Source: Nitrospira sp.
GTDB taxonomy: Bacteria > Nitrospirota > Nitrospiria > Nitrospirales > Nitrospiraceae
Assembly (NCBI GenBank): GCA_015709715.1
Contig: CP054184.1
Location: 3,147,001 to 3,211,000 of the forward strand
DNA: 64,000 nt
Direction of reading: 5' to 3'
A program made the position numbers and the translations under genes. The stretch's first letter is position 1. Each line of letters begins with the position of its first letter. This document shows positions 1 through 64,000 of the stretch, in pieces. Under the pieces are notes generated by a model. It did not search any database and was not told the DNA's origin. It was given only the letters and a program-made list of their open reading frames with translations.

Positions 1-2909
1 CGAATCCGCGTTATCAATCGGCCCATCCGGGAGAGCGCCTGCCGATCATCTTCGAGCCGGCGACCGGCAAGGTGTCCTGGCCGCACTTGAAGCCGCACTT
101 CGGCCGGCGTGTGGCGTTCTCGAACAATCACAATCCGTCGCCGTGGCTGGACATGATCCACCTCGACGAGGACGGCTTGCCGAGTTCCTATCCGGCCAAG
201 CCGGGCGAGAACGGGCGCTGGAGCATGTGCCCGGAGAATGCCGGGTCTAAGAAGTTCAACGTGCACTTCATCCACACGCCGATGATGTTGGCCGACAAGC
301 AGGGCGACACGCCGGCCATCATGGATGAAGGCGGGTTGATCTATGTCTTGCACGAAGAAGAAGCGGAAGTCCGGAAGAACAACGACCGGAAGTATCCGCT
401 GGTCGTGCGGTCGAACATCTATGACTGCATCGACTGGATGCTGACCAGCGAATGGGAAGACGACGACCACTCGAATTTCCATTCTTCCAAGGTCAACACG
501 CACTGGCACTTCCTGCAGTTCGACAACCAGTCGTCGGACGGTGTGATCACCGGCTTCTCGTACGAGCAGTCGGTGCGTCCGTTCACGATGCTGGAAAAGA
601 AAGTGGATAAGGGCTTGCCGATGCCCTTGAACACCGTGTTCACCAAGGCCGCCAAGAAGGGCGACCGGGTCATCACCGTCAAGAATGCCGCGCAGTATCA
701 CCCGAATGTGGAGATCCTGATCGGGGCGGACAACGTCGGTGGCAATGAGATCGGCCGCGTCAAGTCCATCAAGGGCAACGAGATCACCCTCTATCGTCCG
801 CTGAAGAACGACCACCCAGTGAAGGACATCGTGACGGTCGAATTCGTGCGGCAGCGGTTCTGGGTGGATTCGGATGTCGGCACCGTGTTCTGGCACGACC
901 ATGCGTTGGGCCGGGTGACGTGGGGCCACGGCGGATTCGGCACGATGATCATCGAGCCGGTGGGGTCGACCTATCACAATCCCAAGACCGGTGCGCCGAT
1001 CCGGAGCGGTCCCTTGGCGGACATCCGGACCGTGGAGCCGGTGGGCTATGGCGTGAACGGCAGCTTCCGTGAACTCATGGTCCAGTTGAACGACAGCGTG
1101 CCGCACACGATCAACATCGTGACGGCAGGCAACCCCCCGGGTCAGCCGGTGGAAGTGGCCTTGGAAGCGGGGAAGACCATTTCGTTCCCGATTCCGGACC
1201 ATATCAAGATGACGCCGATGCCGTTCTTGAACGGCGGCACGCATACGACGGGCGGCAGTCTGAACTTCCGGGCGGAGCCGATCTCCGGCCGAATGATTGC
1301 CAACCCGGATCCGTCGAAGCTGTTCAGCAGCACCGTGCACGGCGATCCCTATACGCCGATGTTACGGGCTTATTTGGGCGATACCATCGTGTTCCGGCTG
1401 TTGCAGACCATGACCAACGAGTCCATGGTCTGGACGCTGTCCGGCCATACCTATCTGACCGAGCGGTATGCCGGCGATGCGAACCGGAAGAACTCCATCC
1501 ATGTCGGGATCGCCGAGCGGTACGACCTGGTAGTGCCGCAAGCGGGCGGACCGAGATTGCAGGCGGGCGACTACATCCACTTCAACGGTCGTTCGTCGAA
1601 GTTCTCGGAAGGCGCCTGGGGCATCGTGCGCGTGCTGGATAAGGAAACGCCCGATCTACAGAAGTTGCCGGCCGGCTACAGCGGCCGCAACGAGATTCCG
1701 AAGGCCTTGGCGGTCTGCCCCGCCGATGCGCCGGTGAAGAACTTCAACGTCGTGGCACTGGATTTCCCGTCCATGAAGTTGAATCCGAACGCGCCGGATG
1801 CCATCGAGGTGGACTTCGAACGCACCATCCAGATGGTCAACCCCGACGCCAAGATCTATGCGTTGGAGGAAGACGTGGCGGCGGTGGCGTCCGGCCTGCA
1901 GCCGATGCCGCTGACGTTGCGGGCGAACGTCGGAGACTGCTTGAAGGTCAAGTTGACCAACAAGATGAAGCAGGGCCGGGCGTCCTTCTCGGCGCTGGGC
2001 CTGGCCTTCGATCCGAAGGATTCTCAGGGGGCAAACGTCGGCAACAATCCGGGCGAACAAACCGTCGCCCCGGGTGAGAGCCGCGTGTACACGTACTACG
2101 CCGATCCCTTCCTTGGGGAAACGGCCTCCCTGGTGTGGGATTGGGGGAACGTGATGACCAATCCGCGCAACGGGTTGTTCGGCGGTATCGTGATCGGCCC
2201 GAAGGGGGCCACCTATCGCGATCCGAAGACTGGTGCGGACATCTCCACGAAGAACAGCTGGGTCGCCGATGTCATCGTCGATCGCACGATCCAGGGCTAC
2301 GAGCATCGCCAGAATTATCGCGATGTGGCCCTGTTCTTCCAGGATGAAGACAACATCATCGGCACCAGCTTCATGCCCTACGTGCAGAACACGGCGGGTT
2401 TGACGGCCGTCAACTATCGCTCGGAACCCTATAAGTTCCGCGAAGCCAACGGCTGCACGCTGGGCAAGGTGTTCCAGCCTTGCTCCGTGGACAAGCCGGA
2501 CAGCATTGCCACGCCGCTCATCGAGGCGCATGCGGGAGATCCCGTGCGCATCCATGTGTTCGGTGCGAGCAACGAGCAGAACGGCATGTTCAGCGTGGAG
2601 AAGCATGAATGGCCCATCGAGCCGTTCATGCGCGGCGCCGATCAGATCAGCGTCGTGGAGTTCTCCGCGTCCGAGGCGTTGGATGCCTTCATCCCGGCCG
2701 CCGGTGGCAGCTTCCGTCTGCCGGGCGACTACGTGTGGAGCAACCAGCGGCTGCCCTATGCCCAGTCCGGGCAGTGGGGCTTGCTGAAGGTGTTGCCGGT
2801 TGACGATCAGCGGATCCTCCCGCTGAGCCAGCAGGCCCCTTCGGTCAAGCGGGCGGAGTCCGGCTCGGGTGATACCATGGTCACCCGAACGTCGAACGCC
2901 GTTCGGTAA
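1..2909 (+). CDS. large multicopper oxidase (5' end outside window)
   Basis: The reading frame is open from base 3 and runs into the window from upstream, so the GTG at 72 is internal and the N-terminus is missing. About 969 residues are visible. Cupredoxin-type copper motifs lie in the first third: HWH at 501-509 and WHDH at 891-902, the latter in the FWHDHALG context of type 2/3 copper sites. The segment DGVITGFSYEQS near 540-570 is, from memory, like large MnxG-type oxidases. Several more cupredoxin-like domains follow, but their copper histidines are mostly absent (VWDWGN where the earlier domain has WHDH, and no HCHxxxH at the C-terminus). The family oxidises metals or organics outside the cytoplasm; the substrate cannot be told from sequence. 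Manganese or copper oxidation is only a suggestion. Confidence 0.85.
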   Translation, partial: NPRYQSAHPGERLPIIFEPATGKVSWPHLKPHFGRRVAFSNNHNPSPWLDMIHLDEDGLPSSYPAKPGENGRWSMCPENAGSKKFNVHFIHTPMMLADKQGDTPAIMDEGGLIYVLHEEEAEVRKNNDRKYPLVVRSNIYDCIDWMLTSEWEDDDHSNFHSSKVNTHWHFLQFDNQSSDGVITGFSYEQSVRPFTMLEKKVDKGLPMPLNTVFTKAAKKGDRVITVKNAAQYHPNVEILIGADNVGGNEIGRVKSIKGNEITLYRPLKNDHPVKDIVTVEFVRQRFWVDSDVGTVFWHDHALGRVTWGHGGFGTMIIEPVGSTYHNPKTGAPIRSGPLADIRTVEPVGYGVNGSFRELMVQLNDSVPHTINIVTAGNPPGQPVEVALEAGKTISFPIPDHIKMTPMPFLNGGTHTTGGSLNFRAEPISGRMIANPDPSKLFSSTVHGDPYTPMLRAYLGDTIVFRLLQTMTNESMVWTLSGHTYLTERYAGDANRKNSIHVGIAERYDLVVPQAGGPRLQAGDYIHFNGRSSKFSEGAWGIVRVLDKETPDLQKLPAGYSGRNEIPKALAVCPADAPVKNFNVVALDFPSMKLNPNAPDAIEVDFERTIQMVNPDAKIYALEEDVAAVASGLQPMPLTLRANVGDCLKVKLTNKMKQGRASFSALGLAFDPKDSQGANVGNNPGEQTVAPGESRVYTYYADPFLGETASLVWDWGNVMTNPRNGLFGGIVIGPKGATYRDPKTGADISTKNSWVADVIVDRTIQGYEHRQNYRDVALFFQDEDNIIGTSFMPYVQNTAGLTAVNYRSEPYKFREANGCTLGKVFQPCSVDKPDSIATPLIEAHAGDPVRIHVFGASNEQNGMFSVEKHEWPIEPFMRGADQISVVEFSASEALDAFIPAAGGSFRLPGDYVWSNQRLPYAQSGQWGLLKVLPVDDQRILPLSQQAPSVKRAESGSGDTMVTRTSNAVR

Positions 2910-2917
2910 GTGGTGAG

Positions 2918-2943
2918 GGCGGCGCCTCGCACGAGGCGCCGCC
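2918..2943 (+). terminator. perfect GC-rich hairpin after the oxidase gene
   Basis: Twelve-base arms (GGCGGCGCCTCG and its exact complement) flank a 2-nt centre, starting 9 nt after the stop codon. There is no T-run, so it may act as an RNA-stabilising or transcription-stopping stem together with the next hairpin. Confidence 0.6.
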
Positions 2944-2974
2944 ACATGGATGCAGTGCCGGTCCTAATCACCAG

Positions 2975-3006
2975 ACTGCGGGAGGGCCTCACGGTTCTCC
3001 CGCAGT
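2975..3006 (+). terminator. rho-independent terminator of the oxidase gene
   Basis: Ten-base arms ACTGCGGGAG / CTCCCGCAGT with a 12-nt loop are followed by TGTGTTTT. It lies between the oxidase and the convergent DsbA-like gene. Confidence 0.7.
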
Positions 3007-3042
3007 TGTGTTTTCAGCCGCAAGCCCGTCACTCCTGCCCGC

Positions 3043-3804
3043 TCATCGCGCTCGGCGGCGCGCGACCAAGTCTTGCAAGATCTTCAGGTCCAGGGCGCCG
3101 GGGATGAGATCGTCTCCCACGATGAAGGCGGGCGTGCCGTTGATGCCGAGGTCCTTGGCCAACCGTCGGTTCCGGTCGATGGTCTGTTGCCACTCCTCCT
3201 TCGCCATGTCTCGTTCCAACCGTTCCGCATCAAGGCCGGCGTCACGGGCGATCTGCAGCAGCGTCTCCCTGGTCAAGTCCTGCTTCGTGCCCAGCAGGGC
3301 TTCGTGGAAGGCGCGGTGCTTCCCTTGCACCACCGACGCGAGCGCAGCTTTGGCGGCCAACTCCGACGCTTCCCCGAGGATCGGGAAGTCCTTATAGACG
3401 ACGCGCACATGGGCATCTTGCTGCTGCAATTGCGTCAATGCGCCGGCCGCTTTTTTGCAGTAGCCGCAACGGTAGTCGAAGAATTCCACCACCGTCACGT
3501 CGCCGGATTGGTCCCCGCTCACCGGCGAGGCCGGATCATGCAGTAACTCCTGTTGGTGCCGGGCGAGGGCGGCCTGTTGTCGTTGTTGCTCTTCCGCCGC
3601 ACGTTTATTTTCCAGCGCTTGCAGCGACTGTTCGATCACGTCCGGGTGAGCGCGGATGTATTGCTCGATCAAGTGATCCAGCGCGCGTCTGGTGACGGCG
3701 TCGTCAGGAAGGTCAGCCGGGTTCGAAGGAGAAGGAAAGGCGAGCCCCGTCGTGATGAGCGAGGCGGCGAGGAAAAGACGCATGCGACCGCTGCCTAATA
3801 TCAT
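3043..3804 (-). CDS. DsbA-family thiol:disulfide protein (ScsC/BdbD-like)
   Basis: A 253-residue exported thioredoxin-fold protein. An N-terminal signal peptide (about residues 8-30) is followed by a charged Gln/Ala-rich helix (about 45-90) and then a DsbA-type thioredoxin domain. The active site is CGYC in the FFDYRCGYCKK context, and the cis-proline motif is GTPAF near the C-terminus. Such proteins oxidise or isomerise disulfides in the periplasm. The helical extension before the domain is typical of ScsC/Com1-like members, which use it for oligomerisation. The first ATG (3804) is preceded by GGAGG five bases upstream; a second ATG at 3783 is weaker. It converges with the oxidase gene. A link to oxidase maturation is possible but unproven. 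Confidence 0.9.
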   Translation of the reverse strand: MILGSGRMRLFLAASLITTGLAFPSPSNPADLPDDAVTRRALDHLIEQYIRAHPDVIEQSLQALENKRAAEEQQRQQAALARHQQELLHDPASPVSGDQSGDVTVVEFFDYRCGYCKKAAGALTQLQQQDAHVRVVYKDFPILGEASELAAKAALASVVQGKHRAFHEALLGTKQDLTRETLLQIARDAGLDAERLERDMAKEEWQQTIDRNRRLAKDLGINGTPAFIVGDDLIPGALDLKILQDLVARRRAR

Positions 3805-3891
3805 TCGGCCTCCGTATGGTGCCAGGTGAACGCGTTTCAGTGAACGAGGGAGGGAGTATACAGAAATCTCTGTCGTCGAGGCGGATACCGG

Positions 3892-4179
3892 TCAGTTGGC
3901 CGGGTCGACGGGCAGTTTGAGGATCTTCACGATGTGCTGCTCGTCGTTCAGCTCGAACGCGATGTGATCGCCGACGCTGAGCTGCTGGAGCAGCCGGCGC
4001 TCGGTGACCGGAAGGGCGCGCGATTCCCCCGACGGCATCCGGATGGTCAGCAGCAGCGTGTCCTGGTCGATTGCGACGATGGTGCCGCCGAGAAGCGCGC
4101 TCTCGGAGACTGTCGGCGCTGCGATCAAAGCGGTCGGGCTTGCCAGTGACAGGATGACGCTCAGGAGTTCGGACAGCAT
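3892..4179 (-). CDS. small exported protein of unknown function
   Basis: Ninety-five residues. A hydrophobic N-terminus (about residues 3-22, ending in a signal-peptidase-like Ala-Ala) is followed by a compact beta-rich domain of about 65 residues with the pattern GGTIVAID..LLLTIRMPSG..RALPV and GDHIAFELNDEQ. This resembles small OB-fold or CusF/DUF5666-like periplasmic modules, but no metal ligands stand out. It lies upstream of the DsbA-like gene on the same strand with an 87-nt gap and is divergent from acetate kinase. Confidence 0.55.
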   Translation of the reverse strand: MLSELLSVILSLASPTALIAAPTVSESALLGGTIVAIDQDTLLLTIRMPSGESRALPVTERRLLQQLSVGDHIAFELNDEQHIVKILKLPVDPAN

Positions 4180-4293
4180 GCGGTATTGTAGCGCGCTACA
4201 ACGGCGATCGAAACCGGCAAATCAGGACCGGGATTTTCCGGTTGCGCTGACTGGGCGCCCGCACTATCTTGAGAAAATGAACAGGGACCTCGC

Positions 4294-5505
4294 ATGAGCC
4301 CCAATGGGGACGGCATGCCGGTGGTGCTCACGATCAATGCCGGATCTTCGAGCCTGAAGTGGGCGCTGTTTCGCCTTGAGGCCTCGCCGGTCCGAATCGC
4401 GACGGGCCGGATCGAACGGATCGGCCTGCCGGATGCCCTCGTGAACAGCATCGATGTGGAGACCGGCCGGAGCGAGCAACGAACCGCTCAGGTGGCGGAT
4501 CATGCCGCGGCCCTGGCGCTGCTCACGGATCAACTGGCGCGGAGCGGCCGCGCTCTCACCGTGCAGGCCATCGGTCATCGGGTCGTCCATGGCGGCGACC
4601 GCTATGGGGAGCCTGCGCTGGTGTCGCCGGAGATGTTGGTTGAACTGCAGCGTCTCAGTCCCTACGATCCCGAACATATGCCGGCGGAACTCGGTTTGAT
4701 CGAATCCCTGACAGAGCGATATCCGCAGGTGCCGCAGGTGGTCTGTTTCGATACGGGATTTCACCGGCACCTTCCGGCCGTGGCGCGGCTGCTGGCCATT
4801 CCACGCCGATATGAACGGATGGGCGTGCGGCGGTATGGGTTTCACGGCCTGTCCTACGCCTACCTCATGGAGGAATTGGAACGGGTGGCGGGGCGCGAGG
4901 CAGCCCACGGTAGGGTGATCTTGGCCCATCTGGGAAACGGAGTCAGCATGGCCGCCGTGCGCGATGGGATCGGGATCGATACCACGATGGGCTTCACGCC
5001 CACCGCCGGCCTGCCGATGAGCAGCCGGTCCGGCGATTTGGACCCGGGCCTCTTTGCGTACCTCGCCAAGACCGAAGGCATGACCGCGGAGGAGTTCCAC
5101 GATATGGTGAACGCGCGTTCCGGCCTCCTGGGTGTTTCCGAGACCAGCTCCGATCTGCGCGATCTGCTGGCCCGAGAGGCGGAGGATGAGCGGGCCGCGG
5201 AAGCCGTCGCGCTCTTCTGTTATCAGGGGAAGAAATGCATCGGCGCCTATGCTGCGGCGCTGGGTGGCTTGGACCAGCTCGTGTTCAGCGCCGGGATCGG
5301 TGAACATTCGCCGGTCGTGCGGGAGCGTATGTGCAAAGGCCTGGACCATTTGGGCATCCGCCTGGATCCAGCGCAGAACGAAGCCGGAGCGGCGGTGATT
5401 TCCGCGGCGGACAGCCCCGTCGTCGTGCGGGTCATTCGCACCGACGAGGAGAGCCAGATCGCGCGCGCGGTCTGCCGGTGGCTGAAGTTGGAGACAGGTT
5501 GTTGA
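4294..5505 (+). CDS. ackA: acetate kinase
   Basis: A 403-residue ASKHA-fold kinase that interconverts acetyl phosphate plus ADP with acetate plus ATP in the cytoplasm. The N-terminal phosphate-binding motif TINAGSSSLKW, GHRVVHGG, the FDTGFH segment, RRYGFHGLS, HLGNG and FSAGIGEHS are all present, and the length is normal. An alternative ATG at 4315 would give MPVVLTINAG, closer to typical family starts, and cannot be excluded. It is the first gene of a run with phosphoketolase 35 nt downstream. Phosphoketolase makes acetyl phosphate and this enzyme turns it into ATP and acetate, or runs in reverse to use acetate. Confidence 0.96.
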   Translation: MSPNGDGMPVVLTINAGSSSLKWALFRLEASPVRIATGRIERIGLPDALVNSIDVETGRSEQRTAQVADHAAALALLTDQLARSGRALTVQAIGHRVVHGGDRYGEPALVSPEMLVELQRLSPYDPEHMPAELGLIESLTERYPQVPQVVCFDTGFHRHLPAVARLLAIPRRYERMGVRRYGFHGLSYAYLMEELERVAGREAAHGRVILAHLGNGVSMAAVRDGIGIDTTMGFTPTAGLPMSSRSGDLDPGLFAYLAKTEGMTAEEFHDMVNARSGLLGVSETSSDLRDLLAREAEDERAAEAVALFCYQGKKCIGAYAAALGGLDQLVFSAGIGEHSPVVRERMCKGLDHLGIRLDPAQNEAGAAVISAADSPVVVRVIRTDEESQIARAVCRWLKLETGC

Positions 5506-5540
5506 CCACGAGAACCATGTGAACCACGAAGAGGGACGGC

Positions 5541-7919
5541 ATGACACAGACGAAGACAACGACGACCAATCCCTTGAGTCCTGAGCTGCTTCACCGCATC
5601 GACGCCTATTGGCGCGCCACGAATTATCTGTCGGTCGGACAGATTTATCTCTTCGACAATCCCCTCCTGAAGCAGCCGCTGAAACGGGAACATATCAAGC
5701 CGCGCCTGCTCGGCCATTGGGGCACGACGCCGGGCTTGAATTTCATCTACGTACACCTGAACCGCATCATCAAGGAGCGCGATCTCTCGGTGCTCTACAT
5801 CACGGGGCCCGGCCACGGCGGGCCTGGACTGGTGGCCAACGTGTATTTGGAAGGCACTTACAGCGAGGTCTATCCGAACATCGGACAGGATGCAGCGGGC
5901 ATGCAACGCCTGTTCAAACAATTTTCCTTTCCCGGCGGCATTCCCAGCCATGTAGCGCCGGAGACGCCGGGCTCCATCCACGAAGGCGGTGAGTTGGGGT
6001 ATGCCCTGGCCCACGCCTATGGGGCGGCATTCGACCGTCCTGAGTTGCTGGTGGCCTGCGTGATCGGCGACGGAGAGGCGGAGACCGGTCCGCTCGCGGC
6101 GAGTTGGCATGGGAACAAGTTCTTGAATCCGGCGAGGGACGGCGCGGTGCTCCCGATCCTGCACCTCAACGGCTACAAGATCGCCGGCCCCACCGTGTTG
6201 GCGCGAATGCCGCCGGATGAACTCGAATCGCTCCTGATCGGGTACGGCTATAAGCCCTACTTCGTCGAAGGCGCCAAGCCCGAGGTGATGCACCAGCTCA
6301 TGGCCTCCACGTTCGACGAGGTCGTGGCCTCCATCAAGGCCATTCAGCAGGACGCGAGGACGAAGGGTTTCTCCCGCCGCCCATGCTGGCCCATGATCGT
6401 GTTGCGGACGCCGAAGGGCTGGACCGGGCCCAAGGAGGTGGACGGCAAGCAGGTGGAAGGCAGCTTCCGTTCCCATCAGGTCCCGATGGGCGACATGGAT
6501 CAGCCGCAGCATGTGCAATTGCTGGAAGACTGGCTCAAGAGTTACAGGCCGGAAGAACTGTTCGACGACATGGGGAGGCTGATGCCGGAGTTGGCGCAGT
6601 TGGCTCCGACCGGAGAGCGGCGAATGGGGGCCATCGCCTGCTCGAACGGGGGCAGCGTCTTGCGCGACCTGCACCTGCCGGACTTTCGCCAGTATGCCGT
6701 GCCGGTCTTGAAGCCGGGCGCAGACGAAGCCGAAGCAACGAGGGTGCAGGGGCTCTTTCTCCGCGATGTGTTGAAGTTGAATGCCACGAACTTCCGTCTG
6801 TTCGGGCCGGACGAAACCTCCTCCAACCGCTGGACGGCGGCCTTCGAGGTGACCGACCGTTGTTCCACCGAGCAGGTGTTGCCCAGCGACGAACATGTGG
6901 CGCCGGACGGACGCGTCATGGAGGTCTTGAGCGAACATTTGTGCCAGGGCTGGCTGGAGGGGTATCTCCTGACGGGGCGCCATGGCTTCTTCAATTGTTA
7001 CGAAGCCTTCATCCACATCATCGACTCCATGTTCAACCAACATGCGAAATGGCTCAAGACGACGAGGGCCATCCCCTGGCGGCGGCCGATCGCGTCGCTG
7101 AACTATCTGCTGACCTCCCACGTGTGGCGGCAGGACCATAACGGCTTCAGCCATCAAGATCCCGGCTTCATCGACCATGTGGTGAACAAGAAGGCCGAGG
7201 TGATCCGCGTCTATCTGCCGCCCGATGCGAACACGTTGCTCTATGTGACGGACCATTGCCTGCGCAGCCGACATTGCGTGAATGTGGTGGTGGCGGGGAA
7301 ACAGCCTGCGCCCCAATGGCTCAACATGGAGGCGGCGATCACACATTGCACGGCCGGCATCGGCATCTGGGAATGGGCCAGCAACGACCGTGGCAGCGAT
7401 CCAGACGTGGTGATGGCCTGTTGCGGCGACGTGCCGACCATGGAGACCCTGGCGGCGGTGGAGATTCTGCGCGACGCCTTGCCGAATCTCAAGGTGCGCG
7501 TCGTGAACATCGTCGACCTGATGAAGCTCCAGCCGACCAGCGAACATCCGCACGGCCTCTCCGACAAGGATTTCGACGCGCTGTTCACGACGGACAAACC
7601 CATCATTTTCGCCTTCCACGGCTATCCCTGGCTGATCCATCGCCTGACCTATCGGCGCACCAACCACCATAACCTGCATGTGCGGGGCTACAAGGAAGAG
7701 GGGACGACCACGACGCCGTTCGACATGGTGGTGTTGAACGATTTGGACCGGTTCCACCTCGTGGCCGATGTCGTGGATCGGGTGCCGCAGCTCGGCGCGC
7801 GCGCTGCCTACGTCAAGCAGGACATGCGTGACAAGCGGACGCAGCACAAGCAATACATCGCGGAGCACGGCACGGACATGCCGGAGATCAAGAACTGGAA
7901 GTGGAGCGGGAGGCGGTAG
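5541..7919 (+). CDS. xfp: xylulose-5-phosphate/fructose-6-phosphate phosphoketolase
   Basis: A 792-residue thiamine-diphosphate enzyme of normal length for the family. It cleaves xylulose 5-phosphate (and often fructose 6-phosphate) with phosphate to acetyl phosphate plus glyceraldehyde 3-phosphate (or erythrose 4-phosphate). Visible signatures are [22 protein letters not shown], the Gly-rich [24 protein letters not shown], the ThDP/Mg motif [12 protein letters not shown] with LNGYKI, and the C-terminal SFRSHQVP and [13 protein letters not shown]-like segment. It follows acetate kinase by 35 nt with a GAGGGA ribosome binding site and precedes the HAD gene by 3 nt, which supports co-transcription. 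Confidence 0.97.
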
Positions 7920-7922
7920 GCC

Positions 7923-8633
7923 GTGGCTGCGCATGCGATGGTGGTGCTCTTCGACGTGGACAACACCCTCGTCGACAACGACCGTGTCACCGCCGACTTG
8001 AAAGCCCATCTCGACCAGGAAGTCGGTCCTGCGCGAGGAGAGCAATACTGGCGGATCTTCGAACGATTACGCGGGGAGCTGGGCTATGCCGATTATCTCG
8101 GCGCGCTGCAACATTACCGGGTGGAGTATCCGCGCGATCCGCATCTGTTGGCCGTCTCGCGGTTCCTCGTGAACTATCCCTTTGCCGACCGGCTTTTTCC
8201 GAGGGCCCTCGACGTGGTGCGGCATGCCAAGGGGTGGGGGCGTCCGGTAATCCTTTCCGACGGCGACGCCGTGTTTCAGCCGCGCAAGATCGACCAGTCG
8301 GGCCTGGCGGACGCCGTTCAGGACGACGTGCTGGTCTACATCCATAAGGAGCGGGAACTCGACGATGTGGAGCGGCGTTATCCGGCCCACCACTACGTGT
8401 TGATCGACGACAAGCTGCGGATCCTCACAGCGGTGAAGAGGTATTGGCAAGGGCGGGTCACGACCATCTTCCCGCGGCAAGGCCACTATGCGACGGAGGC
8501 GGAGGCGCTGCACGAATTTCCCGCCGCCGACCTCACGGTCGATCACGTGAGGGACCTGCTGAACTACAATCGCGAGCAGGTGCTGGGGTTCGCCGCAAGC
8601 TCGCCGATTGACAACCTCAGGGCAGAGTCGTAG
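7923..8633 (+). CDS. HAD-superfamily hydrolase
   Basis: A 236-residue cytoplasmic phosphatase-like protein with a GTG start immediately after phosphoketolase. HAD motif I is FDVDNTLVDND (nucleophile Asp), motif II is ILSDGD and motif IV is LIDDK near residue 160. Its helical cap is about 80 residues long. Family members remove phosphate from sugar phosphates, nucleotides or amino acids. The substrate is unknown, but tight coupling to phosphoketolase suggests a sugar-phosphate or housekeeping role for that pathway. Confidence 0.85.
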   Translation: MAAHAMVVLFDVDNTLVDNDRVTADLKAHLDQEVGPARGEQYWRIFERLRGELGYADYLGALQHYRVEYPRDPHLLAVSRFLVNYPFADRLFPRALDVVRHAKGWGRPVILSDGDAVFQPRKIDQSGLADAVQDDVLVYIHKERELDDVERRYPAHHYVLIDDKLRILTAVKRYWQGRVTTIFPRQGHYATEAEALHEFPAADLTVDHVRDLLNYNREQVLGFAASSPIDNLRAES

Positions 8634-8642
8634 CCTAACGCC

Positions 8643-9686
8643 ATGTCGGATGACCGATCCCATACCCTCGGGCGCCGCCAACTCCTGAAGACCCTCGGAG
8701 TGGCGGGTTCGCTGTTGGCTTTGGGCGGCGTGGGGCGTTGGGCGGAATCCCTGGCCGGGGAGGCGTTCGCGTCGAGTCCCGCCTCAGGCGACATTCCGAA
8801 GCGACCGCTCGGCAAGACAGGGGTCCAGGTGTCGGCGCTCTGTTTCGGCGGCGCCCATTGGGGGCGGCTCAAGGACGAATCCGAGGCCTTCCGCCTCATC
8901 CACGAGGCCATCGACGCGGGCGTAAACTTCATGGACAACGCCTGGGAGTACCATGGCGGCCGTTCCGAAGAACTCATGGGTAAGGCCTTGCAGGGGCGGC
9001 GTCATCAGGTGGTACTGATGACCAAGGTCTGCTCGCACGGCCGCGACAAGCACGTGGCCATGCAGCAGTTGGAGGACTCGCTCCGTCGCCTGAAGACCGA
9101 CTACCTGGACCTCTGGCAGATTCACGAAGTCGTCTACGAAGACGATCCGGACCGGCACTTCGCGCCGAACGGGGCGACTGAAGCCCTGCTCGAAGCCAAG
9201 CAGCAGGGCAAGGTGCGGTTCATCGGGTTCACCGGCCACAAACATCCGCAGATCCATTTGAAGATGTTGGCGCATGATTTCCCGTTCGACACCTGCCAGA
9301 TGCCGCTGAACGTGTTCGACGGCACCTATCGCAGTTTCGAACACGAGGTGCTACCCTTGCTGAACCAGCGCGGCATCGCCGCACTCGGCATGAAGAGCCT
9401 GACCGGCAACGCGGAGCCCATCAAACAAGGCATCGTCACCCCGCAGGAAGCCATCCGCTACGTGTTGAGTCTCCCGATCGCCTCCCTCGTGAGCGGCATC
9501 GATTCCCCGGATGTCCTCAAGCAAAACCTCGACATCGCCCGCCGCTTTACACCGATGACGGTGGCGGAGATGGAGGGGTTGCGTCAGAAGGTCGCGCGGT
9601 ACGCGCACGACGGCCGGTACGAGCTCTTCAAATCCACCAACCGCTACGACGGCGGCATTGGCCGCGCCCAGCACGGCATCTCCTAA
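8643..9686 (+). CDS. aldo/keto reductase with Tat signal
   Basis: A 347-residue NAD(P)H-dependent oxidoreductase. The N-terminus carries a twin-arginine signal (GRRQLLKTLGVAG followed by a hydrophobic stretch, about residues 10-40), so the protein is probably exported folded. The TIM-barrel AKR signatures are DNAWEY with the catalytic Asp/Tyr pair, MTKV with the catalytic Lys, and WQIHEV with the catalytic His. A C-terminal iron-sulfur ferredoxin domain, seen in some Tat-exported relatives, is absent. It lies 9 nt after the HAD gene, last in the ackA-xfp run, and converges with the DUF4124 gene. Confidence 0.9.
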   Translation: MSDDRSHTLGRRQLLKTLGVAGSLLALGGVGRWAESLAGEAFASSPASGDIPKRPLGKTGVQVSALCFGGAHWGRLKDESEAFRLIHEAIDAGVNFMDNAWEYHGGRSEELMGKALQGRRHQVVLMTKVCSHGRDKHVAMQQLEDSLRRLKTDYLDLWQIHEVVYEDDPDRHFAPNGATEALLEAKQQGKVRFIGFTGHKHPQIHLKMLAHDFPFDTCQMPLNVFDGTYRSFEHEVLPLLNQRGIAALGMKSLTGNAEPIKQGIVTPQEAIRYVLSLPIASLVSGIDSPDVLKQNLDIARRFTPMTVAEMEGLRQKVARYAHDGRYELFKSTNRYDGGIGRAQHGIS

Positions 9687-9692
9687 TTTTGG

Positions 9693-10457
9693 TTATCGAC
9701 CCTTCGCGGCGCGGTTTCCTCCGCCAAGCGATCGTTGGTCGCCGTATCGTTGCGGGCTCACGGAGTGGTTCGGGGACGGGATCGACGGCGCGCTTTGAAT
9801 GTTCGGTGGGCTGGGACGCCAGAAGTGGTTGGGGTGCAGTTGGGGTTGCGGCAGCTTCGGCATCACGACCACGTCACCGACTTTCGCCGGTTGGCCTTGG
9901 GTGTTGAGCAGCGGCGGGGGACTGGTCGGCCCTGGGATGGTCTGTCGAGCGGGCGGGAGGTGGCGGTGCGGAGAAAGGCGTTGCGGCTGGAGCAGCAGGC
10001 CGTTGATCCCCGGAACGCCGAACCACGGATAGGAGTAGAAGCCCAGGGTGGGATAGGTCCAACTCGTCCAGGCCTGTGACCCGAGCGCGGCAGCTTGCTG
10101 ATCCCCGGACATGGCCTGTTCGCGGGCTGGTTCCATTTCGTCTTCAGGTGTCGGCCGCGCGGCAGCGGCACGCTTGTCGGGATCGCCCCTGTGGTCCTTG
10201 CCGTCGGCAGTCGGGGCGACGATGTTTGCTGGGTGAACGGGCTCTTGGGTGGCCTCGAGCGGTTCATCGAACTCATGCATGGTGAGCTGGTTCCGATAAC
10301 GCGCGGGAATCGAATGCAGTTGGTTCGTGAAGACTTGGACACCGGATTCGTCGATGTAGGTGTAAATGGTCGCGGAGGCGGAGGGCGGCGTGAGGGGGGC
10401 GGCGGAGAGCCAGAAGAGGAGTGCTGCCGGTGTGACGGACCTGCGGGAGAGCAGCAT
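9693..10457 (-). CDS. exported DUF4124-domain protein with Pro-rich tail
   Basis: 254 residues. A signal peptide (about 1-29) precedes a short DUF4124-like domain with the pattern IYTYIDESGVQVFTN and PARYR (about 30-65). The rest is low-complexity and rich in Pro, Gln and Ser, with YPTLGFYSYPWFG-type aromatic segments. DUF4124 proteins are envelope proteins of unknown function. The ribosome binding site is weak. It converges with the aldo/keto reductase with a 6-nt gap. Confidence 0.7.
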   Translation of the reverse strand: MLLSRRSVTPAALLFWLSAAPLTPPSASATIYTYIDESGVQVFTNQLHSIPARYRNQLTMHEFDEPLEATQEPVHPANIVAPTADGKDHRGDPDKRAAAARPTPEDEMEPAREQAMSGDQQAAALGSQAWTSWTYPTLGFYSYPWFGVPGINGLLLQPQRLSPHRHLPPARQTIPGPTSPPPLLNTQGQPAKVGDVVVMPKLPQPQLHPNHFWRPSPPNIQSAPSIPSPNHSVSPQRYGDQRSLGGGNRAAKGR

Positions 10458-10558
10458 GGGAACCCCCGGCTTGTAATGATTTCAGGATAACACAGGGAGG
10501 GATGGGGATTCTGCAAGGTGGGAGCTGGATAAGTTGGCCCCTTTTTCTCTCGCTCGTG

Positions 10559-11321
10559 TCACTTGCTACGACTTCCCAGGAACGTGACGACATGACCTCG
10601 TAAGGCTGCTGCGAAGCGGTGAAAGGTTAGGTCTTCGGCTGGCTGTGTGAGTTTGGTTTTTCTTGAGTTGGTCGCCATCAAAAGCAGGAGGCAGAATAGA
10701 GCCGCTCTAATATTAAGCGGCGGCAGAGCAGTTCGTAACGTTTGCTATATGACACTCCTCGATACCGGCGAATTGCCGTTGGTACCTTGGTATACGTCTC
10801 GCCTCGGAATTCAGGATCCACCTGAAAGTACGGTTCCTTGTTGACGACGGGTGTTTTCACATTGTCGCGATCTTCCAACAAAAATAGATAACCTAGAAAG
10901 GAGGAGGGGCTTGCCCAAAGCGACCTTCTCGGAATGCCGTCCAGATGTCTTTTGCGCTGCCAACGGCTTCCTCTGCCCGATTGTTTACATTGTTGCCGAT
11001 CGATTTCCCGGCTTGGGATTTGAACTCCATGGCCAAAACTAATGCGCCGTTTGAAACGACAATGAGATCCCATTTCTTTGTGGCTCTGAAATACCCCGGC
11101 AGCTCGAGCGCAGTTCTTGTGCGGACATCGACTTTTTTCAGCCCGGCATCGCATAAGATGTCTGAAACTAAAACCTCCAAGGCACCCATCTGGGTACCAC
11201 CTGTGACTTCCCCCCGTGTACCGGCGTCGATTTTTCCCGATTTAACCTGTTTTTCTTTATTGTGCCTCCGAGCATCCCAGTAGCTTTGGACAGCGGCTTG
11301 TAATTTCTTATCAATGTCCAA
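10559..11321 (-). pseudogene. PaeR7I/XhoI-family type II restriction endonuclease, two frameshifts
   Basis: Three adjacent reading frames on the minus strand together give one PaeR7I-like protein of about 254 residues, close to the family length. Part 1 starts at TTG 11321 (preceded by ATGGAGG, overlapping the methylase end by 11 nt). It holds TRGEVTGGTQM, KKWDLIVV and the catalytic MEFKSQ of a PD-(D/E)xK nuclease, and stops at 10893. Part 2 continues with FLGYLFLLEDRD and ends RRLILERLYSASCF. Part 3 continues LLMATNS...LTFHRFAAAL and stops at 10559. Both breaks sit at short T runs on the coding strand (near 10897-10904 and near 10676-10682), and one extra T at each restores a single frame. 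This is either real inactivation or homopolymer undercalling in the assembly. Confidence 0.8.
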
Positions 11322-13020
11322 GCGCGGCCTCCATCTTGAGCGGGCTGATCCCATAGATCTCGCAAGCCATCAGGGTCGCTCGCTCTCTATCTCGATGACA
11401 AAAGGCCTCTCTTAATTCATCGACCTGGGCCTTTGACAAGGTCTTTGGATCAGGGACTCGAATTCGGCGCAGATACTGCGCCTGGAAGCGCAAGTAGCCG
11501 CCTCGCATGCGGACTCCGTATGATTCGACAAAAAACTGGACGACCTTTGATAACAGTAGGCCTCCAAGGACCTCCAAGTCCCACTCCTCCGACTCGATGA
11601 AGTACAAATTGTGGTGAGGGTATGTTTCCCCTTGATCCAAGACAGGTTCTAGCCGGTTCTTGATATCCGGAATAAAGAGTTTGTGCTTTTGAGTCAGAGA
11701 GGGATGGACACGGTCGATCGTCTTATACCAGCCGGTGGGATTCTTCTCCGCCGTGTGACGGCGTTTCAACTCTGTCGCGTGTCGCTCGTAGTAGGCGCGA
11801 AGCTTGGGATAGTCGATCAGATCGACAAGGCCATTCTCGCCCCAAGGGTTCACGAGATAGTGTCCAGACCAGCGTAGACGGCCTCCGGCCAAATCTTTCG
11901 CAACTGCGAGTTTCAGCAACCGGGAGGACTCTACAAGCGAATCATTGGTCGTAATGTAGACATGGTCGTTTCCGGTGGCAACCCCGATCCCAACTTTGGT
12001 ACTCATTTCGAGAGCAGGAAATCGCTCTTCCATTTGTCGTAACAGTGCCAATTGCTCTGGGGAATGGCAGGGCCAAGGGACCGAGCCCTTGAACCATGTG
12101 TGTACCACGGCTCTGTGAATGCTACTGGGGAGCGGGAAGCTACCTTCTCCCTGCAGTGCGGTCGCCAACTGACAGGGCTGTATGGTTTCAGCCTCCTGCC
12201 CAGCGCTGGCAACAATGGTCGAGCGTTGAGTCGTGCGCCGAATCACCGTAATGGCAGGATAGGCATCCACCTCGTCATCAAAGGCGTTGGCATTGTGCAT
12301 GCTCACAAGCAGGTCGATGCTGTATGCCGAGCTGATCAGTTTCCTCAGTTCAGCACCATATTGGTTGCGCATCCATCGATCGGCGCAGATAAATGCGCAT
12401 GTGCCATTCGGCTTCAATTGTCGAAGAGCCGCTTCGAAAAATGCGACATAGAGATCGGCACGCCCGCGCATCGTCGGATAGGCATTGCGGTAAACGGAGG
12501 CTATTTCTTCAGGAATGTCTTCGAGGCGTACGTATGGAGGGTTCCCAATAATGAAATCAGCCTGTTGGTGCGAGGTTTCCAGAAGGTAATCACGAGTGAA
12601 GACCCATGTATCGGCTAGGTAGCTGGCCAATGACAGTTGGGCCCCATGGCGCACGAGAATATTGCGGATCAGGGCGCGAGAGCGAGCCGCGCTTGTCTCA
12701 TTCAGCTCGTAAGCGGCCAACGATGTCCGACATTCCGACAGCGGCCGCCCAAGATTCCGGCAGGACTGTAGCAAGCGTTCGACCATGGGGCCGAGAAATG
12801 CCCCATCACCGCAAGCCGGTTCGATTGCCAGCGTATCTACCAGGTTCTGATCCGAGCAATAGCCGCTCAAATTGAGGAGTAGTTCGACGACCCAACGTTT
12901 CGTATAGACCACGCCTTTGGACCCGATGACGGCAGCAGAAGCAGGCTGGTGGAGAGGCGCAATGAGCTGGAGTTGAATGCCCTGCGTTGTGGCTGCTGGC
13001 CTGAGTTGGTTATGTGCCAC
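11311..13020 (-). CDS. PaeR7I/XhoI-type DNA adenine N6-methyltransferase
   Basis: 569 residues starting at GTG 13020. The SAM-binding motif I is EPACGDGAFL (residues 67-76) and the catalytic motif IV is NPPY (160-163) followed by VRLEDIP, which marks an N6-adenine methylase. The C-terminal half is the probable target-recognition region. The partner nuclease gene immediately downstream is PaeR7I-like, so the predicted target is CTCGAG. Known PaeR7I/XhoI methylases modify the adenine. The gene appears intact, and with a broken nuclease it may act as a solitary methylase. The pair looks lower in GC than its neighbours, which suggests transfer. Confidence 0.9.
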   Translation of the reverse strand: MAHNQLRPAATTQGIQLQLIAPLHQPASAAVIGSKGVVYTKRWVVELLLNLSGYCSDQNLVDTLAIEPACGDGAFLGPMVERLLQSCRNLGRPLSECRTSLAAYELNETSAARSRALIRNILVRHGAQLSLASYLADTWVFTRDYLLETSHQQADFIIGNPPYVRLEDIPEEIASVYRNAYPTMRGRADLYVAFFEAALRQLKPNGTCAFICADRWMRNQYGAELRKLISSAYSIDLLVSMHNANAFDDEVDAYPAITVIRRTTQRSTIVASAGQEAETIQPCQLATALQGEGSFPLPSSIHRAVVHTWFKGSVPWPCHSPEQLALLRQMEERFPALEMSTKVGIGVATGNDHVYITTNDSLVESSRLLKLAVAKDLAGGRLRWSGHYLVNPWGENGLVDLIDYPKLRAYYERHATELKRRHTAEKNPTGWYKTIDRVHPSLTQKHKLFIPDIKNRLEPVLDQGETYPHHNLYFIESEEWDLEVLGGLLLSKVVQFFVESYGVRMRGGYLRFQAQYLRRIRVPDPKTLSKAQVDELREAFCHRDRERATLMACEIYGISPLKMEAALGH

Positions 13021-13219
13021 TTGGGCCTCGTGGTTTTTTTGAGGTCTTGGGGAAGGAAGCCAGCGATATTAGCTTGTCTGCATTGATCGATCAATACTGG
13101 CTGGTTTTAGGCGCCCTTCTCGAATCCCTTTCCCTCGCATCAATGGGCTCGATGGACTACAATCCGTCCCATGCCGATCTGTCGCATGGCCGTCACCATC
13201 GAACCGAGGAGCGTTGCCG

Positions 13220-14245
13220 ATGTCGAAGCCGGAACCGGCCGGAGGGCCGACCCCAGAACTGTTCTTCCAAACCGCCAATGCCTATCAACGGTCCCAGGCG
13301 CTGAAAGCAGCCGTTGAGCTAGACCTCTTCACCGCAGTCGGGCTCGGCCATGACGATCCGGACGCGTTGGCTGAACGCTGCAAGGCGGCGCCGCGCGGGA
13401 TGCGGATTCTCGCGGACTACCTGACTATCCAGGGTTTCCTCACCAAGGAAGGCACGCGCTACAAGCTGACGCCCGATTCGGCGGTCTTCCTGGATCGGCG
13501 GTCACCCGCCTATATGGGAACAGTGCTGGGCTTTCTGCATGCGCCGAAATTCACCCAAGCCTTTGAGAATCTGACGGGGGCCGTGCGCAAGGGCGGCACG
13601 GTGGCGGGGGAGGCGGGGACGGTCAGTCCCGAACATCCGCTGTGGGTGGATTTCGCGCGCAGCATGATGCCGATGATGGCCAAACCGGCGGAAGAGATCG
13701 GCATCTTCGTTCGGCAGACGCAGCCCGGCGTGAAGAAGGTGCTGGACATCGCGGCGGGGCACGGCCTGTTCGGCGTGGAGATCGGCGCGCGTTGTCCCGA
13801 GGCGGAGATCGTCGCGCTGGATTGGCCGAACGTGCTGACCGTGGCCCAGGAGCTGGCGGACAAGACCGGTCTTCAGTCCCGCTACCGACTCCTGCCGGGG
13901 GACGCGTTTCAGGTGGAGTTCGGCACCGGATACGATCTCGTGCTGCTCACGAATTTCTTGCACCACTTTTCACCCGCGGCCTGCGGCACGCTGCTCAAGA
14001 AGATTCACGGCGCACTCGCGCCGGGCGGCCGGGTCATGACGTTGGAGTTCGTGCCCAACGAAGATCGGGTCACCCCGCCGCCGGTGGCCGAGTTCAGCCT
14101 CATCATGCTGGCCACCACCCCCGAGGGTGATGCCTACACCTTTCGAGAATATGAGCGGATGTTCGCCGAGGCCGGATTCGCGCGCACCGAACGGCATCCC
14201 GTCGCCGGGTCCATTGAACAGGTGCTGGTCTCGTACCGGAACTAG
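13220..14245 (+). CDS. SAM-dependent O-methyltransferase (two-domain type)
   Basis: 341 residues from ATG 13220 (GAGGA about 10 nt upstream; an in-frame TTG at 13214 is less likely). The N-terminal helical dimerisation domain (about 15-100) is of the plant/bacterial small-molecule O-methyltransferase type (FFQTANAYQRSQALKAAVELDLF). The Rossmann domain carries VLDIAAGHGLFGVEI, the acidic residue in VALDWP, GDAF and LTNFLHHF. Similar proteins methylate hydroxyls on aromatic or polyketide-like molecules. The substrate is unknown. It is divergent from the methylase gene. Confidence 0.88.
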   Translation: MSKPEPAGGPTPELFFQTANAYQRSQALKAAVELDLFTAVGLGHDDPDALAERCKAAPRGMRILADYLTIQGFLTKEGTRYKLTPDSAVFLDRRSPAYMGTVLGFLHAPKFTQAFENLTGAVRKGGTVAGEAGTVSPEHPLWVDFARSMMPMMAKPAEEIGIFVRQTQPGVKKVLDIAAGHGLFGVEIGARCPEAEIVALDWPNVLTVAQELADKTGLQSRYRLLPGDAFQVEFGTGYDLVLLTNFLHHFSPAACGTLLKKIHGALAPGGRVMTLEFVPNEDRVTPPPVAEFSLIMLATTPEGDAYTFREYERMFAEAGFARTERHPVAGSIEQVLVSYRN

Positions 14246-14328
14246 GGGTTTCCGCAGGTCTCCTGCCTTGGCGTTTCGTTGTCTAATCAAGCCCACAGGC
14301 AACGGAACCATTCGGAAAGGAGGCCGTC

Positions 14329-14508
14329 ATGTTTCTGAAGTGGGCTGCCATTTTCTTCGTCATCGCCATGGCTGCCGGGGCGATGGGATTCGGCGGCGTC
14401 GCGCAAGGCGCCGCGGAGATTGCGCAGATCCTGTTCTACATCTTCTTGGCGATCTGCGGAGCGTTTTTGGTGGCGGGCATCCTCATCGCGGAGAAGCTGA
14501 CCTCGTGA
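14329..14508 (+). CDS. DUF1328 small membrane protein
   Basis: A 59-residue protein beginning MFLKWAAIFFVIAM, with two hydrophobic segments (about 4-20 and 33-53) separated by GFGGVAQGAAEIAQIL, the DUF1328/YtjA pattern. A strong ribosome binding site (AAAGGAGG) lies 6 nt before the ATG. Function is unknown; relatives are small inner-membrane proteins often linked to envelope stress. Confidence 0.88.
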   Translation: MFLKWAAIFFVIAMAAGAMGFGGVAQGAAEIAQILFYIFLAICGAFLVAGILIAEKLTS

Positions 14509-14563
14509 GCAACGGACGACGGGGGGGCAGGGCGCAGTCGCAGCGGCTGGGGCAGAACGCTGT

Positions 14564-16315
14564 TCAAAAGCCACGGCCGCCGCCACCGCCGAACCCTCCG
14601 CCGGACGAGCCGCCGCGGCCGAACCCTGAGCCGCCGGAGCTGCGGGGTGCGGAGGTCATCGTCGAGCCTGCGCGGGAGGCCATGTCGCCCATCCGGCTGG
14701 TGAAGCGGCCGGCGCGGAACTGCGCCAAGTCGCTGCTGTGGTACCAAGCTGGGGCCGTGGTAACGATCGATTCGAAGGCGCGGGCCCAGGTCTTCTCCAC
14801 GCCGAGCGCCATCGCGTAGGGCAAAAATTTCTCGAACAGCTCCGGGCTTTTCACCACCCGCTCGAAGCGGTCCGCTTCCACGCGGGTGAGAAATTCTTCA
14901 AATCCTAAAACGCCTTCCAATGTCCTGGTGCCTTGCAACGTCCGCGCGGGCATGAGGCGCCCGAACCCCACGACGATGAGTCCGGACAGGATCCCGGCTC
15001 CGAAGAAGGACAGCGGCGCCATGCCGTACCGGTCCGCTACCGCAGCGAGCGCAAACGTCAACACCATCCCCAACACGATGCCGCCGATCATATAGCCTCC
15101 TTTCACGCGATCCGGCCGTTGGTGGTAGTACTTCCTGGCCTGCAGCGCGTCGAAAATCGCATCCTGAATGCCGGGGAGAGCGCGGTAGAACTTATTCTCC
15201 AACGAACTTAGCGCGACTTCATCGCCTGCGCCGTGGCTGAAGAGGGCCTCCAGCAGGAGCCGCTCGTGTTTGGCGAGTGCGTTCCAACTCTCCGGCGGTG
15301 TGCTGCGGCGGAAGACGTAGTCGGTGTTGGACCAGAGGCCGAACAGTTGTTCGGTTTGCTGTTCCCTGATCTGCAAATGACCTTTCACCGCCAAGTCGAC
15401 GAGCGTCGCAGTGATATCGCGGATGTCGGGTGAGTCGTCGGTGAGGGTGCCGACTTCGGCCGGCGTGAGCCGGTCCGGTGGTTCGTAGACGACGGTGATT
15501 GCCCGTAGCTGCGGGTCGCGGCCCCTCGTCCACCAGAGGCGATACATCACTCCGAAGACCAGCACCGGGAGGCCCAATGGCCAGTTGGCTCGGAGAAAAA
15601 GTTTGGTCTGATCCAGCGCCGTCGGCGCTGCCACGGTGCCCTTGTCCCATCCAACCACCGCGGTGAGGCCCTCGCGAAAGCCGAGCGGTCGCGTCATGGT
15701 GATCTTAACCTGGCTGCCGACCGTCGAGACTGTGGCTGCCGTTTCCCGCGCTCCGTAGGCTCCCGTAAAGGCCTGGGCGCGCAAGCCCGTCGCGTTCGCC
15801 GGGAGAGTGATCCGAGCGGAGGCCTGCTCGATGGGTACGTCCCATTCGTCGCCGGTCACGTTCCAGTAGAGTTCGTCGTGGGCCTCGAAAAATTTCAGCC
15901 CGTTGCGGACTCGATATTTCAGCACAAAGGTGCGCGTGGCATCCTGCGCGCCGGGAATCCAGATACGGAAGTTCCGGTAGTGCCGCTCCCGGCTGCTCTC
16001 AAACTGGAGCGGGATGCCCTGGTCGTCGGTGACGGTTACCTCGTCGAGCAGCAATGTATAGTTGAAGCCCTGCGGGGTCCGGTACTCGACCGGAATGAGT
16101 CGCTCGATGCCGTTCCAGGAGCCTTCGAACCGGGGGCTGACCGTTTCGGTGACGTGCAGCTCGCCGCTCGGGAGCACGTGCAGGTCAACGTCGAACCGGC
16201 TGAGCACGAACGAGCGGGCATCGGCGGGCAAGGCGTGGCTGAGCAGCAGCACAGTCAGCGTGGCCAGGAGGAGCCACGAACGGAGGGGTGTGGACAGGTG
16301 TCGTGCGGCCACCAT
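14564..16315 (-). CDS. DUF2207 membrane protein with Gly-rich tail
   Basis: 583 residues: signal peptide (about 12-33), an extracytoplasmic beta-rich DUF2207 domain (about 35-225), a membrane segment near 245-260, a cytoplasmic region, two more membrane segments near 405-450, and a C-terminal tail ending in a Gly/Phe/Ser-rich GGGFGGGGGRGF. This is the usual architecture of DUF2207 proteins, which commonly pair with LemA as here (19 nt downstream of lemA). Function is unknown; an envelope role is inferred. Confidence 0.88.
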   Translation of the reverse strand: MVAARHLSTPLRSWLLLATLTVLLLSHALPADARSFVLSRFDVDLHVLPSGELHVTETVSPRFEGSWNGIERLIPVEYRTPQGFNYTLLLDEVTVTDDQGIPLQFESSRERHYRNFRIWIPGAQDATRTFVLKYRVRNGLKFFEAHDELYWNVTGDEWDVPIEQASARITLPANATGLRAQAFTGAYGARETAATVSTVGSQVKITMTRPLGFREGLTAVVGWDKGTVAAPTALDQTKLFLRANWPLGLPVLVFGVMYRLWWTRGRDPQLRAITVVYEPPDRLTPAEVGTLTDDSPDIRDITATLVDLAVKGHLQIREQQTEQLFGLWSNTDYVFRRSTPPESWNALAKHERLLLEALFSHGAGDEVALSSLENKFYRALPGIQDAIFDALQARKYYHQRPDRVKGGYMIGGIVLGMVLTFALAAVADRYGMAPLSFFGAGILSGLIVVGFGRLMPARTLQGTRTLEGVLGFEEFLTRVEADRFERVVKSPELFEKFLPYAMALGVEKTWARAFESIVTTAPAWYHSSDLAQFRAGRFTSRMGDMASRAGSTMTSAPRSSGGSGFGRGGSSGGGFGGGGGRGF

Positions 16316-16334
16316 GAATCGGCGGTCCCGGAAG

Positions 16335-16883
16335 TTAAAACTGGACCTTCGGCGGTTCGCGCTGCAGGGTATCGGTCAGCTCAAAGAACTGCCGGCCCGT
16401 GAAGCCGAACCATTGCGCGATGAAGTTGGTCGGGATCTCCAGTCGCTTGGCATTGTAGTCGCGCACCACCGCATTGTAATAGCGGCGGGCGTTCTGCACG
16501 GCGTCTTCGATGTGATTCAGGCTGCCCTGCAGCTGGGTAAAGGATTCGACGGCCCGTAGCTGCGGGTAGGCTTCGGCCAGCGCGAAGAGCGATTTCAGCG
16601 ACTGGGTCAGTTGGTTTTCGGCGACCGCCTTGGCTTCCGGGCCTTGCGCGGCCATGGCCTTGGCCCGCGCGTTGATCACCGCCTCCAGCGCGCCCTTCTC
16701 ATGGGCCGCATAACCCTTGACGGTCTCGACCAGATTGGGGATCAGGTCGTAGCGCCGCTTGAGTTGCACGTCGATGTCGGCCCAGGCGCTTTCGGTCGCG
16801 GCGCGCAGTCGCACCAGGCCGTTGTACAGCCCGATGACGATCATCACGAGCACGATTAGGGTCACGAGGACGATCCAACCCAT
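16335..16883 (-). CDS. lemA: LemA family protein
   Basis: 182 residues. One N-terminal transmembrane helix (about 3-22) precedes the helical LemA domain with the signatures YNGLVRLR, AWADIDVQLKRRYDLIPNLVETVKGYAAHE, NARRYYNAVVRDYN and FPTNFIAQWFGF-like ending. AAGGAG lies 6 nt before the ATG. It is the first gene of a two-gene unit with the DUF2207 gene and is divergent from the sigma-54 activator across a 148-nt gap. Confidence 0.95.
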   Translation of the reverse strand: MGWIVLVTLIVLVMIVIGLYNGLVRLRAATESAWADIDVQLKRRYDLIPNLVETVKGYAAHEKGALEAVINARAKAMAAQGPEAKAVAENQLTQSLKSLFALAEAYPQLRAVESFTQLQGSLNHIEDAVQNARRYYNAVVRDYNAKRLEIPTNFIAQWFGFTGRQFFELTDTLQREPPKVQF

Positions 16884-17031
16884 CGCAGTCTCCTTGCGGT
16901 TTGGGTGAAGGTACGTAGGACCTCAGGGATGATAGCCCGGTCGTCCGGTTCTGTAAAGCCGGAGCCGGTTTGTCTTGCCGTGCCAGGACCGGGCCTTGCG
17001 TCCCGACTTCCGGGTCTCCATACTAGTGCCC

Positions 17032-19632
17032 ATGCGAGACGCCCTTTCACCCGGCCTGGAAACAGGCGTGACCGACCACCGCGCGGCGCTCCTCCAAGTG
17101 GCCGAGGCCATTTCACTTCACCGTGACCTGCCGTCGCTGTTTCGAGATCTCGCCCAACGGTTGCCCGCCGTCGCGTCGTTCGACTTCATTGGGCTCGTCC
17201 TCCACGACCAGTCCAAGCCGGTCATGCGGGTGCATGTCCTTGAAACGGCGGCCACCCAACGCCTGACCGCCCGGCTCGACGGCTTCGAAATTCCCATGGA
17301 AGACTCGGCCAGCGGCTGGGTCTGGGAGCATCAGCAACCGATGCTCATTCCCTCTCTTGCCGAGGAGACGCGGTATAAGATCGGCATGGAGGCGCTGCGG
17401 GGCATCGGTGTCCAGTCCGTGTGTTTCTTTCCGCTGACTACGGCCATGCGCCGGTTGGGGGCCATCGGATTCGGCAGCACGAGGCCCTTTGCGTTCAGCG
17501 AGACCGACGTGGAATTTCTCAACCAGGTGGCCAAGCTTGTGGCGGTGGCCGTGGACAATGTTCTGCATGATGAGGACCTGACTCGCGACCGGGACCGCCT
17601 GCGCCTCCTGCTCGAAGTGACCGAGTCGATCGCCTCGCACCATGATCAGCGCTTGCTGCTGGCCGACTTGGCCAAACGTCTCCCGCAGGTCGTGCCGTTC
17701 GACTTCATGAACGTCGTGCTGCACGATTCCGCGCGCGAGGTGATGCGCCTCTGGTTGCTGGTGACGTCGGAACGCTCCACGATCGAACCGGGGCTGGAGA
17801 CTCCGGTCGATGAGTCGCCCGGCGGCCTGGTGTGGAAGACGCAGCAGCCCTTGACCGTCGATGACGTCGAGCGGGAACAGCGGTTCCCCGCCTTGATGGC
17901 GCTCTTTCGCGAAAACGGCGTGCGGTCCTTCTGCGTGTTGCCGCTCACCACGGCGCAACGGCGTCTGGGAGCGATGGGGTTCGGGAGCCTGCAACCGCGG
18001 ATCTACCTGAACAGTGAAATCACCTTCATGAAGCAGGTGGCGCAGCAGGTGGCCGTGGCGTTGGACAATGCGCTCAACTCCGAGACGAGCCGGGCCTACC
18101 AAGCCCAGCTGACGACGGAGCGGGATCGTCAGCGGCTGCTGCTGGAAGTGAACAATGCCGTGGTGGCGCATCTGGATCTGGAGCAGCTGTTCCCTGCGGT
18201 GAGCGCCTGCTTGCGACGGGTAATCCAGCACGATGGGTCCAGCTTGCTGCTCTGTGACGCCGAGACCGGGCGATGGCGAATCCACGTGCTGGACTTCACC
18301 CGCAACGAAAGTTTCATCGAGGAAGGGGAGATCGAAGAGAGCGCGCAATCGCCGTCCTGCCTGGCGATTACGACGGGTAAGGCGGCGTTGTTCGGGGAGC
18401 GGGACCTGCTGGCGATGGCGAGGACCTCGCCCTGTGCGCAGGATCTGCTGGATCGCGGCGTCAAGTCGTTCTGCTCCGTCCCGCTGCTCTCCCATAACCG
18501 GACGCTGGGTGCGCTGAACGTCGGTCGGCGGAACGACGATGGCTTCAGCCCTGAAGATGTCCAGCTCTTGGGACAGGTTGCGCAACAGGTCTCCATCGCG
18601 GTCGAGAACGCGCTGGCTTACCGGGAAATTGCCGCGCTCAAGGACAAGCTGGCCAAAGAAAAAGTCTATCTCGAAGAGGAAATTCAAACCTCCTACAACT
18701 TCGAGGAGATCGTCGGGGAGAGTCGCGCCTTGAAGCAGGTGCTGAAGCAGGTCCAGACGGTGGCCGCCACGGATTCGACCGTGTTGATCCTCGGGGAAAC
18801 GGGCAGCGGCAAGGAGTTGATCGCGCGGGCCCTGCACAACTTGAGCACCCGCCGCGAACGCACCTTCGTCAAGCTCAACTGCGCGGCCATCCCGACCGGC
18901 CTGCTGGAAAGTGAACTCTTCGGCCATGAACGGGGGGCCTTCACCGGGGCCATCGCCACGAAGATCGGGCGGTTTGAACTGGCGGATCGCGGCACCATCT
19001 TCCTGGACGAGGTGGGCGAAATCCCTTTGGAACTGCAGGTGAAGCTGCTGCGGATGCTACAAGAGCAAGAGTTCGAGCGGCTGGGGAGCACGAGGACCAT
19101 GCGGGTGAATGTCCGTGTGATCGCGGCCACCAATCGCGACCTGGCCCAGATGGTTGAGGAGCAGAGGTTCCGGAGCGACCTCTATTACCGGCTCAAGGTG
19201 TTTCCGATCACCGTGCCGCCGTTGCGCGAGCGCGCCGACGACATTCCCCTGCTCGTGCGGCATTTCGTCCAGAAGTTCGCCTCGCGCATGAAGAAACGCA
19301 TCGAGACCGTGCCAACCGAAGCCATGCGGGCCTTGCAGGCCTATGCCTGGCCCGGCAATGTCCGGGAATTGGAAAACTTCGTGGAGCGGGCTGTGATCCT
19401 GTCTTCCGGGTCGGAACTGTTCGTCTCGACGGCGGAATTGAAGCGCCCCGCACTGCAGACCAATGGGGCCGCCACGACGCTGGAGGAGGCCGAGCGCGAT
19501 CATATCCTCAAGGCCCTGCGGGAGACACATTGGGTGATCGGCGGGGCGACCGGCGCGGCTGCCCGCCTGGGGATGAAACGGACCACCCTTCAATCCAAGA
19601 TGCAGAAGCTCGGCATCGCCCGTCCGCGATAA
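17032..19632 (+). CDS. sigma-54-dependent activator with three GAF domains (FhlA-like)
   Basis: 866 residues from ATG 17032 (a TTG at 16975 would add 19; no ribosome site is decisive). Three GAF sensor domains lie at about 20-170, 190-345 and 370-540. A short coiled linker leads to an AAA+ domain with Walker A GETGSGKE (588-595), GAFTGA starting at 635 for sigma-54 contact, Walker B GTIFLDEVGE, and an ATNRDL sensor. A Fis-type helix-turn-helix closes the protein (AAARLGMKRTTLQSKMQKLGI). GAF domains bind small ligands or gases or sense redox. The signal and target promoters are unknown. It may act on the divergent lemA unit, but no sigma-54 promoter was recognised there. Confidence 0.95.
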   Translation: MRDALSPGLETGVTDHRAALLQVAEAISLHRDLPSLFRDLAQRLPAVASFDFIGLVLHDQSKPVMRVHVLETAATQRLTARLDGFEIPMEDSASGWVWEHQQPMLIPSLAEETRYKIGMEALRGIGVQSVCFFPLTTAMRRLGAIGFGSTRPFAFSETDVEFLNQVAKLVAVAVDNVLHDEDLTRDRDRLRLLLEVTESIASHHDQRLLLADLAKRLPQVVPFDFMNVVLHDSAREVMRLWLLVTSERSTIEPGLETPVDESPGGLVWKTQQPLTVDDVEREQRFPALMALFRENGVRSFCVLPLTTAQRRLGAMGFGSLQPRIYLNSEITFMKQVAQQVAVALDNALNSETSRAYQAQLTTERDRQRLLLEVNNAVVAHLDLEQLFPAVSACLRRVIQHDGSSLLLCDAETGRWRIHVLDFTRNESFIEEGEIEESAQSPSCLAITTGKAALFGERDLLAMARTSPCAQDLLDRGVKSFCSVPLLSHNRTLGALNVGRRNDDGFSPEDVQLLGQVAQQVSIAVENALAYREIAALKDKLAKEKVYLEEEIQTSYNFEEIVGESRALKQVLKQVQTVAATDSTVLILGETGSGKELIARALHNLSTRRERTFVKLNCAAIPTGLLESELFGHERGAFTGAIATKIGRFELADRGTIFLDEVGEIPLELQVKLLRMLQEQEFERLGSTRTMRVNVRVIAATNRDLAQMVEEQRFRSDLYYRLKVFPITVPPLRERADDIPLLVRHFVQKFASRMKKRIETVPTEAMRALQAYAWPGNVRELENFVERAVILSSGSELFVSTAELKRPALQTNGAATTLEEAERDHILKALRETHWVIGGATGAAARLGMKRTTLQSKMQKLGIARPR

Positions 19633-19878
19633 CCTTCCCGCTCCGTTGCTGCTCGTGCCGACTATTAGACAGATGCCGGGATTTCGGCGCGACGTGACCG
19701 GCACCGGCGGTTCTGCGTAGCTGGAGTTCGACGGCCGTTTAGCAAGGGCTGCCGCGTCCGACGGCTGTTTCCGCCGATGACACCGTTTCCCCTTCCGCCT
19801 GGAACGAACCCTGCTTCTCTCCCCTCCCGGGTGTTCTGATGAACGAACATGTCGAGGGTGGGCGGCGAGGGGGGAGCG
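19633..19878. other. intergenic region, nothing recognised
   Basis: A 246-nt gap between the sigma-54 activator and the DedA-rhodanese gene. No hairpin, RNA gene or supported small gene was seen. Confidence 0.4.
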
Positions 19879-20832
19879 ATGGAGACGGCAGGCGAGTTGT
19901 TGATCCAATATGGTGCCTGGGTGTTGTTCGGCGGGGTCTTGGCTGAGCAACTGGGCTTGCCCTTCCCGGGGTTGGCCCTGCTGGTGGCGGCGGGGGTGTT
20001 GGTGGGCACTGGGCATCTTTCCTGGTCCAGTGCGATCGTGGCGGCCTTAGCGGCCACGTTACTGGCGGATCTGCTCTGGTTCGTGGCTGGTCAACGGCGC
20101 GGTCGTCCCGTGCTGAGGCTCCTCTGTCGGATCGCCTTGGAGCCGGACGCTTGCGTGCGACGGACGGAAACCTTCTTCCGTCGGCATGGCGCGCCCTCGC
20201 TCGTCGCGGCGAAGTTCATTCCAGGATTGAGCACGATCGCGCCGCCGCTGGCCGGCATCGTGGGTCTGAGCTTACCGCTTTTTTTGTTCTATGACACGGT
20301 GGGTGCGGTCGCCTGGGTCGGCTCTGGCTTGGGGTTCGGATATCTGTTCAGCGAGCAGGTCGATGAGGCCTTGGCCTACTCGGAGCAACTGACGCCTGCG
20401 CTCCTGCTTGGTGCGGCGCTGCTCCTCCCGATCTATATCGCGTGGAAGGCGTGGGTTCGCCGGCGGCAGTTGCAGACCATTCCACGGATGACGGTCGCGG
20501 ATTTGCTGCGGAGACTTGAGGGGGATCGGGCCCCGTTGCTGATCGACGTGCGCGCGCGCGAGGCTGTGGAGGCGGAACCAGGCCTGCCCGGCGCGCTGCA
20601 TCTACCGTTGGACGAATGGGATCGGCAGCCAGTGACCCTTCCCCGCGATTGGGATATGGTGCTCTACTGTGCCTGCCCGGGGGATAGCGGGAGTGCCTTG
20701 GCGGCCTATCGGCTACAGCGGATGGGGTTCGAGCGTGTATGGGTCCTACGTGGCGGCTTGGAGGTTTGGCAGGCGATGGTGCATGAGGCCGCTCTCCGCA
20801 AACCTTTGCCTATGGTGTCTCTGGCAACCTAA
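19879..20832 (+). CDS. DedA-family membrane protein fused to a rhodanese domain
   Basis: 317 residues from ATG 19879 (preceded by GAGGGGGGAG; ATG 19849 is possible). Residues 1-190 form a DedA/SNARE-associated membrane domain: EQLGLPFPG, FFRRHG, AKFIPGLSTIAPPLAGI and several hydrophobic helices. Residues about 205-305 form a cytoplasmic rhodanese domain with LLIDVRAREAVEAE, an active-site-like Cys in LYCACPGDSGSA, and AYRLQRMGFERVWVLRGG. DedA proteins are lipid or small-molecule transporters or flippases. The fused rhodanese suggests sulfur-linked or redox control. The gene leads into the TPR gene after 21 nt. Confidence 0.9.
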   Translation: METAGELLIQYGAWVLFGGVLAEQLGLPFPGLALLVAAGVLVGTGHLSWSSAIVAALAATLLADLLWFVAGQRRGRPVLRLLCRIALEPDACVRRTETFFRRHGAPSLVAAKFIPGLSTIAPPLAGIVGLSLPLFLFYDTVGAVAWVGSGLGFGYLFSEQVDEALAYSEQLTPALLLGAALLLPIYIAWKAWVRRRQLQTIPRMTVADLLRRLEGDRAPLLIDVRAREAVEAEPGLPGALHLPLDEWDRQPVTLPRDWDMVLYCACPGDSGSALAAYRLQRMGFERVWVLRGGLEVWQAMVHEAALRKPLPMVSLAT

Positions 20833-20853
20833 CGAGCGAAAGGAGGTTGGTCG

Positions 20854-22509
20854 ATGGATCGGCGGATGGTTCTGGCTACGAAGCTGACGTTCCTATTTGC
20901 TGCCTTGTGGTCCGGCGCCGCCTTCGCCTCGCCGCCGCATGAGGTGTCCAACGACTCGGATGTGCCGCTCTATGAGAATTTGGGATCCTTGCACCATCCG
21001 ATTACGACGGGCCATCCAAAGGCGCAACAATATTTCGATCAGGGATTACGTCTCGTGTACGCGTTCAACCACGAAGAGGCGATCAATTCCTTCGAGCAGG
21101 CGCTCCTGTTCGACGATCAGGCGGCGATGGCCTGGTGGGGTATTGCCTTGGCCCTCGGCCCGAACATCAATGCCCTGATGGGGGCAGCCGAGGAACGTCG
21201 TGCCTTCGAGGCCGTGGCACGCGCGAAGCGCCTGTCGGACGGCAGCAGCCCGTCGGAACGGGCCTATATCGAGGCGCTGGCGGTACGGTATGCGTCTCAG
21301 CCGGAGACGGGGCGCGAAGAACGGGATCGGGCCTATGCCTTGGCGATGGAGAAGGTGTGGAGACAATGGCCGGATGATGTCGATGCCGGGACGCTCTTCG
21401 CAGAAGCCCTGATGGTGCTCCAGCCGTGGGACTTCTGGGCGCCGGACGGACAACCCAAGGGACGCGCCACGGAGATCGTCGCGGTCTTGGAACGGGTGCT
21501 CACCCTTGAGCCAAACCATCCGGGGGCCTGCCATTACTATATTCATACGGTGGAAGCCTCGCCCTATCCCGAGCGAGCGTTGCCCTGTGCGGATCGGTTG
21601 CCGAATCTGGTGCCGGGCGCGGGGCATCTGGTTCATATGCCGGGGCACATCTACCTCCGGTTGGGCCGGTACCGGGAGGCGGCGGAGTGCAACGTCCATG
21701 CGGCTGCCGTGGATCATGACCTCCTGGAACACCGCCGGCTGCACGGCATCTACCCGGTGGGGTATTACCCTCACAACCTGCATTTTCTGTGGTCCGCGTT
21801 GACGATGGAGGGGCGTAGCCAGGAGGCGATCGACGCGGCGCGCCGACTGATGACCCTCGCCCCGTGGGACAAGGCCCGGCAGGAACCCGCGATGGAGGAG
21901 TTCACGCCGACGTTGCTGTTCGCCTTGACGCGATTCGGTCGGTGGCAGGATGCGCTGGATCTCCCCGAGCCGCCGTCGGAACTGCTCTACACCAGAGCTA
22001 CCTGGCATTACTCCCGCGGGCTGTCGCTGGTCCGGCTGGACCGGTTGGAGCAGGCGGCGCTGGAACTGGAGAAATTGGCGGAATCAGTGAAGACCATGCC
22101 GGAGGATCGGACGATCGGAGTCGAGTCGGTGGCCGCCTTGGCGAAAATCGCGCAGGATGTGCTGGCAGGAGAACTCGCGGCGCGGCGGGGCCAGGCGAGA
22201 GAGGCGGTCTCGTTGTTGCGCCGGGCTGTCGCTCGTGAAGACGGCTTGCGGTATTACGAGCCGCCGCTCTGGCATTACCCCGTGCGCCATTCGTTGGGCG
22301 CGGTGCTGCTGGCCGCTCACCGGTCTGAGGAGGCCGAACAGGTCTATCGCGAGGACCTTGTCCGGCATCCGGAAAACGGGTGGGCGCTGTACGGGCTGGC
22401 GGAAAGTTTGCGTGCACAGGGCCAGCGCGATGCGGCGGCGGCGGTCGAGCAACGATTCCAGAAAGCCTGGTCGCGCGCGGACGTCCGGTTGACTGCCTCG
22501 CGCTTCTGA
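20854..22509 (+). CDS. exported TPR-repeat protein
   Basis: 551 residues with a signal peptide (about 1-26, ending AFASPP) and a strong AAAGGAGG ribosome site. TPR-like units begin at YFDQGLRLVYAFNHEEAINSFEQALLFD (about 57-85) and recur to the C-terminus (EQVYREDLVRHPENGWALYGLAESLRAQGQ). The central part contains HYYIHTVEASPYPERAL and HMPGHIYLRLGRY, a His-rich pattern seen in a family of exported TPR proteins. TPR scaffolds mediate protein contacts. The role is unknown. Confidence 0.85.
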   Translation: MDRRMVLATKLTFLFAALWSGAAFASPPHEVSNDSDVPLYENLGSLHHPITTGHPKAQQYFDQGLRLVYAFNHEEAINSFEQALLFDDQAAMAWWGIALALGPNINALMGAAEERRAFEAVARAKRLSDGSSPSERAYIEALAVRYASQPETGREERDRAYALAMEKVWRQWPDDVDAGTLFAEALMVLQPWDFWAPDGQPKGRATEIVAVLERVLTLEPNHPGACHYYIHTVEASPYPERALPCADRLPNLVPGAGHLVHMPGHIYLRLGRYREAAECNVHAAAVDHDLLEHRRLHGIYPVGYYPHNLHFLWSALTMEGRSQEAIDAARRLMTLAPWDKARQEPAMEEFTPTLLFALTRFGRWQDALDLPEPPSELLYTRATWHYSRGLSLVRLDRLEQAALELEKLAESVKTMPEDRTIGVESVAALAKIAQDVLAGELAARRGQAREAVSLLRRAVAREDGLRYYEPPLWHYPVRHSLGAVLLAAHRSEEAEQVYREDLVRHPENGWALYGLAESLRAQGQRDAAAAVEQRFQKAWSRADVRLTASRF

Positions 22510-22536
22510 TCTTGCGAGGCAGACAAGGAGGTCCCG

Positions 22537-23511
22537 GTGGAACTGAAAATCCCAACGGCCGAGCAAGCCTGGTGGGGGTTGCGGGCCATGAAGAGCGTCG
22601 CCTTGGCGGATGGGGTGCTCGATGAGTCCGAGCGGCAGGTCATGGAGGCGGTGCAGCGCGTCTTCGGCACGACCCATGACCTGGAAGGGCTGACTCCCAT
22701 CACCCCGGAAGATTTGGCAAAAGGGCTACCCGACCAGCAGATCAGACGTCAATTGGTGAATGGGCTCATCGTCATGTCGCTGATCGACCGGGAGGTCACG
22801 CCTCAGGAAGCCGCGCTGGTCGAACGATTTGCCACTGCGCTGCAAGTCGGTATTCCCGAGGTAACCAACCTGCGCCATGTCGTGAAGCAGGAACTCCTGC
22901 ACCTCCGCCTCGATCTGGCCAGACGATTTTGGCTGCGTGAAAAGGTGGTTGAGATTTGGGACCATGAAGGGCTTCGAGGACTGATCACCTTCGTGGGTGG
23001 TCTGCTCGGTACCTATGAAAATGCCGAGATGGCGGCCCGGTATCGGGCCTTTGAGCGGTACCCGGAGGGATCGTTGGGGCGGAGGTATTGGGAGTATTGC
23101 CGGACGAACGGGTTCCCCTTTCCAGGAGAGAAGGGCGGTGCGCCCGAGGCCATTGTGTTTCATGATTGTGCCCACATCTTGTCTGGCTACGGAACGGATC
23201 CTCAGGGCGAGGTGCAGGTGGCTTGCTTCAGTGCAGGGTTTCAGCGGCGTGATCCCTTCCTGTTCGTCTTCTTTGTCTTGCTCCAATTCCATCTCGGCAT
23301 CCGCATGACGCCGATCACCCAGGCTCGAGCCGGCTTCTTCGATCCCGAAAAGGCGCTTATTGCTATCCGGCGCGGGGCGGCGATGAATGTGGACCTCAAC
23401 CATGGCTGGGACTACCACCCCGTCATGGGTGAACCGGTCGAGGAACTGCGGACGCGCTACAACATCCTGCCGATCGAAGCCTTTCATCCAGGGCTTGGCG
23501 ACAGTCGTTGA
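22537..23511 (+). CDS. TerB-like plus Coq4-like domain protein
   Basis: 324 residues from GTG 22537 with AAGGAGG six bases upstream. The N-terminal helical half (about 5-120) resembles TerB tellurite-resistance-type domains (MKSVALADGVLDESERQVMEAV, EAALVERFA). The C-terminal half contains HDCAH at 209-213 and GYGTDPQGE with Glu at 225, exactly the HDxxH-x11-E zinc motif of Coq4 proteins. Coq4 acts in ubiquinone biosynthesis. Whether this protein touches quinones is an inference. It follows the TPR gene by 27 nt. Cytoplasmic; no signal peptide. Confidence 0.65.
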   Translation: MELKIPTAEQAWWGLRAMKSVALADGVLDESERQVMEAVQRVFGTTHDLEGLTPITPEDLAKGLPDQQIRRQLVNGLIVMSLIDREVTPQEAALVERFATALQVGIPEVTNLRHVVKQELLHLRLDLARRFWLREKVVEIWDHEGLRGLITFVGGLLGTYENAEMAARYRAFERYPEGSLGRRYWEYCRTNGFPFPGEKGGAPEAIVFHDCAHILSGYGTDPQGEVQVACFSAGFQRRDPFLFVFFVLLQFHLGIRMTPITQARAGFFDPEKALIAIRRGAAMNVDLNHGWDYHPVMGEPVEELRTRYNILPIEAFHPGLGDSR

Positions 23512-23752
23512 GCAGGATCAATCAAGCCGGATCAAGCGTCGTGAGGCTGCCGTTATTTCGGCAGGTGCCGAGGGAATGGCAGTTGAGCTTCGGCGGCGGA
23601 TCGTGGCAGGTGTGCGGCTCAGGTAGGTCTGTGAGATTTTTGCTTGTTCTCACGTGGGTTAGGCGAACGGCTGCGAGCGGCTGCGAGAGGAACGGTGATT
23701 GCTTTTGACGATACCGTTGGCGCCGTCGGTTCTTGGTGAGGAGGAGATCGGG

Positions 23753-24880
23753 ATGAGTCGTCGTGGGTGGATCGGACCGTCGTTGCTGCTGCTGACGGTG
23801 GTCGCAGTCGGTGTGGGGTTGGCCGCATGGAAGTATGGCGCGATTCAAGACAATGCCGCCGCCTCGGCCAATCAACCGGAGCCGATGGAGGTAGTGACGC
23901 TGGCCGTAGCTCGCGCCGTGGACCATCAACAGACCGCCACCTCGATTGGGACGGTCTTGGCGCTCCGCTCCATCACGTTACAGAACGAGCTGGCCGGGAC
24001 CGTGAGCCAGGTGCGGTTGACCCCTGGCCAGATTGTGGAGGCTGGAACGGTGTTGGTGGCGCTCGATGTCTCCGTGGAGGAGGCAGACCTGCGGGCGCAG
24101 CAAGCCCAAGCCGTGCTGGCGCGGACGATCCTGGATCGCCGCCGAGCCCTGACGCAGGACCTGGCCGCAGCGCAGGAGGAGGTCGATCGCGCCCGGGCGG
24201 ATCTCGACGTGGCACAGGCCCAAATCGCACGCACCAAGGCGCTGATCGCCCGTAAGACCATTCGCGCCCCGTTCCGCGCCCGTGTCGGCTTGGCCGATAT
24301 CCACCCGGGACAATATCTGAACGAAGGCACCCAGCTGACGACGCTCCAGGGGGTCGACGAGGCGGTGCATGTGGACTTCGCCGTGCCGCAGCATGTGGCC
24401 GCCGGGTTGCAGCTCGGCTCGCTCGTCGATGTGTACCCTGCCGGAGAGTCGGCGCCCCTGTCGGCCAAGATCATCGCGCTGGATTCCCGCATCGATCCCA
24501 CGACCCGCAACGCCATGGTGCGCGCCAAGATCGAGCACTCTCCATCGATGCCGGCTCCCGGGTCGGCGGTCCGAATCAAGGTTCGTGTCGGTCTGCCGCG
24601 CAAGGCCGTGGCCATTCCGGTGAATGCGCTGCGGAAGGGGCCAGGCGGAGATCAGGTGTTCGTCGTCGAACCGGACGGCAGCGGCAAGACGCGCGCGCAT
24701 GTGCGCCAGGTGGAAAGCGGTGCGATGCTGGGAGATGAGATTATCGTCCATGTGGGACTGACCGCCGGGGAACAGGTGGCGGCCTCGGGTGCCTTCAAGC
24801 TGCGCGACGGGGTTCTGGTGGCGGCCGCCGGTGGGGCGGAACCGGCGGTTGAATCGGCTCAGCCGCCGAACGGACTGTGA
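23753..24880 (+). CDS. RND efflux periplasmic adaptor (MFP)
   Basis: 375 residues. The start at ATG 23753 is supported by GAGGAGG upstream and leads directly into an N-terminal membrane anchor (about 8-28). The lipoyl halves, an alpha-hairpin coiled coil (about 125-185, Ala/Gln/Arg-rich), beta-barrel and membrane-proximal domains follow; KTIRAPFRARVGLADIHPGQYL is characteristic. It couples the pump encoded 16 nt downstream to an outer-membrane channel, but no channel gene is in this unit. Confidence 0.93.
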   Translation: MSRRGWIGPSLLLLTVVAVGVGLAAWKYGAIQDNAAASANQPEPMEVVTLAVARAVDHQQTATSIGTVLALRSITLQNELAGTVSQVRLTPGQIVEAGTVLVALDVSVEEADLRAQQAQAVLARTILDRRRALTQDLAAAQEEVDRARADLDVAQAQIARTKALIARKTIRAPFRARVGLADIHPGQYLNEGTQLTTLQGVDEAVHVDFAVPQHVAAGLQLGSLVDVYPAGESAPLSAKIIALDSRIDPTTRNAMVRAKIEHSPSMPAPGSAVRIKVRVGLPRKAVAIPVNALRKGPGGDQVFVVEPDGSGKTRAHVRQVESGAMLGDEIIVHVGLTAGEQVAASGAFKLRDGVLVAAAGGAEPAVESAQPPNGL

Positions 24881-24896
24881 CGGTAGGGATCGAACC

Positions 24897-27800
24897 ATGC
24901 GTTCATTTACCGATGTTTTCATCAAGCACCCGGTACTAGCCGTCGTCGTCAACCTGGTGATTCTGCTTCTTGGGTGGCGAGCCTTGACCACCCTCCCGGT
25001 GCAGCAATACCCGAAGATCGAAAGTTCGTCGATCATCATCACGACCGTCTACTACGGCGCAGCAGCCGAGACGGTGCGAGGGTTTCTGACCACGCCGATC
25101 GAACGGGTGGTGTCGGCCATCAGCGGCGTCGACTATCTCGAATCCACCAGCCGGGCCGGCGTCAGCACCGTGACGGTCCATCTCAAGTTGAACCACAGCA
25201 GCACCGCGGCGCTGGCCGAGGTGACGGCGAGGCTGCAACAGGTGCGCTCGGAATTGCCGGCGGAGGCGGAACCGCCCGCGGTGGAGGTGCAACGGGCCGA
25301 TCGCCCCTACGCGTCGTTTTATCTGAGTTTCACCTCGCCTGAGCGAACGGTGCCGGCCTTGACCGACTGGTTGCTGCGGTCGCTCCAGCCCCAATTCGCC
25401 ACCTTGACCGGCGTCCAGCGTGTGACCATCGAAGGGGGACGGCAGATCGCGATGCGGGTATGGATCGACCCGGACCGTCTCGCGGCCTACAACCTCTCGC
25501 CGGGCGACGTGCAGGCGGCGTTGCGGCGCAACAACTATCTGGCCGCCGTCGGACGGACGAAGGGCAACCTGGTGCAGGTCAATCTGCTGGCCAACACCGA
25601 TCTGCGCAGCACGGAAGAGTTTCAAGACCTCATCGTGACCGATCGCGGCGGAGCCATCGTGCGGCTGCGGGATGTGGCGCGGGTGGAGAACGGCGCCGAA
25701 GAGGCCGAAATGGTCGCCAAATACAACCGCATGGAAGGTGTGTATCTCGGCGTCTGGCCGCTGGTGGGGTCGAACGAAATCGAAGTGGCGCAGCGGTTGC
25801 GGGAGGAGATGGATCGGGTCAGGCCGACCCTGCCGAAGGACATCGACATGCAGCTGGTCTGGGACGGCACGATGTTCATGCGGAGCGCGTTGGAGGAGAT
25901 CACGAAGACGCTCGGGGAAACGATCCTGATCGTCGCGGCGGTGGTCTTTCTGTTCATGGGCTCGGTGCGGACGGCCTTGGTGCCGCTGGTGGCCATGCCG
26001 GTGTCGTTGGTCGGCGCGGCGATCTTCATGTATGCGTCCGGCTTCAGCCTGAATTTGTTGACGATTCTCGCCATTGTGTTGTCGGTGGGATTGGTGGTGG
26101 ACGATGCGATCGTCGTTGTCGAGAATGTCGAGCGGCACGTACGCGAAGGGAAATCCAGAATGCAGGCCGCGTTGCTGGGCTCGCGCGAGCTGGTCGGCCC
26201 CATCATCGCCATGACCATCACGCTGGCCGCCGTGTACGCCCCGATCGGGTTTCAAGGCGGTTTGACCGGGTCGTTGTTTTTGGAGTTTGCGATGACGCTG
26301 GCCGCCGCCGTGGTCCTGTCCGGCGTCGTGGCGATCACCCTGTCGCCGGTGATGAGTTCCTATTTCGTCCATCCTGAAGGCAAGGAAGGGCGGTTGACCA
26401 GACTGGTAAATCGGGCCTTCGACGTCACACGCGCAGGTTATGGCCGTCTGCTCGACGGCGCCTTGGAGATGCGTTGGGCAATCGTCGTCGCAGCCCTGTT
26501 GGTGATGGTGGCGGCCTGGCCGCTGTACCAGTTCTCGCGGCAGGAGTTGGCGCCGGTGGAAGATCAAAGCCACATCAGCCTGTTTCTCGAAGCAGCGCCG
26601 GATTCGACGGTGGCGGCGACGAACCGGGACTCCATGAAGGTGATCGAGGCGATCCGATCGTTTCCCGAGACACGCTTCACGTGGTCGCTGACCTCGTCAT
26701 GGGGAGGGTTCGGCGGTTTGGTGGCCAAGGATTGGCGCGAACGGACGCGCTCCACCGAGCTGATGTATGGCGAGGTATACGGCGCCGTCTCGCAAATTCC
26801 CGGGCTGCGGGTGTTCCCGCGGCTGGATCCGCCGCTGCCCACGCCCGGGCAGTATGACGTCGAGCTGATCTTGGAAAGCGAGTTGCCTGCCGAGCAGTTG
26901 CTGGAAATCACGGGGGCGGTGCTCGGAGCCGGCTGGCAAAGCGGAAAGTTCCTCTATGTCGACACGGACCTCAAGATCGATTTGCCTGAGGCGCGGGTCG
27001 TGATCGATCGGGAACGTTTGGCCGATCTGGGGTTCGACTTGGCGCGCGTCGGCCAGGAGCTGGGCACGTTGCTCGGCGGCGCCTACGTGAATCGATTCAA
27101 TTTCTATGACCGGAGCTACAAGGTCATTCCGCAGATCGGTGACAAGGATCGGGCGACGCTCGATCCGCTGCTCGATCTGAAGATCAAGACGCCCGGCGGG
27201 CAGTTGGTGCCGGTGTCGACCTTCACCCGCATCGAGACCAGCACTGCCCCGCGGACTCTGAATCGTTTCCAGCAGCGTAATGCGGTGCGCATTTTCGGGG
27301 GCGTCAAACCAGGCGTCACCAAGGATGAAGGGCTTCGAGTTCTCGAGACGGCCGCCGCTGCCGCCGCCGGGCCCCGCGCATCGCTCGATTACGCCGGGGA
27401 ATCGCGCCAGATCAGGCACGAGGGGTCGGCCCTGACGGTGACCTTGGGGTTTGCGATCGTACTCATTTATCTGGTGCTGGCGGCGCAATTTCAGAGTTTT
27501 CGCGACCCGCTCATCGTCTTGCTGGGGTCGGTGCCGCTGGCCATATCCGGAGCGCTGGTCTTTAGTTTCCTGGACCTCACGACCATCAATATCTATTCGC
27601 AGGTGGGGCTGATTACGTTGGTCGGTTTGATCGCCAAGAACGGCATCCTGATCGTGGAGTTTGCCAATACCTTGCAGGCGCGCGGGATCTCGAAGGCGGC
27701 GGCGTTGCGCGAAGCGGCCATGACCAGGCTGCGGCCCGTCTTGATGACCTCGGCGGCGACGGTGTTCGGCCATTTGCCGCTGGTGTTGGTGTCGGGGCCC

Positions 27801-27980
27801 GGTGCGGCGGCGCGCAACAGCATTGGAATCGTGCTGGTGACAGGCATGACGGTCGGTACCCTCTTTACGCTGTTCGTGGTGCCGGTGTTTTATTCCCTGA
27901 TCGCGGCGCGGCATCAGCCGGCGGCTGAGCTGGAAACGGCTGACCCGCAGGAGCTGCAGCTGGTCGGGGCAAAGGGTTGA
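24897..27980 (+). CDS. RND multidrug efflux pump, HAE1 family (MexK/VexF-like)
   Basis: 1027 residues, normal for the family, from ATG 24897 just after the adaptor. Twelve membrane segments are arranged as one N-terminal helix, a large periplasmic loop, five helices, and a repeat of this. The proton-relay motif is LVVDDAIVVVENVERH in TM4. It is the inner-membrane proton-driven pump partner of the adaptor. The substrate is unknown. Confidence 0.95.
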   Translation: MRSFTDVFIKHPVLAVVVNLVILLLGWRALTTLPVQQYPKIESSSIIITTVYYGAAAETVRGFLTTPIERVVSAISGVDYLESTSRAGVSTVTVHLKLNHSSTAALAEVTARLQQVRSELPAEAEPPAVEVQRADRPYASFYLSFTSPERTVPALTDWLLRSLQPQFATLTGVQRVTIEGGRQIAMRVWIDPDRLAAYNLSPGDVQAALRRNNYLAAVGRTKGNLVQVNLLANTDLRSTEEFQDLIVTDRGGAIVRLRDVARVENGAEEAEMVAKYNRMEGVYLGVWPLVGSNEIEVAQRLREEMDRVRPTLPKDIDMQLVWDGTMFMRSALEEITKTLGETILIVAAVVFLFMGSVRTALVPLVAMPVSLVGAAIFMYASGFSLNLLTILAIVLSVGLVVDDAIVVVENVERHVREGKSRMQAALLGSRELVGPIIAMTITLAAVYAPIGFQGGLTGSLFLEFAMTLAAAVVLSGVVAITLSPVMSSYFVHPEGKEGRLTRLVNRAFDVTRAGYGRLLDGALEMRWAIVVAALLVMVAAWPLYQFSRQELAPVEDQSHISLFLEAAPDSTVAATNRDSMKVIEAIRSFPETRFTWSLTSSWGGFGGLVAKDWRERTRSTELMYGEVYGAVSQIPGLRVFPRLDPPLPTPGQYDVELILESELPAEQLLEITGAVLGAGWQSGKFLYVDTDLKIDLPEARVVIDRERLADLGFDLARVGQELGTLLGGAYVNRFNFYDRSYKVIPQIGDKDRATLDPLLDLKIKTPGGQLVPVSTFTRIETSTAPRTLNRFQQRNAVRIFGGVKPGVTKDEGLRVLETAAAAAAGPRASLDYAGESRQIRHEGSALTVTLGFAIVLIYLVLAAQFQSFRDPLIVLLGSVPLAISGALVFSFLDLTTINIYSQVGLITLVGLIAKNGILIVEFANTLQARGISKAAALREAAMTRLRPVLMTSAATVFGHLPLVLVSGPGAAARNSIGIVLVTGMTVGTLFTLFVVPVFYSLIAARHQPAAELETADPQELQLVGAKG

Positions 27981-27991
27981 GTGGAGGGACG

Positions 27992-28297
27992 ATGCTGAAG
28001 ATTACCTCGGTAACCACACAACAGGCCCCGCGGCTGATCCTGGAGGGGAGCGTCAGCGGGCCATGGGTGGCGGAACTCGAACGGGTGTGGCGAACGGTCC
28101 TGCAGTCCGGCGCGACCAGCCCGGTGGTGGATTTGAGCGGAATCACCTTCATCGCAGGGGAAGGCAAAGCCTTGCTGAGCAGGATGTGGCGCGACGGCGC
28201 GACCTTGATTGCCAACGGCTGCTGCACCAGGCACATCGTGGAAGAAATTACCGGCGGTGCGTCGGCTTCTCCTTCGGCCGGCTCAGCCGCCAGGTGA
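27992..28297 (+). CDS. STAS-domain protein (anti-sigma-antagonist-like)
   Basis: 101 residues from ATG 27992 with TGGAGGG upstream, 11 nt after the pump stop. The fold pattern is that of a single STAS domain: LILEGSVSGPWVAELERVW, VVDLSGITFIAGEGKALLSRMW. The position of the usual phosphorylatable Ser is GEGK here, so classic kinase-controlled switching is doubtful. Similar small STAS proteins accompany RND pumps in some genomes. Confidence 0.7.
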   Translation: MLKITSVTTQQAPRLILEGSVSGPWVAELERVWRTVLQSGATSPVVDLSGITFIAGEGKALLSRMWRDGATLIANGCCTRHIVEEITGGASASPSAGSAAR

Positions 28298-28354
28298 CTG
28301 TTACGAGCGAACTCTCCGCGTTCTCTCCTTGAATGGTCACCGGACCGAAATTCC

Positions 28355-28912
28355 ATGCCGCCTCAACCGCCGACATCCGCAGGCTCCATTACCGCGTACC
28401 TCGCGGCGGACCATCGGCGCCTGGACGACCTGTTGAGTGCGGCGGCCGGTCTGCCCGACCGTATCGATCGCGACAGGTATGATCAATTTCGCGCGGGGTT
28501 GCTTCGGCACATCGGCATGGAAGAAAAAATTCTCCTCCCGGTTATCCAGCGAATTCGCGGAGGCGAGCCGCTGCCCGTTGCCGCCAAACTCCGCCTTGAT
28601 CACGGCGCCCTCGCGACGCTGCTCATGCCCACGCCGACACCCCAAATCCTGGCGACGATTCGCCGTATCCTGTCGGACCACAATCACGTGGAGGAACAGG
28701 CCGGCGGGCTGTATGAGATCGGTGATCGATTGCCGCCTGCGGAGATCGAACCCCTCCTGGCCGCCCTGCGCGCCGCCCCGACCGTGGCCGTCATGCGACA
28801 TTCCGACAGCCCGGCGGTGATGAAGACGCTGCAGGGCGCCTTGCAACGGGCTGGGTACCAGTTGGAGAATGCCTCGGCCCAAGCGCCGTTCCGTTCGGAC
28901 GGAGCAAGGTAA
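28355..28912 (+). CDS. hemerythrin-like HHE domain protein
   Basis: 185 residues. Conserved metal-ligand positions of a four-helix HHE domain are visible: ADHRRLDDLL, RHIGMEEKILLPVI, LDHGALATLL and DHNHVEEQ. These di-iron proteins bind oxygen or NO or repair iron-sulfur centres. The region after about 130 is a short C-terminal extension ending in a PRSDGAR-like tail. It lies between the STAS gene and a membrane protein gene, consistent with a redox or NO-linked unit. Confidence 0.85.
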   Translation: MPPQPPTSAGSITAYLAADHRRLDDLLSAAAGLPDRIDRDRYDQFRAGLLRHIGMEEKILLPVIQRIRGGEPLPVAAKLRLDHGALATLLMPTPTPQILATIRRILSDHNHVEEQAGGLYEIGDRLPPAEIEPLLAALRAAPTVAVMRHSDSPAVMKTLQGALQRAGYQLENASAQAPFRSDGAR

Positions 28913-28925
28913 CAGGAGCCTCTCC

Positions 28926-30026
28926 ATGCTGGTTCGTCATCCGCAACGCTTGCCCCTGTTGGGTTTGGGGATGGTGGCGTTGTTGGCGGGGCTGCTGGCC
29001 GGGCTGTTACGGTTGGGATGGGATCTGCCTGTGCCATGGGCGGGATTTTCAACGCTGCATGGGCCGCTCATGGTCTCCGGCTTTCTCGGTACCTTGATCA
29101 GCCTTGAACGGGCGGTGGCCTTGGGGCGGCTGTGGGGCTATGCGGCGCCGCTGCTGAGCGGGTTGGGCGGCCTGGCGTTGATCGTCGGCCTGCCCGTCGT
29201 CGTGGCGCAGGGGCTCCTTGCGTCAGGAAGTATCGGGCTGGGGGCGATTTTTCTCGCCATTCTGCAACGGCATCGGGCGCTTTACACGGTGACGATGGCC
29301 GTGGGATCCGGCCTCTGGATTCTAGGCAATCTCCTCTGGGCGGCCGGCTGGCCGCTCTTTCAGGTCGTGTTTTGGTGGGCCGCGTTTCTGTTGGTGACGA
29401 TCGCGGGTGAGCGGCTCGAACTCGCCCGGTTGCAACAGCTCACGGGAGGCGCGCAGCCGTCGTTCTTGGTCTTGCTCGGTCTGCTGTTCACGGGCCTGCT
29501 CCTGATGGAGTGGTCCTTCGCCTGGGGGGCGCGCCTGTTCGGGGTGGGATTGTTGGGACTGTCCTGGTGGCTGAGTCGGCATGATATTGCTCGGCGGACG
29601 GTGAAACAGTCGGGGGTGACGCGGTTCATCGCGGTCTGCCTCCTAACCGGATATGGCTGGTTGGGCGTGAGTGGGTTGTTGGCCCTGTGGGTCGGCGGGG
29701 TCCCTGTCGGGCCGCAGTATGATGCCATCCTGCACTCGTTTTTTCTGGGGTTTGTGTTCGCGATGATCTTCGCCCATGCGCCGATTATTTTCCCGGCGGT
29801 GTTGGGGGCGGGGATGGGGTATCGACCGCTGTTTTATGCGCATGTCGCACTATTGCAGGTGACGTTGGTGATGCGTGTGGTCGGCGACGTGGCGGGGTGG
29901 GTCGCTGGGCGGCAGGTCGGCGGATTGCTTAATGTGCTGACGCTGGTCTTGTTTCTGGCGAATACGGTGTCGGCGCTGAAGCGTCCGATGGAACGAACGG
30001 GGGCCGCACAGGCGCGGCCGTCGTGA
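28926..30026 (+). CDS. polytopic inner-membrane protein (possibly NnrS-like)
   Basis: 366 residues from ATG 28926, 13 nt after the hemerythrin gene. About ten to twelve hydrophobic helices are visible. Segments such as TLHGPLMVSGFLGTLISLERAVAL and HSFFLGFVFAMIFAHAPIIFPAVLG recall the histidine-bearing helices of NnrS-type haem-copper membrane proteins, but I cannot confirm membership. The hemerythrin neighbour would fit an NO or oxygen response. No catalytic motif beyond the helix-borne histidines is seen. Confidence 0.6.
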   Translation: MLVRHPQRLPLLGLGMVALLAGLLAGLLRLGWDLPVPWAGFSTLHGPLMVSGFLGTLISLERAVALGRLWGYAAPLLSGLGGLALIVGLPVVVAQGLLASGSIGLGAIFLAILQRHRALYTVTMAVGSGLWILGNLLWAAGWPLFQVVFWWAAFLLVTIAGERLELARLQQLTGGAQPSFLVLLGLLFTGLLLMEWSFAWGARLFGVGLLGLSWWLSRHDIARRTVKQSGVTRFIAVCLLTGYGWLGVSGLLALWVGGVPVGPQYDAILHSFFLGFVFAMIFAHAPIIFPAVLGAGMGYRPLFYAHVALLQVTLVMRVVGDVAGWVAGRQVGGLLNVLTLVLFLANTVSALKRPMERTGAAQARPS

Positions 30027-30039
30027 AAGGAAGATTCGC

Positions 30040-30363
30040 ATGTCGGTGGAGCAGAACCCGGCCGGTGCCGACCCGCGGGTGACGGAGGCTTTGCGGCAGG
30101 TCGTCGACCCTGAACTGGGGATCAACATCGTCGACCTGGGGTTGGTGTACGGCAGCGAGGTGCGCGATGGGCTGGTGCACGTGACCATGACGATGACGAC
30201 GCCCGCCTGTCCGATGGAGGAGTTGCTTATGGAAATGGTGCATTCGGCCATCCTCCGCGAGGTGGCGGATGCCCGTTCCGTGGAGGTCGATCTCGTCTGG
30301 GATCCGCCCTGGAAACCGGACATGATGAGTGCCGAGGCCAAGGCGCAACTCGGGCGCGCGTGA
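30040..30363 (+). CDS. DUF59/MIP18-type Fe-S assembly factor (SufT-like)
   Basis: 107 residues covering a single DUF59 domain: ALRQVVDPELGINIVDLGLVY, VTMTMTTPACPM with the conserved Cys, and a VDLVWDPPWKPDMMS ending. Members help mature iron-sulfur proteins. A GAAAGG ribosome site and a 13-nt gap tie it to the upstream membrane protein; alsS follows 30 nt later. Confidence 0.92.
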   Translation: MSVEQNPAGADPRVTEALRQVVDPELGINIVDLGLVYGSEVRDGLVHVTMTMTTPACPMEELLMEMVHSAILREVADARSVEVDLVWDPPWKPDMMSAEAKAQLGRA

Positions 30364-30393
30364 GGCCAGTTCCATGGAAGACAGGAGCACGAC

Positions 30394-32061
30394 ATGGGTA
30401 CGATGACGGCGGCACAACTCATCGTTCGGTGCCTGGAACAGGAACAGGTCAACTGCATTTTCGGCCTTCCCGGCGAAGAAACCCTTGCCTTGACCGATGC
30501 GCTGCTCGATTCCCGGATCAGGTTCATTGAAACGCGACACGAGCAGGGCGCGGCCTTCATGGCGGATGTGTACGGGCGTCTGAGCGGAAAGGCCGGCGTC
30601 TGCCTCTCGACGCTGGGGCCCGGCGCAACCAACCTGTTGACCGGCGTGGCGGACGCGTATCTGGATCGGGCTCCGCTCGTGGCCATTACGGGACAAGCTT
30701 CCTCTACTCGGCGGCACAAGGAGTCTCATCAGTACATCGACGTGGTGTCGATGTTGAAGCCGATCACCAAGTGGAATACCTCGATTCCGAAAGCCGAGGT
30801 GATTCCCGAGGCGGTGCGGAAGGCCTTCAAGATCGCACAAACGGAGAAGCCCGGCTCGACGCATCTGGAACTTCCTGAAGACATTGCGGAGGAGGCGGTG
30901 GTCTCGGAGCGTGTGCCGCTCTTCGTTCAGTCGCCGATACTGCCCGAACCGGCGCCCACACAAGTCGGGCGCGCGGTCCGCGCGCTCGCGGCTGCCGAAC
31001 GTCCGCTCATTCTGGCGGGAAACGGCGTCATTCGCGGCGGCGCGGCCGACGCGGTCCGGCACTTTGCGCGGGCGTTTCGCATTCCGGTGCTCCACACGTT
31101 CATGGCCAAGGGGGTGTTGCCGGACAGCGATCCCCTGTCGCTCTACACGATTGGCCTGCAGGCTCGTGACTATGCAGCCTTGGTCATGGAACGGGCCGAC
31201 GTGGTCATGACGGTGGGGTATGATTTCGTGGAGTATGCGCCCTGCTTCTGGAACGCCGACCGGGACAAACGCATCGTGCATGTCGACGTGTCGCCGGCCG
31301 AGGTGGATGAACACTATATCGTCGAGGTCGGCGTGCTCGGTGATCTCCGTCTGTCGTTAGGGCTGATGGGGGCCGGGCTGGAGCCGTTCGATGGAAAGTG
31401 GGCGACGGAGGCCAGGGCGACGATTCTGAACGGCTTCGAAGCCGAGTCGGACGGACCCCTGCCCGGACCGGTGCGGCCTCAACGGCTGATGCGGGAATTG
31501 CGCGCGGCCCTGGCGCCGGACGACGTGGTGATCTGCGACGTCGGCGCCCACAAGCTGTGGATGGCGCGGATGTTTCCCTGCGAACAGCCGAATTCCTGCA
31601 TTATCTCGAACGGGTTTGCCACGATGGGGCTTGCGGTTCCCGGCGCGCTGGCGGCTAAATTGTGGACCCCCGGTCGGCGTGTGGTTGCGGTCACCGGCGA
31701 TGGCGGGTTTCTCATGAATTCGCAAGAACTGGAAACCGCCGTGCGCCTCCGGCTTCCGTTCGTGACCCTGGTCTGGCGGGATAACGGATACGGGGTGATC
31801 CGGTGGAAGCAACAGGTTCGATACGGGCGGACGTCGGCTGTCGAGTTCGGAAATCCCGATCTCGTGCGGTATGCGGAGAGTTTCGGCGCGAGCGGGTATC
31901 GGATTGCCGATCCCTCGGAATTGGGACCGGTCCTGGCCAAGGCGCTGGCCGAACCCGTACCGGCCGTCATCGACTGTCCCGTCGACTATGCCGAGAATCT
32001 TCGTCTCACGGAACGGTTGAAGGCCCTGCCGCATTCACTGATGCGGCGGGTACGGCCCTAG
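30394..32061 (+). CDS. alsS: catabolic acetolactate synthase (AlsS-type)
   Basis: 555 residues. This ThDP-dependent enzyme condenses two pyruvates to 2-acetolactate. The catalytic Glu lies in ETRHEQGAAFMADVYGR, and the ThDP motif is GDGGFLMN...WRDNGYGV. The segment VGYDFVEYAPCFWN matches the FAD-independent AlsS branch rather than the GARFDDR of biosynthetic enzymes, and no regulatory small subunit follows. No acetolactate decarboxylase gene is in the window, so acetoin formation is not shown. CAGGAG precedes the ATG. Confidence 0.88.
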   Translation: MGTMTAAQLIVRCLEQEQVNCIFGLPGEETLALTDALLDSRIRFIETRHEQGAAFMADVYGRLSGKAGVCLSTLGPGATNLLTGVADAYLDRAPLVAITGQASSTRRHKESHQYIDVVSMLKPITKWNTSIPKAEVIPEAVRKAFKIAQTEKPGSTHLELPEDIAEEAVVSERVPLFVQSPILPEPAPTQVGRAVRALAAAERPLILAGNGVIRGGAADAVRHFARAFRIPVLHTFMAKGVLPDSDPLSLYTIGLQARDYAALVMERADVVMTVGYDFVEYAPCFWNADRDKRIVHVDVSPAEVDEHYIVEVGVLGDLRLSLGLMGAGLEPFDGKWATEARATILNGFEAESDGPLPGPVRPQRLMRELRAALAPDDVVICDVGAHKLWMARMFPCEQPNSCIISNGFATMGLAVPGALAAKLWTPGRRVVAVTGDGGFLMNSQELETAVRLRLPFVTLVWRDNGYGVIRWKQQVRYGRTSAVEFGNPDLVRYAESFGASGYRIADPSELGPVLAKALAEPVPAVIDCPVDYAENLRLTERLKALPHSLMRRVRP

Positions 32062-32161
32062 AAACCGTGAGATGCGGTCCATGTCTGGATCGCCCGCAAG
32101 TCCGTCGGGGGGTGGTGATTCGGGCTGCTGCCCCGGTACAATGGCCTCCCACGAGGTGGGT

Positions 32162-32878
32162 ATGATCTACACGGCGATGAATTTCGGCGACCATCGGCAT
32201 TGCGAGGCCCTGTCGGGCTGCTTTCGAGGAAAACTCTGCGATCAACTCACGAACCGTCTCGGCTATCGTGTCGCCAAGGGCGATCTCGTGTATGGACTCG
32301 GCGACCCGGCCCAGAGTGTGTTCTTTCTCCGCCGCGGCTTGGTGAAGTTGACCTCGTTGACCGAAGACGGCCGCGAGTTGATCTTGCGCCTCCATCAATC
32401 CGGCGATGTGTTCGGCGAACTGTGCCACTGCACCGGCGAGCGGCGTGAGCAGGCCGTGGCCATGGAAGAGTGTGACGTGGTGGAACTGGGCTTCGAGGAA
32501 TTCATCGCACATCTCCAAACCAACCGCCCGGCCTTCATGTTGTTCCTCGCCAATGTGGCGCAGCAGCTTTCCGCCGCCTACGACCAAATCCAGACGCTGT
32601 CATTCGGCACGACCATGGAGCGCCTGGCGCGGACCCTGGAGCGCTTGGCCGAGGACTTCGGCGAGGCCGAGGGTGAGTGGATTCGGCTGACCCACTACTT
32701 CCGTCAGGACGAGCTGGCGCAGATGATCGGCGCACGGCGAGAGGTGGTCTCGACCCTGCTGAATCAGCTGCGGGATCAGGGCCTGGTGTCGTACGATCGG
32801 AAAAACACGCTGCTCGTCAGGCGGGCCGGATTGGAACGGTTTACTGTGGCACCCGAAAGGACCCCTGCGGGCCTCTAG
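32162..32878 (+). CDS. Crp/Fnr-family transcription regulator with N-terminal Cys cluster
   Basis: 238 residues from ATG 32162 (upstream ATG 32141 also possible). A cyclic-nucleotide-binding-type beta-roll (about 30-140, with GDPAQSVFFLRRGLVKL and SGDVFGEL) is joined by a long helix to a Crp-type helix-turn-helix (LAQMIGARREVVSTLLNQLRDQGLV, about 182-208). Cys14, Cys20 and Cys26 form an N-terminal set, with Cys88, Cys90 and Cys104 in the sensor domain, reminiscent of but not identical in spacing to the FNR cluster ligands. It may sense redox, oxygen or NO and control the upstream genes. Confidence 0.9.
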   Translation: MIYTAMNFGDHRHCEALSGCFRGKLCDQLTNRLGYRVAKGDLVYGLGDPAQSVFFLRRGLVKLTSLTEDGRELILRLHQSGDVFGELCHCTGERREQAVAMEECDVVELGFEEFIAHLQTNRPAFMLFLANVAQQLSAAYDQIQTLSFGTTMERLARTLERLAEDFGEAEGEWIRLTHYFRQDELAQMIGARREVVSTLLNQLRDQGLVSYDRKNTLLVRRAGLERFTVAPERTPAGL

Positions 32879-33077
32879 CGCAGGCCGGAATTGTTTCCCC
32901 CCTGTTATCCCGCTAACAGACAATCTCGCACCCATTCTCTATCCTTGCCGACCAGTGCAACAGTCGGCCACGCGCCGACACGTTGGGCCTGCTGCGACTG
33001 ACGGCCTTTTCATATGAGGTCCGCTGCGCGCCCATCGGTTTATTGGCTGTATCGTTCAACCAAAGGGGGGTGTGTTG

Positions 33078-33731
33078 ATGTGCACTCAAATGCGTCTCTG
33101 GGCTCTGTCTTTGCTCGTGCTCTCCAGTGCGGCCTGTTCGACGACCGGCGGGACGCCGGCGACGTCCGGAGCGGCAGCTGCTCCGACCAAATCGGCCAAG
33201 GTGACCGAAACCAAGGCAGATCTGCGCGACCTGTGGCTCGGCCACATCGTCTCGATCCGCAACGTAGCGGTGGCGACGGTGGACAAGAATGCCCCGGCGC
33301 GCGAGGCAGCCGAACAGACGGTCGTGGCCAACGCGCAGCAGATCGCCGGGTCCATCGAGCCTTTTTACGGCAAGCCGGCGTCGGAGAAGCTCTTCACGTT
33401 GCTGGCCGCCCACTACGGCGCGATCCGCGAGTATTTGGATGCCACGGTCGCAGGCGACGCCGCACGGCAGGACGTCGCGGTGAAGCACCTGACCGCGAAT
33501 GCGGGAGAGATTTCCGCGTTCTTGAGCGGTGCCAATCCCAATTGGCCGAAGGATACGGTCATGGGCCTGCTGACGGCCCATGCGGCCCATCACCTCACGC
33601 AGTTCCAGCAACTGAAGGAGGCGGATTATACGCGTGAGGCGGAGACCTGGCATGGCATGAAGTCCCACATCTACGTGGTGGCGGATGCGCTGACCGACGG
33701 CTTGGCCGCGCAGTTCCCGACTAAGTTCTAG
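33078..33731 (+). CDS. helical lipoprotein of unknown function
   Basis: About 217 residues from ATG 33078, preceded by AAAGGGGGG. The lipobox SSAAC lies near residue 20. A linker rich in Ala, Thr and Gly leads to an all-alpha region (about 45-215) with regularly placed histidines (WLGHIVSIRN, AAHYGAIREY, AHAAHHLTQFQQL, ETWHGMKSHI). It may be a four-helix bundle of the DinB or ferritin-like kind that binds metal, but no family is certain. Likely anchored in the periplasm. It is followed by a strong hairpin. Confidence 0.7.
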   Translation: MCTQMRLWALSLLVLSSAACSTTGGTPATSGAAAAPTKSAKVTETKADLRDLWLGHIVSIRNVAVATVDKNAPAREAAEQTVVANAQQIAGSIEPFYGKPASEKLFTLLAAHYGAIREYLDATVAGDAARQDVAVKHLTANAGEISAFLSGANPNWPKDTVMGLLTAHAAHHLTQFQQLKEADYTREAETWHGMKSHIYVVADALTDGLAAQFPTKF

Positions 33732-34035
33732 GCAAGCGGTGGGGCTGACGGCATCGGTGGTGCCGTCATGGCCCCGAGTGCCACGACGTCGATCGGAGGC
33801 CGGCATCCGGCAGCCGGGCGTGGCTCAGCCACGCCCGGCTGTTCGGTTCCGCAGGTCGATTGCCGCCCGCAACGGTACTCACGCGTAGTTCGTGCGACCA
33901 TCCGGAATCTTACCCGCCCGTACTGACTTTCCCTCCGCGCCATGCTATCCATGGAGCGTGCTCGTCGAATAGATGGCGCAGAGACGACCAGGCCATCGTT
34001 TCCTTCCCTCTTGTCGTGAGAGGCGGCACACCATC
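33732..34035. other. intergenic region between lipoprotein and sigma factor genes
   Basis: 304 nt. It holds the hairpin described separately and presumably the promoter of the ECF cassette. No further gene was seen. Confidence 0.5.
33812..33840 (+). terminator. perfect 14-bp hairpin
   Basis: Arms AGCCGGGCGTGGCT and AGCCACGCCCGGCT flank a single base, so the practical loop is TCA. It lies 81 nt past the lipoprotein stop. No T-run follows; it may act in both orientations. Confidence 0.7.
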
Positions 34036-35298
34036 GTGAACCAGGATCCCGCAGGCCAGGTGCGTGATCGCGTGGAGGCGATTTATCGGGAGGAGTCCCG
34101 CCACGTCCTCGCCACGCTGATTCGTGTGCTCGGCGACTTCGACGCGGCGGAAGAGGCGTTGCATGAGGCGTTCGCCGTTGCGGTGGAGCAGTGGGAACGG
34201 GAAGGCGTCCCGGCCAATCCGCGGGCCTGGCTCGTGTCCACCGGCCGGTTCAAAACCATCGACGCCATGCGGCGGCGCGTGCGCTTCGATGCGTCGGCGA
34301 CGGAGTTGGGCCGACATCTGGAGTCGCTTGCGAATGAGCCTGCCGAGGAACCAGACGCCGCCGTCGAAGACGACCGGCTCCGGTTGATCTTCACCTGTTG
34401 TCATCCCGCGCTGTCGTCGGAGGCGCAAGTGGCCATGACCCTGCGCGAAGTCTGCGGCCTCACGACGGATGCAATCGCCCGTGCCTTCCTGACCAAACCC
34501 ACCACCATCGCGCAACGCATCGTCCGCGCCAAAGGGAAAATCCGCGCCGCCCGCATTCCCTATGAGGTGCCCGCGGAGACGGAATTACCGGACCGGTTGG
34601 AGGCGGTGTTGCGCGTCGTGTATCTCGTCTTCAATGAGGGGTACAGCGCCTCCTCGGGAGAGTCCCTGCTCCGCCATGACCTCTGTGCTGAAGCCGTTCG
34701 GCTCGGACGGTTGCTGGTCCGGTTGTTGCCGGAACCTGACGCACTGGGGTTGCTCGCGCTGATGCTTCTTCAGGATTCCAGGCGCCCGGCGAGAACGACG
34801 CCGGCGGGCGACGTGGTCACCCTGGAAGAGCAGGATCGCTCGTTGTGGAACCGCGAACAGATTGCGGAGGGGGTCGCCTTGGTCCAACGAGCGCTCACGT
34901 CACGGGAGGTGGGCCCCTATACCATTCAAGCTGCGATTGCCGCCGTCCACGCCGAGGCAGTCGATGTCGCTACGACCGATTGGGCACAGATCGTCGGCCT
35001 CTACGATCTGTTGAGGCAGGCGACTCCATCGCCCGTGATCGAACTGAACCGGGCGGTGGCCGTGGCGATGCGGGACGGCGCGGCGGAAGGGTTAGCGCTC
35101 ATCGATGCGATTCTTGCGAAGGGCGAGTTGGCCAACTACCACCTGGCCCATGCGGCGCGCGCCGACCTCTGTCGACGGTTGGGGCGCGTCGCCGATGCGC
35201 GAGCCTCCTACCAGAAGGCGCTGCACCTCGCACAACTGGGGCCGGAACGACGATTTCTTGAGCGGCGGTTGCGGGAGTTGTCCGACGGCGCTTCCTAG
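34036..35298 (+). CDS. ECF42-type sigma factor with C-terminal TPR-like extension
   Basis: 420 residues from GTG 34036 (an ATG at 33973 would add 21). Sigma region 2 is AIYREESRHVLATLIRVLGDFDAAEEALHEAF...NPRAWLVSTGRFKTIDAMRRR. Region 4 is MTLREVCGLTTDAIARAFLTKPTTIAQRIVRAKGKIR. The long C-terminal DUF6596 region begins VLRVVYLVFNEGYSAS and ends in TPR-like helices (ADARASYQKALHLAQ). This architecture marks the ECF42 group, which lacks an anti-sigma factor and sits beside DGPF (YCII-related) proteins, exactly as here. Confidence 0.93.
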   Translation: MNQDPAGQVRDRVEAIYREESRHVLATLIRVLGDFDAAEEALHEAFAVAVEQWEREGVPANPRAWLVSTGRFKTIDAMRRRVRFDASATELGRHLESLANEPAEEPDAAVEDDRLRLIFTCCHPALSSEAQVAMTLREVCGLTTDAIARAFLTKPTTIAQRIVRAKGKIRAARIPYEVPAETELPDRLEAVLRVVYLVFNEGYSASSGESLLRHDLCAEAVRLGRLLVRLLPEPDALGLLALMLLQDSRRPARTTPAGDVVTLEEQDRSLWNREQIAEGVALVQRALTSREVGPYTIQAAIAAVHAEAVDVATTDWAQIVGLYDLLRQATPSPVIELNRAVAVAMRDGAAEGLALIDAILAKGELANYHLAHAARADLCRRLGRVADARASYQKALHLAQLGPERRFLERRLRELSDGAS

Positions 35299-35457
35299 TT
35301 GTGGCGACGAATGGAGCGTATCCCATTGAACGATCGAGGGATACGGTCGACGACCGGACGCAGCTCACGGCATGTCGAATTTGAGCGCCTCCGACGACTA
35401 ACTCCTGACAGGGGTGAGGAGGAGGTGCTGATCGTCGAGCGAAGAGAGGGGGGCGTT

Positions 35458-35814
35458 ATGAAGTATCTCTGCTTGGTGTATCTCGAAGAAAAAATCCTGC
35501 ATGCCATGCCGCAGGCTGACCGTGCGTCATTGTCGGACGAGTCCATGGCCTATTGCGAGGCGTTGCAGAAGCAGGGCGAACTGCTGTCGGCGTCGCCGCT
35601 ACATCCGGTCGAGACAGCCACCACCGTGCGAGTCCGTGGCGGCAAGGTGGCGACGACAGACGGACCCTTTGCCGAAACCAAGGAGCAGCTGGGCGGGTAT
35701 CTGTTGATCGATGTCAGGGACCTGAACGATGCCATCCGGGTGGCATCGAAATTTCCCGCTGCGCGATATGGGAGTGTCGAAGTGCGACCCATCAAGGAGG
35801 GCGGTTGCGCATGA
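35458..35814 (+). CDS. YCII-related DGPF protein 1
   Basis: 118 residues starting at ATG 35458 (AGAGAGGGGGG upstream). A ferredoxin-like YCII/DGPF fold with the motif TTDGPFAETKEQLGGYLLID near residues 63-82 and a C-terminal VEVRPI strand. DGPF proteins are genomic partners of ECF42 sigma factors; their function is not known. The stop overlaps the next start (ATGA). Confidence 0.92.
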   Translation: MKYLCLVYLEEKILHAMPQADRASLSDESMAYCEALQKQGELLSASPLHPVETATTVRVRGGKVATTDGPFAETKEQLGGYLLIDVRDLNDAIRVASKFPAARYGSVEVRPIKEGGCA

Positions 35815-36173
35815 AGTTTATCTTATTGGTGCATCACGATGAGACGGTCTTCGAGACCTTCAGTGATGAGAGAAAAGGCGAACTGCTGAAGGAATCGATC
35901 CAACTGTGCCGCGACTTGAATGAAACGGGACGATATCTCCATGCCTCGCCTGTGCAGCCGGCCGCTACGGCGGCGGTGGTGCGTGTGCGCGAAGGCAAAC
36001 CGCTCGTGACCGACGGACCCTTCATCGAAACGCGGGAGCAAATGGCGGGGTACTTTCTCATCGAAGCGAGAGATCGTGAGGAGGCTGTCGCTATTGCGGC
36101 GCAGGTGCCCGGCGCCCGGATCGGCACGGTGGAGGTCAGGCCCGTCAGAGAGGTGTCCGGTTTGCCCGAGTAG
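35811..36173 (+). CDS. YCII-related DGPF protein 2
   Basis: 120 residues starting at ATG 35811 with a 4-nt overlap, so translation is probably coupled to the first DGPF gene. It begins MKFILLVHHDE and contains VTDGPFIETREQMAGYFLIE, the conserved DGPF motif, and VEVRPV. It is paralogous to its upstream neighbour. Confidence 0.92.
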   Translation: MKFILLVHHDETVFETFSDERKGELLKESIQLCRDLNETGRYLHASPVQPAATAAVVRVREGKPLVTDGPFIETREQMAGYFLIEARDREEAVAIAAQVPGARIGTVEVRPVREVSGLPE

Positions 36174-36272
36174 GGCCTGTCGATTCGCGCGGGCCCGTTC
36201 GACGAGTGGAGGAACCAGCGCGTGGCGCCCTATTGAGAGGAGCCATCGCGCCGTTAACCAAAGGAGGCTCTT

Positions 36273-36872
36273 ATGCGTCGCTCGTATAGTGTGATCTTCG
36301 GATTGTGCCTGATCCTGGTTGCGGTGCCCGCTTTGGCGAAAGAGAAGAAGGCTCAGAAAGAGATGGATCCCGAGGCCATGATGGAGGTCTGGAAGAAGTT
36401 GGCCGTGCCCGGCGAGCCGCATAAAACATTCGCCGGACTGGCCGGCAGCTGGACGGCCCAGACCAAGGAATGGATGGAGCCGGGCAAGCCGCCGATGGAA
36501 TCCAACGGGACGGCGGAGATCAAGATGTTGTTGGATGGCCGTTTTCTCTACCAGGAGTACCACGGACAGATGATGGGGCAGCCCTATCACGGCATCGGGA
36601 TCGATGCCTACGACAACCTGACCAAGAAGTATGTCACGGTATGGATGGATTCGATGGGGACGGGCCTGTTCATGATGCAAGGGTCCGCCGGCCCAGACGG
36701 GAAGACCATCACGCTGAAGGGGCAGCATGCGGAGCCGGGCGGTGGTCAGATGAAGCATCGCGCGGTCTGGAAGATTCTGGATCACGACCACCAGACGTTT
36801 GAAATGTACGGCGAGCACCATGGCCAGAAGGAAATGAAATTTCTTGAAATCGTCTATACACGGAAGCCGTGA
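36273..36872 (+). CDS. exported DUF1579 protein
   Basis: 199 residues. A signal peptide (MRRSYSVIF...VPALA, about 1-23) is followed by a DUF1579 domain with LAGSWTAQTKEWMEPGKPP, GRFLYQEYHG, GIDAYDN and MKHRAVWKILD. The AAAGGAGG ribosome site is strong. DUF1579 proteins are often found with DGPF/ECF42 cassettes. The function is unknown; a lipocalin-like barrel binding a small molecule is possible. Confidence 0.88.
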   Translation: MRRSYSVIFGLCLILVAVPALAKEKKAQKEMDPEAMMEVWKKLAVPGEPHKTFAGLAGSWTAQTKEWMEPGKPPMESNGTAEIKMLLDGRFLYQEYHGQMMGQPYHGIGIDAYDNLTKKYVTVWMDSMGTGLFMMQGSAGPDGKTITLKGQHAEPGGGQMKHRAVWKILDHDHQTFEMYGEHHGQKEMKFLEIVYTRKP

Positions 36873-36906
36873 AACGGCCGCTTAGGACAAAGGAAAGGAT
36901 GGCGCG

Positions 36907-38088
36907 ATGAGCCACGTACGGGTACTGATCGGCACCCGCAAGGGAGCCTTTATTGCCACAGCAGATGGGGCGCGGAAACAGTGGACCCTTCAGGGGCCGT
37001 TGTTCGGCGGTTGGGAACTCTATCACCTCAAGGGGTCGCCGGTCGATCCGAACCGGCTCTATGCCTCGCAGAGCAGCAGTTGGTTTGGACAGGTCATTCA
37101 ACGATCGGATGACGGCGGCAAGACGTGGCATGCCCCCGGCACCAAGCCGGAAGATCTCATGGGGCCGGATGGCATGCCGAAGGGCGCGAGCAACATGTTC
37201 GCCTATGACAGTTCGGCGGAGACCGGCAGGCCGCTTACGACACATCAGCATTACGACGGCACCCAGCGGCCGTGGGAATTCAAGCGGGTGTGGCACCTCG
37301 AACCCTCGCTCACCGATCCTGACACCGTCTACGCTGGCGTGGAGGATGCGGCCTTGTTTTGCTCGTCGAATGGCGGTCGGACCTGGCGGGAATTGGCCGG
37401 ATTGCGGGATGTCAAAGGTCCGCTGTGGCAGCCCGGTGCCGGTGGCATGTGTCTGCATACGATCATGCTGAACCCTGGCCAGCCGGAACGGATGTATGTG
37501 GCCATCTCGGCCGCGGGCGCGTTCCGAAGCGATGACGGCGGCAAAAGCTGGCGGGCGATCAACCGCGGACTGAAATCTCAGTATGAGCTGCCTGACCCGG
37601 ACGCCGACGTCGGGCATTGCGTGCATCGGATTGCCATGCACCCGGCCCGCCCGAACGTGCTGTTCATGCAGAAACACTGGGATGTCCTGCGCAGCGACGA
37701 CGGCGGCGACTCATGGCATGAAATCAGCGGCGACCTGCCGAGCGATTTCGGGTTTCCCATCGCCGTGCATGCCCACGAACCGAACACGGTCTACGTGGTC
37801 CCGATCACGAGCGATTCGGAACATTACCCGCCGGACGGGAAGTTGCGCGTCTACAGAAGCCGCACGGGAGGCCACGAGTGGGGGGCCCTGACCAAAGGCT
37901 TGCCGCAGCGCGACTGCTACGTAAATGTCTTGCGTGATGCGATGGCAGTGGATTCCCTTGATCCCTGCGGCCTGTACTTCGGAACGACCGGAGGGCAGGT
38001 CTATGCTTCCGCGGACGGCGGGGACAGCTGGGAGCCGATTGTGCGGGATCTGCCGGCGGTGTTGTCGGTGGAAGTTCAGATGCTGTGA
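36907..38088 (+). CDS. BNR/Asp-box beta-propeller protein (sialidase/sortilin-like)
   Basis: 393 residues without a signal peptide. At least five Asp-box repeats are visible: [49 protein letters not shown] and [12 protein letters not shown]. It begins [16 protein letters not shown]. The fold is a WD40/YVTN/BNR-type propeller like exo-sialidases or photosystem assembly factors, but the sialidase Arg triad is not evident, so enzyme function should not be assumed. It is in the ECF42 cassette, followed by a third YCII protein and a MoaD/ThiS-like protein. Confidence 0.88.
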
Positions 38089-38144
38089 CGGCTGCTGAAC
38101 ATGGCCGCCGGCTCATGAGATGTGAATGGATGAAGGAGTCAGCC

Positions 38145-38573
38145 ATGAGATTCATGATTTTGGTCAAAGCGACTAAGGGTTCCGAAGCTGGCGTGATGCC
38201 GAGCCAGGAACTGTTGACCGCCATGATGCAATACAACCAAGCGTTGGTCGATGCCAGTGTCATGCTGGCGGGCGAAGGCCTGCATCCGAGCAGTAACGGC
38301 GCTCGTGTGCGGTTCTCTGGCTCGAAGCGACTGGTGACTGCCGGCCCGTTCACTGAAACGAACGAGGTCGTGGCCGGGTATTGGCTGTGGCGGTGCAAGT
38401 CGATGGAGGATGCGATCGAGTGGGTGAAACGTTGTCCCAACCCGATGCCCGGCGAGGAATCCGAGATCGAGATTCGTCCGCTGTTCGAGACGGAGGATTT
38501 TGGGGTTGAGTTCACGCTGGAACTCAGGGCGCAGGAAGAGCGGATGCGGGCGAAGGTTTCAGGGAAGCCATAG
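38145..38573 (+). CDS. YCII-related protein 3
   Basis: 142 residues from ATG 38145 (AAGGAG upstream). It begins [11 protein letters not shown] and has [18 protein letters not shown], a DGPF motif with Ala in place of the Asp, and a longer C-terminal tail ([17 protein letters not shown]). It is a third member of the DGPF set in the cassette. Confidence 0.9.
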
Positions 38574-38616
38574 CTGGAGCGGGCTTTGCCGCGCGCAACC
38601 AAACCGAGTTTGTCTT

Positions 38617-38690
38617 GAGGCCGGCGAGCGACAGATGAAGCGTCGAGCCGTCTGGAAACTGATGGAGCAGACCACCAGACCTTCGAGCGG
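38617..38690 (+). pseudogene. decayed DUF1579 fragment
   Basis: The bases encode [15 protein letters not shown], then after a one-base shift DHQTFE. This matches MKHRAVWKILDHDHQTFEMYG in the DUF1579 gene at 36273-36872. Only the C-terminal part is recognisable, and it lacks a start and a full frame. It appears to be the eroded remains of a second DUF1579 gene between the YCII and MoaD-like genes. Confidence 0.6.
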
Positions 38691-38751
38691 TCCTCTCCGT
38701 CGAAGTGCACATTTGGTAGAGAAGCCGGGCGGTTCAGCAAAGGGGGAACCG

Positions 38752-39048
38752 ATGATTCGTCTCGTCCTTCCAGCGCATTTGCGAACCTTGGCGCGTCTTG
38801 ATGGGGAAGTGCGGTTGGATGTGTCCGGCCCGGTGACGGTGGGCAGGGTGCTGGACAGCCTGGAAGCGCGGTATCCCATGTTGCGCGGGACGATCAGGGA
38901 CCACTTCACCCATCGGCGTCGGCCATTCATTCGGTTTTTTGCCTGTGAGCGGGATCTGTCCCATGAGTCGCCGGACGATCCCTTGCCCGAAGCCGTGGCC
39001 AAGGGCGAAGAACCGTTCTTGATCGTCGGGGCGATGGCGGGCGGCTAA
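38752..39048 (+). CDS. MoaD/ThiS-like beta-grasp protein
   Basis: 98 residues from ATG 38752 (AAAGGGGGA upstream). A ubiquitin-like beta-grasp pattern ([36 protein letters not shown]) ends in the di-glycine GAMAGG, the form needed for adenylation and sulfur transfer or conjugation. MoaD/ThiS proteins carry sulfur as a C-terminal thiocarboxylate. Placement behind a BNR propeller gene is a recurring pairing as I recall it. The target is unknown. Confidence 0.85.
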
Positions 39049-39423
39049 CAATGAATGCGGAGGTATCAGCATGAGCAGAAACAGTCTGTGTCTATGAGGG
39101 AAGATGAGCCAGGGCCCCATGGTGCCGATGCCTCGGCAACTGCCGAATAGTCGGCACCTCTTCTGTCGTCACCATTCCGCCGTCCCACCCGCTGCCTTTT
39201 CGTGAACAGTGCCGACGAGCAAGCTCTACCGCGAATTCACGCTGCACCTGGCGTCGTCCGCTTGCGTGGAATAGTCATTGCTGTATCTCCGACGCAACGG
39301 TGTGAGAGCCAAGGCCGACAGGCATCTCGTAGGTGGGATGCGTTGCGCAGCAGGGAGACAGCCAGTAAGATAGCGCCACGTCGACGTCTCATTTTTTAGA
39401 TTGGATTTTATCAGGGAGCGCGC
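39049..39423. other. 375-nt intergenic region before the RND operon
   Basis: No supported gene. It holds a hairpin at 39121-39158 and, next to the RND operon, an A/T-rich stretch (ATTTTTTAGATTGGATTTTATC, split as two segments at about 39390-39411) that may be the promoter. Confidence 0.5.
39121..39158 (+). terminator. nested hairpin after the MoaD-like gene
   Basis: Outer arms GGTGCCGA / TCGGCACC enclose an inner stem TCGGCA / TGCCGA, giving a branched or cruciform structure 73 nt past the stop, followed by a pyrimidine-rich tract. Confidence 0.5.
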
Positions 39424-40620
39424 ATGGCCAGGCGAGTGCGATCAGAAATAGCAGCGGCAGTCCTCGGTGGGCTTCTCACCCTGGGCCTGCTGCCGGCCTG
39501 CAAACAAGAGGTGGCCTCCTCCCCGGCTCCTCCGATTCCCCAAGTCGGCATCATCGTGGCGACCGCGAAAGATGTACCGGATGAACCGGAGTTTATCGGG
39601 CAGGCTGAGTCGTCGCGCCCGGTGGAGATCCGATCGCAGGTCACCGGCATTATCAAGGAATGGTTTTTCAAGGAAGGGCGGGATGTAAAGAAGGGCGAGC
39701 GGCTGTATCAGATCGATCGTGTCCCGTTTGAGGCCGCTATGTTGAGCGCCAAGGCGAAGGTGTCTCAGTCGGAAGCGCGATTGGTCCAAGCCAAGCAGAA
39801 TCTGGCTCGGGTCAAGCCTCTCTTGGCGGAGCAAGCGGTCAGCACCAAGGATGTGGACGACGCGATTGCGGAAGAGTTGGCCGCCAAGGCGGCGTTGGAA
39901 GGCGCCAAGGCCGAATTGGTCAAGGCGAAGTTTGATCTGGACAACACGCTCATCGTGGCGCCGATCAACGGCATGATCGAACGGACTCGGGTGTACGAGG
40001 GCCGGTTGGTGTCGGCGCAGACCGATCTGCTGACCGTGATCCATCAGGTCGACCCCATGTACGTGATCGTGAGCGCGCCCGAGAGTTTCCTGTTGAAGCG
40101 GCGGCGCGACAGCGATGCAAACCGCATCAAGCATCCAGGTGTGTATCACCTGAGAGGGGTGCTGACCTTCGTCGATGGGACGACGTACGACCACGAAGGG
40201 GTGCTGGATTTGCTCGATGTGGGGCTGAAGACCGAAACCGGCTCACGGCAAGCCCGCGTGGTGTTTCCCAATCCAGACCGGGCGTTGTTGCCGGGTCAGT
40301 TCGTACGGGTGCGCTTCAAAGGCACGCTTAAAACCGGAGCGATCGTGGTCCCGCAACGCGCCGTCCAGCAGGGACCAAAGGGGTCGATCGTGTTTGTGGT
40401 CGGGGTGGAGGACAAGGTGGAGATTCGTGAGATTCAAGCCACCAGTTGGCAGGGAACCGAGTGGATTGTGGAGGAAGGACTACACGCCGGCGATCGTGTC
40501 ATTGTCGACGGCCTGCACAAGATTGCGCCGGGGGCGCCGGTGAAGGTCGTCCCTATCAAGGAGCCCGCAGCAGCCTCAGCTCCCGCCTCGGCGGCCACTC
40601 AGTCGGAGCAGGCCCAGTGA
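39424..40620 (+). CDS. RND efflux periplasmic adaptor lipoprotein (AcrA/MexE-like)
   Basis: 398 residues. The lipobox LLPAC (about residues 22-26) indicates inner-membrane lipid anchoring. Lipoyl, coiled-coil (about 100-165) and barrel domains follow, with LIVAPINGMIERTRVYEGRLV and AVQQGPKGSIVFVV near the C-terminus. It is the first gene of a complete adaptor-pump-channel operon. The pump GTG start overlaps its stop. Confidence 0.95.
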   Translation: MARRVRSEIAAAVLGGLLTLGLLPACKQEVASSPAPPIPQVGIIVATAKDVPDEPEFIGQAESSRPVEIRSQVTGIIKEWFFKEGRDVKKGERLYQIDRVPFEAAMLSAKAKVSQSEARLVQAKQNLARVKPLLAEQAVSTKDVDDAIAEELAAKAALEGAKAELVKAKFDLDNTLIVAPINGMIERTRVYEGRLVSAQTDLLTVIHQVDPMYVIVSAPESFLLKRRRDSDANRIKHPGVYHLRGVLTFVDGTTYDHEGVLDLLDVGLKTETGSRQARVVFPNPDRALLPGQFVRVRFKGTLKTGAIVVPQRAVQQGPKGSIVFVVGVEDKVEIREIQATSWQGTEWIVEEGLHAGDRVIVDGLHKIAPGAPVKVVPIKEPAAASAPASAATQSEQAQ

Positions 40621-43600
40621 TCTCACATTTCTTTATCGACCGCCCGATTTTCGCCTCGGTATTGTCGATCATCATCATCGTAATCGGTTTGGTTTCGTTG
40701 CAGGCCTTGCCCGTGGCCCAATTCCCTGAGATTACGCCCCCCGTCGTCCAGATCGAGGCCGATTATCCCGGTGCGAATGCAGAGACCGTCGCCGACTCGG
40801 TGGCTCGCCCTATTGAGGTCCAGCTCCCCGGCATCGACAACCTGCTGTACTACGATTCCACCAGCACCAACGACGGGCATATGTCGATCAAGTTGACGTT
40901 TGAGATCGGCACGAACGTGGACATTGCCCAGGTGCAGACGCAGAACCGCGTGAAGCTGGCGGAGCCACAATTGCCGCCGGAAGTCGTGCGGCAGGGGATC
41001 AGTATCAACAAGGTGTCGCCGGATCTTTTGGCGGTGGTGGCGCTGAGTTCCAGCGACCCTACACACGATACGGTGTATTTGTCGAACTATGCGATCCTGC
41101 GGGTCCTCGACAATCTGAAGCGGTTGCGGGGAGTCGGCAATGCGGTCGTGTTCGGCTCACAGAACTACTCGATGCGACTGATCCTGGATCCTATCCGGAT
41201 GGCGCAGCTGAGCTTAACGCCGACGGACATTGCCAACGTGGTGCGGGAGCAGAATCGCGACTTTCCCGCCGGGACGATCGGCCGTGAACCGGCTTTGAAG
41301 GGGGCGGAACTGACGATCCCGGTCATTACGCAGGGGCGGCTGACCGAGGTGAAGGATTTCGAGAACCTGATCGTACGGGCCATGCCTAACGGATCCATGG
41401 TCCGGTTGAAGGATGTGGCGCGGGTGGAATTGGGCGCCCAATCCTATACCTTGGAAGGACGTTGGAACGGCAAGCCGAACGTCTTCCTCCTCACGTTCCT
41501 ATCGCCGGGCGCCAATGCGCTCGATACGGTCAAGCGTGTGCGGGCTGAACTGGTGCAGGTCTCCAAGAGTTTCCCGACCGGGGTGTCCTACGACATCCCC
41601 TATGACACCACGCGATTCATCGAGGTGTCGATCAAGGAAGTAGTCAAGACCTTGGCCGAGGCCATGGTGCTCGTAATCATCGTCGTCTACCTCTTCTTGC
41701 AGAGTTGGCGAGCGACGTTGATTCCAGGGGTGGCCGTCCCCGTCTCGCTCATCGGAACCTTTGCCGGTATGCAGGCGTTGGGCTTCTCAATCAATACCTT
41801 GACGCTGTTCGGTATGGTGCTGGCGATCGGGATCGTGGTGGATGACGCCATCGTGGTGGTGGAAAACTGCGAACGCCACATGACGCAGGGAAAGCTGTCG
41901 GCCAAGCAGGCGGCGAAGCGCGCGATGGAAGAGGTGACCGGCCCGGTTATCGCCATCGTGCTGGTGCTGTGCGCGGTGTTCGTACCGGTCGGCTTTTTGG
42001 GCGGCATCACGGGTGAATTGTATAAACAATTTGCGATAACCATCTCCATCGCGGTCATTATTTCCGGTTTTGTGGCCTTGACGCTCAGTCCAGCTCTCTG
42101 CGCTCTGGTGCTCAAACCTGGCGAGGAGCAGCATCAGGGAGTTTTTGGTCTCTTTAATCGAACGTTTGCATGGATGCAGACGCGGTACACGTCGACGGTC
42201 GGGATCGCGATGAAGCGGTGTGTGCTGTCGATGGCGGTGTTTGCGGTGCTGTTGGTGGGCGTGGCGATCCTGTTCCGGATGACGCCGGGGAGTTTCTTGC
42301 CGGAGGAGGATCAAGGGTATTTCATCACGATCGTGCAACTCCCGGACGGGGCGTCGAAGCAGCGGACGGATGCGGTGTTGAGCAAGATCGAGAATTATTT
42401 TCTTTCGAATCCCGCCATCCATTCGACGGACTCCCTCTCCGGGCAGAATTTCGTCTTCAACACGCGGGGGCCTAATGCCGCGACCATGTTTGTTCCGCTC
42501 AAACATTGGGATGAACGGACGGAGCCCCAACAGCATGTGAAGTCGCTGATCGGCGCAGCTTACGGGGAGTTCGCCAAGATACCCGAGGCGCTGATCCTGG
42601 CGTTCAACGCCCCCTCTATTCGGGGACTGGGAGCCACCGGCGGGTTCTCCGTGCAACTGCAGGATCCGAGTAGTGGCGACTTCAATAAGTTTTCCGCGGT
42701 GGCCCAGGAGTTCGTGGCCAAGGCGCGACAAAACCCCGCCATCGGCGCCATTGGCACTAGTTTTCGCGTGAGCGCTCCAAGGATCTTCGCCAAGGTGAAT
42801 CGCGAACGCGCGAAGGCTCTCGGCGTGCCGATCTCGGAGGTGTTCGATACGCTCCAAGCCTACTTCGGCAATTTGTATGTGAATGATTTCGTGAAGTTTG
42901 GCCGGGTGTTTCGGGTACAGACCGAGGCTGAGGCGCAATACCGGTCGACTCCCGAGGACATCTCCAAGATTTATGTCCGGGCGGTGGGGCCGCAGGGTAC
43001 CACGATGATCCCCCTGGATACGGTCGTGAGCACGGAATTTACAAGCGGCCCAGACCCGGTCACGCACTTCAATGGCTATAACACGGCCCTGGTATTGGGT
43101 GCGGCGGCCCCAGGCTATAGTTCCGGGCAGGTGCTGCAGGCCCTCGATCAATTAGCCAAGGAGGTGCTTGTGCCGCAGGGGTACGACATCGACTGGAGCG
43201 GTATCTCTTATCAAGAACGCATGGTGGGCAATCAATCGATGTATGCGTTCGGTTTTGGTCTCTTAATGGTGTTTCTGGTGCTGGCCGCGCAGTATGAGAG
43301 TTGGGTGGTTCCGTTTGCCGTGATCCTGGCGGTGCCGATCGGGTTATTTGGAGCCTTGAGTGCGGTCTGGTTGAAGGGAATGACGAACGATATCTACTTC
43401 CAGATCGGCTTGGTCACGTTGATCGGGCTTTCAGCAAAGAACGCCATCTTGATTGTCGAATTTGCCAATAAACGGTATGAGGATGGCCATCCCTTACTCG
43501 AGTCGGCTGTAGAAGCGGCGCGTCTTCGGTTCCGGCCGATCGTGATGACGTCGATGGCTTTCATCCTCGGCGTGGTTCCGCTCGTGATCGCTACGGGAGC

Positions 43601-43790
43601 CGGGGCTGCGAGCCGAAACTCCATCGGGACCGGTGTATTCGGTGGCATGTTGGCGGCGACGTTTCTAGCGATCTTTTTCGTCCCACTTTTCTTTGTGCTC
43701 ATTCGCTCGTTGGGCCGGCGTGGCCCTGCTCCAGCGCCGCCGGGCGAAGCGACCAACTCTTCCAAGGAGCAAGGTTATCAACATGCGTAG
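40617..43790 (+). CDS. RND multidrug efflux pump, HAE1 family (MexF/AcrB-like)
   Basis: 1057 residues from GTG 40617, overlapping the adaptor stop by 4 nt, and beginning MISHFFIDRPIFASV as family members do. Twelve membrane helices, two large periplasmic loops, and the proton-relay IGIVVDDAIVVVENCERH. It exports hydrophobic compounds or solvents by proton exchange through the tripartite complex encoded here. Confidence 0.97.
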   Translation: MISHFFIDRPIFASVLSIIIIVIGLVSLQALPVAQFPEITPPVVQIEADYPGANAETVADSVARPIEVQLPGIDNLLYYDSTSTNDGHMSIKLTFEIGTNVDIAQVQTQNRVKLAEPQLPPEVVRQGISINKVSPDLLAVVALSSSDPTHDTVYLSNYAILRVLDNLKRLRGVGNAVVFGSQNYSMRLILDPIRMAQLSLTPTDIANVVREQNRDFPAGTIGREPALKGAELTIPVITQGRLTEVKDFENLIVRAMPNGSMVRLKDVARVELGAQSYTLEGRWNGKPNVFLLTFLSPGANALDTVKRVRAELVQVSKSFPTGVSYDIPYDTTRFIEVSIKEVVKTLAEAMVLVIIVVYLFLQSWRATLIPGVAVPVSLIGTFAGMQALGFSINTLTLFGMVLAIGIVVDDAIVVVENCERHMTQGKLSAKQAAKRAMEEVTGPVIAIVLVLCAVFVPVGFLGGITGELYKQFAITISIAVIISGFVALTLSPALCALVLKPGEEQHQGVFGLFNRTFAWMQTRYTSTVGIAMKRCVLSMAVFAVLLVGVAILFRMTPGSFLPEEDQGYFITIVQLPDGASKQRTDAVLSKIENYFLSNPAIHSTDSLSGQNFVFNTRGPNAATMFVPLKHWDERTEPQQHVKSLIGAAYGEFAKIPEALILAFNAPSIRGLGATGGFSVQLQDPSSGDFNKFSAVAQEFVAKARQNPAIGAIGTSFRVSAPRIFAKVNRERAKALGVPISEVFDTLQAYFGNLYVNDFVKFGRVFRVQTEAEAQYRSTPEDISKIYVRAVGPQGTTMIPLDTVVSTEFTSGPDPVTHFNGYNTALVLGAAAPGYSSGQVLQALDQLAKEVLVPQGYDIDWSGISYQERMVGNQSMYAFGFGLLMVFLVLAAQYESWVVPFAVILAVPIGLFGALSAVWLKGMTNDIYFQIGLVTLIGLSAKNAILIVEFANKRYEDGHPLLESAVEAARLRFRPIVMTSMAFILGVVPLVIATGAGAASRNSIGTGVFGGMLAATFLAIFFVPLFFVLIRSLGRRGPAPAPPGEATNSSKEQGYQHA

Positions 43791-45219
43791 GGTGGCACTG
43801 ATTCTGTCGACGATGCTGCTGACGGCCTGCGCCGTAGGGCCGGATTTCTCCAAACCAGACGCCACGACGCCGGATCGTTTTCGAATGGCCGAGCTTGGTG
43901 TCGAAGCGACATCGATTGCGAATACCCCTTGGTGGGAATTGTTGCAGGACCGGGAACTTCAGAAGCTGATCCGCACGGCATTGGAGGAAAATCGGGATCT
44001 CAGGCGGGCGGCAGCATCGGTGGAAGAATTTCAGGCTCGTCTGTTCATAGCGCGAACTGATTTCGCGCCACAGATGAATCTGACCTCCAATGCCCCGGTG
44101 TTCGGCCGGAAGAGCAATTTCTTATTCCCAGGGTTTCCCAACCCGTTCAACTATTATTTGCAAGGCAATTTGTCTTGGGAGATCGACATTTGGGGACGAA
44201 TTCGCCGCTCCAATGAGGCAGCCCGCGGCGATCTTCTGGCACGAGAAGAGAACCGTCGTGCCATTGTGCTGCAACTTGTCAGTGGTGTGGCGGAAGCCTA
44301 TTTCGATTTGCTGCAGTTCGATATGCAATTGGACATTGCTCATCGGACACTGAAGTCTTGGGAGGAATCAGTCAGAATCGCCCAGGCCCGATTGAGGCAG
44401 GGGATGATCTCGAAGCTTGATGCCGACCAGTTTGAAGCCGAACGAGCCAATGCCGCGGCCAAGGCCGCGGAATTTGAGCGCCAGAAGGTGCAGAAGGAGA
44501 ACCAGCTGAGCGTGTTGCTGGGACGGAATCCGGGTAAGATCACACGCGGGCGTTCTCTCACGGAACAAGTGATGCCGCCTGATGTCCCCGCAGGACTTCC
44601 CTCAGAATTGTTGCGGCGCCGACCGGATATTCTCCAGGCCGAGCAGGATCTAGCGGCGGCTACGGCTCGCATCGGTATGGCGAAGGCAGATCGGTTCCCC
44701 AAACTGAGTATCACCGGGATCTTGGGTGTGGCTAGCCCGCATCTCTCCCGCCTGGTCGCGAACGAAACAGCATTTGGAGTGGCTGGGCCTGGGTTGGCGG
44801 GCCCGCTCTTGAATGCACAGATTTTAGGTTTTCAACAACGGGCAGCAGAGGCGCAGGCTCGTCAGGCCTTGGCGCAGTATGAGCAATCTGTCCTGGTCGC
44901 ATTCAAGGAAGTTGAGGATGCGTTGGTGGCGGTTCGTACAGTCCGCGAACAAAGAACTGCGCAATTGCAGCAGGTGGAAGCCCTGAGATCGGCGTTGAGC
45001 CTGGCTAATCTGCGATATAAGGGCGGATTAGCCAACTATTTGGATGTCTTGATTGCGCAACGCAATCTATTTGAGGCCGAACTCGCATTGATGGGGACGC
45101 ATCGTTTGCATCTTGTCTCAATAGTGCAATTGTACAAAGCATTAGGCGGCGGGTGGAATCCTGAAGGGCCTCAAGCGCTTGAGGCTGGATCAACAACCGA
45201 GGCTGATGTAAAACGGTAG
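43783..45219 (+). CDS. outer-membrane efflux lipoprotein, NodT/TolC family
   Basis: 478 residues from ATG 43783, overlapping the pump stop by 8 nt with AAGGAGC upstream. The lipobox LLTAC and the AVGPDFSKP start are typical of OprM-like channels. Two OEP repeats of coiled-coil helices flank short beta segments (NYYLQGNLSWEIDIWGRIRRSNEAARG and YKGGLANYLDVLIAQRNLFEAEL). It forms the outer-membrane exit duct. A perfect 18-bp palindrome lies in its last codons (45168-45185) and may act in termination. Confidence 0.95.
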   Translation: MRRVALILSTMLLTACAVGPDFSKPDATTPDRFRMAELGVEATSIANTPWWELLQDRELQKLIRTALEENRDLRRAAASVEEFQARLFIARTDFAPQMNLTSNAPVFGRKSNFLFPGFPNPFNYYLQGNLSWEIDIWGRIRRSNEAARGDLLAREENRRAIVLQLVSGVAEAYFDLLQFDMQLDIAHRTLKSWEESVRIAQARLRQGMISKLDADQFEAERANAAAKAAEFERQKVQKENQLSVLLGRNPGKITRGRSLTEQVMPPDVPAGLPSELLRRRPDILQAEQDLAAATARIGMAKADRFPKLSITGILGVASPHLSRLVANETAFGVAGPGLAGPLLNAQILGFQQRAAEAQARQALAQYEQSVLVAFKEVEDALVAVRTVREQRTAQLQQVEALRSALSLANLRYKGGLANYLDVLIAQRNLFEAELALMGTHRLHLVSIVQLYKALGGGWNPEGPQALEAGSTTEADVKR

Positions 45220-45223
45220 TGGC

Positions 45224-45619
45224 TTAATGGCTTCCACGGCTCGCACTATGCTTGAGGCTTGCCGGATAAGTGAGCAGAGTCGTAATACCCCTCCCGAGGC
45301 TTGCCATGAGAAGTATGGTGAGTCCGCTGTTCAACCATGCCGCAATGGTTTGCAGGCGCAGGGTCACGTTCGCCAGGCCAAGAAACCACATCCCACTTGC
45401 CACCAACGCAAAATAGCGCGGACCGTATTCACCGCGCCGAGAGCTTATGAGAGCGAAGCCCAGTGCCCCAGATAAGAGGTTGCCCGAGTAGGTTGTGAAT
45501 GGGTGGCTCTCGAGCGTAACGCCTAGACAAAGAGTGATGAATCCGCACAGGAATGTCACTCCGTAGATGAACAGGGCATCTAAGAAGACCCGTAGGAGCC
45601 CTGATATCACTTCAGGCAC
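45224..45619 (-). CDS. small polytopic membrane protein, unknown
   Basis: 131 residues from GTG 45619 (GTG 45610 is also possible). Four hydrophobic segments (about 8-32, 44-60, 70-86, 92-112). No recognised family. It converges with the NodT gene with a 4-nt gap. Confidence 0.55.
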   Translation of the reverse strand: MPEVISGLLRVFLDALFIYGVTFLCGFITLCLGVTLESHPFTTYSGNLLSGALGFALISSRRGEYGPRYFALVASGMWFLGLANVTLRLQTIAAWLNSGLTILLMASLGRGITTLLTYPASLKHSASRGSH

Positions 45620-45643
45620 CCTCTCTTCAGGTGAGCCCGGAGG

Positions 45644-45829
45644 TTAGAGGTCAAGTCTACTCTTCGTCCCCCGACGGGTTGCTGGCGTGGAGGCGGGCGG
45701 TGATCGTTTCCGGCGTAGCCATTTGGCTATGCGCCGATGAACAGCATCGACTACATTGTCGATGGCGAGGACGACAGCTCCGACGAGGAATAGTCCCAGC
45801 ACTAGAGTTAATTCCACATCGATGGACAT
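45644..45829 (-). CDS. single-helix small membrane protein, unknown
   Basis: 61 residues: one membrane helix (about 7-25) followed by a basic tail rich in Arg and Lys (HRRIAKWLRRKRSP). The ribosome site is weak (GAGAAAG). A real gene is plausible from the orderly topology and its place between same-strand genes. Confidence 0.4.
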   Translation of the reverse strand: MSIDVELTLVLGLFLVGAVVLAIDNVVDAVHRRIAKWLRRKRSPPASTPATRRGTKSRLDL

Positions 45830-45883
45830 ACAGTTCGCTTTCTCGCCTTCGTGGCTCGGTTCCGCCGCCCCGGTATGAATGGT

Positions 45884-46114
45884 CTAGGCCGCCAATCGTG
45901 TCAGGGCTTCCGCGCCGAGAGGAACCGTCGTTTCAGCGGAGTGGAAAGGAGGTGCTTGTATTCCATGAGCCCGTCGATTTTGTTCAAAAACACTGTCGAC
46001 GACATGCCCGCAGTTCATGCAGCGCCATGCCCGTTGCCACATAGGGCCAAAAGATTCTTCCATATCAATCAAGTAATCTTCGATCATGCAGCCTTTGCAG
46101 CGTGAACAACTCAT
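45884..46114 (-). CDS. small zinc-ribbon-like CxxC protein
   Basis: 76 residues from ATG 46114 with AAGGAGGA upstream. MSCSRCKGCMIEDYL carries a first Cys set and RAWRCMNCGHVVD a second CxxC, so a zinc ribbon is likely. From memory this protein type is frequent in Nitrospira genomes; its function is unknown. Confidence 0.8.
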   Translation of the reverse strand: MSCSRCKGCMIEDYLIDMEESFGPMWQRAWRCMNCGHVVDSVFEQNRRAHGIQAPPFHSAETTVPLGAEALTRLAA

Positions 46115-46326
46115 AGTATGGTTCCTCCTTCTAAGTTCAGTTGCTAAATGAAAGGGTAGAGCGTCTCGCGTTCCTTCGATAGACCAGAAAGTGGTACCGC
46201 CTTGGAGGTACATAGATATGCAGCGTTAGCCGGTGAATCCCAAGACCGGTCGGTGAATTTGGCAAGGAATTGAGACTGGGGTTCGAATATCGTGTGGGCT
46301 GGACCGAAGGAAGGGGAACGGCTGCT
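46115..46326. other. intergenic region upstream of the zinc-ribbon gene
   Basis: 212 nt. No gene or hairpin was recognised; it should hold the promoter of the zinc-ribbon gene. Confidence 0.4.
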
Positions 46327-46896
46327 CTAAGGTGCGTTCAGTAGCAACTCACGGTCTCGCTCGATCTGTGACGCCAGTTGGTGAAGGGCTTGAGCTGTGG
46401 CTTGCTCGATCGGCTGTTGGTCGGATGTAGTGAGCCAGCGTACAGATGATCCTGTAGCTTCACCGTCGGACGCATAGGTTTTGAGGGGAGAATGCCCAGA
46501 CCTTGAAACAGTAGACTCCAAATGAACCCGATAGAGGTACCGATCGGGAGCACGAAGTACAAGCCATGCTTTTACGACGAGTCGCATTTCTGCGGCTTCC
46601 GTGCCGATTGCCCGAAAGGTCCCACGTTGGGAAAAGTAATTCAGGATTGCTTGCTGCAGGTCTTTCACGGGCCATTCAAGCAGGGGAATACCCGGCATGT
46701 GGTCCGCTCCTTCGATAGCCAGGAACGGAACATCAAGCTGCACTGAGGCCGGGAGCGTCGCCGACGCCGACTCCTGTGGCGTTGGCGCCACATGGATTTT
46801 ATGGACGCAACCGCTCACCAGCAGACATGCTCCAATCACGAAAGACGGGAGTAGCGCCCTTGCATGCCCATCGGCAATTCCCACGAGGAACTTCAT
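46327..46896 (-). CDS. lipoprotein of unknown function
   Basis: 189 residues. The lipobox LVSGC lies near residues 26-30. The domain after it has alternating strands and helices (LPASVQLDVPFLAIEGADHMPGIPLLEWP, MRLVVKAWLVLRAP, YRVHLESTVSRSG), similar in outline to small periplasmic lipoproteins that reach the outer membrane. Its ATG overlaps the preceding gene's stop by 4 nt, so the two lipoproteins are translationally coupled. Confidence 0.65.
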   Translation of the reverse strand: MKFLVGIADGHARALLPSFVIGACLLVSGCVHKIHVAPTPQESASATLPASVQLDVPFLAIEGADHMPGIPLLEWPVKDLQQAILNYFSQRGTFRAIGTEAAEMRLVVKAWLVLRAPDRYLYRVHLESTVSRSGHSPLKTYASDGEATGSSVRWLTTSDQQPIEQATAQALHQLASQIERDRELLLNAP

Positions 46897-47384
46897 GGTC
46901 GTGGCGGCGCGGGAGAGGGAGTCAGGATGTCCAGGTCGCGGATGGCTCGTACGGCCTGGTCACGATAAGTCCGTTCGGTGGGGCCGGAGTACGTATCGAT
47001 GACTCGTTGGTAGGTCGCTTTGGCCTGTGCATATTGTTTCTTGATGGAGAGGTACTGCCCTAAAGCAAGCCAGTTTTGGGCAGCCGTCTCATTAGACGTG
47101 CGAAGATCCATCCATTCCCGGTCGATCCGATTGCTGCCTAGTTGGTTGACCCGCTTTGAAATGACCTCCCCTAACTCAGCCGAGAGGTGCTCGATGGCCT
47201 CGTTCTCACGGACGGCGGCGGCCACCCAGTCATGCGTCAAGTGGTCATAAAATGCTTCGACGTGGTCTTTGATTGCGTCGGCTCGCTTCTGATGGATATC
47301 GTGAGCGCAATGTGTCAGCGCGAAGCTGCAGCAGAAGAGGAGCAGTCCTTGCCACATCGAGGCGTTTCTTGCATGGATCGCCAT
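46893..47384 (-). CDS. helical lipoprotein, unknown
   Basis: 163 residues from ATG 47384 (GGAGAG upstream). The lipobox-like LTHC lies near residue 26. The rest is helical with a TPR-like pair near the C-terminus (ENWLALGQYLSIKKQYAQAKATYQRVIDTY in outline). Upstream partner of the next lipoprotein (4-nt overlap). Confidence 0.6.
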   Translation of the reverse strand: MAIHARNASMWQGLLLFCCSFALTHCAHDIHQKRADAIKDHVEAFYDHLTHDWVAAAVRENEAIEHLSAELGEVISKRVNQLGSNRIDREWMDLRTSNETAAQNWLALGQYLSIKKQYAQAKATYQRVIDTYSGPTERTYRDQAVRAIRDLDILTPSPAPPRP

Positions 47385-47480
47385 CGTAAACTCTCCACGA
47401 ACTGTTCGATTGCTTCTGCTTTTCGTTACTCTTCCTGATCCTACCGCAGCCCGGCTTAGAAACTCGAGCCACAACGCCGG

Positions 47481-49568
47481 TCAGTCGAGCGGTTTGAAAA
47501 AGAGGATTGACAGAGGAGGAAGGGTCAAGGAGAGCGAATGGGTTCGACCGTGGGTAGAAATCGCATCGGCCTCTTTGCCACCCCAATTGCCTAGGTCACT
47601 GCCTCCATATAATGCGGCATCACTGTTGAGAAGCTCTTTCCAGAATCCCTTCTGTGGCACACCGACTCGATACTGAAATCTGGGTACGGGGGTGAAGTTA
47701 CAGATCACCGCGATGCTGTGATGGGGAGAGCGGCCGTTGCGCAATAGACTGATCACCCCCGTGTCTGCATCCTGACAGTCGATCCACTCGAACCCGCGTG
47801 GATCAAAGTCGAATTCGTGCATGGCCGTTTCAGTGCGGTAGAGGTGATTGAGGTCAGCAACCCACCGTTGGAGCCCTTGATGCGGTTGGTATTGCAGAAG
47901 ATTCCAGTCGATGCTGTCGTCGTGGGCCCACTCCCGCCATTGTCCGATTTCCCCGCCCATGAAGATCAGTTTCTTGGCGGATTGGGCAAACATGTATCCA
48001 AACAGGACTCGCAGATTGGCGAATTTTTGCCAGTCCTCCCCGGGCATCTTCCCCAGTAACGAGCCTTTCCCATGGACCACCTCATCATGGGAAAGGGGCA
48101 GGAGAAAATTCTCCTGAAATGCGTACAGCATCCGGAACGTCAAGTTGCGATGGTGATGTTTGCGATACACCGGGTCGAGGGCCATGTATTCGAGCGTGTC
48201 GTGCATCCAGCCCATGTCCCACTTTAGGCCGAACCCAAGCCCTCCGGCAGAGGTTGGGCGGGACACGGCAGGCCACGAAGTCGATTCTTCTGCAAACGTT
48301 TGCACATCGGGGTGTCGCCGATAAATCTCTTCGTTCAGTCGGCGCAGAAACGCAATGGCATCCAGATTCTCCCGCCCCCCGTGCCGGTTCGGAATCCATT
48401 CGCCTTCCTTGCGGGAATAGTCTAGGTACAGCATCGAGGCGACGGCGTCTACTCGAAGGCCGTCGGCGTGGTACTGCTCCAGCCAGAACAACGCGCTGCT
48501 GATGAGGAAGCTGCGGACCTCATTCCGGCTGTAATTGAAGACGGCGGTATTCCAGTCGGGATGAAACCCTTGGCGCGGGTCGGCATGTTCATAGAGATGG
48601 CTCCCGTCAAAGCGGCTGAGGCCATGCGCGTCAGTCGGGAAATGTGACGGCACCCAATCCAAGATCACACCGATGCCGTGCTGGTGCAGCTGGTCGATGA
48701 GATGCATCAAGTCCTGCGGCGTACCATAGTTTGCCGACGGTGCGAAGTAGCCTGTGGTTTGATAGCCCCATGAGCCGAAGAACGGATGATCCATGACGGG
48801 CAGGAACTCGACATGGGTGAAACCGAGCTGGCGTACATACTCGATCAGCTTCGGGGCCATTTCGCGATAAGAGAGGGACCGGTTGCCTTCACCGGCGACG
48901 CGCATCCATGACCCCAGATGAACTTCATATATGCTGATCGGAGCATCAAGTGCATTGTGTCGCGCCCTGGCTTGCATCCAAGCTTGGTCGCTCCATGTGT
49001 AGTTCAGGTCCCACACGATGGAAGCGGTTTTCGGTGGTATTTCGTTGAGGTGTGCAAAGGGGTCTGTCTTGATCAACTCGGATCCGCCGTGCCGTGATCG
49101 GATATGAAATTTGTAAAGGGTTCCGACTCCGGCACTTGGGATGAACCCTTCCCAGATTCCTGACGATTGCCTTGGGTGGAGTGGGTGGCGGGTGGGGTCC
49201 CAATGGTTGAAGCTGCCGAAGACAGACACCTGTTCAGCCTCCGGGGCCCAGACGGCAAAATACGTCCCTTCCACACCCTGAAATCTCGTGGGGTGAGCCC
49301 CCAGTTTGTGATAAAGATGAAAATGTGTGCCCTCGTTAAAGAGGTGAAGGTCGTCCGCCGTCAACAAGCTGTGGTGCATGCGTGGGGATGCCGTCGATTC
49401 AGTATGTGGATTCGAAAGAGGATTCACAGGTGCAGAGTACTGTGCCACAGGGCAAGGCGTCAATGCACCGCTCCCATCATGAATGCCGGATTCCAGTGTC
49501 GGAGCAGATGAATCCGGTGAGGCGGGGCAGCCTAGTGACACTTCTCGATCAAGTATGGTATGAATCAT
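47481..49568 (-). CDS. glgB: 1,4-alpha-glucan branching enzyme
   Basis: About 695 residues from ATG 49568; a start at 49379 (MHHSLLTADDLHLFNEG) is also possible, since family homology begins there. The extension upstream of 49568 would overlap the tRNA gene. The N-terminal CBM48 module (YFAVWAPEAEQVSVFGSFNHW) precedes a GH13 barrel with GLRVDAVASMLYLDYSR (catalytic Asp), FAEESTSWP (catalytic Glu) and PLSHDEVVHGKGSL. It cuts alpha-1,4 chains and makes alpha-1,6 branches in glycogen. No other glycogen genes are in the window. Confidence 0.95.
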   Translation of the reverse strand: MIHTILDREVSLGCPASPDSSAPTLESGIHDGSGALTPCPVAQYSAPVNPLSNPHTESTASPRMHHSLLTADDLHLFNEGTHFHLYHKLGAHPTRFQGVEGTYFAVWAPEAEQVSVFGSFNHWDPTRHPLHPRQSSGIWEGFIPSAGVGTLYKFHIRSRHGGSELIKTDPFAHLNEIPPKTASIVWDLNYTWSDQAWMQARARHNALDAPISIYEVHLGSWMRVAGEGNRSLSYREMAPKLIEYVRQLGFTHVEFLPVMDHPFFGSWGYQTTGYFAPSANYGTPQDLMHLIDQLHQHGIGVILDWVPSHFPTDAHGLSRFDGSHLYEHADPRQGFHPDWNTAVFNYSRNEVRSFLISSALFWLEQYHADGLRVDAVASMLYLDYSRKEGEWIPNRHGGRENLDAIAFLRRLNEEIYRRHPDVQTFAEESTSWPAVSRPTSAGGLGFGLKWDMGWMHDTLEYMALDPVYRKHHHRNLTFRMLYAFQENFLLPLSHDEVVHGKGSLLGKMPGEDWQKFANLRVLFGYMFAQSAKKLIFMGGEIGQWREWAHDDSIDWNLLQYQPHQGLQRWVADLNHLYRTETAMHEFDFDPRGFEWIDCQDADTGVISLLRNGRSPHHSIAVICNFTPVPRFQYRVGVPQKGFWKELLNSDAALYGGSDLGNWGGKEADAISTHGRTHSLSLTLPPLSILFFKPLD

Positions 49569-49590
49569 CCCGCTCGGAATAGTCCTCAGC

Positions 49591-49668
49591 GTCCCCATCG
49601 TCTAGCCTGGCCTAGGACATTGCCCTTTCAAGGCAGTAACACGGGTTCAAATCCCGTTGGGGACACCA
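49591..49668 (+). tRNA. tRNA-Glu (UUC), CCA encoded
   Basis: A cloverleaf can be drawn: acceptor GTCCCCA / TGGGGAC, T-arm ACGGG-TTCAAAT-CCCGT, anticodon loop CTTTCAA with anticodon TTC, discriminator A and genomic CCA. It is on the strand opposite glgB. An accessory stretch with an IS lies on its 3' side. Confidence 0.95.
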
Positions 49669-49959
49669 CACCTTTTGCTTGATCCTTCCGCGAGTTAAGG
49701 GCTGGTTGCCCGTTCCCATCAACGGCTTCGGTCTTTTTATAGGACAAATCATAGGACAAGATGGCTGGGCTGCATGGAGGGACTGTCGCCCAGAAGGTGC
49801 ACGAGGGCCTGTCAGGCCAACCAGACAGGCCCTCGCACTCTGCCCGAGTGCAACGGTGGCGTATCGCCAACCCGCTGTTCAACGGTGTATGCGCAATACG
49901 GTATTTCAGTGACTCGCACACCTGAGAATTGTCCGGGGAGAACCAAAGAGGGCGCTACT
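49669..49959. other. intergenic region 3' of tRNA-Glu with a strong hairpin
   Basis: 291 nt with no supported gene. A perfect 12-bp hairpin at 49802-49835 (CGAGGGCCTGTC / GACAGGCCCTCG, 10-nt loop) may be a terminator. The 3' side of a tRNA is a common integration site, but no attachment-site repeat was found by eye. Confidence 0.5.
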
Positions 49960-50193
49960 ATGCTCAATGAATTTTGGGCAAAACGGGATCTCGCTGCGAA
50001 GAAAGGAATCAAGATCTTGAGCGGCTATGTGGCGGTGACAGAACAGACGTACTACATTACCGTCCAGGCGAAAGATTATCGATCCTTACTGGAATTTTTT
50101 GAGCCATTGGCCTCAACCCAAACCGGCGGCATTCATCCAGTTACAACAATGGATGGCTGGACGAAGCATATTGATCCGAAAAGAAAAGGATAA
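49960..50193 (+). CDS. small protein, DUF3303-like
   Basis: 77 residues from ATG 49960 (AAAGAGGG upstream). A compact alpha/beta pattern: LNEFWAKRDLAAKKGIKILSGYVAV, YYITVQAKDYRSLLEFFEPLAST, and THPVTTMDGW-like ending. It resembles small DUF3303-type ferredoxin-like proteins. The function is unknown. Confidence 0.6.
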   Translation: MLNEFWAKRDLAAKKGIKILSGYVAVTEQTYYITVQAKDYRSLLEFFEPLASTQTGGIHPVTTMDGWTKHIDPKRKG

Positions 50194-50364
50194 ACAGGAA
50201 GGCTGGAGAAGGGGGAGTGAGGTGGGGGCATGCCGATTAGATAAGAGGCACATCAGGTTCGGATCCGGGCATATCGAAGGCCACCTCGTAAGCTCCCCCG
50301 TCAAGGAGACAGTGGCAAAGGAGAACTTTTGGCTTCTGACGTTGACCCCATTCCGAGACAGCTC

Positions 50365-51168
50365 TTAAGGAGAGCAGACGACTTTTTCGGTGTCCTGTTC
50401 TTCCTGACGTTGCCTGACGAACTCGCTTGGCGTCAGGTGCCCAAGTGAGCTGTGGGGACGGCGGGTATTATAGTCCACGCGCCAGGCTTCGATGATCGCC
50501 TGGGCCTCAGCCAGCGAGGCGAACTGATGTACATTCAAACACTCATCCCGCAGCCGTCCGTTGAATGATTCAATGAAGGCATTTTCGACGGGTTTCCCCG
50601 GTCGAATGAAGTCGAGCTGCACGCCCCGTCGATACGCCCACTCCTCGAGCGCACGGGACTGGAATTCCGTCCCATGATCGACCGTGATGGAGCGAGGCCG
50701 CTGGCCCTCTCCCAGGACGCGATCCAGTACCTGACTCACCAGCGCTCCAGACATCCGAAATCCGGCCTCTAGGACAGGACTAGAGCGACTCCAGTTATCA
50801 ACGACGGTCAGAATCCGATAGGGCCGACCTTCACTCAAGGTATCATGCACGAAATCCATACTCCACCGTTCCGACGGGCCGACCGGCACGGGAGCTGGCC
50901 CACGATGCAGGGCGATATGCTTTCGTCGGCGCACCCGCATGCGCAACTGGAGCCCCTCTAAGCGATACCAGCGCCGGACCCGCTTCCGGTTGACCGCCCA
51001 ACCTTCCCGCCGCAGTAAGACCCAGATGCGCAGATAGCCAAACCGAGGCCGCGCATGCGCCAGATCGCGAATGCGCAGCCGCAGGGCGGTCTGATCCTTG
51101 GCCTGACTCTTCCGATACCACGACGCGCGACCAAACTGCGCCAACCGACAGGCCCGCGCACAGCTCAC
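50365..51168 (-). CDS. IS3-family transposase OrfB (DDE integrase core)
   Basis: 267 residues counted from ATG 51168, though the natural product is probably an OrfAB fusion made by -1 frameshifting at A7 (51225-51231), whose frame joins through [16 protein letters not shown]. The rve catalytic core shows SMDFVHD (first Asp), VDHGTEF (second Asp) and [13 protein letters not shown] (Glu). The C-terminal [13 protein letters not shown] is typical. The gene appears intact. Confidence 0.92.
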
Positions 51169-51218
51169 CTGAAACGTCCCGTGAAACCACTGGGCGAGCT
51201 CCCGACGGCGCGCGGGCC

Positions 51219-51524
51219 TTAGACTTTTTTTCGCAACGCCTCCGACAGCATGTGCTTATCCAGCGAGAGATCGGCCACCAGTCGTTTGAGCCGGGCATTC
51301 TCCTCTTCCACCTGCCGCAGTCGGCGCAGTTCACTCACGCCGAGATGCGCATACTTCTTTTTCCAGGCGTAGAAGGTTTGCTCGGCGATGCCGAGCTGTC
51401 GACAGACATCCCCGATGGGGGTGCCACTCTCGGCTTGCCGGATGGCATAGACGATTTGCTCTTCCGAGAATCGTGACCGCTTCATCGATCCACTCCTTTC
51501 GTCGAGGACCGCCGAAGCCGCCAT
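51219..51524 (-). CDS. IS3-family transposase OrfA
   Basis: 101 residues with a helix-turn-helix ([41 protein letters not shown]) and a leucine-zipper-like end. It terminates in ALRKKV just past a run of seven A residues on the coding strand, the usual IS3 frameshift site. Confidence 0.92.
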
Positions 51525-51679
51525 TCTACTCTCGTTTTAGATTGCCGTCGTTTTTGGGGGAGACGTCAACCTGACTCTCCTTAAAGCCATGTGGCTCGGT
51601 AAATGGGTTGGGGGAAACCTAAGAAACCACGCCCCAGCAACGTTCCCAGAGCGTGGCCTCTCGAGACAGCATGCTCGAA

Positions 51680-52096
51680 TTATTTCACTGACGTTCTATG
51701 GGAGGTATTCACGGTTCTGTCAGATTGAGCAGGAAACACGGCGTTCACCCTATCGTATGAAAGCTCGTACATGCCTCCAGTCCACGCATCTACTGCAAGC
51801 CCAGGAAGCCAAGCAAAAATAACGTTACCCCATTCCCAAATGCTGGTCTGTGGGACAACGCTCGCTTCGATAGGCTGATACCCGTCATGTTCAACCTTTA
51901 CCACATGGCCATGCTTCCGGGTTACAGGAATCACAACGGGAGTGGTCCCACTAGAGATTCCATCAACTGAGACCTGTGCCCCGCCAGGGTTACTCGTGAT
52001 GGCCAGATCTTGGTAAATTCCATTCACGACCGTTCCGCAACCAGTGACGCTCAGAACCATGAAACTAAGAACCGCCGTTTGCACCGCATGCCTCAT
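51680..52096 (-). CDS. PEGA-domain lipoprotein
   Basis: 138 residues from ATG 52096 (AGAGGAGGA upstream). The lipobox LSVTGC lies near residue 20. A PEGA-like beta module follows: NPGGAQVSVDGISSGTTPVVIPV and HVVKVEHDGYQPIEA. A hydrophobic patch (WGNVIFAWLPGLAVDAWTGGMYEL) is typical of this lipoprotein group. Envelope role inferred. Confidence 0.82.
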   Translation of the reverse strand: MRHAVQTAVLSFMVLSVTGCGTVVNGIYQDLAITSNPGGAQVSVDGISSGTTPVVIPVTRKHGHVVKVEHDGYQPIEASVVPQTSIWEWGNVIFAWLPGLAVDAWTGGMYELSYDRVNAVFPAQSDRTVNTSHRTSVK

Positions 52097-52746
52097 GCGA
52101 TCCTCCTCTAGTAAAAAGAAACAGGGGGGCCTGCTGCCCAATCTTCACGCGTACCATTTGTACGGCCAGAGCAAATTATCAATCCATTCCCCGGACGAGA
52201 TGCGGCACGACGACCGCAGTAGCGAGAAAAAGTCATGGTGACCCAATTGCCACCGTACGTATGAATACCTGACATGGAAGATGAGGCAAAAGTCGGAGCG
52301 CCAGCGCTAAGCCGCAGGGGGTGAGGATGGTGATGCTGACGGGGAGTGAAGTCTGTATTTTGGCTGGTCCTATATAGGACCAGCTGTTGTAAGTTGTTGT
52401 AATTCTTTTGGGCGAGTCCGTATGTGCCACCGGACGTACGGAGTCTCGACGGCACGCCTTCACATGCTCTGTCCGTGTCTCGACCGATGTGCGTCAGATG
52501 CGCGTCACTGGTAGGTAGTTAGGTGGAAGCTTTGCCCAGGCGTCCCACGACCGTCCGTTGCCCTAACGTCGTTTGATAGGATAAGGTTGTAAGAACTTTG
52601 GAAGCAATTCTCGGTCAGCGCATTTCTTGCTGCGACCACACGAGCGAACCCGTTCAGTTTTGCAGAAGGGGTACCGAAAAGAGAGATAGTCGTCAAGAGG
52701 CAGGTGGACTTACTAAAAGACGCGTCTAACCGAATGGGAGGTGCGC
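52097..52746. other. gene-poor stretch
   Basis: 650 nt. Short open frames occur on both strands, but none has a ribosome site, codon pattern or family match. It contains one perfect 22-bp palindrome, described separately. Confidence 0.5.
52363..52384. promoter_or_regulatory. perfect 22-bp palindrome
   Basis: Arms GCTGGTCC and GGACCAGC flank the self-complementary centre TATATA. Possible operator, or a two-way terminator stem. No coding gene is adjacent within 270 nt. Confidence 0.5.
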
Positions 52747-52998
52747 ATGGGATCGGATGGCAGAGACAGAAATTCCGCTCGCAGGACGAACGAACTTTCC
52801 CGCACGTCCGATCAGGGCTTGCGCGTCTTGAGTTACGATGAAACCAAGGCAGCGGAGGCTGCCTTCCAGGGCTGGCCCTTCAATCCGGAGTGGTCAGATG
52901 CGGCACGGAAAGTGTATGACGGGATTGTGCTCGCGATGGGGGAACGGCAACTCGCCGGACTGGGAACGAAGCTCCTTGATCGGGAGTGTGTGTCTTAG
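52747..52998 (+). CDS. small soluble protein, unknown
   Basis: 83 residues from ATG 52747 (GGGAGG upstream). A Ser/Arg-rich start is followed by a helical part (SYDETKAAEAAFQGWPFNPEWSDAARKVYDGIVLAMGER). No family was recognised; the ribosome site and amphipathic helices make it likely real. Confidence 0.55.
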   Translation: MGSDGRDRNSARRTNELSRTSDQGLRVLSYDETKAAEAAFQGWPFNPEWSDAARKVYDGIVLAMGERQLAGLGTKLLDRECVS

Positions 52999-53618
52999 AT
53001 CTCCGTTCGCATCGCCTGCGAGTCCCATTGGAGGCGAAGGGCTGTCTCAGAGATGCGGTTGAGGTTGTCTGCTCCGAGTGCGCTCCAGCTCCACCCCCCT
53101 GTGTGTTCTTCCTGGCCCAGCGGACTCCCCGTGTCTGTCTTATCCGCATCCGGACGTCGTATTCCCGATCTCATCTGGCACTAAATCGCTACCTACCACC
53201 TGATCCGTCCGTCGCGAATCGCTCGCAGCCGTAAGGTGTGACCTGTCTGGCCCTAATCGATCCGGACGCGCGCGGCCCGAAAAGATGTCGATCGCCGGAA
53301 AAGGTTGCCCATCAACCAATCAAGCGATTCTGCTGTCTGCACGCGGGCGGTCTGTCAAAAAGAAAACATACGTAGACAAGAATGTGACAAGGTGTCATAC
53401 CTAAGTACGCCCTAGCTCCTAGGCCATTTTTACATCTTGCAACGGTTTGTCAAGATGGCTATCCTGCACCCGGCGATTGCGCTTCGGCAGCTCATCTCGC
53501 CAGTCAGTGAAATGCCCTCGCGGCACTTACCAACACATTCTTAAGAGGGAGCTCTTACGGCCCACGCGTATTCGTAATGACTGATTTCAATAAGCATACG
53601 ATCGGGGAGGATTCCCCT
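52999..53618. other. leader region of the export cluster
   Basis: 620 nt without a supported gene. It holds two exact inverted repeats, TGACA-agg-TGTCA (53385-53397) and TAAGAG-ggag-CTCTTA (53542-53557), likely upstream control elements of the cluster. No standard promoter could be assigned with confidence. Confidence 0.5.
53542..53557 (+). promoter_or_regulatory. inverted repeat upstream of the export cluster
   Basis: Six-base arms TAAGAG / CTCTTA separated by GGAG, 61 nt before the chosen start codon of the first gene. It may be an operator or an mRNA stem in the leader. Confidence 0.4.
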
Positions 53619-55043
53619 ATGCTGCATTCTTCTTCTACCGAGGGCAGCGCCTCCGCCGATCCTCACTCCTTACCTCTCGAATCATTCAAGGCCGTGCTGG
53701 ACATGACGGCATTGGCCTTGGAACCGGAACGATTCACCGACGCTGGCTCCGCAGTGGTGACTGCTCTGGCAAGCCGGCTGGCGTGTGATCGCGTCAGCCT
53801 TGGAATGGCGAGCCGGAATCGGGTGCGGGTGCGCGCCCTCTCCCACAATGCTGAATTCAATCACAAGACCGACCTTTTGAGTGCGATTACTGCATCCATG
53901 GAGGAAGCGTGGGATCAACAGCACACGGTTTTGTTGCCTGCGCCGGCAGGTTGGCCGTCGCAATGTACCCGCGCGCATGAGGAACTCCGACGTCGGTATG
54001 GGGCACTGACGATTTGCTCCCTTCCACTGTGGTCCCATGGCCGAATGGTCGGGGTATTGACGTGTGAACGCGGTGGGGATCGACCGTTCGATCGCCCGAC
54101 GGTGGAGTTATGCGAGGCCATAGCTGGATTGGTTGGCCCCGCTCTTGATCTCAAGCGTCAGCAGGATCGTGCGTTGCCTTTCAAAGTGTGGGAAAGTGCC
54201 TGTCGGCAGATCGGAAAAGTGATCGGGGGGGGGCACATCGGTGTGAAATTGTCTCTGCTGCTGTTCATTGCCACTGCTGTCGCCGTCGCGACCGTCGCAG
54301 GAGAATTTCGTATCAGCTCAAAAGCCGTGTTGGAAGGGGAGGTACAGCGGGTGGCTGCCGCTCCCTTCCAAGGATATGTGAAGACGGCGCCGGCACGCGC
54401 TGGCGATATCGTGAAGGCCGGTCAAGTCTTAGCTACCCTCCAGGATCGTGACCTGCAATTGGAACGCCTCAAGCATCTCAACGAGCGCGAACAACTGGCC
54501 AAGGAACAGCGCCAGGCCCTCGCTGAACGGAATGCTCCGAAGGCGGAAATTCTCAATGCTCAGCTGCGACAAGTCCAAGCCCAGCTCGACCTTGCCTCCG
54601 AGAAATTGTCCCGAACCCAGATCACGGCACCGTTCCCCGGTATCGTGGTATCCGGTGATTTGAGTCAGCAGCTGGGTGCGCCGGTGGAAGAAGGGAAAGT
54701 GTTGTTTGAGGTGGCCCCGCTCGATACGTACCGGATTGTCCTCGAAGTCGACGAACACGATATTGGGCACGTCGCCGTTGGACAGTCCGGTAATCTCCTG
54801 TTGTCGGCGTTGCCGGCGGACCTGCTCCCGTTTGAAGTCGCCAAGATCACGCCGGTATCGACTGCGAAAGATGGGAGGAATTTTTTCCGAGTCGAGGGTC
54901 GGTTGTTGACGAAACCGTCGCAACTCAGGCCTGCCATGGAAGGCGTGGGGAAGATCGTCGTCGGGAGGCGACTCCTGGCATGGATCTGGACGCACGATGT
55001 CCTGGAGTGGGTGCGGCTGAAGCTGTGGGCCTGGCTTCCCTGA
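53619..55043 (+). CDS. GAF-HlyD membrane-fusion adaptor
   Basis: 474 residues from ATG 53619 (GGGGAGGATT upstream; ATG 53577 would add 14 but has no ribosome site). A GAF-like domain covers about 15-185 (VTALASRLACDRVSLGMASRN, GALTICSLPLWSHGRMVGVLTCER). A membrane helix near 220-240 is followed by an HlyD-type lipoyl domain split by a coiled coil (about 275-345: LQLERLKHLNEREQLAKEQRQ) and ending in a beta-barrel (TYRIVLEVDEHDIGHVAVGQ). The unusual cytoplasmic GAF could gate or sense, with the periplasmic half acting as adaptor. It is the first gene of the export cluster, 12 nt before the M50 gene. Confidence 0.88.
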   Translation: MLHSSSTEGSASADPHSLPLESFKAVLDMTALALEPERFTDAGSAVVTALASRLACDRVSLGMASRNRVRVRALSHNAEFNHKTDLLSAITASMEEAWDQQHTVLLPAPAGWPSQCTRAHEELRRRYGALTICSLPLWSHGRMVGVLTCERGGDRPFDRPTVELCEAIAGLVGPALDLKRQQDRALPFKVWESACRQIGKVIGGGHIGVKLSLLLFIATAVAVATVAGEFRISSKAVLEGEVQRVAAAPFQGYVKTAPARAGDIVKAGQVLATLQDRDLQLERLKHLNEREQLAKEQRQALAERNAPKAEILNAQLRQVQAQLDLASEKLSRTQITAPFPGIVVSGDLSQQLGAPVEEGKVLFEVAPLDTYRIVLEVDEHDIGHVAVGQSGNLLLSALPADLLPFEVAKITPVSTAKDGRNFFRVEGRLLTKPSQLRPAMEGVGKIVVGRRLLAWIWTHDVLEWVRLKLWAWLP

Positions 55044-55055
55044 GAAGAGGATCTG

Positions 55056-57203
55056 GTGAGTGAATCGTTCTTCAGCGCCTCGTGGTATCGCGTCGAGGGA
55101 CTGAGACCCCGGCTACGCAGTCACCTGCGCGTCCACCGGCATCAGTATCGCGGACACACGTGGTATGTCCTGCAAGACCTTGCGACCGATCGGTTTCACC
55201 GATTTTCACCGGAGGCCTATGCACTCATTGGGCTCATGGATGGCCGGCGCACCGTCCATGAGATCTGGGAACAGGCCAGCGAGCGATTGGGCGACGAGGC
55301 GCCGACTCAACACGATGTGATCGGCCTCATCAGTCAGCTCCACGCCGGTGATGCACTCTTGTTCGATCAAGCTCCGGACATGGCCGAGTTATCCAACAGA
55401 TCCGCAACCCAGGTGCGGCGAAAACGGTACAACCAGTTGGCCAATCTCTTTTCATGGCGGTCTCCCCTGTGTGATCCGGACCGATTCTTGACGCGATGGT
55501 TACCTCTCGTGCGACCGTTTATCTCGAAGATGGGGTTGGTCCTTTGGACCGCACTTGTGATGGGTGGCGTCGTGTTAGGCGGAATTCACTGGCCCGATCT
55601 CTCCCACAATTTTTTTGACCAGGCGCTGGCGCCGCAGAACCTGGTTTGGTTGTGGCTGCTGTTTCCCTTGCTGAAGTTGTGTCATGAGCTGGGGCATGGC
55701 TTTATGGCGAAAGCGTTTGGGGCAGAGGTCCATGAGCTGGGAGTGATGATGCTGGTCTGTACGCCGGTGCCCTATGTCGAGACGACAGCAGCCTGGGGAT
55801 TTCGAAACAAGTGGCACCGCATTTTGGTGAGCGGCGCGGGGATGATGGTCGAGTTGGCACTGGCCTCGCTGGCCCTCCTGGTGTGGATCAATGCAGAACC
55901 CGGCGTCGTGCGGATGCTCGCGTACAACACCATCCTAATCGCCGGGGTTTCTACGGTGATTTTTAACGCGAATCCGTTGCTGCGCTTCGACGGCTATTTC
56001 ATGCTGATGGACTTTCTCGAAATTCCAAACATGAAGCATCGGGCCGGACGATATTTCGCTTACTTGACCGAGCGTTATCTTCTCGGGCAGCACGAGGCGG
56101 AATTGCCGGAGGCGACCGTCGGCGAACGCCTATGGTTCGTCTTGTATGGGGCGGCCTCATCTCTCTATCGCATCGTGGTTGTCGTCGGCATCCTCTTATT
56201 CTTGGGCGACCAGATGCCCCTGCTGGCAGTGCTGTTTGCACTGTTCACCGGGGGGATGCTCGTCGTGGTGCCGATCGGCAAGGGGCTCAGCTTCTTGCTC
56301 ACGAGTCCGAGACTTCACCTGATTCGAGCGCGGGCCTTGGCTACGGTGGTTTGTTTAGTCGCGGCGTTGGCGGGTGTGGTCGGGTTTATACCCGTGCCGT
56401 TTCGTACGGTGACGGAGGGCGTGGTGTGGCTGTCGGATGAGGCCATGGTGCGGGCCGGAACCGATGGATTTGTGGATCGAGTCGTGGCGAGGCCGGGTTC
56501 TCACGTGGAAGCGGGGGAGGTCTTGTTGCTTTGCACGAATGTGGAGTTGCGCGCGCAGTTGAGCGTGTTGGAGGCTCGCCTTCAAGAACTACGGGCGCGT
56601 CACACGGAACAGGAGCCCACCGATCGCACGAAAGCACAGATTCTGGAAGAAGAAATGAAGTACGTGACTCAGGAGCGGGACCGCATCCGTGAGCGAGTCG
56701 ACTACCTGGTCGTTCGAAGCAAGCAGGCCGGAACGTTCGTGGTACCGCGGGAGCAAGATCTTCCCGGTAAGTACGTCCATCAGGGTGACCTGATAGGGCA
56801 GGTGCTGGACCTGCGGACGGTGACGGTGCGCACCCTCGTGCCCCAACAGGAAATCGATTTAGTGCGCCACCAATTGGAGGGGGTGGAAGTCCGTTTGGCC
56901 GAGCAGGTGGCGAAGGCGCAGCCGGCTTCCCTCGTGCGTCTCGTGCCGGCGGCTACCAACCAACTGCCCAGTCCTGCTCTCGGGAGTCAGGGCGGCGGAC
57001 AGGCCCCCCTAGCTCCCGCCGATGACAAGGGACTGACGGCACTGGATCGATTTTTCCAGGCCGATCTCACCCTGCCCAATTCTATGGCGTTGTTGGATGC
57101 CGGCGGGCGAGCCTATGTACGCTTCGATCATGGGGCGATGCCCCTCATGTCGCAGTGGATTCGGCAACTCCGGCAACTCTTTTTGGCGCGATTCAATGTC
57201 TAG
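55056..57203 (+). CDS. PqqD-M50 peptidase-lipoyl membrane protein
   Basis: 715 residues from GTG 55056. An N-terminal PqqD-like domain (about 20-105: VLQDLATDRFHRFSPEAYALIGLMDGRRT) could bind a peptide. The membrane core is a site-2-type metalloprotease: HELGH at 210-214 and NPLLRFDGY with Asp312, spread over about eight helices (145-430). The C-terminal half holds a lipoyl/biotinyl-type module (about 465-510), a coiled coil and a second half-module, the HlyD arrangement. It may process or thread a peptide and join the adaptor ring. The next gene's ATG overlaps its stop by 8 nt. Confidence 0.9.
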   Translation: MSESFFSASWYRVEGLRPRLRSHLRVHRHQYRGHTWYVLQDLATDRFHRFSPEAYALIGLMDGRRTVHEIWEQASERLGDEAPTQHDVIGLISQLHAGDALLFDQAPDMAELSNRSATQVRRKRYNQLANLFSWRSPLCDPDRFLTRWLPLVRPFISKMGLVLWTALVMGGVVLGGIHWPDLSHNFFDQALAPQNLVWLWLLFPLLKLCHELGHGFMAKAFGAEVHELGVMMLVCTPVPYVETTAAWGFRNKWHRILVSGAGMMVELALASLALLVWINAEPGVVRMLAYNTILIAGVSTVIFNANPLLRFDGYFMLMDFLEIPNMKHRAGRYFAYLTERYLLGQHEAELPEATVGERLWFVLYGAASSLYRIVVVVGILLFLGDQMPLLAVLFALFTGGMLVVVPIGKGLSFLLTSPRLHLIRARALATVVCLVAALAGVVGFIPVPFRTVTEGVVWLSDEAMVRAGTDGFVDRVVARPGSHVEAGEVLLLCTNVELRAQLSVLEARLQELRARHTEQEPTDRTKAQILEEEMKYVTQERDRIRERVDYLVVRSKQAGTFVVPREQDLPGKYVHQGDLIGQVLDLRTVTVRTLVPQQEIDLVRHQLEGVEVRLAEQVAKAQPASLVRLVPAATNQLPSPALGSQGGGQAPLAPADDKGLTALDRFFQADLTLPNSMALLDAGGRAYVRFDHGAMPLMSQWIRQLRQLFLARFNV

Positions 57204-59187
57204 GTCGATAGCATCATCGGTGATGCAGGGGCTCGCGTATCCCGAACGCCAGATGCCCGTCACTGGAAAGCTGGACCGATGGGCGCATACGGCGCTCACG
57301 CCGGTCATGCGCCGTCTGCGTGCCGCTACCATTCGTCGAGGGACTTGGATCAGGCAAGTGACTCTGGCCGGAGCGGACTGTGCCTCGTTACGTCCGGAGG
57401 GTATCAGGGGTCGCGCTCGAGACCTTCGGGCGTCCTTGACGAGGGCCGGTTTCCAGCCGGAGTTGGCAGCCCAGGCATTTGCTCTGGTGCGTGAAGCGGC
57501 CTCTCGCACTGTCGGGATGCGGCACTTCGATGTGCAACTTCTCGGTGGATGGATTTTGCTCACCGGGCGAGTGGCCGAAATGGAGACCGGAGAAGGCAAG
57601 ACCCTCACGGCGACGCTTCCCGCCTGCACGGCGGCTTTAGCCGGCCTGTCGGTCCATATCGTCACCGTCAATGACTACCTGGCGGCCCGGGATGCGGACT
57701 TGATGCGCCCCATCTATGAAGCCCTAGGCCTGTCGGTCGGAACGGTGCTGCAGGGCATGTCCCCGGCGGATCGCCGGGCTGCTTATGCCTGCGACATTAC
57801 CTATTGCACAGGCAAAGAGTTGGCATTCGATTATTTGAAAGATCGGCTTCTCGTCGGGGCCGCATCTAATCGTACCCAGGTTCAACTCGGACGCTTGCAT
57901 CGTCGCCAAGCCTCCGCGGCGGATTTCCTGCTGCGAGGCCTTCACTATGCGATTGTCGACGAAGCCGACAGCATCTTGATCGACGAAGCCAAGACGCCTC
58001 TGGTCATTGCCCGTTGCACGGACAATGCGGCGGAGCAAACCACCTATGCGGAGGCGTTACACATTGCCCGGCAGTTAGTGATGGGGCGCGATTTCGTAGT
58101 GGATCAGGCTGAGCGCACCGTACGAGTGCGACCGTCAGGAGATGCACGTGCGGCGGAGTTGGCCGCCGGTCTCGGCGGAGTATGGCGCGGCCGTCGGCGC
58201 CGCGATGCCCTCGTCCATCAAGCCCTTGTTGCGTTGCATCTGTTTCATCGGGACCAACAATATCTGGTGCAGGAATCCAAAGTGCAGATCATCGACGAAT
58301 ACACCGGCCGTGTGATGCCTGACCGTTCCTGGGAACACGGACTCCATCAAATGATCCAGACGAAGGAACGCTGCCCGCTGGATCATCATCGAAGCACAAT
58401 GGCGAGAATCAGTTATCAGCGATTTTTCCGCCGCTACTTGCGTCTAGCCGGCATGACCGGCACCGCTCAGGAGGTGGCATCGGAATTATGGGGGGTCTAC
58501 AGGCTTGGTGTGGTGCGGGTGCCGCCGAACCGTCCCGTCCGGCGAAAACGACTGTCTGATCAGATCTACGCAACGGCGGATGAAAAATGGCAGGCGGTTG
58601 TGGTTTCCGTCTCGGCGATGGCGCAACGCGGCCGGCCTGTGCTTGTCGGGACGAGAACGGTGGCGGCGTCCGAGCATCTCAGCCGCCTCCTTCAAGCCGC
58701 AGGCCTGCCGCACCAGGTGTTGAATGCCAGACAGGATCGGGATGAGGCCGCTGTAATCAGTCGGGCCGCCGAGCCGGGCCGCATCACCGTGGCGACGAAC
58801 ATGGCCGGTCGTGGCACGGACATCCGCCTGGATCCGTCCGTGGTTGAGCGTGGTGGCCTGCACGTGATTGCGACGGAACGTCACGAAGCCGGACGCATTG
58901 ACCGCCAATTGTTCGGACGGTGCGGCCGGCAGGGCGATCCGGGCAGCTATCAAACCATCCTCGCCCTCGACGATGAGGTACTCGTCGATCATGGCGGGTG
59001 GGTGTCGCGGGCGATTGCCGGAGCCTTCGGTGTAACCGGAATGTGTCTGCCGCGGTGGGTGGGGGGCAGCTTGTTTCGCCTCGCGCAGCGGCGGGCCGAA
59101 CGGGTGCATGCCCGCATGCGTCGGGGCATACTCAAGATGGATGAGCAGTTGGATTCCACACTGGCGTTCAGCGGCCGTTCGGAATAG
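57196..59187 (+). CDS. SecA-like ATPase lacking the canonical C-terminal domains
   Basis: 663 residues from ATG 57196. SecA motor motifs are intact: METGEGKT (Walker A, TGEGKT 131-136), DEAD at 255-258 in DEADSILIDEAKTP, IIDEYTGRVMPDRSWEHGLHQ of the preprotein-binding/ATPase region, TNMAGRGTDI at about 534-543, and FGRCGRQGDPG. Canonical SecA is about 900 residues, with a helical scaffold, wing and zinc tail after GRQGD. Only about 65 residues remain here, and no zinc-binding CxCxnCH is present. It probably powers export of a dedicated substrate. Catalytic residues look complete. Confidence 0.92.
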   Translation: MSRSIASSVMQGLAYPERQMPVTGKLDRWAHTALTPVMRRLRAATIRRGTWIRQVTLAGADCASLRPEGIRGRARDLRASLTRAGFQPELAAQAFALVREAASRTVGMRHFDVQLLGGWILLTGRVAEMETGEGKTLTATLPACTAALAGLSVHIVTVNDYLAARDADLMRPIYEALGLSVGTVLQGMSPADRRAAYACDITYCTGKELAFDYLKDRLLVGAASNRTQVQLGRLHRRQASAADFLLRGLHYAIVDEADSILIDEAKTPLVIARCTDNAAEQTTYAEALHIARQLVMGRDFVVDQAERTVRVRPSGDARAAELAAGLGGVWRGRRRRDALVHQALVALHLFHRDQQYLVQESKVQIIDEYTGRVMPDRSWEHGLHQMIQTKERCPLDHHRSTMARISYQRFFRRYLRLAGMTGTAQEVASELWGVYRLGVVRVPPNRPVRRKRLSDQIYATADEKWQAVVVSVSAMAQRGRPVLVGTRTVAASEHLSRLLQAAGLPHQVLNARQDRDEAAVISRAAEPGRITVATNMAGRGTDIRLDPSVVERGGLHVIATERHEAGRIDRQLFGRCGRQGDPGSYQTILALDDEVLVDHGGWVSRAIAGAFGVTGMCLPRWVGGSLFRLAQRRAERVHARMRRGILKMDEQLDSTLAFSGRSE

Positions 59188-59196
59188 GAAAAGATC

Positions 59197-59868
59197 ATGG
59201 GTAAAGAACGACTGATGCTTCAGGGAGTGATTGCCGCTTGGATCGGGGTGCATCTTCTGCTTGCGCAGCCGGCGATGGGACATGCTGCCGAATTGAGCTG
59301 TCTGATTCAGCCCTATGTGGTGATTACCATTACCAGCCCCGTCGGCGGCCTGTTGGAAAACGTGGCGGTGGATCGCGGAGACCTGATCAAGGAGGGCCAG
59401 ACTCTGGCCGTCCTCGATACCAGCGTCGAGCGAGCGACCGGTGCCGTGGCCCATGCGCAGGCCGAATTGACGAATCGTCGCTTGGCGGATTTGGAATTGC
59501 AACGAACGTCTGCTGAAGTGGCCTTGCGCACCATCCGTAGCCCGATCAACGGGGTGGTGGTGGAGCGCTACATGTCACCAGGAGAGTTTCCCAAGCAGGA
59601 GCGCATCATGAAATTGGCGCAAATCAATCCGTTGCGGGTGGAAGCGTATGCACCGGTCTCGCTGCTTGGAAAAATCACCGTCGGGATGGAATTGCAGGTG
59701 AAGCCCGAGGCGCCGGTGAGCGGCACGTACAAAGCTACGGTGACCGTGGTGGATCGTGTGGTGGATGCGGCCAGCGGCACCTTCGGTGTCCGTCTGGAAT
59801 TGCCCAATCCGGATTTGAAGTTGGCCGCTGGGCTGAAGTGTTCGATGGTTGTGCCTGGTAGTAAGTAG
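59197..59868 (+). CDS. short HlyD-like periplasmic protein 1
   Basis: 223 residues with a signal peptide (about 8-31). A lipoyl-type hairpin (ITSPVGGLLENVAVDRGDLIKEGQTLAVLD) leads straight to a brief coiled coil (about 75-105), then RSPINGVVVERYMSPGE and a barrel-like C-terminus. The coiled coil is much shorter than in classic HlyD proteins. No membrane anchor beyond the signal peptide. It sits directly upstream of the exoprotein gene and is paralogous to the 62061-62906 protein. Confidence 0.85.
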   Translation: MGKERLMLQGVIAAWIGVHLLLAQPAMGHAAELSCLIQPYVVITITSPVGGLLENVAVDRGDLIKEGQTLAVLDTSVERATGAVAHAQAELTNRRLADLELQRTSAEVALRTIRSPINGVVVERYMSPGEFPKQERIMKLAQINPLRVEAYAPVSLLGKITVGMELQVKPEAPVSGTYKATVTVVDRVVDAASGTFGVRLELPNPDLKLAAGLKCSMVVPGSK

Positions 59869-59929
59869 TGCTGCGAGGTTCTTGTCCATGCAGTCGTATC
59901 ACCTGTTCATATCAGAGGGGAGGTCAGTG

Positions 59930-61996
59930 ATGAGAGAAAGCGGATATTTCTCGAGGTTGCGGGAGCTGCTAACGAATCAGAGAAGCGGACGCAAGGGGGC
60001 TCTCGCAAGACGGCGGCGCGCGAAGCGCGCCTCTCCCTTCAGGATGGAACAGCTTGAGGCACGGGTGTTACTGGCCGGAGACCTGGCCGGCGCCACGCTG
60101 CAGGCTGCGGTGGTGCAAGAGCAATACACGGAAGGGGCGATCAACATTCAAAACGGCGTACAGGATTCGGGCTATCGCTATCGAGTGCGCCAGGATTTTG
60201 GAACCCAGTCCGATTCCAGTGCTGCGCCAACCGTCTCCGTGCTACGAATTTACGAGAACGGTGTGGAACTAGGACCGGCCCATTCGCGCCATGACGACAT
60301 TGCGACGAAGGGCCAGGGGCGGTTCAGTCATTGGGTGGACAATCTCTATTTCTCTGCGTCGGACAACTCGAATCCGCTGACCAATGGACGGTCCTATACG
60401 TACCGGATCTATACGGACGGAAGCACATCGACGACCTCGTCTTCTACGAACACCACGACGTCCGGAACGACGACGACGTCAACCTATGTGCAGGGATCTA
60501 TAAATATGTCCCAGGCAATCCGGGACTCCGGGTATCGGTATGAGGTACGCCAGGACTTCGGGACGGCATCGGACTCGAACGCGGAGCCGACGATATCCAA
60601 GCTGAGGATCTATGAGAACGGTGTGGAACTGGGACCGGCCCATTCACGCCATGACGACATTGCGACGAAGGGCCAGGGGCGGTTCAGTCATTGGGGGGAT
60701 AATCTTTATTTTTCGTCTTCTGACAACTCGAATCCGCTGACCAACGGGCGATCTTACACGTACCGGGTCTATACGGATGGAAGTACGTCGACCACGACGA
60801 CGTCTCCCTCGACCACGACCACCTCTCCGACGACCACGACGACGACCACGAGTAGTGGCTCCGTCAAAACGGATTTCGGAGTCTACAAGGAGCCGGCGTT
60901 ACCGTCCCTTCCTTCTGCTGGCTCCAAGATTGTCGATCCGACCTTTGGCACGACCATCATGCGCCTGACCGATAGCAAGGACGGCAGTACGGACGCGTTC
61001 GTGGGGTATAGCAATTTGCCGTCCTTCAACAGGGATAACACATACGTGATGGCGGTGGAGCAACTGGGGCAGAAGCGGGCCAAGTTCTATGCGTTTGACC
61101 CTGTCAACTTCAAGGCCAGCGGCGGATTTGTCTTGAGCAAACCACCGGCAGGGCTGCAAGAGTATGGGTTGATTTGGAGTGGCGTCAATCGACAAGTGAC
61201 GTTCGGAGTCGGTCAAAACAAAATCTGGCAGGTTGATGTGTCGACTCAACAGGCGACGCTGGTGAAAGACCTGACGTCCTATGGGGCCGGAGGCTATATC
61301 ACACAGATGTCGAAGAGCCTCAACGATGATGTGTTTTCTGCTTCTATCGTGAACAGCAGCGGGTCGACGGTTGGGTATGTCGTGTACAAGCGAAGTACCG
61401 ACCAAGTATTGGTGCGGAAACTCGTCAGCGGTCTCGACGAGACCCAAGTGGACAAGTCGGGTCGGTATTTCATCGCCGTCTACAAGGATGGTCACGATGA
61501 AATCTGGGATCTGCAGGCCGGGCCAAAACTGACCGCCACACTTTCTGGTAGTTCTGGATTCAAGCATCGGGACACCGGTTTCGGCACGGCGTTCACTTCC
61601 TATTCTGGTAATTCACTCGGATTCCGGCAGCTGTCGTCGCCGACTACGGTGAAGGCCTTGGTCCCAGGGTATTGGGGCTACAGTGCGAACAATCAGCAGG
61701 ACCACTTCTCTCTGTTGGCCGACAATGAAGGGTGGGGGCTCGCCAGCCGATATTCCACAACCGGCAGCGGAGTTGCCAAGACATTCGATAACGAAATCGT
61801 CTTGGTCGCCACCAACGGCAGCAATCAGGTGAGGCGGCTCGCACATCATCGGAGCGTGGTGAACGACTACTATGATCAGCCCAAAGCCAATATCAGCCGC
61901 GATGGGCAGTTCATCGCCTTTACCAGCAATTGGGGGAATGCCAGCGGTCGACGGGACGTGTATATCGTGAAGGTTCCGCCGGCTCCGGTCATTTAA
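59930..61996 (+). CDS. LEPR-XLL-tagged exoprotein with tandem repeats and a propeller-like C-terminus
   Basis: 688 residues from ATG 59930 (GAGGGGAGG upstream). There is no normal signal peptide. A basic N-terminus (RRRRAKRASPFR) leads to the tag LEARVLLAGD at 42-51, a variant of the LEPR-XLL sorting sequence of large secreted proteins. Two near-identical modules of about 100 residues follow (GYRYRVRQDFGT... and ENGVELGPAHSRHDDIATKGQGRF), each ended by a Thr/Ser-rich linker. From about 310 the chain has recurring WD/TolB-like elements ending in ISRDGQFIAFTSNWGNASGRRDVYIVKV. Likely substrate of the surrounding export genes. The biological role of the exoprotein is unknown. Confidence 0.82.
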   Translation: MRESGYFSRLRELLTNQRSGRKGALARRRRAKRASPFRMEQLEARVLLAGDLAGATLQAAVVQEQYTEGAINIQNGVQDSGYRYRVRQDFGTQSDSSAAPTVSVLRIYENGVELGPAHSRHDDIATKGQGRFSHWVDNLYFSASDNSNPLTNGRSYTYRIYTDGSTSTTSSSTNTTTSGTTTTSTYVQGSINMSQAIRDSGYRYEVRQDFGTASDSNAEPTISKLRIYENGVELGPAHSRHDDIATKGQGRFSHWGDNLYFSSSDNSNPLTNGRSYTYRVYTDGSTSTTTTSPSTTTTSPTTTTTTTSSGSVKTDFGVYKEPALPSLPSAGSKIVDPTFGTTIMRLTDSKDGSTDAFVGYSNLPSFNRDNTYVMAVEQLGQKRAKFYAFDPVNFKASGGFVLSKPPAGLQEYGLIWSGVNRQVTFGVGQNKIWQVDVSTQQATLVKDLTSYGAGGYITQMSKSLNDDVFSASIVNSSGSTVGYVVYKRSTDQVLVRKLVSGLDETQVDKSGRYFIAVYKDGHDEIWDLQAGPKLTATLSGSSGFKHRDTGFGTAFTSYSGNSLGFRQLSSPTTVKALVPGYWGYSANNQQDHFSLLADNEGWGLASRYSTTGSGVAKTFDNEIVLVATNGSNQVRRLAHHRSVVNDYYDQPKANISRDGQFIAFTSNWGNASGRRDVYIVKVPPAPVI
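60121..60787 (+). repeat. two near-identical repeat units, 360-bp period
   Basis: Units at about 60121-60427 and 60481-60787 are in frame and 360 bp apart. Their core (for example GAGAACGGTGTGGAACT at 60254 and 60614) is almost identical at DNA level, which suggests recent duplication or gene conversion. Thr/Ser-rich linkers follow each unit. Confidence 0.85.
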
Positions 61997-62060
61997 TCGT
62001 ATAGGGAGAGGCGACAGGTCGGCAAGGTGGCTGGCCTGCCGCCTACCCAAAAAGTAAGTC

Positions 62061-62906
62061 ATGAAACAGGCAGAGAATCGGCGTGGGCGGCATCAGAGCC
62101 GCCTTCGCTATGTGAGCCCACTGTTCATCGCGGGGGTCATCTGTTGGGCAGGATGGGCGGAGGCCAAATCCGAGTTGCCCTGCCTCGTGGTGCCACAGGT
62201 TACACTGACGGTCGGGACCCCGGTCGTCGGTGTGCTCAATAGCGTGGTGGTTAACCAAGGCGATATGGTGAAGGAAGGCGATGTGTTGGCCACGCTGGAG
62301 TCCAGTCTTGAGCAGGCCGAGGTCGCGTTGGCCAAGGCCAAAGCCGAAATGGATGCTGCTGAGAAAAGTACGCAGATGAAAGCTGAATTCAGCCTCAGGA
62401 AATCCGCTCGTGCGAAGGACTTGGGGAAGACCTCCGCGATGGCGCACCACGAAGTCGATGAAGCGGAAACCGAGGAGCGCTTGGCTCAAGTCGCCCATAT
62501 GGAAGCATTGGAGAATAAACGGGTGGCGCAACTGGAGTTGGCGCGGGCCACGGCGGCACTGGAGCTGCGGACCGTCCGTAGCCCGATCACCGGCATCGTC
62601 GTTGAGCGATTTTTGTCTCCTGGAGAGTTGGTGAAGCAAGCGCCGATCATGAAATTAGCTCGACTAGACCCTCTGCTGGTGGAAGTGTTGGCCCCCCTCT
62701 CCTGGCTGGGGAAACTATCGGCCGGCATGAGGGGCGAGGTGCGGCTGGAATGGCCGTCGGCCGGTCCTCACCAGGCCCGTGTGACGGTCGTTAATCCCGT
62801 CGTCAACAGCGCCAGTGGCACCTTCGAAGTGCTGCTCGAACTCCCGAATCCCGGCTACAAGATTCCGGCCGGCCTCTCCTGCGTCGTGCATTTTCCCTCG
62901 CAGTAG
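62061..62906 (+). CDS. short HlyD-like periplasmic protein 2
   Basis: 281 residues with an N-terminal export signal (about 17-35). A lipoyl-type hairpin (GTPVVGVLNSVVVNQGDMVKEGDVLATLE) is split by a longer coiled coil (about 80-170), then RSPITGIVVERFLSPGELVKQ and LPNPGYKIPAGLSC. The motif set matches the 59197-59868 protein, so the two arose by duplication. Placed just after the exoprotein gene. Confidence 0.85.
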   Translation: MKQAENRRGRHQSRLRYVSPLFIAGVICWAGWAEAKSELPCLVVPQVTLTVGTPVVGVLNSVVVNQGDMVKEGDVLATLESSLEQAEVALAKAKAEMDAAEKSTQMKAEFSLRKSARAKDLGKTSAMAHHEVDEAETEERLAQVAHMEALENKRVAQLELARATAALELRTVRSPITGIVVERFLSPGELVKQAPIMKLARLDPLLVEVLAPLSWLGKLSAGMRGEVRLEWPSAGPHQARVTVVNPVVNSASGTFEVLLELPNPGYKIPAGLSCVVHFPSQ

Positions 62907-63059
62907 GTGTCGTACCCCCGCCTGTTCGTTCACGGTACTTTTCTAAGACTGTTTCCGGTTTGCCCGCGCGCTAGCAGTGGACTGGGAAGAGGCGTGTCGT
63001 GTAACTCTATCCGCCGGTGGCGCTGGATGGTCATTCAATTCGAGCGAAAGGGGCATGGT
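62907..63059. other. gap before the TolC-like gene
   Basis: 153 nt. No gene or hairpin was identified; the TolC-like gene might have its own promoter here. Confidence 0.35.
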
Positions 63060-64000
63060 ATGAAACCGTCTTTCATCCTGAGCGGCTTGTTTTGCCTGTT
63101 CTTCTGCGTGTTCTGTCTTAGCGATCCATCGGCCGGGGCGCCGCCCGATCCTGGCTCGGCTCCGGAGCGGCCGGAGCTTCGTCTGACCCTTCGGGAAGCG
63201 ATGGAGGCGGCCGTGGATAACAACCCCAATGTGCGCCTGTTTAAGGAACGGATCGAGACGGCGCGGGCTGCGAGCAAGACGCAGCTCGGCGCCCTATTGC
63301 CCAACCTTTCCTCGAACGTCCGCCAGACGAGGCAAAACGTCTTTCTGGGAACGATCGGATTGGCGCCGGTTCGCACGGACCCGTTCAGCATCTTTGATGC
63401 TCGGGCGAATGTGTCTCAGTCGCTGTTCAGCCTGAGCTTGATCCAGCGGTGGCGTGCCTCACGAGAGGCCCTGAAGGTGGCGGAGTTGGAGTCGGAGTCG
63501 ACAAAGTTCGACACGATGTCGGCCGTCGGTTTGCTGTATGTCGAGGCGCTCAAAGCCGAGGCAACGGTCAATACCAGGAGTGCCAATATGCAGTTGTTCG
63601 AGGAACTCCTCGAACTGGCCAGGAACCGACGTGGGGGCGGGATGGGGACGGGGCTAGATACCGCCCGCTTGGAGGCGCAATTGGAGAATGAGCGTCAGCA
63701 ACTTGCCATAGCCCGCTCGGAAGTGGAACGGCTCAAGATCAATATTTTGCACGGACTGGGTTTTGCCTTCGATGTTCGACTGGTCCTCACTGATTCCCTC
63801 AAATTGGAAGTGCCGGAGCCTCCCAACGAGGAGGCGGCGGTGGTGACAGCGATGAATCAGCGTATGGAAGTCAAGGCCCAGCAGCAGCGGATAAGGACGG
63901 CATCGCTCACGTTGAATTCCACTGAAACTGAACGGGTGCCGTCGCTGGCGGCACAGGGAGACTACGGCCTGATCGGAAACCGAATGCACAACACGCTCGA
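63060..64000 (+). CDS. TolC-family outer-membrane channel (3' end outside window)
   Basis: The frame opens at ATG 63060 (AAAGGGG upstream) and stays open to the last base, giving about 313 residues. A signal peptide (about 1-27, cleaved near PSAGAPP) is followed by an OEP repeat: LTLREAMEAAVDNNPNVRLFKERIETARA, then LLPNLSSNVRQTRQ and VSQSLFSLSLIQRWRASREALKVAE. This is the outer-membrane channel expected for a trans-envelope export machine and completes the set with the HlyD-like proteins. Confidence 0.93.
   Translation, partial: MKPSFILSGLFCLFFCVFCLSDPSAGAPPDPGSAPERPELRLTLREAMEAAVDNNPNVRLFKERIETARAASKTQLGALLPNLSSNVRQTRQNVFLGTIGLAPVRTDPFSIFDARANVSQSLFSLSLIQRWRASREALKVAELESESTKFDTMSAVGLLYVEALKAEATVNTRSANMQLFEELLELARNRRGGGMGTGLDTARLEAQLENERQQLAIARSEVERLKINILHGLGFAFDVRLVLTDSLKLEVPEPPNEEAAVVTAMNQRMEVKAQQQRIRTASLTLNSTETERVPSLAAQGDYGLIGNRMHNTL

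Follow-up and report, generated by a model that had tools for sequence, protein, structure and literature searches.

A LEPR-XLL tag in Nitrospira as the probable leader of the export cassette that surrounds it

Here, I show by computation that the LEPR-XLL tag at the N-terminus of a Nitrospira protein is strongly linked to the gene cassette in which that protein is encoded: the M50-HlyD protein of the cassette occurs in 23 of 27 tag-bearing genomes vs 9 of 545 tagless ones (572 in total). The tag is nearly confined to genomes with the cassette and usually adjacent to it, and is therefore probably the address label of an exporter. The reading that I favour, with a probability of about 0.72, is that LEPR-XLL is a leader for the surrounding exporter, with RRE-like binding, probable cleavage by an M50 protease and export through HlyD and TolC proteins. 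Many giant proteins are known to carry the tag, and the secondary SecA locus has been an orphan; each would explain the other.

The tagged gene and its cassette

The window, i.e. the whole stretch of 64,000 nucleotides that was analysed, corresponds to G000:C1:3147001-3211000 in a genome (G000) of 4.16 Mb. All genes of the cassette lie on the + strand. The tagged gene follows those for GAF-HlyD, the PqqD-M50-HlyD fusion, the SecA-like ATPase and a short HlyD, and precedes those for a further HlyD and TolC:

53577..55043, + strand: GAF-HlyD membrane-fusion protein, 488 aa (GAF PF01590 42.9 bits, HlyD_3 65.7 bits)
55056..57203, + strand: fusion of a predicted PqqD/RRE part, M50 protease and HlyD, 715 aa (PqqD, M50 and HlyD_3 domains)
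57196..59187, + strand: secondary SecA-like ATPase, 663 aa from the ATG at 57196 (SecA profile matches)
59197..59868, + strand: short HlyD adaptor (HlyD_3 59.5 bits; N-terminal hydrophobic stretch)
59930..61996, + strand: LEPR-XLL-tagged cargo protein, 688 aa (NF012209 match)
59930..60046, + strand: basic N-terminal tag segment, residues 1-39 (charge +10 over residues 1-40, no hydrophobic core)
60038..60106, + strand: LEPR-XLL core, residues 37-59, FRMEQLEARVLLAGDLAGATLQA (NF012209 positions 1-23)
62061..62906, + strand: HlyD periplasmic adaptor, 281 aa (RND_mfp 112 bits, above cut-off)
63060..64000, + strand: TolC-family outer-membrane protein (OEP 69 bits)

The nearest named relative of the cassette is found in Candidatus Nitrospira defluvii, the proteins being ~80% identical, and a GAF-HlyD gene adjoins nearly every cassette M50-HlyD scoring >500 bits. 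The SecA-like protein matches SecA_DEAD (337 bits), SecA_PP_bind (85.8) and P-loop_SecA (181.7); it thus retains the DEAD motor as well as the preprotein cross-linking and P-loop domains, and stops where the scaffold helix starts. SecA_SW (wing/scaffold) was matched in none of the 13 members of the SecA-like family. Canonical SecA is encoded away from the cassette (G000:C1:1737462); the SecA-like model scores the two SecA genes of the genome at 1117 and 527 bits. Scans for promoters and terminators returned signals no more frequent than chance.

The two HlyD paralogues at 59197-59868 and 62061-62906, which flank the tagged gene, are 42% identical with a gap, the former having ~53 middle residues fewer, perhaps those of a coiled-coil hairpin; the short form is found again in several Nitrospira cassettes (L057, L058, L059, L061, L064, L076 and L087). 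The TolC-family ORF extends beyond the window to ~G000:C1:3211397 and is complete as L016 908-2398. No ABC transporter is encoded within the cassette; downstream of it lie a C39-like ABC transporter (L016 2852-5038) and an RTX protein (L016 6105-11102). An IS-type transposase gene (L016 5045-6073) immediately precedes the latter, a 1665-aa RTX-repeat ORF, the two together occupying ~G000:C1 3214044-3220101; this ORF seemingly has no N-terminus, and a disruption of the giant RTX gene is possible.

The tagged ORF has 688 open codons. A purine-rich AGAGGGGAGG precedes the ATG at 59930 with a spacer of 6 nt, and farther upstream there is little sequence conservation with the closest relative; 59930 is thus the likely start. 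The protein consists of the tag, two internal repeats of ~100 aa each, Thr-rich linkers and a C-terminal region, and is 83% identical to its counterpart in Ca. Nitrospira defluvii. No Pfam domain was found in it over its cut-off, and a PDB sequence search gave nothing useful; its AlphaFold model, built from two sequences, has a pLDDT of 38, for which reason no fold is claimed. From its context, it is predicted to be a secreted or surface protein.

The tag is real

The initial annotation had likened the N-terminus to LEPR-XLL, with Ala in place of Pro and Gly-Asp in place of Ala-Asp, had noted the lack of an ordinary signal peptide, and had guessed that the tag adjoins its prospective user genes. 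The family identity is confirmed: residues 37-59 (FRMEQLEARVLLAGDLAG...) match NCBIfam NF012209 (LEPR-XLL) with 21.6 bits (E 1.1e-4), the curated threshold being 17, and a genome-level search with the same profile gave 26.7 bits (E 2.8e-5). Even with this sequence left out of its construction, a tag model recovered it with ~26 bits (E ~1e-6 among 10,718 ORFs). The match to PF07595 (Planc_extracel), which was defined in Planctomycetes, stays at 12.9 bits, under the cut-off of 25.5. Both substitutions fall inside natural variation: an alignment of 44 tags has P in 28 and A in 2 at the Pro position, and A in 38 and G in 3 at the Ala position, with two E, one R and one L conserved throughout.

The absence of an ordinary signal peptide is equally borne out by hydropathy. 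The best 19-residue Kyte-Doolittle mean of the cargo N-terminus is -0.15, i.e. there is no Sec-like hydrophobic core, vs 1.3-1.7 in the adjacent, seemingly Sec-targeted HlyD proteins; residues 1-40 carry a net charge of +10, and no Tat-like h-region was seen in the N-terminus on inspection by eye. Nearly all the other tags likewise have no hydrophobic core. The homologue in Ca. Nitrospira defluvii carries an identical tag core, FRMEQLEARVLLAGDLA, so that the tag is retained in a close relative, contrary to the absence that would have refuted the initial annotation. The genome-wide profile search gave this tag as the single copy in G000, apart from weak matches (L002-L005).

Tag and cassette occur together

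The tag was searched with NF012209, and M50-HlyD with profiles A1 or A3, in the same genomes of Nitrospirota, Acetobacterales and Gammaproteobacteria. Strong M50-HlyD proteins are those scoring >300 bits, the gammaproteobacterial scores showing a gap from 253 to 366. Tag and M50-HlyD are both present in 6 Nitrospirota genomes, with the tag only in 1, M50-HlyD only in 1 and neither in 140 (Fisher p 3.7e-9); the corresponding figures are 2, 0, 1 and 147 in Acetobacterales (p 2.7e-4) and 15, 3, 7 and 249 in Gammaproteobacteria (p 6.8e-17), all three p values being too small, since genomes share ancestry and are not independent. Among the exceptions, G137 and G547 possess a divergent exporter that adjoins a variant tag (see below), G043 has a tag which NF012209 missed, and M50-HlyD was not detected in the tagged genomes G536 and G399, the latter seemingly incomplete. 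With a broader tag model (A5), 12 of the 22 cassette genomes in which NF012209 had given no tag proved to carry one (9 of 19 once three genomes are dropped whose tags were part of the model or close to it); the 58 cassette-free genomes yielded none.

Wherever tag and M50-HlyD lie on one contig they are neighbours (21 of 21 pairs), most of them at <5 kb; 20 pairs are within 7 kb and one is at 13 kb. Gene order varies between the groups, which argues that tag and cassette are not one inherited block. The shortest tagged ORF, a fragment, has ~145 aa and the longest 14,112. The weak M50-HlyD proteins (<=253 bits) that are common in Nitrospira were set aside as a group separate from that of the cassette; they have no SecA-like gene beside them and mostly no tags. 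In G588, FEELEERRLFSGG (L190 317, - strand) is a degenerate tag that adjoins a cassette and was missed by both models.

Ten plasmid records, selected solely by M50-HlyD similarity, served as held-out loci. Their hosts are Rhizobium (two), Mesorhizobium, Sinorhizobium, Pseudosulfitobacter, Methylosinus, Alisedimentitalea, Pontibrevibacter, Pseudohalocynthiibacter and Thalassospira. A large tagged gene lies directly upstream of M50-HlyD in all ten. The tag model detected nine of these tags, that of Methylosinus weakly (E 0.009), and the tenth, YEPRLLLSAD in Pseudohalocynthiibacter, was recognised by reading the ORF; NCBI annotates LEPR-XLL on two of the ten genes. The proposal that the tag adjoins its would-be users therefore holds, in the three bacterial groups as well as in the same-contig pairs and the plasmid loci.

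In alphaproteobacterial plasmids (L211, L213, L214, L216, L217, L218 and L224), a small DUF3467 gene sits between the giant tagged gene and the HlyD genes; its product may be an unrecognised accessory part of the exporter system.

A candidate reader of the tag

In the protein at 55056..57203, a PqqD-like region (residues ~18-97) is followed by HELGH (210-214), D312 and a C-terminal HlyD part. Across 17 members of the family, PqqD is matched in 14, M50 in 16 and HlyD_3 in all. PF05402 (PqqD) scores 21.1 bits on the Nitrospira protein, just under its cut-off of 23.4, and reaches E 7.6e-7 in the best member. The predicted structure of the N-terminal domain has a pLDDT of 85, and 17 of its 20 top Foldseek matches contain an RRE (RiPP recognition element), with probabilities of 0.94-1.00, TM up to 0.63 and weak E values (best 2.5e-3). 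The top PDB matches are lasso-peptide B1 proteins with leader, sactipeptide and cyanobactin enzymes and TglHI, the leader-bound RREs including 6jx3, 5v1u and 4v1t. The N-terminus is thus predicted to fold like a winged-helix RRE.

As for the protease, H210, E211, H214 and D312 are invariant in the 17 members, i.e. the HExxH motif and the distal Asp are present. By sequence, the M50 domain resembles RiPP maturation proteases, scoring 156.4 bits against daptide_HExxH (NF041824; cut-off 300) and 35.7 bits against the LiaK profile, in both cases under the cut-off.

Cassettes without SecA and divergent exporters

No SecA-like gene was found in G529, G513, G302 and G216, though cargo and M50-HlyD are present in these four cassette-bearing genomes. 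The SecA-like protein is thereby ruled out as an obligatory partner; its motor step is not universal, and the motor is common yet dispensable. In G404, the SecA-like gene is not beside M50-HlyD but on another contig.

A divergent exporter together with a divergent tag, LEPR-[LM][LM]-FDGA, is found in G137, G547 and G485, the tag being close to the M50 gene. Among Gammaproteobacteria, the FDGA variant occurs in 3 of 9 genomes with this type-2 M50-HlyD, the search of the remaining six yielding none, and in 1 of 265 without it. On these few cases, the sequences fit a tag and a reader that change together. The loci L184 and L185 show a second version of the exporter without SecA (TolC, HlyD, a HlyD protein of ~490 aa and M50-HlyD), with the tag variant LEPRLLFDGAA; the cargo of L185 has DUF4347.

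Proposed mechanism and alternatives

From these data I infer recognition and binding, cleavage, export and the direction and energy of transport as follows. The leader would consist of a basic stretch and F-x-L-E-x-L-E-x-R-x-L-L-[SA]-[AG]-D, and would direct its protein to the surrounding exporter. In the cytoplasm, the tag may be bound by the PqqD/RRE-like N-terminus of M50-HlyD, after which the intramembrane M50 metalloprotease probably removes it near the LL-[SA]-A-D junction. The chain would then exit via a conduit formed by M50-HlyD, GAF-HlyD, HlyD adaptors and TolC, and in the Nitrospira cassette the truncated SecA-like ATPase, instead of an ABC transporter, probably drives or starts translocation.

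That the resemblance to LEPR-XLL is a matter of chance might be argued from the shortness of the motif and from the Ala that replaces Pro, yet this has already been refuted by scores above the curated cut-off, by the ~26 bits obtained when the sequence was left out, and by a core that is identical in the homologue, N-terminal, and present as a single copy adjoining the cassette. The preprotein cross-linking domain of the SecA-like protein next door could, in turn, suggest that the ordinary translocon handles this N-terminus as an unusual signal peptide of the Sec or Tat kind; the strong positive charge here, the missing hydrophobic core, here and in nearly all tags, the conserved charges of the motif (E, E and R), and the absence of a second SecA from several tagged systems make this very unlikely.

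More serious consideration is due to ordinary type I export. The type I route also employs HlyD and TolC, the genes just downstream include one for a C39-like ABC transporter and one for an RTX protein, and some tagged proteins have RTX repeats; the cargo might thus leave through HlyD, TolC and that ABC transporter by means of a C-terminal signal, the tag serving later processing or surface sorting by the M50 protein. I consider this unlikely, for the cassette recurs without an adjoining ABC transporter, also in the loci described by Kamneva, Poudel and Ward (2015; PMC4452313), no tag was detected on the downstream RTX protein, and the tag follows M50-HlyD in three groups regardless of the other genes. 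It could also be that the tag follows mobile islands of giant surface proteins, in which case tag and cassette would merely travel together, linked without recognition, and the reader would be elsewhere, e.g. a chaperone or the ribosome. The cassette does move horizontally (PMC4452313) and does occur on plasmids; nonetheless, the co-occurrence persists with tag and cassette on different contigs, gene orders differ, unlike cargo proteins have a common tag, and the tag variant shifts with the exporter variant, all of which renders this explanation quite improbable.

The leader reading is hence preferred. A wider claim, to which I give slightly better than even odds, is that of an unrecognised Gram-negative secretion pathway, extending from Nitrospira to Alpha- and Gammaproteobacteria and serving cargo of up to ~14,000 residues, in which an RRE/protease/HlyD protein reads LEPR-XLL, often with a truncated SecA motor and without an ABC transporter. 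If the link between tag and cassette is right, some of the largest bacterial proteins (ORFs up to 14,112 aa) would have an exit route, leader recognition of the RiPP type would also apply to large secreted proteins, and cargo could be predicted by a sequence rule. The Nitrospira case is compact (one cassette, one tag, a cargo of 688 aa) and thus convenient for tests.

Relation to known systems

The locus to which the Nitrospira cassette belongs was described by Kamneva et al. (2015; PMC4452313) as a secondary SecA_DEAD with M50/HlyD, GAF/HlyD, HlyD and sometimes OEP genes. They counted Nitrospirae among its holders, reported it from Methylobacterium extorquens AM1 as well, and proposed SecA_DEAD as the ATPase and M50 as the membrane pore, calling the broader role of the locus completely unknown. 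Like that locus, the cassette unites SecA_DEAD, M50-HlyD, GAF-HlyD, HlyD and OEP genes; beyond it, a tagged cargo is encoded inside, and the PqqD/RRE part is recognised. Their text names neither substrate nor signal, and LEPR and PF07595 are absent from it (PMC4452313). In the open-licence literature, a partial sample, no published link between tag and locus and no named LEPR-XLL exporter was found.

The LEPR-XLL family (NF012209, LEPR-8K; PF07595) comprises predicted extracellular proteins with the same N-terminal motif and preceding basic region. Compared with its giants, the Nitrospira cargo is small, its tag has Ala for Pro and Gly for Ala, and it falls under the PF07595 cut-off. HlyD adaptors and TolC are common to the cassette and to type I secretion (HlyB-HlyD-TolC), whereas the cassette has no ABC transporter and its putative signal is N-terminal rather than C-terminal. 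Accessory SecA2 is likewise a second SecA that presumably serves a subset of proteins, yet the SecA-like protein of the cassette lacks SecA_SW as well as C-terminal parts, and its gene lies among those for HlyD/M50 instead of accessory Sec genes. With RiPP leader systems (RRE; daptide and LiaK/YydH M50-type proteases), the cassette shares the fusion of an RRE-like part with an M50-type protease and an N-terminal leader; it differs from them in that the cargo is a large protein instead of a short peptide, HlyD is fused to the protease, and the M50 domain scores under the cut-offs of the daptide and LiaK proteases.
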